Shown one piece after another: positions 1 to 32,909 of a DNA stretch of 32,909 nt. The position numbers and the translations under genes are program-made. The notes below the pieces were generated by a model that did not search any database, was not told the origin of the DNA, and worked only from the letters and a program-made list of their open reading frames with translations. The stretch is taken from NCBI GenBank assembly GCA_944332705.1, contig CALVKM010000010.1:1-32909 (forward strand), written 5' to 3'. Numbering within the stretch: position 1 is the first letter of the stretch; each line of letters starts with the position of its first letter. The stretch is from an uncultured Bacilli bacterium. GTDB lineage: Bacteria > Bacillota_I > Bacilli_A > RF39 > UBA660.

Positions 1-441
1 ATATAAATATTCTTTTGTAAGTTTATCACTTATTGGTTCAATACCTTGTTTTTTTATCTCTGGAGTACTATCTAATTTCTCTTTTTTTATTAGTTTCATT
101 CTGCCAAACTTACGAGTGTCATGATATCTTAAATCAGTGTTATCTGTAAATGTAATAATTACATGTTCATGTTTATTAATCTCTTCACCGAGACTCTTAA
201 CAAAGTACTTTCCTTCCATTCTAAGGTGACTAAGTAAATAATAATCCCCTAGATCAAATATTAGCCATTTGCCATTTCTCTTAATATCTATAAACTTCTT
301 GCCGGGCAAAATACTTTTAAATTCTTCTAGATTACTATCAATCATTTTAGGATATAAGACATTTACACTTTTAATCTCTTTATTTAAAATCATGTTTTTT
401 AAAGTATTTCTAACTGTTTCAACTTCTGCTATTTCTGGCAT
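1..441 (-). CDS. mutM: Formamidopyrimidine-DNA glycosylase, N-terminal part (runs off the window)
   Basis: Base-excision repair glycosylase/AP lyase that removes oxidised purines such as 8-oxoguanine. I translated the minus strand from the ATG at 441: the protein begins MPEIAEVETVR, giving the catalytic Pro2 and Glu3 of the Fpg/Nei family. The family lysine is visible in 'KRNGKWLIF', followed by 'LSHLRMEGKY' and 'YHDTRKFGRM'. The first 147 codons are open to base 1, so the helix-two-turn-helix and zinc finger would lie outside. The start lies 8 bases after the polA stop, with a GGTGAG Shine-Dalgarno between. The polA-mutM order is the usual one in Bacilli, so the pair is probably co-transcribed. 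Not seen as a long ORF because it is truncated by the window edge. Confidence 0.93.
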   Translation of the reverse strand, partial: MPEIAEVETVRNTLKNMILNKEIKSVNVLYPKMIDSNLEEFKSILPGKKFIDIKRNGKWLIFDLGDYYLLSHLRMEGKYFVKSLGEEINKHEHVIITFTDNTDLRYHDTRKFGRMKLIKKEKLDSTPEIKKQGIEPISDKLTKEYLY

Positions 442-449
442 AAACTCAC

Positions 450-3002
450 CTACTTTGCTTCATACCAGTTTATACCGGTATCTATTTCTACCTTTAGAGG
501 AACATCTAACTTGTAGACATTTTCCATTTCTTCTTTAATTATTCTCTTTACCTTTTCTAGTTCTTCGCCTTTAACATCAACAATTATTTCATCATGAACT
601 TGTAATAATATTTTACTAGTTATACCATCTTTTTTAAATCTATTATAAACATTAATCATGGCCATTTTCATGATATCAGCACTAGTTCCTTGAATTGGGG
701 TATTCATGGCCATTCTTTCCCCAGTACTCTTGATGATGTAATTAGGATTTTTAATTTCATCAATTATTCTCTTGCGGCCAAAAAGCGTTGTAACAAACCC
801 GTGTTCATGAGCATATTTAACTACATCTTCTGTATATTTTTTTACTTCAGGATAAAGTTCAAAATATTTTTTGATAAATTCATCGGCCTCTTTTTTAGAA
901 ATATGTAGGTTTTCCCCAAGACCAAAGCCACTGATACCATAAACAATACCAAATATAACCGCTTTAGCAGTTCTTCGCATAGTCTTAGTTACTCCACTTG
1001 TTGGAATACCATATATATCACTAGCTACTTTAGTATGAATATCAAAATCATTTTTGAATGCATCGATTAATCCTGGACATTTAGAAATATGAGCAAGAAT
1101 TCTAAGTTCAATTTGGGAATAATCAGCACTAAGTAGTACATCATTAACGGGCACAAAGGCTTTTCTGATTTTTCTTCCCATTTCTTCTCTAACCGGAATA
1201 TTTTGAAGATTTGGTTCAGTTGATGAAAGACGACCTGTTCTAGTTAGAGTTTGTTTATAAATAGTATGAATTTTACCATCTTCTAAAATATAGTTTTCTA
1301 AACCTTCAATATAAGTACTATTAAGTTTAGTTAGGGCTCTATATTCTAGAATTTTCTCAGCAATTGGATAATTAGCCGCTAGTTTTTCTAGGACTTTTAC
1401 ATCAGTACTAAATCCGGTTTTGTTTTTCTTACCACTTGGAAGGTCCAAATCGACAAACAATACTTCTCCAAGTTGTTTTGGACTACTGATATTGAATTTT
1501 CTTCCTGCTAGGTTATAAATAGAATCTTCTAAAAGTTCTATTTTAACATCAATTTCCTTTTTCATTTCATCAAGTACTTGTTTATCTACTTTAATACCTG
1601 TTGTTTCCATATCAGCAAGCACTGGAACTAAAGGCATTTCAATATCTGCAAATAGTTTGTAAGATCCTTCATCAGTCATTCTTTTAATAAATTCATCTTT
1701 AATATCATATAAGAATTTTGATTTTTTAACTATTTCTTCTTTTGCTTCAAAATTATTTTTCTTTAAAGCATCATAAAACATAATGTTTCTATCAAATTGA
1801 TTAGCAAGATAGGCAACATCATCTTTTGAATTAAGGCCAAGAATGTATGCCGCAATAGATACATCAAATGTGCCATTAATTTTGATTTTAGTATTACCTA
1901 TTACTTTCTTTAAATCATAAGTTGTAATGTTTTTATTTTTGATAAGTTCTAGAGCATCTTTAACTAGTTCTTTTTTAATAAAATAATTATTATCTTTATC
2001 AGTAATACTCATACCAATAATATTTGCTATATGATAATTAGCATTATCAAGTTCTAGGTAAATAGCAATATCATCTGATAGTTTTAAGTCTTCCAAGCTT
2101 TCAATTACTTTATAACTTAACTCATCAGCATTTTTGGGTTTAATATCACTTTTAAGTAAAGAGAAAAATTCTAGTTCTTGATACATTTCTTTAATTTTAG
2201 TATCATCTGATAAATCTAGTTTTAAATCTTCTAAAGTAATATCTAGAGGAACATCCCTGTAAATTGTAGCAATATCCCTACTCATATAAGCACTTTCTTT
2301 ACCCATCTCTAGCTTTTCTTTTACTTTACCAGTTATTTTATCTAAATTAGCATATAAATTGTCTAAAGATCCATATTCTTGTAATAGTTTTAATGCTGTT
2401 TTTTCACCAACACCTGGAACTCCAGGGATATTATCTGATGAATCTCCCATTAAAGCTTTTAAATCAATTATTCTAATTGGTTCAATTTTATAATCTTCCT
2501 TAAATGTTTCATAATTATAACGAATAAAACCAGTTTGTTTTAATAGTTTTACTTCTGTTTCATGACTAATAAGTTGTAATAAATCTTTATCACTAGAAAC
2601 TATAACTGAGGCAAAATCAGGATCTATCTCAGTCATTTTAGCAATTGTACCAATGATATCATCCGCTTCATACGGAGCTAGTTCAAAGTGTTTTATACCC
2701 ATAGCATCTAGCATATCTCTAGCTATTGGCATTTGTTCATTTAATTCATCTGGAGTTTTAGTTCTTCCTTCTTTATAAAAATCATATTTGCTTTTACGAA
2801 AATTTAGACCAATATCAAAAGCTACTGCCATATATGTTGGATTTTCTTCTGCTATGATTTTGTTAATCATTGATGCAAATCCAAATAAAGCATTAGTAGG
2901 AAGACCTTTAGAATTTTTCATCATTCTCCCACTATAAGCGGTCGCATAGTAGCTTCTAAACATTAAGTTATTACCATCAACAAGTATTAATTTTTTTTGC
3001 AT
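450..3002 (-). CDS. polA: DNA polymerase I
   Basis: Repair and Okazaki-fragment-processing polymerase, 850 aa, full length for the family. The N-terminal 5' nuclease (about residues 1-290) shows 'LVDGNNLMFRSYYA', 'EADDIIGT' and 'GDSSDNIPGVPGVGEKTA'. The polymerase domain shows motif A 'SADYSQIELR' (about residue 625), motif B 'RRTAKAVIFGIVYG' (about 674) and motif C 'QVHDEIIVD' (about 803). The middle 3'-5' exonuclease-like domain (about 300-470) has 'IYLELD' where the metal-binding DxE would be, so proofreading is probably absent, as in many Gram-positive Pol I enzymes. It starts 31 bases after the third sigma-like gene and is followed 8 bases later by mutM, so it is likely read from the promoter at 9350-9378, perhaps with internal ones. 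Confidence 0.97.
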   Translation of the reverse strand: MQKKLILVDGNNLMFRSYYATAYSGRMMKNSKGLPTNALFGFASMINKIIAEENPTYMAVAFDIGLNFRKSKYDFYKEGRTKTPDELNEQMPIARDMLDAMGIKHFELAPYEADDIIGTIAKMTEIDPDFASVIVSSDKDLLQLISHETEVKLLKQTGFIRYNYETFKEDYKIEPIRIIDLKALMGDSSDNIPGVPGVGEKTALKLLQEYGSLDNLYANLDKITGKVKEKLEMGKESAYMSRDIATIYRDVPLDITLEDLKLDLSDDTKIKEMYQELEFFSLLKSDIKPKNADELSYKVIESLEDLKLSDDIAIYLELDNANYHIANIIGMSITDKDNNYFIKKELVKDALELIKNKNITTYDLKKVIGNTKIKINGTFDVSIAAYILGLNSKDDVAYLANQFDRNIMFYDALKKNNFEAKEEIVKKSKFLYDIKDEFIKRMTDEGSYKLFADIEMPLVPVLADMETTGIKVDKQVLDEMKKEIDVKIELLEDSIYNLAGRKFNISSPKQLGEVLFVDLDLPSGKKNKTGFSTDVKVLEKLAANYPIAEKILEYRALTKLNSTYIEGLENYILEDGKIHTIYKQTLTRTGRLSSTEPNLQNIPVREEMGRKIRKAFVPVNDVLLSADYSQIELRILAHISKCPGLIDAFKNDFDIHTKVASDIYGIPTSGVTKTMRRTAKAVIFGIVYGISGFGLGENLHISKKEADEFIKKYFELYPEVKKYTEDVVKYAHEHGFVTTLFGRKRIIDEIKNPNYIIKSTGERMAMNTPIQGTSADIMKMAMINVYNRFKKDGITSKILLQVHDEIIVDVKGEELEKVKRIIKEEMENVYKLDVPLKVEIDTGINWYEAK

Positions 3003-3033
3003 AATATCTTCACCATATTAATTATATCACACA

Positions 3034-5178
3034 TTATTTAGTTCTTCTTAAATTTTTGTTTTTTTCTTGTTCTTTTACTAAATCTCTAAACAAATTAGTG
3101 CCCTTATCTACTTTTTTTCTTACTTCATCTTCACTAATATTAAAAATACTTGCAATATCTTTAATAGAATAAATAGATCCATCATAAATACCCAATCTAA
3201 GAGAAGTCATTAACCTATATTCTTCTGGTAAATAAGTAATTAATTCTTTAAATATTGGATCACTAAATGGTGTTTCTACTATAGTTTTACTAAGTTCTTT
3301 CAAATAAGTAATTATTTTAGTAAAATAAATAAAATCTTTTTTAGTATTAAAATGAAAGTTTAATACTTCATCTAAATTACTACCATAAAAAGCAGTTAAC
3401 TTTTGATAAAAATCACTACCTATTTTAGACTTTAATTTTTCTATTGTTATAACACTTAGTCCTAATGTTTCTTCTAAAGTTTTATTTAGATATTTTCTAT
3501 ATTCTGCTAATTCATTTCGCAGTATATTAATCAGTTCAACATCTACTGATTTTATAAAAACTTCTTTATCTAAATTAGGTCCAAATATTTTAATTATTGT
3601 TTGATATAATTTATTATTTTTATTCATGAATCTAATTAAAATATCCATTTCTTCAAGACTAGCATTAAGAATACTTTGTAAAGTTTGTTTATTATTTTTT
3701 TCATTATTACTTTTAGCAGATGTTTTTAATAAATCTTTTATCTTAAAAATAGCTTTATTTGCTAAATTATATATATAACTATCAACATTATTTAATTCAT
3801 ATAAATTATTACCAAATGTGCTATATATTGCTCTTTGTTCATCTATTGTTAATTTGTTTATTATTTTATTTATTCCTGAAATATCAACATTTTCAAAATT
3901 ATCATAAAAATGTTTAGTTGGTTTAGATGAATTGAAATAATATTCTTGTAATCCTTTATTAGCACTAAGTTTTCTTAAAGCTTTAGACTCTATTTGTCTA
4001 ATTCTTTCTCTAGTTACATTATAAAGTTTACCTACCTCTTCTAAAGTATGAGTGGTTTCATATAAGGGATTCGGATTTTCTTTATCTTGAATACCAAAAC
4101 GCATTCTTAAAACATGTTCACTTCTACTATCTAGATTATGTAATGTTTTACTTAAATAATCAATCATCCAAGAAGTAGTTACATCCTCTTCAATATTTAC
4201 ATCTTCATCAGCGATATAATCTCCTTTAGTTACTTCATCTCCTTCATCATTAGATACTAAATCCTCTAAATTAATAGATACTTGAGCAAACTCATCTACT
4301 TTCTTTATTTCACTAACATCGGTATTCATAGCATCTGCAAGTTCTTCGGGAGTGGGAATTCTACCCAGATTAGCCAATAATTTATTTTTAATAGCAACCA
4401 TTTTTGCTAATCTTTCATGAGCATGAACAGGAATTCTTATTGTTCTACCTTGATCAGCAATAGCTCTAGTTATCCCTTGTCTAATCCAATAACTGGCATA
4501 GGTTGAAAAATGAAATCCTTTATTATAATCATACTTCTTTGCAGCCTTCATCAAACCGATATTACCTTCTTGAATTAAATCAAAGAAAGATAAACCTCGA
4601 CCTTGATATTTTTTGGCAACACTTACAACCAACCGAAGATTTGCCTCAACTACTTTTTTATATGTATCATCTTTATTAGATTCATTAATATTTTGATATA
4701 AATATAATATTTCCTCGTGTTGTAACATTGGTATTTTACCTATTTCTCTTAGGTAATCTCTAATTTCATCTGTTGATATATAAATATTTTCATCTATTTC
4801 TTCTTGATATTTACCCAAAGAAAGAGCATAAGTTGTTAAAAAATCTCTAACTAATTCATTAGTACTAACACTATCTATATCTTTATCTGTAATTCTCTTT
4901 TTTTCTTTAAATAAATTATTTAAAAAGTTTGGATTTTTCACTAAATTAGACATTATATCTATATCAATAACTATGTTATATTTCTCAAATACACTTAATA
5001 TTTCTTCTAAATTATCTAATCTAATAAAACTACCATTACCTTGTTTTAGATTTCTTTTAATATCTTTAATTATTATTTTAATACATTCTTTTAAATTGCT
5101 ATTACTATTTATTATTTTTTTATAATAATTAATATCACTATTATAAAAACTAAATTCCCTACTTAATTTTTCTAACAT
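3034..5178 (-). CDS. RpoD-like sigma-70 factor with long C-terminal extension (third of tandem trio)
   Basis: Sigma-70-family protein of 714 aa, far longer than a usual Bacilli sigma-A (about 370). Residues 1-130 are a helical region shared only with its two neighbours. Regions 1.2-2.4 follow: '[13 protein letters not shown]', '[19 protein letters not shown]', '[13 protein letters not shown]', '[17 protein letters not shown]', 'GRTIRIPVH'. Region 3 and a canonical region 4.2 '[17 protein letters not shown]' end near residue 402. The remaining ~310 residues contain recurring modules around '[11 protein letters not shown]', '[11 protein letters not shown]' and '[11 protein letters not shown]', and finish with a second region-4-like helix-turn-helix, '[18 protein letters not shown]' to '[11 protein letters not shown]' (about 649-690). 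Of the three it is closest to a housekeeping sigma and could be this organism's RpoD; I cannot tell without the rest of the genome. It starts 2 bases after the upstream stop. Confidence 0.88.
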
Positions 5179-5180
5179 AA

Positions 5181-7679
5181 CTATTCTCCTCTAATAAGAT
5201 TTAAAACTTTTACTTTTTCCTTAGACTTATCTTTAACTTTTTCGAGTATTACTTCAATTAAATAAATACTCATCTTTAGTTTATTATTTACCTCTTCTTC
5301 ATCTTGTCCAAGCATCATAGCAATATTCTCACAATCATATCTAATATTATCTAAAGCACCTAAATATAAAGAGATAATTAATCTATATTGTTTTGGCAGA
5401 CTACTAATGCATTCATCAAGTAAACTAATATTATCTCTATAACTTAATATTAGATTTCTAAAATGAAATAAAGAATTATAATATAAAGATAATTCAGGAT
5501 AATCTTTAATTAAATAATGTACATCTTCCTTAAGTAAGTCAGTACCAAATATTTTACTTAGGCAAATATATTGTTTAGTTCTGATATTAATTATATTTAT
5601 TAAATTAGTAATTTCTTCCCTACTTACATTTAAAATATCTGTAAGTGGTCTATCAACTAGATGAATATAATCGATGCTTTTATGTTTAATTTGGTAATTA
5701 TTTAATTGTTTTTTTAAATAATTAATATAAATATAGTAACTATGATATTCTTCTCTATCCTTAAATTCATAATAATGAATTTCATTATAATTCAAACCAT
5801 ATATCTTACTTAATAATTGATATTTTTTAGTTGTTGTATCTTCATTTTTATTTAAGTACTCTATTTCTGTATCAGTAGCCTTTAATATTTCTTTTAAATA
5901 TGAAGATGGAGCAAGTATTTTAGTATTAATTTTAAGTGATTCATATAAAACATTTAATTTATTTTTAACATCAATATCTAATTCATCTTCATCAATTATT
6001 TTACTTAAATCTGCCCCAAAAACTTGAAATAATATGGCCTTTTCTGAATCATTTTGCAAATCTTGTGCGAGCAGTTCAATATCTTTACTGGAACCTTTTA
6101 ATTTTTCTTGTAAAGTATAAACAGATTTATTTCTCGGACTTTCTAACATCTTTTGCAGTAACTTAATAGCTTTTTCACCTTGTTTCCTTGTCCCTTTTTT
6201 AACAACATTATAGCTATCTAAATCATAACCAAACATTTGAAATAAAGCAAACTTATAATCATAAGATAATCTTTTAATATTTTTAAATATCTTTTCTTTA
6301 TTTACTCCTGGGAAAAAATCCCAAAAACTAGTAACTTCACTACTAATATTAGCAACATTTCTTAAATTAGGATTTAACCTTAATTTTCTTAGAGCTTTAG
6401 CTTCTTTTTGTCTAATTCGCTCTCTAGTTACATTAAACATTTGAGCAACTTCATCTAAAGTGTGTTTTCGTTCAAATTCCTTTTTAGGATTTTTAGGATC
6501 ATTAATACCAAAACGCGCTCTAATAATAAATTCTAAATCAGAACCTAGGGCTCTTAATTCATCATTTAAAACATTTTGGGTCACACCATTTATAAAATCT
6601 TCTTCCAAATTAATATTAGATTCTAGGAATTCTCCCAAAGTAGCTGATTCATCTTCACCAACTTTTACATCTAGAGAAGTTACCACTTGAGCATAATCTA
6701 AAAACTCATTTATTTCTTTTTCATCAACATCCAAATAGATGGCAATATCAGCATTTGTTGGTTCTTTATTTAATTCAAGAGCAAGTTTTCTTTTAATACG
6801 ATTTATATTTGCGATTTTTCCTGAAACATCTCTTGGAAGAACAATAGTATTGCCAGTTTTACTTAAAGACAAACCTATAGCTTGTCTAATCCACCAAGTG
6901 GCATAGGTACCAAATTGATTTTCTGATTTATAATTATATTTTTCCGCAGCCTTCATCAATCCAATATTACCTTCATTAATTAAATCCATAAATTCTAATC
7001 CCCGATATCTAAATCTCTTAGCAATACTTACAACTAATCTTAAATTGGCATTAACTACTAAATTTCTTAAATAATTAAGTTTTTCAGTATTTTTTAAAAT
7101 ATCTCTTCCTAAAGCAATTTGTTTTTTTAATTCTTCTTGCCTACGATAGTTTTCAATAATTTGTTCATAAGACATCATAGGTATTTGCATAATTTGATGA
7201 ATATAATCACGAACATGATCACTAGTTACATCTGATTTTATAGCACATTCATCCATACTTAAATCAATATCATATATATCTTTAATAATTGCATAGGTAA
7301 TTAAGAAATCTTTTACATATTCATTATTAGTTATTTTGTTTATATCATCTTCTGAAACATATTCTAGAGTTTTAAATAATTTATTTAACATTAAATCTAA
7401 TTCCGGAGATTTTTTGATTAAATTAGCAATATCATTTATATCTAATTCAATATTTAAATCTCTAAGTAAGGTAAGTAACTCTGCAAGTTTATTTAAAATA
7501 TTAGATGAATTAATTCCCTTAATAAAAAAGTTAATATTACCACTTTTAATATCTTTATTAATTAAATCAACAATATATCCAAAAGCGGAATCAAAATCAC
7601 TAAATTTATCCGCAATATTTTGATAAAATTTTATATCATTATTAAAAAATTTAAATTTTTCAAATAATTTATCAACCAT
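5181..7679 (-). CDS. Divergent sigma-70 factor with very long C-terminal extension (second of tandem trio)
   Basis: Sigma-70-family protein of 832 aa. The N-terminal ~130 residues resemble those of its neighbours ('[12 protein letters not shown]' against '[12 protein letters not shown]'). Regions 2.1-2.3 are clear: '[20 protein letters not shown]', '[17 protein letters not shown]', '[13 protein letters not shown]'. The segment after region 2.3 departs from the RpoD norm, reading '[16 protein letters not shown]' where the 714-aa protein has '[16 protein letters not shown]'. Region 4.2 is canonical: '[19 protein letters not shown]' (about 405-434). The ~398-residue tail has modules around '[11 protein letters not shown]', '[11 protein letters not shown]', '[11 protein letters not shown]' and '[12 protein letters not shown]', and ends in a region-4-like '[17 protein letters not shown]' block. 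The ATG directly follows the upstream gene's TAA, with the AAGGAG site inside that gene: tight translational coupling. Likely an alternative sigma factor; regulon unknown. Confidence 0.85.
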
Positions 7680-9326
7680 TTAAATTCTCCTTTCTAATTT
7701 TGTTCCATATTTATGATTGTAATCTTCCAAGATACTTTGGTATATTACCATTCCTTCATTAAATAACTGGATTACTACTTTTAAATCAATGTTTAACATT
7801 TCACTAATTGCATAATAAGGATAAATAAAGCCATTATATAAACCTAATCTAAGCATAACTACCCTGCGGTATTCCTCTGGAAGTAAATTAACAGCTATTT
7901 TATAATGCATATTAACTAAATTAGTGGGAACCACTTCATACTTTGGCAAGGATACTACTTCATACAAACTAATAAAACTATCTACATCAGTATTTATACT
8001 AATTACAAGTTCCCTATAAGCAATCATTTCATCTGGAGTTAAATCTAAAGTATTTTCATAACCATTTAATTTCTTCTTAAAAACTTTACTAAAAATACTA
8101 TATAATAAATAATTATTTTGAATTAATTCTAATACTTTTATATACTTTGCATCATCTAACCACAAAACATCATAAAGCCTGCTAGTGTTATGAGGTAAAT
8201 GAGCAAGCCGATTGATTTTTTTAAATATTTTTAATATTTCTATCTTTTTAGCTTTTATAAAACGATGATTTATAGAATTAAAATTCTTGCCAAAAGCAAT
8301 AGTGATTATTTCTCTTTCTGTATTATTTAAATAATTAAAGAAAGCTTTTATAGTATCTATATTATCTAAAAATTCATTAACTATATGAGCATCATCTTCA
8401 TAGTAATCAATAACATATTTTTTTCCTTCACTTTGTCTTAATTTTTTAATTATTTTTTGATAACGATTATAAACGCTGGTTTTACTAATATTATATATTT
8501 TAGCTAAATCATTCATGCTTTTGGCGGCATCTCCAATACCAAAATACATTTTAATAAATTTAGCATCTTCAACTGACAAGGTATTAAGTAATTTTTTCAT
8601 ATCTATACTTAAACAAGAATCAATTATATCATCTTCAAAAGTATCAATAGTTAATGATAAATTATTTAGGGATGGATTATTTTCTTCTTTACTTAAATAT
8701 CTATTGAAATACATATTTATAGATTTATTAAAAAAGTTATACATATAATCTTTCTTGTCAATATCAAAATTATCAATTGCTTTAAGCAGCGCAATACTTC
8801 CAACTTGCACTAATTCATCAAAATTAGCCATATTTGATTTCCGAGCAGCAATATTAAGTAATAATGGATAAAAATATTTAAAGATTTTATCACGATAAAA
8901 TAAATAATTATCTTCATGCATTTTAACAAAATATTCATAAATTAATGTAGTATCCCCATAATTTATATATTTGTTTTGCATTTTTTTATAATTTTCGAAA
9001 ATTAATATTTGAACATTGTCAAAAATCTCCGGATTTTTTTGATAAATACCATAACTTTGCGCAACTATTTCCTCAAATTTAGGAGAGTTCTTTAGTATTT
9101 TATATAAATGCCTATAAGTGGGTATTAAATTATAATTTTTAAAAATATCTGTAATTCTTTCAAATAAATATAAATGATTGTTATTAATACTTAGAGATTC
9201 GATATACAAAACTAACCAAGAGATATCTTTTTTATAAAATCTATCTTGTAGTTTTTTTATTAAAGAGTCCCTACTTGTAAAAGTGGTAGTGTCATAAAAA
9301 TAAAATTCTTTTTGTAAATTAGGCAT
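7680..9326 (-). CDS. Degenerate sigma-70-like protein (first of tandem trio)
   Basis: 548 aa, first gene of the operon. It is the most diverged of the three. The N-terminal block ('FYFYDTTTFTSRDSLIKKL') aligns with its neighbours. A weak region 2 is visible as 'FDELVQVGSIALLKAIDNFD' (about 168-190), but the DNA-melting aromatic motif (YATWWIRQ-like) is replaced by 'YNFFNKSINMYFNRYL'. A region-4-like helix-turn-helix follows, 'MYFGIGDAAKSMNDLAKIYN' to 'SVYNRYQKIIKKLRQ' (about 255-300), with a different recognition helix. The tail has 'ITIAFGKNFNSI' and ends in 'LPEEYRRVVMLRLGLYNG', matching the terminal domain of the 714-aa protein. It may be a weak or non-classical sigma factor, or a regulator that binds the same partner as its neighbours. 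Start chosen at ATG 9326, behind GGAAGTG and the promoter at 9350-9378. Confidence 0.75.
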   Translation of the reverse strand: MPNLQKEFYFYDTTTFTSRDSLIKKLQDRFYKKDISWLVLYIESLSINNNHLYLFERITDIFKNYNLIPTYRHLYKILKNSPKFEEIVAQSYGIYQKNPEIFDNVQILIFENYKKMQNKYINYGDTTLIYEYFVKMHEDNYLFYRDKIFKYFYPLLLNIAARKSNMANFDELVQVGSIALLKAIDNFDIDKKDYMYNFFNKSINMYFNRYLSKEENNPSLNNLSLTIDTFEDDIIDSCLSIDMKKLLNTLSVEDAKFIKMYFGIGDAAKSMNDLAKIYNISKTSVYNRYQKIIKKLRQSEGKKYVIDYYEDDAHIVNEFLDNIDTIKAFFNYLNNTEREIITIAFGKNFNSINHRFIKAKKIEILKIFKKINRLAHLPHNTSRLYDVLWLDDAKYIKVLELIQNNYLLYSIFSKVFKKKLNGYENTLDLTPDEMIAYRELVISINTDVDSFISLYEVVSLPKYEVVPTNLVNMHYKIAVNLLPEEYRRVVMLRLGLYNGFIYPYYAISEMLNIDLKVVIQLFNEGMVIYQSILEDYNHKYGTKLERRI

Positions 9327-9349
9327 AAAAACACTTCCTTTAATGAGTT

Positions 9350-9378
9350 ATTATAGCAAAAAATCGTTATTATGTAAA
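9350..9378 (-). promoter_or_regulatory. Sigma-A-type promoter of the sigma trio-polA operon
   Basis: On the minus strand TTTACA and TATAAT are separated by exactly 17 bases, with a TGC extended -10. The -10 ends about 24 bases before the start codon of the 548-aa gene. This is one of the best promoter matches in the window and places the whole trio under housekeeping-type transcription. Confidence 0.8.
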
Positions 9379-9419
9379 TAAATTAAAATGATTCGAATAC
9401 ACTTTACTAAGGTGTTTTT

Positions 9420-10112
9420 ATGTTATTTAATTTGTTTAATATTTTAAAAGATTTACTATTTTTTACTGGTAGTTATTCTAATAATGTTTTTCCAGAACCA
9501 CTAAGTGAAAAAGAAGAAAGCGAAGCTATAGAAAATATGCTTAATGGTGATAAGAGTGCTCGTAATAAACTTATAGAACACAATTTAAGATTAGTTGCTC
9601 ATATAGTTAAGAAATTTGATGCGGCGGGAGATACAGATGATTTAATAAGTATTGGAACTATTGGACTTATTAAAGGAATTGATAGTTATAAAAACAATAA
9701 AAAAACTAAGATTACCACCTATGCGGCACGGTGTATTCAAAATGAAATATTAATGTATTATCGTAGTAATAAAAATAGAGGTAATACAATAAGCCTAAAT
9801 GATTCAATTGGTTTTGATAAAGAAGGAAATGAAATTAATTTAATTGATATGATCAAAGATAAAGGGATGGATTTATTTGATAAATTAGAAATTAAAAATA
9901 ATATAATTCTTTTAAATGAATATTTGAAATTATTAAATCCTAGGGAAAAAGAAATAATTATTAAAAGATATGGTTTATATAACACAAGAGAAATGACTCA
10001 AAAAGAAATTGCTAAAGAACTTAAAATATCCAGAAGTTATGTATCAAGAATAGAAAAAAGAGCACTTACTAAAATGCTCACTGAATTTATAAAAAACAAA
10101 AATATAGACTAA
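9420..10112 (+). CDS. sigK: RNA polymerase sporulation sigma factor sigma-K
   Basis: Late mother-cell sigma factor, 230 aa, against about 240 for Bacillus SigK. The match to SigK is strong: 'FPEPLSEKEE', 'ARNKLIEHNLRLVAHIVKKF', 'DLISIGTIGLIKGIDSY', 'ITTYAARCIQNEILMY', 'GFDKEGNEINLIDMI', 'ISRSYVSRIEKRALTKM'. The first ~20 residues (MLFNLFNILKDLLFF) are hydrophobic, like the pro-sequence cut by SpoIVFB, so the product is probably made as inactive pro-sigma-K. The gene is continuous, with no skin-type intervening element. It is divergent from the sigma trio with a 93-base gap, has an AAGGTG Shine-Dalgarno and ends in a terminator. SigE is the main alternative, but the shorter pro-sequence and the 'FPEPLS' stretch favour SigK. 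Confidence 0.92.
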   Translation: MLFNLFNILKDLLFFTGSYSNNVFPEPLSEKEESEAIENMLNGDKSARNKLIEHNLRLVAHIVKKFDAAGDTDDLISIGTIGLIKGIDSYKNNKKTKITTYAARCIQNEILMYYRSNKNRGNTISLNDSIGFDKEGNEINLIDMIKDKGMDLFDKLEIKNNIILLNEYLKLLNPREKEIIIKRYGLYNTREMTQKEIAKELKISRSYVSRIEKRALTKMLTEFIKNKNID

Positions 10113-10136
10113 AAGAACCCAAAAGGGTTCTTTAAT
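10112..10136. terminator. Bidirectional intrinsic terminator between sigK and the anchored surface protein gene
   Basis: AAAGAACCC, an AAAA loop and GGGTTCTTT form a perfect 9-bp stem. It begins at the sigK stop and lies between two convergent genes. T-rich sequence follows on both strands. Confidence 0.85.
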
Positions 10137-11959
10137 TAATTATGTCTTTTTTTAAGAACTACTGTTGCTGCTGCAAGTCCCATTACTGATATAGCTCCAA
10201 GTGCCATAAACACACCAACACTATCATTAGTACTTGGATTTTCAACTGGTTCATCAATAGCTGGTTCATCATCATCTATTAACACATCACTATAAACTAG
10301 AGCATAATTTGAAAATTTATCAGTTTCAAATGTTAATGATTTACCATCACTAGCAACTGTTGTATCTAAAACTTCAATTTTACCATCGTGTTCTCTTAAC
10401 ATATAATAAGTTCTTGTATATCCTTCACTTACTTGTTGTAATTCATCTGGTAATAATACTGTAAGTGTAAGAGGATTTGTAAGTTCTGTAATATTTCCAA
10501 GAGTAGTATTTAAAGTAGTATTATTAATTAATATTTCAATATTATAATATCCTACTACAAATTTATTACCTGTAATTTCTTCTAAAAGAGTATTTACTTT
10601 ATCAATTAATTCTTCATTAGCTTCTATTTTTGTAATTTCTAAATTAGTTGTAATAGTATCTCCAGCATTTATTGCATCCTTAACTTCTGCATTATTATTT
10701 AAAATATTATCATCTAGAAAAATATTTAAATCATCAGTATTTACTACTCCTATTGCTACTTCTGCAACACCTTCAGTTGCATCAACTATTGGAGCTTTCA
10801 CTTCAGTTATATAATTAACTACAACATTATCTAAATTAATATCACTAATCATACTTTCAAGTGTATTTTCACTTTCCATCGGTGATTGAGCAATATTTAT
10901 TGTGACTAAAGCTGTTTTAGCATTAGATAAGCCTGCTGCAACTAGATCATCAAATGTTTCATAAAATTTGTCGTATTCACTATTACCATTTAAGCTAGCA
11001 AATTGAAATCCAGCATAAATATTATTATATTTAACACTCTTAGCTATATTAATAATCATATTTCCTACTTGACCATAAGCAATATTTCCTAATTTATTCC
11101 AAGTAGTTGCTTGATCAGATTTAGAAACCTCTCTATAAGCGGAACCCGCAAAGATATAATCAATTTCAGAATCTCCCGCAATGTTTACTTCCATATTTTG
11201 AATCATAACTCTTAAACCACCATCAACTTGTGTTACTTTAGAGTCTTCAACATTTACAACATAATTATCAATAAAGCCATTTGTTCCAGCTGATAAAGAG
11301 TTATAAGCAACAACTACACTACCATCTAAAATTCCCGTTTCTCCAACAACAGAATTATTTAAAACATTTACTAAAACATCTTTAGCATAAGTATATGATG
11401 ATGTAAAATAAATTCTTTTAGTTGTTGAATTATCAAATGTAAAATTAACTTTATCAGCAGTATAAAACTCTTTAGCATTATCAAACATTTCTGCTGGCAC
11501 AACAGTATCAGATACTCCTTTATATGTCATACTTACACCAGAAATTTCAGTAACATCAGCATTTTTAATACTCATATTAATTGTATTAACATGAATTCTA
11601 TCATAAGATTCTACTTTAGCATCAATAGCATTACCACCATGAATAGCAAATACTTTACCACTATTCATAGTAATTGATGTTGAATCTAAATCTATTACAT
11701 TACCAGATTCATCTACTTCTGGATTATAATAACCTCCAACAACAACAGTGCCGACATTTAAAGCTTGTTTACCTCCATCCCATATTGCATAAGTTACGCC
11801 ATCAATCTCTTCAATCACAACAGGTGTCCCATTTGCTACAAAAGTATTAGCAGCACCATCCAAATAATATGGTTCACTAGCTTCTGTAATTTCTTTAGCA
11901 CTAACCATCATAGGTACTAATACAACCAAAACCATTAATCCTTTTAATAATTTTTTCAT
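10136..11959 (-). CDS. Secreted, sortase-anchored surface protein of unknown function
   Basis: 607 aa from the ATG at 11959, which has an ideal GAGGAGG site just upstream. A longer in-frame reading from 12064 would add a lysine/isoleucine-rich leader in front of that site and is rejected. The N-terminus MKKLLKGLMVLVVLVPMMVSA is a signal peptide. The body is beta-rich and Asn/Val-rich with many short strands ('TSITMNSGKVFAIHGGNAI', 'YIFAGSAYR', 'NIYAGF'). A later domain runs 'EGYTRTYYMLREHDGKIEVL' to 'FETDKFSNYALVYSD', like the Ig-like modules found before anchors in gut Firmicute surface proteins. The C-terminus has 'NPSTND', a hydrophobic helix and 'KKRHN', an NPxTx variant of the LPxTG sorting signal. 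It follows khpA but is separated from it by a terminator. Confidence 0.8.
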   Translation of the reverse strand: MKKLLKGLMVLVVLVPMMVSAKEITEASEPYYLDGAANTFVANGTPVVIEEIDGVTYAIWDGGKQALNVGTVVVGGYYNPEVDESGNVIDLDSTSITMNSGKVFAIHGGNAIDAKVESYDRIHVNTINMSIKNADVTEISGVSMTYKGVSDTVVPAEMFDNAKEFYTADKVNFTFDNSTTKRIYFTSSYTYAKDVLVNVLNNSVVGETGILDGSVVVAYNSLSAGTNGFIDNYVVNVEDSKVTQVDGGLRVMIQNMEVNIAGDSEIDYIFAGSAYREVSKSDQATTWNKLGNIAYGQVGNMIINIAKSVKYNNIYAGFQFASLNGNSEYDKFYETFDDLVAAGLSNAKTALVTINIAQSPMESENTLESMISDINLDNVVVNYITEVKAPIVDATEGVAEVAIGVVNTDDLNIFLDDNILNNNAEVKDAINAGDTITTNLEITKIEANEELIDKVNTLLEEITGNKFVVGYYNIEILINNTTLNTTLGNITELTNPLTLTVLLPDELQQVSEGYTRTYYMLREHDGKIEVLDTTVASDGKSLTFETDKFSNYALVYSDVLIDDDEPAIDEPVENPSTNDSVGVFMALGAISVMGLAAATVVLKKRHN

Positions 11960-12044
11960 TTTTTCCTCCTCTATTTTAATGTTAACACGAACTAATTTTA
12001 ATTGCAATATAATTTTTATAAATCTTGTAAAAAAAAGTAAAGAA

Positions 12045-12072
12045 AAAATTCTTTGAAAAATCAAAGAATTTT
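12045..12072 (-). terminator. Intrinsic terminator after khpA
   Basis: A 12-bp perfect stem (AAAATTCTTTGA / TCAAAGAATTTT) with a 4-base loop overlaps the khpA stop codon. It is followed by a T-rich run on the minus strand. It ends the rpsP-khpA transcript. Confidence 0.85.
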
Positions 12073-12316
12073 AATAAGCATCGATATTAATTCTTACTTT
12101 TGGCATTTTATGAACAAAAGCAAAAGCTTGAATTAAAGTTCTAATAGCTTGGGCATTTTTACCATTTTTACCAATAACTAATTTCATATCTGCTTCAGGC
12201 ACTATTATTTCTAATATTTTTGTATCTTCATCAGCATCAAAGAAATCAACTTTAACTAAATCTGGTTCGCTAACTAAAGACTTTACTAAAAAGTCTGTAT
12301 ACTCTACTATACTCAT
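12071..12316 (-). CDS. khpA: KH-domain RNA-binding protein KhpA
   Basis: 81-aa single KH domain protein, the normal length for KhpA (YlqC). The KH signature is present as 'LVIGKNGKNAQAIRTLI', the GxxG loop that contacts RNA. In Firmicutes KhpA pairs with KhpB/Jag as a small RNA chaperone affecting cell elongation and division; that is family knowledge, not seen here. It starts 2 bases after the rpsP stop, the standard rpsP-khpA arrangement, and ends in the terminator at 12045-12072. Confidence 0.95.
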   Translation of the reverse strand: MSIVEYTDFLVKSLVSEPDLVKVDFFDADEDTKILEIIVPEADMKLVIGKNGKNAQAIRTLIQAFAFVHKMPKVRINIDAY

Positions 12317-12318
12317 AA

Positions 12319-12597
12319 TTACTTTTCCTTTTTAATTTTAGAATCTTTATATTCTTTCATGATACCTTCTTTTCTTAAAAGTGATGCAACAGTATCAGTT
12401 GGTTGAGCACCATTATTTAACCATTTTAATGCAAGTTCTTTATCAATTTTAACTTCTGCAGGTTGTGCTACTGGATTATAAGTTCCAACAGTTTCAATGA
12501 AACGACCATCTCTTGGAGAACGCGCATCAGCAGCTACAATACGATAAAATGGTTTTTGCTTAGCTCCCATTCTTTTTAATCTTAATTTAACAGCCAT
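12319..12597 (-). CDS. rpsP: 30S ribosomal protein S16
   Basis: 92 aa, the usual S16 size. Diagnostic stretches are '[19 protein letters not shown]', '[19 protein letters not shown]' and '[18 protein letters not shown]'. It binds 16S rRNA early in 30S assembly. GAAGGAGGG lies just before the ATG, and a near-consensus promoter is 30 bases upstream. In Bacillus rpsP and khpA lead directly into rimM-trmD-rplS; here those genes lie about 5 kb upstream instead. Confidence 0.98.
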
Positions 12598-12626
12598 AAT
12601 TTCCCTCCTTCAAATTAACTAATATA

Positions 12627-12655
12627 ACTTTACCACAATAAATCATATGTGTCAA
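12627..12655 (-). promoter_or_regulatory. Sigma-A-type promoter of rpsP-khpA
   Basis: A perfect TTGACA -35, a 17-base spacer and a TAAAGT -10 on the minus strand, 30 bases before the rpsP start codon. It sits between the rpsP start and the end of the upstream beta-helix gene. Confidence 0.82.
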
Positions 12656-12671
12656 CCTTTTTTTGTTGACT

Positions 12672-13967
12672 TCAACAACTAAAGCCACCGGAGCCTATGT
12701 TTTCAGGTGGTGTATCATGGTCATTATATACTCCACCAGCTATTGCTGTTACATTGGCAGAATCAGAGATATAAATGTTTGCGGCTGTGGATTGGATACC
12801 ACAATATGTTTGATACATTCCACCTCCTCCAATGCCTGCAGCAAGCATTCCTCCTTGAGCATATACAGTTCCACCATTGATGCGGATTTCACCAGTTACA
12901 GAACTGTTAGTACCTCCACCAATTCCTGCACCAGTACCAGTTGAAATTGCCGTAACATTTCCTCCATTAATTTCAACTAATGCTAAATCACCACCACCAA
13001 TACCTGCATTTATATTACCTACTGCACTTATTGTGCCAGAATTAATTATTATTGTGCCAATTCCCTGAACACCAGAATTACCTATTCCCGTCCCCCCAGT
13101 AACCGAGAGCGACCCAAGTCCATCAATTTTCAACGTTGATGTTCCAATTAATGAAATTGCTACACCATAGTTTAAATTTATTGTATTTTCGCCTTCTATA
13201 TATAAATTTATAGTTGTATAAGAACCTATATCAATACTACCACCACTAATATTTACATTATTTAAAGTAATATTAGAAGTAATATTAGAAGTAATATTAG
13301 AAGTTCCCCCATATATATCAATTCCATATTCTTCTGTAGTTCCTGTTATAACTATAGGTAATGTATTATCTATTTCTATTTGTTCTGCTAATCCTCCACC
13401 AGAGACATATAATGTATTTTCAGTACTTCCTTCATTAATTACAATATTTCCAAGTGATATATCTAATGCTAGTTCGGTAACTGCTTCTGTTGCTGTATTT
13501 AAATTATAATTTGCAGAATTATAATTTAATGTATCTGTTACATAGGCATTTATGTTATATTCTGTTTCTTCTTCTAGATTAGTAAATGTATAGACATTAT
13601 TGGTGCTATTATCAATATATTTTTTACCATCTATACTAAAATAGTAATTACTTATTGGATTATCACCAGCAGTGGCATCAACTGTTATGGTGATACTACT
13701 ATCAGTTATATCACTTGTTGTGATATTTTTTATTGTTGCAAAGTTATAATCAAATGTTTTTACTGCTACTCCAGCTGCAGGACTTTCATAATCATATTTA
13801 TCTTGATATTCATAATCAACAACATAACCAGTAACCTCTATAAAATTTTCACTCTTTTCATTATTTTCATCCATTAAATCTTTACCTATAATTACTGATA
13901 CTACCCCAATTATTATAAAGATAATACCACCAATTACTTCTTGCCAAGGTTTTAGTTTTATTACCAC
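12672..13967 (-). CDS. Membrane-anchored fibronectin-III/beta-helix repeat protein
   Basis: 431 aa starting at a GTG behind GGGAGG. Residues 9-28 (QEVIGGIIFIIIGVVSVIIG) form one membrane helix. The next ~45 residues, 'FIEVTGYVVDYEYQDKYDYE', resemble the start of DUF3592-type membrane proteins, but that domain is cut short. A fibronectin-III-like module follows ('TSDITDSSITITVDAT' to 'EEETEYNINAYVTD'). The rest is a Gly/Asn/Ile-rich parallel beta-helix with 'AGIGGG' at three roughly regular positions, a pattern common in gut bacterial adhesin-like proteins. It ends abruptly at 'GSGGFSC', without a sorting signal. The C-terminal third of the gene uses more G and C than its start, possibly a recombined cassette. 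It lies between cotE (terminator at 14017) and the rpsP promoter. Function unknown; a surface or carbohydrate-contacting role is a guess. Confidence 0.72.
   Translation of the reverse strand: MVIKLKPWQEVIGGIIFIIIGVVSVIIGKDLMDENNEKSENFIEVTGYVVDYEYQDKYDYESPAAGVAVKTFDYNFATIKNITTSDITDSSITITVDATAGDNPISNYYFSIDGKKYIDNSTNNVYTFTNLEEETEYNINAYVTDTLNYNSANYNLNTATEAVTELALDISLGNIVINEGSTENTLYVSGGGLAEQIEIDNTLPIVITGTTEEYGIDIYGGTSNITSNITSNITLNNVNISGGSIDIGSYTTINLYIEGENTINLNYGVAISLIGTSTLKIDGLGSLSVTGGTGIGNSGVQGIGTIIINSGTISAVGNINAGIGGGDLALVEINGGNVTAISTGTGAGIGGGTNSSVTGEIRINGGTVYAQGGMLAAGIGGGGMYQTYCGIQSTAANIYISDSANVTAIAGGVYNDHDTPPENIGSGGFSC
13267..13302 (-). repeat. Three perfect 12-bp tandem repeats inside the beta-helix gene
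   Basis: The 12-mer gtaatattagaa occurs three times head to tail and encodes the repeated tetrapeptide SNIT. It keeps frame, so copy-number change would lengthen or shorten one beta-helix coil without breaking the gene. Confidence 0.9.
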
Positions 13968-14016
13968 TTTTATGCCTCCCTATCTTAATATAAGTTTAGC
14001 ACAATTCAACGAACAA

Positions 14017-14038
14017 AAAAAGTGCTCGAGCACTTTTT
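14017..14038 (-). terminator. Intrinsic terminator after cotE
   Basis: A perfect 22-base palindrome with GTGCTCGAGCAC at its centre and A5/T5 flanks. It overlaps the cotE stop codon and separates cotE from the beta-helix gene. Confidence 0.8.
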
Positions 14039-14564
14039 AGTTTTCCTTGTCTTCTTCTAAATAATCATCATTTAATTCTAAGTCATCATCATCAACTATT
14101 TCTTCATAATCGTCGAAAGTCTCTTCAACACTTACTTTGACTTTAGTATCTCCAACAATTTCCACACCAATTTCTTTTTCAATATCAAGTTTTACTACGC
14201 CGCTATCTACTGATACATTAGTAACTGTTGGTTGTCTAAGCGTTCTAACAATAATTTCTGATGCATCATCCAAAACATGTTCTTCTTTTAGAGGAACTTT
14301 TAAAATATCCGAATAGCTAAAACTTTGCGTAGCTACTGCTGTTTTTTTATCAGCGTCATATGAATACCAAACATTTACATCAAATGAACCATTAACTATA
14401 ACACTTCCATCATTTGACTTAGTACCACTAAATTTATTATTTATTACCCAACAACCTAACACCGTATTAGGAGCCTCTTCGGGGGTTAAAGAAAAACTAT
14501 TAGTAGTTGTCTTCTTGGCTTTACCAATAACTGCTTTAGTTACTATTTCTTTAAAACTAGACAT
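14037..14564 (-). CDS. cotE: Spore coat morphogenetic protein CotE
   Basis: 175 aa, against 181 for Bacillus subtilis CotE, the protein that organises the outer spore coat. The match covers the length: 'FKEIVTKAVIGKAKK', 'TVLGCWVINNKFSG', 'GSFDVNVWYSYDADKKTAV', 'LDDASEIIVRTLRQPTVTNV', 'EIVGDTKVKVSVEE', then the typical very acidic C-terminal tail ('DDYEEIVDDDDLELND'). It is followed by its own terminator, and a weak mother-cell-type promoter lies upstream. With sigK 4 kb away and the YjcZ-like genes 11 kb away it argues that the lineage still makes, or recently made, endospores. I see no broken frame or missing segment. Confidence 0.93.
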   Translation of the reverse strand: MSSFKEIVTKAVIGKAKKTTTNSFSLTPEEAPNTVLGCWVINNKFSGTKSNDGSVIVNGSFDVNVWYSYDADKKTAVATQSFSYSDILKVPLKEEHVLDDASEIIVRTLRQPTVTNVSVDSGVVKLDIEKEIGVEIVGDTKVKVSVEETFDDYEEIVDDDDLELNDDYLEEDKEN

Positions 14565-14584
14565 GTTAAATCACCTTCCTAATT

Positions 14585-14611
14585 AAATATATGCAATAAT
14601 TAGATAATTGT
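14585..14611 (-). promoter_or_regulatory. Possible mother-cell (sigma-K/E-type) promoter of cotE
   Basis: On the minus strand an AC dinucleotide, 16 bases and CATATATTT approximate the sigma-K pattern AC-N16/17-CATAnnnTA with the last base wrong, and CATATATT differs from the sigma-E -10 CATACAnT at one position. It lies 21 bases before the start codon. The sequence here is very AT-rich, so a chance match is possible. Confidence 0.35.
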
Positions 14612-14618
14612 AGACTAA

Positions 14619-14649
14619 AAAAGCTGTCTAGATTTTTCTGACAGCTTTA
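14619..14649 (-). terminator. Intrinsic terminator after clpB
   Basis: AAAGCTGTC and GACAGCTTT form a 9-bp stem with an 11-base loop. On the minus strand it is followed by a run of six T. It begins 2 bases after the clpB stop. Confidence 0.85.
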
Positions 14650-14650
14650 C

Positions 14651-16765
14651 TTATTTTATATTAATTATAAATTCATTAGAACTTTTATCTAAATCAACAA
14701 CAATAGTTGAACCAACATTTAAGTTAGCAGCAATTAATTTATGAGCAATTAAGCTTTCAATATTTTTAGTAATATATCTCTTGATTGGTCTTGCTCCATA
14801 TCTTTCGTCGTAAGCATCACTTACTATTTTGTCTTTAACTTCGTTAGTGATTTCAACATGTAAATAATTTTGTTCAAGTCTCTTATTTAATTCACTAATA
14901 ATTTTATCTACTATTTCATAAACTGTATCTTTCTTTAGAGATTTAAATACTATTACCTCATCAATACGATTGATAAATTCTGGACGGAATGTATTTTTTA
15001 GTTCATTTAATACAAGTTCCTTAGCATTACTTTGATTTTCTAAAATATATTCACTACCTAAATTACTTGTCATGATAATAATAGTATTTTTAAAATCTAC
15101 TGTTCTACCTTGAGAATCAGTAAGTCTACCATCATCAAGAATTTGTAAAAGTATATTAAAGACATCTTTATGAGCTTTTTCAATTTCATCAAATAAAACT
15201 ATAGAATATGGATTTCTTCTGACTGCTTCAGTTAATTCTCCCCCTTCATCATAACCAACATATCCTGGAGGAGCTCCAACTAAACGAGATACATTAAAAG
15301 CTTCCATATATTCAGAACAATCAATTCTGATCATATGTCTTTCATCATCAAACAACTCATAGGCAAGTGATTTGGCAACTTCCGTTTTACCTACTCCAGT
15401 TGGGCCTAAAAATATGAATGAACCAATTGGTTTATTAGGGTCTTTAATGCCACTTCTAGCTCTAATTATTGCTTCACTTACTAAATGTAGGGCCTCATCT
15501 TGACCCATAACTCTCATTTTTAAGCGATCATATAAGTGTAACAATTTATCTTTTTCACTACTTACTAATTTAGCAACAGGAATATGAGTCCAACGAGAAA
15601 TAATCTCTGCAATACCTTCTTCATCAACAACATCTGACAAGATATTATTTTGATTACTTTCTTGTAAAGCTTTTAATTCTGATTCAAGTTTGGGAATAGT
15701 GCCATGACGAAGTCTTGCACTAGTCTCTAAGTCATAATTATTTTCGGCAGTTTGCAAATCAAAACGAGCACGTTCTAATTCTTCCTTCTTTTTATTAACG
15801 TTATCTTTAACTTCTTTTTCTTCTTCCCATTTATTCCGCATTTCTTGTTCTTTAGCTTTTAAATCATCTAATTCTTCATTAATTTTTTTAAGTCTTTCTT
15901 TACTAATTTCATCTTTTTCGCGTCTTATTGCTTGACGTTCTATTTCAAGACTCATAATTTTTCTTGTAAGCTCATCTAGTTCAACTGGCACTGAATCAAG
16001 TTGCATCTTAATTGTGGCACAAGCTTCATCTACCAAATCGATGGCTTTATCTGGTAGGTATCTATCAGTTATATATCTATCAGACAATGTTGCTGCAGCA
16101 ACTAAGGCACTATCTTTAATAGTAACGCCATGAAATATTTCAAATCTTTCTTTTAACCCACGCAGAATGGTAATTGTATCTTCGACATTTGGTTCACTTA
16201 CCAAAACCTTTTGAAATCTTCGCTCTAACGCTCCATCTTTTTCAATATACTTGCGATATTCATTTAGAGTTGTTGCCCCAATAACATGAATTTCACCACG
16301 AGCAAGCATTGGTTTTAACATATTAGATACATCCATAGCACCAGTATCTCCAGCCCCAACAATCATGTGAATTTCATCGATAAACATAATAATATTACCA
16401 TCACTATTTTTTATTTCTTTTAAAACAGCTTTTAATCTTTCTTCAAATTCACCACGATATTTAGCACCAGCAACTAAAGCACCTAAATCAAGTTCCCAAA
16501 TAGTATGATTTTTTAAGCTATTTGGTACATCACCTTTAACTATTCTTTGGGCAAGTCCTTCCACTATCGCCGTTTTACCTACCCCGGGTTCACCAATTAA
16601 AACCGGATTATTTTTACTTTTACGTGATAATATTCTAATAACATTTCTTATTTCTTCATCACGACCAATAACAGGATCAACTTTATTATTTTTAACATTT
16701 TCCGTTATATCCCGTCCATATTTATTTAAAACATCTTTAAATTCTTCATTATTTTCTGGATACAT
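14651..16765 (-). CDS. clpB: ClpB-type disaggregase lacking the N-terminal domain
   Basis: HSP100 AAA+ ATPase, 704 aa, against about 860 for full ClpB. It opens directly at the first ATPase domain: '[20 protein letters not shown]', Walker A 'GEPGVGKT', Walker B 'IIMFIDEIH'. A long coiled-coil middle domain of about 120 residues (from '[18 protein letters not shown]') marks it as ClpB rather than ClpC. The second ATPase has 'GPTGVGKT', '[11 protein letters not shown]' and '[20 protein letters not shown]'. The missing piece is the Clp_N substrate-binding domain. This is not an assembly cut: an ideal AAGGAGGG site, a promoter and CIRCE lie directly upstream. It matches the short ClpB isoform that other bacteria make from an internal start. 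Expected partner DnaK; expected control by HrcA. Confidence 0.93.
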
Positions 16766-16789
16766 ATTATCCCTCCTTTTACATGATTT

Positions 16790-16818
16790 ATTGTAACACT
16801 AAAATTAGCACTTGTCAA
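16790..16818 (-). promoter_or_regulatory. Sigma-A-type promoter of clpB
   Basis: Minus strand TTGACA, 17 bases, TACAAT, ending 24 bases before the start codon. The -35 lies inside the CIRCE element, so repressor binding would block RNA polymerase. Confidence 0.85.
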
Positions 16819-16831
16819 GTGTGAGTGCTAA
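16805..16831. promoter_or_regulatory. CIRCE operator (HrcA binding site)
   Basis: TTAGCACTT, a 9-base spacer, GAGTGCTAA: 17 of 18 arm positions match the CIRCE consensus TTAGCACTC-N9-GAGTGCTAA. HrcA represses heat-shock genes through this site; its presence implies an hrcA gene elsewhere in the genome. Confidence 0.93.
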
Positions 16832-16857
16832 TTTATCATAAAAGAAAAAGAATTAAA

Positions 16858-17280
16858 TTATCTTCCTTTTCCCTTCGTTTCTGCAATTTCTTCCGTAAGT
16901 TCCATAACATGAACTTTTTTAAGTTCCAACTCTAACACATATAATTTTTTTAAATATTTATCAATAAATTCTTTTCTTAAATATTCATTATATTTATAAA
17001 GTAAAATATTTCTAATTCGATCAAGTTCGGTGTAAGCCGCAAGGACATCACCACTAGTAGTATCATCACTAGTAATTAAATCATAAATTATTTTAATAAG
17101 CAAATTATATTTTTTAACTACTTTATCTTCTAAAATACTACAGACCATGTCTTTATCTAATACGGTTATTTTTTTAACTCTTTTATAACCTTTTTTGGGA
17201 GTAAAAGAATAGCTTTTTTTCTCTTCATAAAGTAATACTTTTTTCTCTTCATCATCATTTTTTAAAATAAAACTATTCAT
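16858..17280 (-). CDS. Unknown 140-aa charged protein at the end of the trmD operon
   Basis: I do not recognise this family. The start overlaps trmD by 8 bases, so it is translationally coupled and likely real. The protein is Lys/Glu-rich and mostly helical, with no membrane segment. It has a basic N-terminal part ('YSFTPKKGYKRVKKITVLDK') and a long helix-loop-helix region, 'VVKKYNLLIKIIYDLITSDD' followed by 'AAYTELDRIRNILLYKYNEY', ending in a coiled-coil-like stretch and 'ETKGKGR'. It occupies the place where rplS follows trmD in Bacillus, but bears no resemblance to ribosomal protein L19. A role with tRNA or ribosome maturation is suggested only by position. CIRCE and clpB follow it downstream. 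Confidence 0.75.
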   Translation of the reverse strand: MNSFILKNDDEEKKVLLYEEKKSYSFTPKKGYKRVKKITVLDKDMVCSILEDKVVKKYNLLIKIIYDLITSDDTTSGDVLAAYTELDRIRNILLYKYNEYLRKEFIDKYLKKLYVLELELKKVHVMELTEEIAETKGKGR

Positions 17281-17947
17281 CTATATCCTCCATTAAATCT
17301 GGTCTTAACTTATTTGTTTTCTTAATTTGTTCTTGCAATCTATATTCTCTAATTTTTTGATGGTTGCCACTAAGCAAGACATCTGGTACTTTTAACCCCC
17401 GATATTCTGCAGGTTTAGTATACTGGGGATAATCAAGTAAATTATTATTAAATGATTCATTTACTAATGATTCCTCATTTATTACTCCTGGTATTAGTCT
17501 TACTACACTATCCATTATAGCCATCGCAGCAATTTCTCCCCCAGTAAGGATAAAATCACCAATACTAATGATTTCATCTGCAAGTATTTTAATTCTCTCA
17601 TCAAAACCTTCATAATGGCCACAGATAATAATTAAATGTTTATATTCTTTTAATCTATTTGCAACATTTTGTTTATAAGTAGTGCCTTCTGGTGATAAAA
17701 GTATGACATGAGAATCCTTAGTTTTAATTTTATCTAACGCTATAAATATTGGTTCGCATCTTAAAAGCATTCCTGCTCCTCCCCCATAAGGCGTATCATC
17801 TACTTGTTTATTTGGAAGAGGTGATGAATCTCTAAAATTAATTATATTTATTTCCACTAATTTTTTATCTATTGCTCTTTTAATTATTGATTCATTAAGC
17901 ATTCCCTTAAAAAAATCAGGAAATAAAGTTAAAATATCAATTTTCAC
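17273..17947 (-). CDS. trmD: tRNA (guanine-N1-)-methyltransferase
   Basis: SPOUT-family enzyme that makes m1G37 in tRNAs, preventing +1 frameshifts. 224 aa with the family hallmarks: 'IDILTLFPDFF', 'PYGGGAGMLLRCEPI', 'LLSPEGTTYKQ', 'IICGHYEGFDERI', 'SIGDFILTGGEIAAMAI', 'YPQYTKPAEYRG', 'PDVLLSGNHQKI'. The reading frame can be extended to 17956, but that upstream GTG lies within the Shine-Dalgarno GAGAGGTG, so the GTG at 17947 (protein KIDILTLF) is the better start. It follows rimM with a ~45-base gap and overlaps the unknown gene downstream by 8 bases. Confidence 0.96.
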   Translation of the reverse strand: MKIDILTLFPDFFKGMLNESIIKRAIDKKLVEINIINFRDSSPLPNKQVDDTPYGGGAGMLLRCEPIFIALDKIKTKDSHVILLSPEGTTYKQNVANRLKEYKHLIIICGHYEGFDERIKILADEIISIGDFILTGGEIAAMAIMDSVVRLIPGVINEESLVNESFNNNLLDYPQYTKPAEYRGLKVPDVLLSGNHQKIREYRLQEQIKKTNKLRPDLMEDIDE

Positions 17948-17993
17948 AAATAACACCTCTCTTGTATATATATTATACTATTTAATTTTCATT

Positions 17994-18485
17994 TTACAAA
18001 CATAAACTTTTACCATTATTTGTATAAATTATTTTTGTATCCCTATCAAAGTGATCAATATATTCATCTATCAAAGGAATTAAATAAGTTTTATTACTAT
18101 ATTTTACTTTTATATAATTCATATTACTACTAGTATATATTTCAATTACTTTGCCAATATTCTCACTATTATCCATGACATCTACTCCGATTAATTCCTC
18201 TAGTATGTATTCATTATCTGTAAGTCCTAAATCACTTTTTCTAAAATAAACATTATACCCAATATATTTAGTTACTAGATTTATATCATTAATATCATTT
18301 ACTCTAATTAAATAATTATTTTTATGTATTCTAACACTTGTTATTTTTAAAAGTTCGTTATTAATTAGAATATGATTGCCAATCTTAAATACTTTTTCCT
18401 TTTTATCAAAGTCACTTTTTACTTTAAGTTCTCCCTTAATACCAAAAAAGTTTATTACCTTACCTACTATTACTAATTCTTCCAT
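17994..18485 (-). CDS. rimM: Ribosome maturation factor RimM
   Basis: Binds S19 and helps mature the 30S head; about 163 aa, the usual size. The N-terminal RimM domain has 'VIVGKVINFFGIKGELKVKS', and the C-terminal PRC barrel has 'ELIGVDVMDNSENIGKVIEI', 'NYIKVKYSNKTYLIPLIDEY'. Two in-frame ATGs exist: the first (18497) lies immediately before GAGGT, which is spaced ideally for the second (18485), so the second is chosen. The gene overlaps the end of the TrmH-family gene by 26 bases and precedes trmD, as in most Bacilli. Confidence 0.93.
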   Translation of the reverse strand: MEELVIVGKVINFFGIKGELKVKSDFDKKEKVFKIGNHILINNELLKITSVRIHKNNYLIRVNDINDINLVTKYIGYNVYFRKSDLGLTDNEYILEELIGVDVMDNSENIGKVIEIYTSSNMNYIKVKYSNKTYLIPLIDEYIDHFDRDTKIIYTNNGKSLCL

Positions 18486-19188
18486 TATATACCTCATACA
18501 TCAAAATACTACCAGCAACTCCAACATTTAAAGATTCACAAGCTTTATCCATTTTAATATTTATCACTTCATCACAAAGCTCTTTTATATTTTCATATAC
18601 TCCCCTACCTTCATTTCCTAAAACTAAAGCTATATTATTACAACTTTCATTTTTTATATCATTACCACTTACAACATCACTAACTAGTATTTTATATCCC
18701 GCATCTTTTAATTTAGGAATATATTCTATTATATTAGTTCTAATTACATTTATATTAAAAATCATTCCTTCAGTTGCTCTAATTACTTTAGGATTATATA
18801 AATCAACACTACCTTCACTCATTATAATATTTGAAAAGCCAAAAGCAATACTAGAACGAATAAGAGTACCCAAATTTCCAGGATCTTGTATATCATCTAA
18901 AATTAAGACATTACCACTTATTTTTCGCTCAGGAATATATCTTACAATCGCCGCATTATCACTAATTGATTTTTGATCACTTATTTTTTTCATAATTTCT
19001 TTAGTAACTAAAAAGTCCGCATTATTTTCATTTATGCTAATAGTATTTATTACTAATCCTTTTTCTTTGGCTTCTTTAATTAAATGATCACCTTCAATTA
19101 AAAAGCATTTATCTTTGTCTCTATTTTTCTTTAATTTTAAACTAGCCCAATATTTAACTTTTTCATTATTAACACTACTAATAGTCAT
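18460..19188 (-). CDS. TrmH-family RNA 2'-O-ribose methyltransferase
   Basis: SpoU/TrmH-type SPOUT enzyme, 242 aa. The N-terminal substrate-binding part starts 'VNNEKVKYWASLKLKKNRDK'. The catalytic domain carries the three SpoU motifs: 'LDDIQDPGNLGTLIRSSIAF' (motif 1 with Asn and Arg), 'IALVLGNEGRGV' (motif 2) and 'ESLNVGVAGSILMYEV' (motif 3). The target is probably rRNA (RlmB/YsgA-like) but could be tRNA; the sequence alone does not decide. The ATG overlaps the upstream metalloprotease stop as TAATG, so the two are translationally coupled, and its end overlaps rimM. Confidence 0.92.
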   Translation of the reverse strand: MTISSVNNEKVKYWASLKLKKNRDKDKCFLIEGDHLIKEAKEKGLVINTISINENNADFLVTKEIMKKISDQKSISDNAAIVRYIPERKISGNVLILDDIQDPGNLGTLIRSSIAFGFSNIIMSEGSVDLYNPKVIRATEGMIFNINVIRTNIIEYIPKLKDAGYKILVSDVVSGNDIKNESCNNIALVLGNEGRGVYENIKELCDEVINIKMDKACESLNVGVAGSILMYEVYNGRISNSR

Positions 19189-19820
19189 TAATACCTCAAC
19201 TTCTTTCTTGCTTCTTTATAGTTAGGATAAGCCTGTGCTACTAAAGCCCAGAAATTTTTACCATGATTGCCTTCAAAAAAATGACATAACTCATGAACTA
19301 TAACATAATCGAGTAACGGAATTTCTTTTTTTAATAATTCGGTATTTAGAGTAACTGTCTTTTTAGCAGTATTACAAACTCCCCATCTAGTTTTCATTTT
19401 TCTAAATTTCAAAGTAAACTCCGGCAAATGAGAAAAACATTTTTTTGCAATTTCTACTTCTTCTGTAAATATTCGTCTAACCTCACTATCATAAAACTTT
19501 TCCAGTGCCTCGGCATTTTTAGCATATACATAAGTTTCATCAAATGTCACTTCATCTTGATCTTTATATTCTATATAATATTTTTTGCCTAAATACATAA
19601 ATTTATCATTATCCTTAGACTTATCTAAAGCTACCTCATACATCTTTAAAATACTACTTTCATTTTCTTTAATTAAATTTAAAATACTTTTGGCACTTAA
19701 ATACATCGGAGCACTAACATATAGTTTTAAATCTTCTTTAACTCGAAAATATAAATTTTTATTTTTTTTACGAATAACTACTACTTCAATGTCTATTCCA
19801 TTACTTGTCTTGTATATCAT
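19188..19820 (-). CDS. YgjP-like zinc metalloprotease (M48-like, DUF45)
   Basis: 210 aa. The zinc-binding motif HExxH is in 'DYVIVHELCHFFEGNHGKNFW', with the third ligand expected in the following 'NHGKNFW' stretch. The middle shows the YgjP signature 'FRKMKTRWGVCNTAKKTVTL'. Members are cytosolic; their substrate is generally unknown. Start at ATG 19820, overlapping the end of mscL by 20 bases; the end overlaps the TrmH-family gene by one base. No signal peptide. Confidence 0.9.
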   Translation of the reverse strand: MIYKTSNGIDIEVVVIRKKNKNLYFRVKEDLKLYVSAPMYLSAKSILNLIKENESSILKMYEVALDKSKDNDKFMYLGKKYYIEYKDQDEVTFDETYVYAKNAEALEKFYDSEVRRIFTEEVEIAKKCFSHLPEFTLKFRKMKTRWGVCNTAKKTVTLNTELLKKEIPLLDYVIVHELCHFFEGNHGKNFWALVAQAYPNYKEARKKLRY

Positions 19821-20211
19821 TTTTAAGTATATCCCTTATTTCTTCTAAAGTTTTAAGTTCGGCACTCTTAGTTTCCTTTTTTACTTCTTCTTCCTTTTTC
19901 TTTTTAGTAGTTATTCTATTCACAAATTTTACCACAATAAATAAACAAAATGCGACAATTAAAAAATCAATTACACTTTGAATAAAAGCTCCATACATAA
20001 TTTTGGTATCCCGAAAAGTTATTGATAAATTAGAAAAATCAATACCACCTAAAATAAGACCAATTATGGGGGTAAAAATATTATTAACTAAACTTGTCAC
20101 AATTGATGAAAAAGCTCCACCAACAATAACACCCACTGCTAAATCAAGGACATTACCCCTAGCAATAAACTTTTTAAATTCTTTTAACACATCAATCACA
20201 TCCATAAACAT
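19801..20211 (-). CDS. mscL: Large-conductance mechanosensitive channel
   Basis: Pentameric tension-gated pore that vents solutes during hypo-osmotic shock. The family signature is near the N-terminus: 'LKEFKKFIARGNVLDLAVGV'. TM1 continues 'IVGGAFSSIVTSLVNNIF', a loop with 'GGIDFSNLSITF' follows, then TM2 'SVIDFLIVAFCLFIVVKFVN' and a charged cytoplasmic helix ending 'TLEEIRDILKNDI', as in all MscL. The open frame extends to 20265, but that part overlaps the upstream gene and exceeds the family N-terminus; ATG 20211 or 20205 is more likely. No strong Shine-Dalgarno is visible, suggesting coupling with the gene ending at 20225. Confidence 0.92.
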   Translation of the reverse strand: MFMDVIDVLKEFKKFIARGNVLDLAVGVIVGGAFSSIVTSLVNNIFTPIIGLILGGIDFSNLSITFRDTKIMYGAFIQSVIDFLIVAFCLFIVVKFVNRITTKKKKEEEVKKETKSAELKTLEEIRDILKNDIQDK

Positions 20212-20224
20212 TTTATCATAAAAG

Positions 20225-21631
20225 CTATTTTTCGTATATATCAAAAACATATATTGTTCCAACATTTTTAAAATTGTTTCTTACATAATCAATTACTTCA
20301 ATAGGCATTTGCCAATTTAATTCATATTCTTCTGATTTAATAAAAAACATAACATTTTCCATATTATTAATTTTTTCTATTTCTTTTAAAGTAGTTGTAT
20401 TACCTAAATTACCTTTTAAAAACAAATCATAATTTTTATTATATCTATTTAGAGGAATCATATATAATGCCGCATCAGCATCTAAAATATATACATCTTT
20501 TTCTTGTTTTTTTATAAATTCATCTACTAACAAAATATTTTTTTCAACATCTTTATTTATAGGTATATTGTAAAAATATAATAACTCGGATTTTTGGGTG
20601 TTAATATAATAATTAAATCTAGTTATTATAAATATAACCAACGGAATAAATATTATAGTACTTGTTATATATACTATATTTTTATTTAATTTGATATTAA
20701 TAAACATTAAATAAACTATTCCCAGAATTGTTATAAAAGATGCTGTTTTAAAATGAATCATATCTGCAATAGGATAAATAACAATAAAACTTGCTAAAGA
20801 AAATACTCCAAGAATTAAATTATTTTTGTTGTTATTTTTTATACCTGATATCAGAAAATATAATATAAATAAGGGGACTAATATTCCTAATATAGGATTA
20901 ATATTTAATATATTTTTATAAGATATACTGTTAGTAAATGTTTTAATTCCCAGTATTGCATAATCTATAAAACTAGCTAAAGAATTTGTAAGCATTAAAT
21001 ATATAAATAAAATAATTATAGGTATTATAGCACCAATAACACGGTATAAAAACAACTTGAAAGTATCTTTATTTAAGTTATTAATTAATATATAACTACA
21101 TGTAATAACACAAATAAATAAACCTGTACTTTGCTTAAACAATATAGTTAGAGACGCTAAAAAACCAACTAATATATTGTATTTTATTGTCTTTTTACTA
21201 TTTAATTCTAAATAAATAATAATTAATGTTATAAATAAATTCATATAATTATAATCTAAATAATAACCGTTTTTAATATACAAAAATAAAAACGCCGAAG
21301 AAATCAAAGATAGAATATTATTGATATTTAATTTTTTTAATATTTTAAAAGTTAAAAATATGATAGCGCTACCAAGTAAAGCAGCAATCACTCTAAATAC
21401 TACTAAATTTATTCCAAATGCTTTTAGCAAAATTCCATTAAATATTGCCATTAATGGTGTTTGAACCATATTAAAATCATTATAAGGTATTAATCCATTA
21501 GCAACATTCCTAGCAAAATTAAAATTCCAAATTTCATCTAAATTATATAAATCTCTTGTAATTATACTAGCAAAAAATAACAAAAACAAAAACAATATAA
21601 AAAGCAGATCAATCAAAAACTTCTTATTCAT
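20225..21631 (-). CDS. Multi-pass membrane GT-C glycosyltransferase-like protein
   Basis: About 468 aa with some 10-12 membrane helices. After the first helix ('FLIDLLFILFLFLLFFASII') comes 'RDLYNLDEIWNFNFARN', the acidic Asp-Glu pair in the first outer loop typical of GT-C (PMT/ArnT, GT39-like) enzymes that use polyprenyl-phosphate sugars. 'MVQTPLMAIFNGILLKAFG' follows, as in that fold. The C-terminal ~110 residues form a soluble domain ('KDVYILDADAALYMIPLNRY'). It may add a sugar to a surface polymer or protein; donor and acceptor are unknown. The frame is open to 21670, but the ATG at 21631 starts just before the first helix and has a weak GGT site; either start is possible. Confidence 0.75.
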   Translation of the reverse strand: MNKKFLIDLLFILFLFLLFFASIITRDLYNLDEIWNFNFARNVANGLIPYNDFNMVQTPLMAIFNGILLKAFGINLVVFRVIAALLGSAIIFLTFKILKKLNINNILSLISSAFLFLYIKNGYYLDYNYMNLFITLIIIYLELNSKKTIKYNILVGFLASLTILFKQSTGLFICVITCSYILINNLNKDTFKLFLYRVIGAIIPIIILFIYLMLTNSLASFIDYAILGIKTFTNSISYKNILNINPILGILVPLFILYFLISGIKNNNKNNLILGVFSLASFIVIYPIADMIHFKTASFITILGIVYLMFINIKLNKNIVYITSTIIFIPLVIFIITRFNYYINTQKSELLYFYNIPINKDVEKNILLVDEFIKKQEKDVYILDADAALYMIPLNRYNKNYDLFLKGNLGNTTTLKEIEKINNMENVMFFIKSEEYELNWQMPIEVIDYVRNNFKNVGTIYVFDIYEK

Positions 21632-21704
21632 ACTACCACTATTATAAGATATATCATATTTTTTTAACATTGTCTACATAAAGGTTTTCTTTTTAACAAA
21701 ATTT

Positions 21705-21713
21705 TGCTATACT
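21705..21713 (+). promoter_or_regulatory. Extended -10 promoter of hit-capA
   Basis: TGC followed by TATACT, ending 17 bases before the hit start codon. No good -35 is present at the right spacing, so the extended -10 probably carries it. Confidence 0.55.
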
Positions 21714-21730
21714 TTAAGTGGTGATGAATT

Positions 21731-22114
21731 ATGGAAAAAGATTGTTTATTTTGTAAAATCGCAAATAAAGAAGCTGAAAGTTTTATACTTTTCGAAGATA
21801 ATGACTTAATGGTTATTTTAGATGCCTATCCTGATGCTGATGGACATACACTTATAATTCCCAAAAAGCATTATAAAGACATTTACGAAATTCCAGATGA
21901 GTTATTAGTAAAAATGTTTAGTAAAGCTAAAGAAATGACTCATAAGTTAATGGATAAACTAGGAAAATATGCTTTAACTTATGTTATTAATTATGGTGAT
22001 GCTCAAGTAATTAAACATTTTCACTTACATTTAATACCTAATTATATTAAAAAAGAACACAATTTAAGTAAAGATGAAGTATATAAATTACTTAATGAGG
22101 ATAATAATGAATAG
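21731..22114 (+). CDS. hit: HIT-family nucleotide hydrolase
   Basis: 127-aa histidine-triad protein, close to the bacterial Hit/HinT group that hydrolyses nucleoside phosphoramidates and AMP conjugates. The N-terminal 'CLFCKIANKEAES' carries the CxxC half of the structural zinc site often seen here. 'LIIPKKHYKDIYEIPDE' follows, and the catalytic triad is 'HFHLHLIP'. The Shine-Dalgarno is GGTGATG. It overlaps the next gene by 8 bases, so the two form an operon; no functional link between them is evident. Confidence 0.93.
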   Translation: MEKDCLFCKIANKEAESFILFEDNDLMVILDAYPDADGHTLIIPKKHYKDIYEIPDELLVKMFSKAKEMTHKLMDKLGKYALTYVINYGDAQVIKHFHLHLIPNYIKKEHNLSKDEVYKLLNEDNNE

Positions 22115-23360
22115 AAGAAGAAAAAGAAAACTAAAGAAAAAAATCATAATCAGTATTATTCTTTTATTATTTATTGGTATTGGTACAGGTCTTTACCTAA
22201 ATAGAGATTCTATTAGTAATTTATTTAACAACAAAGAAGTAGCTAATCCAAATGATAATGATAGAAAAGAGAAAGAAGAAAAACCCAAAGAAGATGAAGT
22301 ATATAAAATAAATATGTTAGCAACTGGGGATGCTTTAATTCACAATGCCGTCTATTGGGAATATGCTACCGGTGATAGAGATACTGGGCCATATAATTTT
22401 GATGGTGCTCTAGATTATGTAAGAGATATTGTATCTGAATATGATATTGCCTACTATAACCAAGAAACTCCTTTTGCAGGAGGTCTTCCTGATGGATACC
22501 CAAGATTTTCTACTCCATCAGAATTTGGTGATGCTATGATTAAAGCAGGATTTAATATGATTTCCACTGCCACAAATCATACAATTGATAAAGGCGAAGA
22601 TGGCATACTAAATTTTTATAATTATTTAAAAAATAAAGATGGCATCATTTTTAATGGCATTGCTGATAGTGCTACTGCTCATAATAATTTTATGATTGGT
22701 GAGAAAAATAATATTACTTATACAATGCTTTCATATACTACATCAACTAATGGCTTACCAGTTCCAAGTGGCAAAGATTACTTAGTTAATGTTTATGATG
22801 CACAACAAGTAAAGAGTGATATCGAAGCTGTTCGTGATAAAGTCGATGTTTTAATAGTTGCTATGCATTGGGGTGTTGAATATGCATCAACTCCTAATAG
22901 TAATCAACAAGAAATTGCAAAGTATCTTGCAGATCTCGGTGTAGACATAATTCTCGGAGCACATCCCCATGTTTTACAACCAATAACTTGGATTGATGAT
23001 ACACTAGTAATGTATTCTTTAGGTAATTTTATATCTAATCAATATGGTACTGATGATTATAATAAACTTGTTGGGTTTATGGCCACATTAGATATTACTA
23101 AAACTGTTACTCCGGAAGGAGATGTAGATATAACCATTGATAATCTCGGTGGAGAATTAATATTTACCAAATATAATGGTAATCCTATCACAACCGCCAA
23201 TCACGATGGTCATCAAGTAATACCATTCAGTAAAATGACTGATAATGTTTTAAGTACTTTTACCCATCCAATTGAACGAGATAGATTATATGAAAAATAC
23301 TCTGGAATACTTGAAAGTATGGGAGTTGATTTAAATATAGCTCCCCTACCAAGCACTTAA
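22107..23360 (+). CDS. CapA-family metallophosphatase-like membrane-anchored protein
   Basis: 417 aa from the ATG at 22107 (GAGG site 7 bases before it). The frame can be extended 11 codons upstream, but only through the end of hit. A basic N-terminus and one membrane helix ('KIIISIILLLFIGIGTGLYL') place the rest outside. The CapA/PGA-synthesis fold shows 'NMLATGDALIHNAVYW', 'YYNQETPFAGG', 'FNMISTATNHTIDKGEDGI', 'VDVLIVAMHWGVEY', 'VDIILGAHPHVLQPI' and 'MYSLGNFISNQ', all expected metal-site or core motifs. CapA proteins take part in poly-gamma-glutamate export in Bacillus, but most members, including this one without capBC, have no proven function. It ends in the terminator at 23361. Confidence 0.9.
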   Translation: MNRRRKRKLKKKIIISIILLLFIGIGTGLYLNRDSISNLFNNKEVANPNDNDRKEKEEKPKEDEVYKINMLATGDALIHNAVYWEYATGDRDTGPYNFDGALDYVRDIVSEYDIAYYNQETPFAGGLPDGYPRFSTPSEFGDAMIKAGFNMISTATNHTIDKGEDGILNFYNYLKNKDGIIFNGIADSATAHNNFMIGEKNNITYTMLSYTTSTNGLPVPSGKDYLVNVYDAQQVKSDIEAVRDKVDVLIVAMHWGVEYASTPNSNQQEIAKYLADLGVDIILGAHPHVLQPITWIDDTLVMYSLGNFISNQYGTDDYNKLVGFMATLDITKTVTPEGDVDITIDNLGGELIFTKYNGNPITTANHDGHQVIPFSKMTDNVLSTFTHPIERDRLYEKYSGILESMGVDLNIAPLPST

Positions 23361-23393
23361 AAAATAATGTAGATGCTCTTCTACATTATTTTT
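23361..23393. terminator. Bidirectional terminator between capA-like and natB-like genes
   Basis: A 13-bp stem (AAAATAATGTAGA / TCTACATTATTTT) with a 6-base loop fills the 31-base gap between two convergent genes. Confidence 0.87.
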
Positions 23394-24675
23394 ATTCGTT
23401 TCTTTTAAAGGCTGATGCGAATTTTTTCCACACATTACCACTTGAATAATTAAGTATACCAACTTTATAAACTTTTAGACCTGATTTTAATAAAATCCAT
23501 ACAAATAATATTAAAACAATTACGGATATTAACATATCTACTACTGTTATTTGGCCAAGAATAAACAGTGTTGGACTAATAAATACTGATAAGAATGGCA
23601 CATAAGATATTATTCTAATAAATATAGAGCCATCAAACATCGCTGCCATAACTGATAAGTAATAACCTAGCATAGATATTAACATTATTGGGGTTTGTAA
23701 TTGATTAAAATCTTCAATATTAACTGTCATTGATGCAAGTATTCCTGCAACTAAAGAATAAGCAACAAATGATAATAAAATCATTATTAAAGTAATTGGA
23801 ATAATTATCCATAACTTATCTACTACTCCACTAGCACTTAAAGTATTCATAATTCCCCCGATATCAATAATACTAGATGTACTACTAAAAGAACCACTAA
23901 TTGCAAATGCTATTAAACAATATAATATTAAGAGTAAACCTTGAACTATAACAAATATATTACTAGCAAGTATCTTAGATAATAAATGCATCTTCGGCGA
24001 AACATTAGAAATAATTATTTCCATACTTCTTGTAGTTTTTTCTTCACAAATTTCCCCACCAACCATTTGCACTAAAAAGATAATTAACATGAAAAACGGT
24101 AAAATAAGAGTTGGAAATATACTACTCATTACTAAATTCATGTTTTCATCTGTACTATCTGCTTCATTTAATATAACACGGTCTACAGTAATATTTTGTG
24201 ATAAATTAGCAAGTACTGAAGGATCAATATTTTCACTTATCATTCCTACTGTAGTTTTTGTAGTATTTAATGCTTGCGAAATTATTTGATAAGTTAATGC
24301 ATCAATAGCATTTTCACTAATTACCTCCGCTTTTAAATATTCTACACTATCACTATTTATTACTACCAATAAGTCTTCTTCTTCCAAATTTTCTTTTAAT
24401 ATATCGATGCTTTCATTACTTTTAGTTACTGTAATATCTTCATTATCATAAGAATTCATAGTATTTAAAAATATTTCAAATGCACTATTAGTATTATCAA
24501 CTACCACTACATTAGTTTGACTATCAAAATCTCCTCCAAAAAATTCAATAATAGATGAAATATTTACTAAAACAATAATGGCAAATGCTAAAATAATATT
24601 GGTTATATAAAACCATTTGGTTTTTATTTTTTTATTTAAACTAAGTTTAGTTAAATACCAAAATTTCTTATTCAT
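23392..24675 (-). CDS. ABC-2 type transporter permease (NatB-like)
   Basis: 427 aa. Architecture of the NatB/ABC-2 family: a first membrane helix ('FYITNIILAFAIIVLVNI'), a large extracytoplasmic domain of about 130 residues, then five or six helices, with the amphipathic 'VGGEICEEKTTRSMEIIISN' between them as the hallmark of the family. The ATG at 24675 overlaps the stop of the ATPase gene by 8 bases and has GGTGG nearby; a GTG 15 bases further up is less likely. It pairs with the ATPase immediately upstream. NatAB exports Na+ in Bacillus, but such pairs often export peptides or drugs, so the substrate is open. Confidence 0.9.
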   Translation of the reverse strand: MNKKFWYLTKLSLNKKIKTKWFYITNIILAFAIIVLVNISSIIEFFGGDFDSQTNVVVVDNTNSAFEIFLNTMNSYDNEDITVTKSNESIDILKENLEEEDLLVVINSDSVEYLKAEVISENAIDALTYQIISQALNTTKTTVGMISENIDPSVLANLSQNITVDRVILNEADSTDENMNLVMSSIFPTLILPFFMLIIFLVQMVGGEICEEKTTRSMEIIISNVSPKMHLLSKILASNIFVIVQGLLLILYCLIAFAISGSFSSTSSIIDIGGIMNTLSASGVVDKLWIIIPITLIMILLSFVAYSLVAGILASMTVNIEDFNQLQTPIMLISMLGYYLSVMAAMFDGSIFIRIISYVPFLSVFISPTLFILGQITVVDMLISVIVLILFVWILLKSGLKVYKVGILNYSSGNVWKKFASAFKRNE

Positions 24676-25561
24676 GAATACCACCAACACTCTCTATAAA
24701 TATTTCATTTAAACTAGGTTCTTCAACATCATATTTAGTTATATTGCTATTTTTAATTCTATCAAATACCTTACTTGCTACATCTATATTTTCGATTTTA
24801 ACAACATATTCCCCTTTTTCTAAACCTACACTTATAACACCTTTAATTTTCTTTATTTCATCTGTATTGATATCACCTTTAATTAAAATGTTTTTCTTAG
24901 CATAAGATTCTTTAATATCTTTAAGACTACCTTCCAATATTGGTTTACCTTTAACCAAAATAACTAATTTTTCACAAAAATCTTCAATATACTCCATTTG
25001 GTGCGAAGAAAATATAATTGAACATCCTTTATTTTTTAATTCTATTATAGCCTCTTTCATAAGTTTTACATTAATTGGATCAAGTCCCGTAAAAGGTTCA
25101 TCTAAAATAAGCAATTTTGGCTCATGAATAACTGCAGAAATAAATTGAATTTTTTGTTGATTACCTTTAGATAATTCTTTTATTTTTCTATTTTTATAAC
25201 TAGTTATTTCAAACTTTTCTAACCATTGATCCAATCTTTTATCAATTTCTTGTTTTTCCATTCCTTTTAATGTTGCATAAAACTCTATTTGTTCTTGTAC
25301 ACTTAGTTTTGTAAGTAAACTTCGCTCTTCAGTAACAAAACCAATTTTATCAGTTTTACTATAATCAATTTTTTCATGATCTAGTAATACATTCCCTGAA
25401 TTTGGTTCCAAAAGTCCCATTATAATTCGAAATGTTGTTGTTTTACCTGCACCATTTTCTCCCAAAAGTCCAAATATTTCTCCATCATCTACCGTAAAAG
25501 ATAAATCATTTACGGCAGTATTAGTTCCATATTTTTTAACAATATTTTTTACTTCTAACAT
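24668..25561 (-). CDS. ABC transporter ATP-binding protein (NatA-like)
   Basis: 297 aa. Walker A 'GLLGENGAGKTTTF', signature 'LSKGNQQKIQF', Walker B 'PKLLILDEPFTGLDP' and the switch histidine in 'IIFSSHQMEYIEDF' are all intact. The C-terminal ~80 residues are the DUF4162-like tail common in NatA-type subunits. The ATG at 25561 has a perfect GGAGGT site 5 bases before it; the frame extends six codons upstream, but that would put the start before the site. A promoter and a pair of direct repeats lie just upstream, suggesting regulated expression. Confidence 0.93.
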   Translation of the reverse strand: MLEVKNIVKKYGTNTAVNDLSFTVDDGEIFGLLGENGAGKTTTFRIIMGLLEPNSGNVLLDHEKIDYSKTDKIGFVTEERSLLTKLSVQEQIEFYATLKGMEKQEIDKRLDQWLEKFEITSYKNRKIKELSKGNQQKIQFISAVIHEPKLLILDEPFTGLDPINVKLMKEAIIELKNKGCSIIFSSHQMEYIEDFCEKLVILVKGKPILEGSLKDIKESYAKKNILIKGDINTDEIKKIKGVISVGLEKGEYVVKIENIDVASKVFDRIKNSNITKYDVEEPSLNEIFIESVGGIHE

Positions 25562-25580
25562 AAATACCTCCAGTAACATT

Positions 25581-25609
25581 AGGATAGCAAATAATTATTA
25601 GCATTGCAA
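25581..25609 (-). promoter_or_regulatory. Promoter of the natAB-like operon
   Basis: Minus strand TTGCAA, 17 bases, TATCCT with a TGC extended -10, ending 19 bases before the start codon. Confidence 0.65.
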
Positions 25610-25612
25610 TAC

Positions 25613-25632
25613 ATTTGACACTAATTTGACAC
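25613..25632 (-). promoter_or_regulatory. Direct-repeat operator candidate upstream of natAB-like promoter
   Basis: Two copies of the 9-mer ATTTGACAC start 11 bases apart, about one helical turn, immediately upstream of the -35. Same-face direct repeats there are typical of an activator site; no regulator gene is adjacent. Confidence 0.4.
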
Positions 25633-25636
25633 ACAT

Positions 25637-25662
25637 AAAAAAAGAGGAACTCCTCTCTTTTA
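25637..25662 (-). terminator. Terminator of the YjcZ-like gene pair
   Basis: An AAAGAGGA / TCCTCTcTTT hairpin with one bulged base and a T-run on the minus strand, directly after the stop codon at 25660. Confidence 0.75.
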
Positions 25663-25782
25663 GTAAAATGCTCCGCCCCAGATTATGGCAAGTAAGATAA
25701 ATAGTATTAAAACTATGAAAGCATAGCTAGCTGTAAAACTATTACCACCACATGGGTTAGAGTTTTTTTCACAACAACTCAT
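25660..25782 (-). CDS. YjcZ-like sporulation miniprotein, 40 aa
   Basis: Too short for an ordinary ORF search. From ATG 25782, behind an ideal AAGGAGGT, it reads MSCCEKNSNPCGGNS, then one hydrophobic helix 'YAFIVLILFILLAIIWG', and ends GAFY. This Cys/Gly-rich head, single helix of 'LILFILLAII' type and short aromatic end is the YjcZ/SscA-like family of tiny membrane proteins found in spore-formers and tied to spore assembly. Its start is 23 bases after the neighbouring miniprotein gene, so both should be read from the sigma-K-type promoter at 25926. The family assignment rests on pattern, not on an alignment. Confidence 0.8.
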   Translation of the reverse strand: MSCCEKNSNPCGGNSFTASYAFIVLILFILLAIIWGGAFY

Positions 25783-25805
25783 ATTAAACCTCCTTATTTA
25801 TCTAT

Positions 25806-25892
25806 TTAAATAAATGCCCCTACTATAATGATTAAAAGAATAAATAATACCAAAATTATAGCAGCTCCAAGGCCATTTCCACAACAATTCAT
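25806..25892 (-). CDS. YjcZ-like sporulation miniprotein, 28 aa
   Basis: From ATG 25892, behind AAAGGAGGA, the protein begins MNCCGNGLGAAIILVLFILL and ends IIIVGAFI: a Cys-Cys-Gly head, one membrane helix and a GAF ending like its 40-aa neighbour. An open frame continues upstream to 26057, but that part has no ribosome site, covers the promoter and the divergent prsA promoter, and is not family-like, so the short form is the real gene. Together with the neighbour it forms a two-gene operon ending at the hairpin at 25637. Likely a small membrane protein of the forespore or mother-cell envelope. Confidence 0.8.
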   Translation of the reverse strand: MNCCGNGLGAAIILVLFILLIIIVGAFI

Positions 25893-25925
25893 AAACGATC
25901 CTCCTTTTATTTGTCTTTTCATTAG

Positions 25926-25952
25926 TATTGTATGGCACCTATAAAAAAATGT
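25926..25952 (-). promoter_or_regulatory. Sigma-K-type promoter of the YjcZ-like operon
   Basis: Minus strand AC, 16 bases, CATACAATA: an exact match to the sigma-K consensus AC-N16/17-CATAnnnTA. The -10 also fits sigma-E (CATACAnT), but no sigma-E -35 is visible. The start site would lie about 28 bases before the 28-aa gene. No housekeeping promoter competes in this gap on this strand. Confidence 0.72.
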
Positions 25953-25977
25953 GAGTGCTTTTTTTCTAGGTATTAGC

Positions 25978-26006
25978 TTGTATTTAAGGTAAGTATTTGC
26001 TATAAT
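25978..26006 (+). promoter_or_regulatory. Sigma-A-type promoter of the PrsA-like gene
   Basis: TTGTAT, 17 bases, TATAAT with TGC extended -10, 20 bases before the start codon. It is divergent from the sigma-K-type promoter, with 25 bases between the two -35 elements. Confidence 0.8.
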
Positions 26007-26026
26007 AATTTGGTAAGGAGAGAGAT

Positions 26027-27061
26027 ATGAAGAAAAAAATAATTGGATTGTGTGCAATATTACTTGCAGTTAGTGGTTGTGGTAAAATACCAACCCTTGA
26101 CAATGGCGAAGAAGCGGTAATTACATTTGATAATGACCATATGATTAGTATTAACGAATTTTATAATACTTTAAAAGAAACATATGGCCTAGATACGATG
26201 TTTGTTTTAGCTGATACTTATATCCTAGAAACAGAATTTGATGATTACAAAGATACTGCTAGAGAAACTGCTGATTCAACAGTTGATTCTTATATTGAAA
26301 GTGCTGGTGGAGAAGATGAATTCTTAACATATTTAATGCAATATAACTATCAATCAATTGATGCTTATCGTGATTTAATGTATTTATCAATTTTGCAAAA
26401 TCATGCTATTGAAGAATATGCTAAACTGCAAATAACCGATGAAGAAATTGAAGAATATTATAATGATGTTGCTATTGGCGATATGGAAGTAAGTCATATT
26501 TTAATTACTCCAGATGTAGATGATGATGCAACTGATGATGAAACAGAAGAAGCTGAAGCAGAAACAGAAGCTACGGTTGAAGAAATAATTGCTCGTCTTG
26601 ATGAAGCAAAAGACAATGGTGAAGATATTGAAGAAGTATTTGCTGGTTTAGTTGAAGAATATTCGGAAGATGAATCTACTATTGATGATGGTGGAGCTTT
26701 AGGAAGAATCAACTATGGCACTCTAGGAGATAGATATGATGAACTTGTTAGTGCTGCCGCTGAACTTGAAGTTGGAGAGTATTCAACTGAAGTAATTACT
26801 ACTGAACTGGGATACCATGTAATACTTAAAACTAACGAATATGACAAAGAATCACTAGAAGATTTAAAAGATGAAATTATAGATACCCTAAGTGAAGATT
26901 ACATAACAGATAATTCATCAAGCATTGGGTTTTATGCTCTACAACACTATCGCAATGAATATGGCATGGATATAGTTGATGATGAAGTTGCCAAACAATA
27001 TTCAGAATATGTTCAAAATGCTGTCGCTGCAATCCAAAATGCAGAAACAAGTGAAGAATAA
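26027..27061 (+). CDS. PrsA-like lipoprotein foldase (parvulin peptidyl-prolyl isomerase)
   Basis: 344 aa. The N-terminus MKKKIIGLCAILLAVSGCG is a lipoprotein signal with lipobox VSGC, so the mature protein is tethered outside the membrane, where PrsA helps secreted proteins fold. A SurA/PrsA-like helical region follows, then the parvulin domain: 'MEVSHILIT', 'FAGLVEEYSED', 'DDGGALGRINYGTL', 'TELGYHVILKTNE'. An acidic run of some 20 residues (Asp/Glu/Thr/Ala, about residues 163-183) is inserted after the first parvulin strand. The helical C-terminus resembles PrsA. AAGGAG site 5 bases upstream, terminator downstream. The surface proteins coded nearby are plausible clients. Confidence 0.9.
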   Translation: MKKKIIGLCAILLAVSGCGKIPTLDNGEEAVITFDNDHMISINEFYNTLKETYGLDTMFVLADTYILETEFDDYKDTARETADSTVDSYIESAGGEDEFLTYLMQYNYQSIDAYRDLMYLSILQNHAIEEYAKLQITDEEIEEYYNDVAIGDMEVSHILITPDVDDDATDDETEEAEAETEATVEEIIARLDEAKDNGEDIEEVFAGLVEEYSEDESTIDDGGALGRINYGTLGDRYDELVSAAAELEVGEYSTEVITTELGYHVILKTNEYDKESLEDLKDEIIDTLSEDYITDNSSSIGFYALQHYRNEYGMDIVDDEVAKQYSEYVQNAVAAIQNAETSEE

Positions 27062-27062
27062 T

Positions 27063-27089
27063 AAAACACATCTTTATGATGTGTTTTTA
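27063..27089. terminator. Bidirectional terminator after the PrsA-like gene
   Basis: A 10-bp perfect stem (AAAACACATC / GATGTGTTTT) with a 5-base loop, between convergent genes and overlapping the stop of the pilin-like gene at 27087. Confidence 0.87.
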
Positions 27090-27521
27090 ATTTCGGCCAG
27101 CTCCAGCATCAGGTTTACAAGAATTATCATCATTTGGATTAAATATACATTCTGTACAATTTCCATAGTCTTCTTGAATATCTGCAATATTATCAATTAA
27201 ATCTAATAACATATTTAAAATTGTTGGTAATAAAAATATTATAACCGCAGCGATAAATCTTCTAACAAGAGTGCCAGCAGCTTCTTTTAAAGCTTTATCA
27301 TCACTAGATATAACTGCTTTAGCAAAATCGATTGAACCCATAACAATAAGTATTAAAGGAATTAATATTTTAGCAACATATAAAATATATCCCACTACTC
27401 TTAAAACTTTTAAAACATTTTCTTCCTGACAAGGATCAAAAGCTTCAACCGCTAAAGCACTAGGCATAAGCATAAAAAATGTTCCTAATAATAAAATTGT
27501 TATAAAAAATGATTTTTTCAT
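27087..27521 (-). CDS. VirB2/TrbC-like pilin-type small membrane protein
   Basis: 144 aa from ATG 27521 (GAGGT site before it; the frame extends 5 codons further but over that site). A cleavable signal peptide (MKKSFFITILLLG to SALA) is followed by 'FDPCQEENVLKVLRVVGYIL', two membrane helices and, between them, 'IDFAKAVISSDDKALKEAAG'. That polar loop with a following 'RRFIAAVIIFLLPTILN' helix is the pattern of the Gram-positive type IV secretion pilin-like family (VirB2/TrbC fold). The C-terminus is Cys-rich ('NCTECIFNPNDDNSC'). No other conjugation or secretion gene is nearby, so this is an orphan copy, common in gut Firmicutes. Function unproven. Confidence 0.78.
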   Translation of the reverse strand: MKKSFFITILLLGTFFMLMPSALAVEAFDPCQEENVLKVLRVVGYILYVAKILIPLILIVMGSIDFAKAVISSDDKALKEAAGTLVRRFIAAVIIFLLPTILNMLLDLIDNIADIQEDYGNCTECIFNPNDDNSCKPDAGAGRN

Positions 27522-27542
27522 AAATACCTCACTCACACTAAA

Positions 27543-27571
27543 ATTATACCATTATTTAATTATTTAGTAAA
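27543..27571 (-). promoter_or_regulatory. Promoter of the pilin-like gene
   Basis: Minus strand TTTACT, 17 bases, TATAAT, placed across the 3' end of recX, 21 bases before the ATG. It would allow separate expression from the ackA-recX genes. Confidence 0.6.
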
Positions 27572-28308
27572 TCATCTAAATTATAATCACTAAATCCCTT
27601 ACTATATAAATAACCTTTTAATTTATATTTTAGTTCTTCTTCACTATATTTATTTTGATATTTTCTTAAGAATTTATTTACTTCTTTTCTTATTATATCT
27701 GGATTATCCTTAAATTTATAACTATTTAATATATCTTGAAATAACTTTTCCGAATACCCCAAATTAATTAAATCAACTTTTATTTTTTGAATTAATAATC
27801 TTTTAGATAGATTGTGATTACTTTTTTCTTTTTTTTCGATTATTTTATTTATCTTATCTATCCAAACGTCATCACTAACATTTAATTTAATGTTTTTAAA
27901 GCCTAATTTCTCTAATTCATATATTATTTTATTAGGTCCTTTTAAAGTTAAATTAATTTGATCATTAATATAACTATTAATATACAATGAATCATTTAAA
28001 TATCCTTGTTGTTCTAATCTATTTATTACCTTATTAATAATATCTTTACTATAATTTAATTTTCTTAATTTATTTTCTATTTCCCTTTTAGTTCTAAGTT
28101 TGCTCTTAATGTAATTTATTGCTTTATAATAAGCACTTACTTCATTATTGAATTCATTTATTTCTTTAAATAATTTATTATCTATCTTTTTATTTGCTAA
28201 CAAATTATACTTAATTATTGTATCATCATAAAAATTTAGTGAAGTGTTATCACTAAATTCTATTTTATATAAATTATTAGATTTTTTACTCAATTTTACT
28301 ATTTCCAT
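27556..28308 (-). CDS. recX: Regulatory protein RecX
   Basis: RecA modulator, 250 aa, the long form typical of Bacilli. The three-helix RecX repeats are visible: 'AYYKAINYIKSKLRTKREIE' to 'NRLEQQGYLNDSLYINSYIN', then 'KGPNKIIYELEKLGF', then 'KVDLINLGYSEKLFQDIL', and a last repeat 'KYKLKGYLYSKGFSDYNLD'. The first ~55 residues form the beta-rich leader seen in the Bacillus type. It starts 1 base after the DHH gene stop, so they are co-transcribed. Confidence 0.9.
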   Translation of the reverse strand: MEIVKLSKKSNNLYKIEFSDNTSLNFYDDTIIKYNLLANKKIDNKLFKEINEFNNEVSAYYKAINYIKSKLRTKREIENKLRKLNYSKDIINKVINRLEQQGYLNDSLYINSYINDQINLTLKGPNKIIYELEKLGFKNIKLNVSDDVWIDKINKIIEKKEKSNHNLSKRLLIQKIKVDLINLGYSEKLFQDILNSYKFKDNPDIIRKEVNKFLRKYQNKYSEEELKYKLKGYLYSKGFSDYNLDDLLNN

Positions 28309-28309
28309 A

Positions 28310-29287
28310 TTAATTAGTTTCTTTCGTTATATAATCCTTACATGTTTCATCTAAATCTTTAGCTAACTTTTCCATAACTTTATAATCGGCATTTCGACAA
28401 CCTGATGCAAATTTATGACCTCCACCATTATATTTAGAAGCTACTTCATTAATAACTGGTCCTCTGCTCCTTATATTAGCTTTATATATACCATTTCGCT
28501 CATCATAAACAACAAACATCCAACAAATTAGTTCTTTTATAAAATAAAAATTATTTACTTGATTAGATACAATTGTAGGTTCTACTCCATATTTTTTTAA
28601 AATATCAGCATCAACAAATATATAACCAAATTTATTTTCACTAATTTCAATATTATTAACTAAATATGCTCTAAATTTTTCTTCAACTATACTTCTTTCA
28701 TACAAATTATCGTATAAAGGAATAAAATTTATTTTACTAGATTCTAATAAATTACATACTGTTTTAAATGTATCTAAACTCGTATTTTGGAGTAAAAACC
28801 GATCACTATCAAAAACCATACCAATATATAAATTTTCCGCAATCTTTTGATCCATTACAAGCTTTGTATCCATGATTAAATTAGCAATCATCTCACAAGT
28901 ACTACTTTTAGTATCATCGGTCCAATCAACATCACCAATAATATCTTCAGCTGGATGATGATCAATTTTCAAAATTGCTTGATATTCTAAATCTTCTACA
29001 CCATCAAGTCTGGCAAAATTAGGAACATCTAAAACAATTAATAAAGCATTACTAAGTTCACTTAAATTAACTTTATCTAAATTACCTAAATATTTAAACT
29101 TATGAACTCCTGCTCCAACTGCATAAACTTTCTTTTCTGGGTAGGTCAGTTTTATAGAGTCTCTCAAAGCTATTTGACTAGCTATAGCATCAGGGTCAGG
29201 AGAAATATGTCTAACTAAGACTATTTCATCATAATCTTTAATTATCTTTAATATTTTTTTGTATAATTCTTTAATTATACTCACCAC
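28310..29287 (-). CDS. DHH/DHHA1 phosphoesterase (NrnA-like nanoRNase / pAp phosphatase)
   Basis: 325 aa, usual NrnA size (313-320). DHH motifs in order: 'VLVRHISPDPDAIASQIAL' (I), 'LLIVLDVPNFARLDGV' (II), 'AILKIDHHPAEDIIGDVDW' (III, the DHH itself) and 'SSTCEMIANLI' (IV). The C-terminal DHHA1 substrate domain ends in 'YNGGGHKFASGCR'. Such enzymes degrade 2-5-mer RNA and 3'-phosphoadenosine 5'-phosphate; some members act on cyclic dinucleotides, so the precise substrate is not certain. The start is a GTG pair 3 bases after the ackA stop, without an independent promoter. Confidence 0.92.
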   Translation of the reverse strand: MVSIIKELYKKILKIIKDYDEIVLVRHISPDPDAIASQIALRDSIKLTYPEKKVYAVGAGVHKFKYLGNLDKVNLSELSNALLIVLDVPNFARLDGVEDLEYQAILKIDHHPAEDIIGDVDWTDDTKSSTCEMIANLIMDTKLVMDQKIAENLYIGMVFDSDRFLLQNTSLDTFKTVCNLLESSKINFIPLYDNLYERSIVEEKFRAYLVNNIEISENKFGYIFVDADILKKYGVEPTIVSNQVNNFYFIKELICWMFVVYDERNGIYKANIRSRGPVINEVASKYNGGGHKFASGCRNADYKVMEKLAKDLDETCKDYITKETN

Positions 29288-29290
29288 TTT

Positions 29291-30475
29291 CTATAATTGA
29301 CTTATGAAGTTCATTGTATCAATAGCAATCATTAATTCTTCATTGGTTGGTACAACATATACTGGAATTTTGGATTCATCTGTAGTAATACATCTAAATT
29401 CCCCACGGAAATCATTCTTAGATTCATCTAACTTTACTCCTAAAGAAGCAATTTTATCAAGAATCATCTTCCGCATAGTTTTACTATTTTCTCCAACACC
29501 TGCAGTTAGAGTTATAACATCAGCTCCACCAAGTAAATTATTGTACATTGCAATATAATTAGCAATCTTTCTTGCATACATTTCTTGAGCAAGTATTGCT
29601 CTTTCATTGCCTTCCTCTGCTGCCGCTTCAACATCTCTTGAATCACTACTTACACCACTTATACCAAGTAAACCACTATTTTTATTTAAATCATTAGTTA
29701 ACTCTGCAATGTTTTTTCCAGTCACACCTGCCATATACTCTAAAATACTTGGATCAACATCACCAGAACGTGTCCCCATCATAATACCTGCAAGAGGAGT
29801 AAATCCCATTGATGTATCAACAACTCTACCACTATCAATCGCAGTAATAGATCCGCCATTGCCAATATGACAAGATATAACTTTTAAATTATCATTATTT
29901 AAGTATTTTCTAATAGTCATATCAATGAAGCGATGGCTTGTTCCATGAAAACCATATTTACGAACTTGATATAATTCATACCATTCATAAGGAACTGGAT
30001 ATAAATATTCAGTATTAGCCATAGTTGTATGAAAAGCCGTATCAAATACTCCAACTTGAATGGTATTTGGCATAACCTTCATAAAGGCTTTAACTCCCAT
30101 TATATTTGCGGGATTATGTAGTGGTGCTAAGGAATTATATTTAGCAACTCTATCAAGTACTTCATCATTTAATACAACAGATTCACTAAATTCTTGACCA
30201 CCATGAACCAAACGATGACCTACACCTTCAATTTCATCAAGTGAGGCAATTATGTTTAAATCAACTAATTCACTCATTAATTTTTCAACTGCCACAGTAT
30301 GATCTTCCATAGGACAATCTTTTTTAATTTTTTCCCCATTATACTTAATTGTATAACTACTATCACTAAGTCCTATTTTTTCAAATAAACCACTTGCAAT
30401 AGTTTTTTCTTCTGGCATTTCCATTAAAGTAAATTTTAAGGAAGATGAACCAGCATTAACTGATAATATTTTCAT
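29291..30475 (-). CDS. ackA: Acetate kinase
   Basis: 394 aa, full length. It converts acetyl phosphate and ADP into acetate and ATP, the last step of fermentative energy gain with phosphotransacetylase (not in the window). Signatures: 'ILSVNAGSSSLKFTLMEMP' at the N-terminus, 'GHRLVHGG', 'VGVFDTAFHTTM', 'YGFHGTSHRFI', 'ISCHIGNGGSITAI', 'DTSMGFTPLAGIMMGTRSGD' and 'ITLTAGVGENS'. GGTGAGGTGG lies 7 bases before the ATG. It leads a tight minus-strand group with the DHH phosphoesterase and recX, and suggests a fermentative, probably anaerobic organism. Confidence 0.97.
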   Translation of the reverse strand: MKILSVNAGSSSLKFTLMEMPEEKTIASGLFEKIGLSDSSYTIKYNGEKIKKDCPMEDHTVAVEKLMSELVDLNIIASLDEIEGVGHRLVHGGQEFSESVVLNDEVLDRVAKYNSLAPLHNPANIMGVKAFMKVMPNTIQVGVFDTAFHTTMANTEYLYPVPYEWYELYQVRKYGFHGTSHRFIDMTIRKYLNNDNLKVISCHIGNGGSITAIDSGRVVDTSMGFTPLAGIMMGTRSGDVDPSILEYMAGVTGKNIAELTNDLNKNSGLLGISGVSSDSRDVEAAAEEGNERAILAQEMYARKIANYIAMYNNLLGGADVITLTAGVGENSKTMRKMILDKIASLGVKLDESKNDFRGEFRCITTDESKIPVYVVPTNEELMIAIDTMNFISQL

Positions 30476-30503
30476 TTTCTTTCCACCTCACCTAATATTA
30501 TAC

Positions 30504-30532
30504 AAAAAAAAAGAGAGCTTGGCTATCTTTTT
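30504..30532 (-). terminator. Intrinsic terminator after the 66-aa gene
   Basis: AGAGAGC / GCTaTCT, a 7-bp stem with one mismatch and a 3-base loop, followed on the minus strand by a long T-run. It overlaps the stop codon at 30523 and precedes ackA. Confidence 0.7.
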
Positions 30533-30723
30533 CCCGAATATTCCTTATTTTTTACAGAATTTTGATTAGTATGAGTAACATCATATTCTATATTTTTAAC
30601 TCTCTTCGCATTACTATCTAAATTATAACCATAAGGATTATTATATTCCATAAATAACTTCTCTAATCTATTATTACTAGTTACATCATACCCTTTATAA
30701 TAGTAGTTACTTCCATTAAACAT
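30523..30723 (-). CDS. Small orphan protein, 66 aa
   Basis: I do not recognise it. From ATG 30723, with GGTGAT just before it, the protein starts MFNGSNYYYKGYDV and is rich in Asn and Tyr, with no hydrophobic helix. It ends 'KNKEYSGKR' inside a terminator hairpin, which supports it as a transcribed unit. It lies between the candidate variable surface gene and ackA, transcribed in their direction. The Asn/Tyr-rich makeup resembles small spore-coat or surface proteins, but this is only composition. It could still be a chance frame. Confidence 0.5.
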   Translation of the reverse strand: MFNGSNYYYKGYDVTSNNRLEKLFMEYNNPYGYNLDSNAKRVKNIEYDVTHTNQNSVKNKEYSGKR

Positions 30724-30784
30724 ATCATCACCACTATTATTATGGTTAAATTAACTGTCTTTATTCTATATAAATCTGTAAACT

Positions 30785-30867
30785 TTACATAAGTTGACAA
30801 CTGTGTGACCTCCGGGCGGAGATGCCACCAGTGGAGGATTAAGGTTTACCACACTACCAAAGTAAAC
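30785..30867. other. Cluster of short inverted repeats at and after the 3' end of the variable-protein gene
   Basis: Within 83 bases: GTAAA-C-TTTAC (30786-30796 region), AGTT-GAC-AACT, CTCCG-GG-CGGAG (30810-30821) and CCAC-CA-GTGG (30825-30834), the last two nested inside CCTCC...GGAGG (30809-30837), plus GTTTAC...GTAAAC spanning the stop codon (30844-30867). Part of it is GC-rich in an AT-rich genome. Known DGR targets carry a small DNA hairpin just past the variable region that raises retrohoming efficiency. Confidence 0.6.
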
Positions 30868-32774
30868 GGATCACTTTCAGTTCCACTTCCACCATTATAT
30901 TCTACATTAGATTTTAGATAGAAGACAGGCCGGGCCGAATAGCCGTAGTGCGCGCTGCCGTTGTTGTACACACCGAACACATTGTAACTGTTCGACGAAT
31001 ACGGAGTAATAGTCCATTCGTAAAGTCCCATATATAACCAATTATTTGATGTTATTGAAGAACTGTTATAACCATTTAAATTTGTTATCCAAGCATCAGG
31101 ATATGCGGCATAACCATAATCACTTGGGTACATTAAGCCTATTTCATCAGTATATGTTGTTGGATTACTGTCAAATCCTGCGTTATTTCTCTCTCCATCA
31201 TAAAATGCTTTGGCTGTATTACTCAAAGAAGTCATTCCTCCAAGATGCCATGTTGTTGGTGCTATTAGATTTTGCCAAGTTGCACCTAAATAATTCCAAT
31301 AATTTGTATTTAAATTTATTGTATTAAATTCACTTGTTGTCCAGTTATTTGAGCCCACCCTACTTACACTAGTATCATCATTCCAACTATATATGGCAAT
31401 ATCAGATTGTGTCATGTTTCCTTTATAATATGATGATTCTCCCCACGCATCAACATAACTTCCACGATAATCTCTTCCATCTGTTCCAAGCATGGCACTT
31501 GTTGTATAATCGGCTTTGATTAATTTTACTTGTCCATTAAACACTCCTATAACACGATATAGATTTTCGTCTGGGCAAGGATTTTCAGTTGTACCAAAAC
31601 ACACATAATTATTTGGATTGGCTCCTGCATATCTATAAGATTTGTCTTTCGCATCTGGTAATGCTTGCTTTTCCATTGTTCCACTACCTACATCAATGGC
31701 TAAAAATGCATATGGACCAGAAATCACCGCATATCCACTGCATTGTTCTTGAACTACTAAAATTTGATTTTCATTATATACTTGTATTCCGCTTGTGGTT
31801 TGACATACTCCACTTTCACTATTCCACGATACTTCTTCAACTTCTCCCATTTCTACACCAACAGTTATCAATGATGCATCTATGTACATTTCTAAAGCAT
31901 AAAACACCTGTTGACAATCCTCTACACTAGTTGAAGGATCACCATCGGGAAATGCCAATACTGGATTTCCATTATACATACAATATTCATTTTCACCTAT
32001 TATTGTTCCATTATGATAATATAATCCATTTGATTCTTGATTTTCTTCATCATATAACTTTGCTATATTACATGCTAGTGTTCCTTCTTTACAAACCTTA
32101 TGATAATCGGTTGATTCTCTTGATAATATAACTTCTCCTTCTAATGTTTTACCTCCATTTTCTGCTTGATTAGTATCAAGATTTACAAATGTTACAGTAA
32201 ATGTCCATTCTTGAACTGTTTCATCAGTACTAGATGCTGATGTTATTTCATATAATGATGCTACATTATATAAACCACTTTTAGTGGTTATATCAAACCC
32301 TTTAACTTCACTTCCATCAGCATTTGTTACTTCAACATATTCTAATCCATCTACTTGAGTAACTACTTGATCTAATGGATCAGTAATAGTTAGTACTATT
32401 TCTGGTTTATTATCATCTGTTGTATAAATATAATTATTAGAATTTATTAAAAAATAAACATAATAATTATATGTGGCATTATTATCTGTTGAATTAGCTA
32501 AAAGTGTTGCACTACCTACTGCTGTATCAGATAAACCTCCACCTCCTTCAACTACATTAAATTGTGTTGGATTTAAACTTATATCTTTATCTACTTCAAA
32601 TCTTAAAATATCTACTGCATCACTTGTGACACTGGCATTTCCTCTTGCTTCATCTTGTAAACTTGCAATGATATATGCTAGTGACACCCCAACACATAAT
32701 ATTAACACAGCAATTATTGTTAATATAATTTTTTTGTTCTTATCCAATTTTTTGGTACCTATATTTTGTTCCAT
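30846..32774 (-). CDS. Membrane-anchored surface protein with C-terminal DUF6273/C-lectin-like domain; candidate DGR target
   Basis: 642 aa. A short basic cytoplasmic N-terminus is followed by one membrane helix ('KIILTIIAVLILCVGVSLAY'). Residues about 45-220 are a beta-rich, camelysin/TasA-like module ('DILRFEVDKDISLNPTQFNV'). A Cys-containing middle part (about 220-360) is unrecognised. From about 390, 'YVCFGTTENPCPDENLYRVI', 'GVFNGQVKLIKADY', 'SSYYKGNMTQ', 'EIGLMYPSDYGYA', 'WLYMGLYEWTITPYSS' and 'ARPVFYLKSNVEYNGGSG' form the DUF6273/FGE-like fold used by variable proteins of gut Firmicutes. The 31-residue stretch before RPVF has base composition unlike the rest and AAY-type codons, as if copied from a template repeat. 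Start ATG 32774 has a GAGGAAGTG site 11 bases away. Likely role: binding diverse ligands at the cell surface. Confidence 0.8.
   Translation of the reverse strand: MEQNIGTKKLDKNKKIILTIIAVLILCVGVSLAYIIASLQDEARGNASVTSDAVDILRFEVDKDISLNPTQFNVVEGGGGLSDTAVGSATLLANSTDNNATYNYYVYFLINSNNYIYTTDDNKPEIVLTITDPLDQVVTQVDGLEYVEVTNADGSEVKGFDITTKSGLYNVASLYEITSASSTDETVQEWTFTVTFVNLDTNQAENGGKTLEGEVILSRESTDYHKVCKEGTLACNIAKLYDEENQESNGLYYHNGTIIGENEYCMYNGNPVLAFPDGDPSTSVEDCQQVFYALEMYIDASLITVGVEMGEVEEVSWNSESGVCQTTSGIQVYNENQILVVQEQCSGYAVISGPYAFLAIDVGSGTMEKQALPDAKDKSYRYAGANPNNYVCFGTTENPCPDENLYRVIGVFNGQVKLIKADYTTSAMLGTDGRDYRGSYVDAWGESSYYKGNMTQSDIAIYSWNDDTSVSRVGSNNWTTSEFNTINLNTNYWNYLGATWQNLIAPTTWHLGGMTSLSNTAKAFYDGERNNAGFDSNPTTYTDEIGLMYPSDYGYAAYPDAWITNLNGYNSSSITSNNWLYMGLYEWTITPYSSNSYNVFGVYNNGSAHYGYSARPVFYLKSNVEYNGGSGTESDPFTLVVW
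30925..31017 (-). other. Candidate DGR variable region
   Basis: Coding-strand codons run ACT CCG TAT TCG TCG, then AAC AGT TAC AAT, and later GGC AGC GCG CAC TAC, ending CGG CCT GTC TTC. Bases 30921-30960 hold 28 G/C out of 40, against a strongly AT-rich gene. Many codons end in C or T and differ from AAC/AAT only where adenine would be replaced. The fixed end (ARPVFYL) marks the expected invariant homing side. Confidence 0.65.
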
Positions 32775-32833
32775 TTTTTTAATTCACTTCCTCATTTTAG
32801 AATATCACATACCCTATTTTTTCCCATTCTACC

Positions 32834-32909
32834 AAAAAAAAAAAAAAAAAAAAAAATTAAATTTTTTTTTTAATTTTTTTAAAATTTTATTAAAATTATT
32901 TTAAATTTT
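32834..32909. repeat. Low-complexity A/T tail at window end
   Basis: 23 consecutive A (32834-32856), then 53 bases with only A and T. No gene or site is visible in it. It may be a real AT-rich intergenic tract or an assembly-end artefact. Confidence 0.85.

Follow-up and report, generated by a model that had tools for sequence, protein, structure and literature searches.

A DGR variable repeat in a membrane-anchored protein gene of an uncultured Bacilli bacterium with several retroelement cassettes

The DGR of the Bordetella phage BPP-1 (mtd/avd/brt) combines a reverse transcriptase (RT) and Avd with a template repeat (TR) beside the RT gene, a variable repeat (VR) at the 3' end of the target gene that differs from the TR specifically at template A, and an inverted repeat behind the VR, described as a hairpin 4-34 bp from the VR with a 4-nt GRNA loop (PMC3240598). 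Published DGR targets include DUF6273 proteins of gut phages, as an earlier note on the present DNA had correctly stated: in the tentaclins DUF6273 is described as C-type-lectin-like (PMC10743442), and in Faecalibacterium prophages the variable region lies at the DUF6273 C-terminus (PMC11792537). Further, one TR may serve several target genes, with multiple VRs found in 28.6% of the non-redundant DGRs of one survey (PMC6642488). RIT (recombinase in trio) elements, in turn, are mobile elements with three adjacent tyrosine recombinase genes in ~3.5 kb (PMC3414803). Features of each of these are found in an uncultured Bacilli bacterium whose draft genome (G000; 1.43 Mb in 81 contigs, 84% complete, 5% contamination) includes, as contig C10, the window, i.e. 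the whole stretch of 32,909 nucleotides analyzed here. A segment near one end of it is a real DGR VR, belonging to an already known kind of system. The features of the window are:

30846..32774, minus strand: DGR target gene, coding for a membrane-anchored protein of 642 aa (open reading frame; orthologue with the same downstream flank at G019:C20)
32661..32732, minus strand: N-terminal hydrophobic segment, predicted membrane anchor or signal (read from the translation)
30849..31637, minus strand: C-terminal DUF6273-like domain (model m2da2337176ba, fold match 9qa6)
30930..31004, minus strand: VR (aligned with the TRs of contig C17 and of genome G040, a sister species)
30930..30944, minus strand: GGCTATTCGGCCCGG, a GC-rich 3' segment common to VR and TR that has one mismatch with the C17 TR and is a candidate initiation-of-homing sequence (putative function)
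30953..30954, minus strand: point at which 15 bases are deleted compared with both the C17 TR and the G019 VR (alignment)
30809..30837, minus strand: GC-rich inverted repeat downstream of the stop codon, common to C17-type VR genes (weak fold in the window copy; putative role)

The segment had been singled out for its GC-richness in an AT-rich gene, and this is borne out: G and C make up 28 of the 40 bases at 30921-30960, a count reached or exceeded in only two 40-mers of the whole 32.9-kb window (starting at 30921 and 30924), and the GC fraction of 30924-31008 is 0.55, as against 0.33 for the gene and 0.27 for the window. The encoded peptide, bounded by EWTITP and ARPVFYLKS, is likewise as described, on the minus strand within the frame 30846-32774, while the limits first given (30925-31017) prove slightly wide, the VR proper spanning ~30930-31004 by comparison with the TRs. 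The neighbors of the gene, as read from the translations of their open reading frames, are housekeeping genes. The same gene with the same downstream flank occurs on G019:C20, where the bin holding the VR is 71% identical and carries the 15-base gap, with nearby bins at 84-100%; identity also falls elsewhere in the gene, to as little as 58%, and thus the VR is not its sole fast-evolving region.

The assignment of the protein to DUF6273 holds at the level of fold: a model of its C-terminal 263 residues (pLDDT 74.9, pTM 0.80) matches residues 36-305 of 9qa6 with a Z of 12.1, a domain named DUF6273 in PMC12402451, and Pfam detects DUF6273 in 6 of 19 relatives of the protein (best 2.2e-6). For the protein of the window itself, Pfam gave no DUF6273 match, and Pfam and NCBIfam together no convincing family; a profile of the target domain likewise found no solved structure by sequence. 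The possible relation of this domain to C-type lectins follows the description in PMC10743442, surfactant protein A being the only C-type lectin in the fold comparison of the model (Z 2.2).

The earlier note had called for a genome-wide search for a DGR reverse transcriptase. Among eight RVT_1 matches in the source genome, DGR-like RTs occur at four loci, the SQ motif being present on C17, C8 and C3 and altered on C52, and the RT on C17 is accompanied by both Avd and a TR:

C17:10847-12283: target gene
C17:12420-12869: MutS-like open reading frame
C17:12854-13210: Avd
C17:13204-14265: RT
C17:14288-14339 and 17827-17867: the two halves of the TR, split by a 3.5-kb insert

The C17 RT (RVT_1, 1.3e-18) displays PIGNQSSQF, of the DGR-type (I/V/L)GxxxSQ form, together with YMDD, and its closest sequence relative of solved structure is 8ub7 (E 7e-15). 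Its Avd matches PHROG 3206, 'Avd protein of DGR' (9e-12), and bAvd (1.5e-6) and MutS_I (0.004) are matched on the contig, though both fall short of the curated Pfam cut-offs; the RT, Avd and MutS-like frames are all intact. The TR, a short non-coding repeat, begins ~20 bases past the RT stop codon, and in G004, G012, G041, G016, G005 and G044 the orthologous RT is followed by an uninterrupted TR. As completeness of the draft is 84% and contamination 5%, we assign C17 to the source organism by the shared gene family and genus-wide occurrence. C17 also carries two VR genes with a perfect 806-base common tract that includes the VR (L030:3489-4294 and 10623-11428) and differing sequences outside it, for which recent conversion, duplication or an assembly effect are possible sources.

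When the halves of the C17 TR are joined and treated as one repeat, the C17 VR differs from it at 16/32 A and 3/64 non-A positions, and the window VR at 10 of 26 template A and 5 of 55 other positions, plus the 15-base gap. The 3' end of the window VR shares GGCTATTCGG(T/C)CCGG with the C17 TR, with one mismatch, and may function in homing. Over its first 51 bases the window VR shows six mismatches to the G040 TR, all six at template A, a match that arose while several TRs were being compared and whose chance value of 0.0015 is accordingly uncorrected; overall, 10/26 A and 3/49 non-A positions differ. The G040 TR also carries GTG for CTG, a variant informally anticipated from the VRs of the window, C6 and C3. 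The window VR fits the TR of the sister species better than that of its own genome. The anticipation that every mismatch would fall on a template A is realized only over the 5' 51 bases against the G040 TR and fails against the interrupted C17 TR, with its five non-A mismatches and 15-base gap. A pattern search of the source genome for a second, G040-like TR gave 17 hits (reversed pattern, 36); apart from the C17 TR and VRs already known, these were at chance level.

Three other DGR cassettes and no fewer than eight other VRs are present in the source genome. The C3 TR is uninterrupted (C3:62583-62689) and has three A-biased VRs; the C3 RT is broken by a group II intron (Rfam) at the YMDD-coding codons (L033, ~12438-14330), and splicing at boundaries inferred by eye would restore YMDD. 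The same 5' intron junction recurs on G019:C1 (L158). The C8 RT shows YMND where YMDD is expected, and the C52 RT ISNMTSQF where IGNxxSQF is expected. In the lineage of C8, C52 and C3 the TR precedes the MutS-like gene, and on C17 it follows the RT.

A GC-rich inverted repeat is conserved behind the stop codon of the C17-type VR genes, its outer stem showing one two-sided change (CCTCC/GGAGG to CCCCC/GGGGG, on C3), and it could possibly have a role in target recognition. The window copy, ~92 bases from the end of the VR with a loop of 5-6 bases, folds no better than shuffled sequences. The scan for these repeats relied on a regular expression modeled on known copies and covered redundant, VR-enriched loci, so its specificity is uncertain. 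VR genes of the other DGR lineage are followed by a different GC-rich inverted repeat (GCTCG...CGAGC; target genes at C3:62146, on C44 and on C8).

These observations bear on the strongest rival, which qualifies rather than replaces the reading of the segment as a DGR VR: it might be a relic, rewritten by a DGR in the past and now served by no working cassette in its lineage. The interruption of the C17 TR, the imperfect fit of that TR to the window VR at non-A positions and across the gap, the weak hairpin of the window copy, the identical VRs of the two C17 genes within their common tract and the YMND of the C8 RT all point in this direction. They are countered by the intact RT, Avd and MutS-like frames on C17, by the C3 cassette, where the TR is intact and splicing could remove the intron from the RT, and by the incompleteness of the draft, in the missing part of which a G040-like TR may sit. 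We rate this qualification at somewhat short of an even chance. The split of the C17 TR means that the window VR may now be frozen, unless the unassembled fraction of the genome contains an intact template or the insert excises.

It is highly improbable, by comparison, that the segment arose without any retroelement, by ordinary divergence of paralogous surface-protein genes or by gene conversion between them, as the many paralogs and the conversion-like identical tract on C17 might suggest. Across 19 VRs of the genus, each compared with the best of six TRs as picked by non-A agreement, 290 of 610 template A differ as against 98 of 1074 other positions (Fisher p 8e-71, a value that overstates the case because the VRs share ancestry and the choice of TR by non-A agreement favors the result). 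The same bias is repeated by TR/VR pairs within single genomes: the G041 VR differs from the G041 TR at 13/33 A and at 0/57 non-A positions, and the C3 TR from the adjoining C3 VR at 14/34 A and 1/66 non-A (14-16/34 and 1-6/66, respectively, across the VRs on C46, C3 and C44). That the TR is a short non-coding repeat adjoining an RT also argues against exchange among protein-coding paralogs. Least probable of all is a GC-rich, Ser/Asn/Tyr-rich loop, selected or transferred, that resembles a VR by composition only: it would account for the GC contrast with the gene, but the base-for-base match of the backbone to TRs behind RTs in the own and sister genomes speaks against it, and rules out its simple form.

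With RT, Avd and TR in the same genome and mismatches biased to template A in both the window VR and its family, the DGR interpretation put forward in the earlier note is supported. We are therefore nearly certain that the segment is a VR of a chromosomal DGR acting in trans by the following mechanism. The RNA copy of the TR, transcribed from C17, would be copied into cDNA by the DGR RT together with Avd, template adenines being read as any base, so that AAC/AAT codons would change to TAC, AGC, CAC, GGT and the like. The mutated cDNA would then home to the window gene and several dispersed paralogs and replace the homologous VR at their 3' ends. The diversified product would be the DUF6273 (C-type-lectin-like) domain of a membrane-anchored protein, predicted to be exposed on the surface and presumably binding a ligand or receptor. 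The RT, Avd, MutS-like gene, TR, VRs and A-specific mismatch pattern are directly observed; transcription, homing, surface exposure and ligand binding are the predicted steps.

The insert that splits the C17 TR measures 3487 bases (C17:14340-17826) and encodes three tyrosine recombinases, each with PF00589 (2e-31, 4e-21 and 7e-30); with three such genes adjacent in ~3.5 kb, it appears RIT-like by gene content. A copy in G040 (G040:C43:4975-8465) is 98% identical and splits the TR at the same position. On G002:C33 one end of the element directly adjoins the 3' portion of a TR belonging to the other lineage, on G003:C19 an end lies beside AAC-rich, TR-like sequence, and on G019:C51 the site is not a TR. 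Thus, at 4 of the 5 resolved sites the element is within a TR sequence or next to one, and two TR families share the position of the insertion, with both TR halves visible only at C17 and G040; apart from the one on G042:C29, which is outside this count, the further RIT-like elements of the genus are on contigs that do not resolve their flanks. It is quite possible, if as yet short of probable, that the element prefers DGR TRs for integration, thereby switching the mutation system off, and on again if precisely excised. Such targeting stays a hypothesis, as the sites are few and the C17 and G040 insertions could share one ancestral insertion. If the preference holds, the element would parasitize a mutation system or serve as its switch. 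A literature search, with most subscription papers outside its reach, found no paper linking RIT elements with DGRs.

In comparison with known systems, the present one is alike the BPP-1 DGR in its RT, Avd, TR beside the RT, 3'-end VR, A-specific mismatches and inverted repeat behind the VR. It differs in being chromosomal rather than phage-borne, in having targets dispersed on several contigs, in its extra MutS-like gene, in the greater distance and larger loop of the inverted repeat, and in the split TR of the source genome. With the gut-phage DUF6273 targets it shares a variable region in the DUF6273 domain; here, however, the domain belongs to a membrane-anchored protein rather than a phage receptor-binding protein, and DGR diversification is thereby placed among chromosomal housekeeping genes and not in phage tails. 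Like the multi-VR DGRs it directs one TR to several target genes, and it goes beyond them in that four cassettes of two lineages, in differing states of repair, are present in one 1.4-Mb genome: a multi-cassette, multi-target repertoire in small-genome uncultured Bacilli. Finally, whereas the C17 insert resembles the described RIT elements, it sits inside a DGR template repeat; together with the group II intron at the catalytic codons of an RT, it shows DGR parts struck by other mobile elements.
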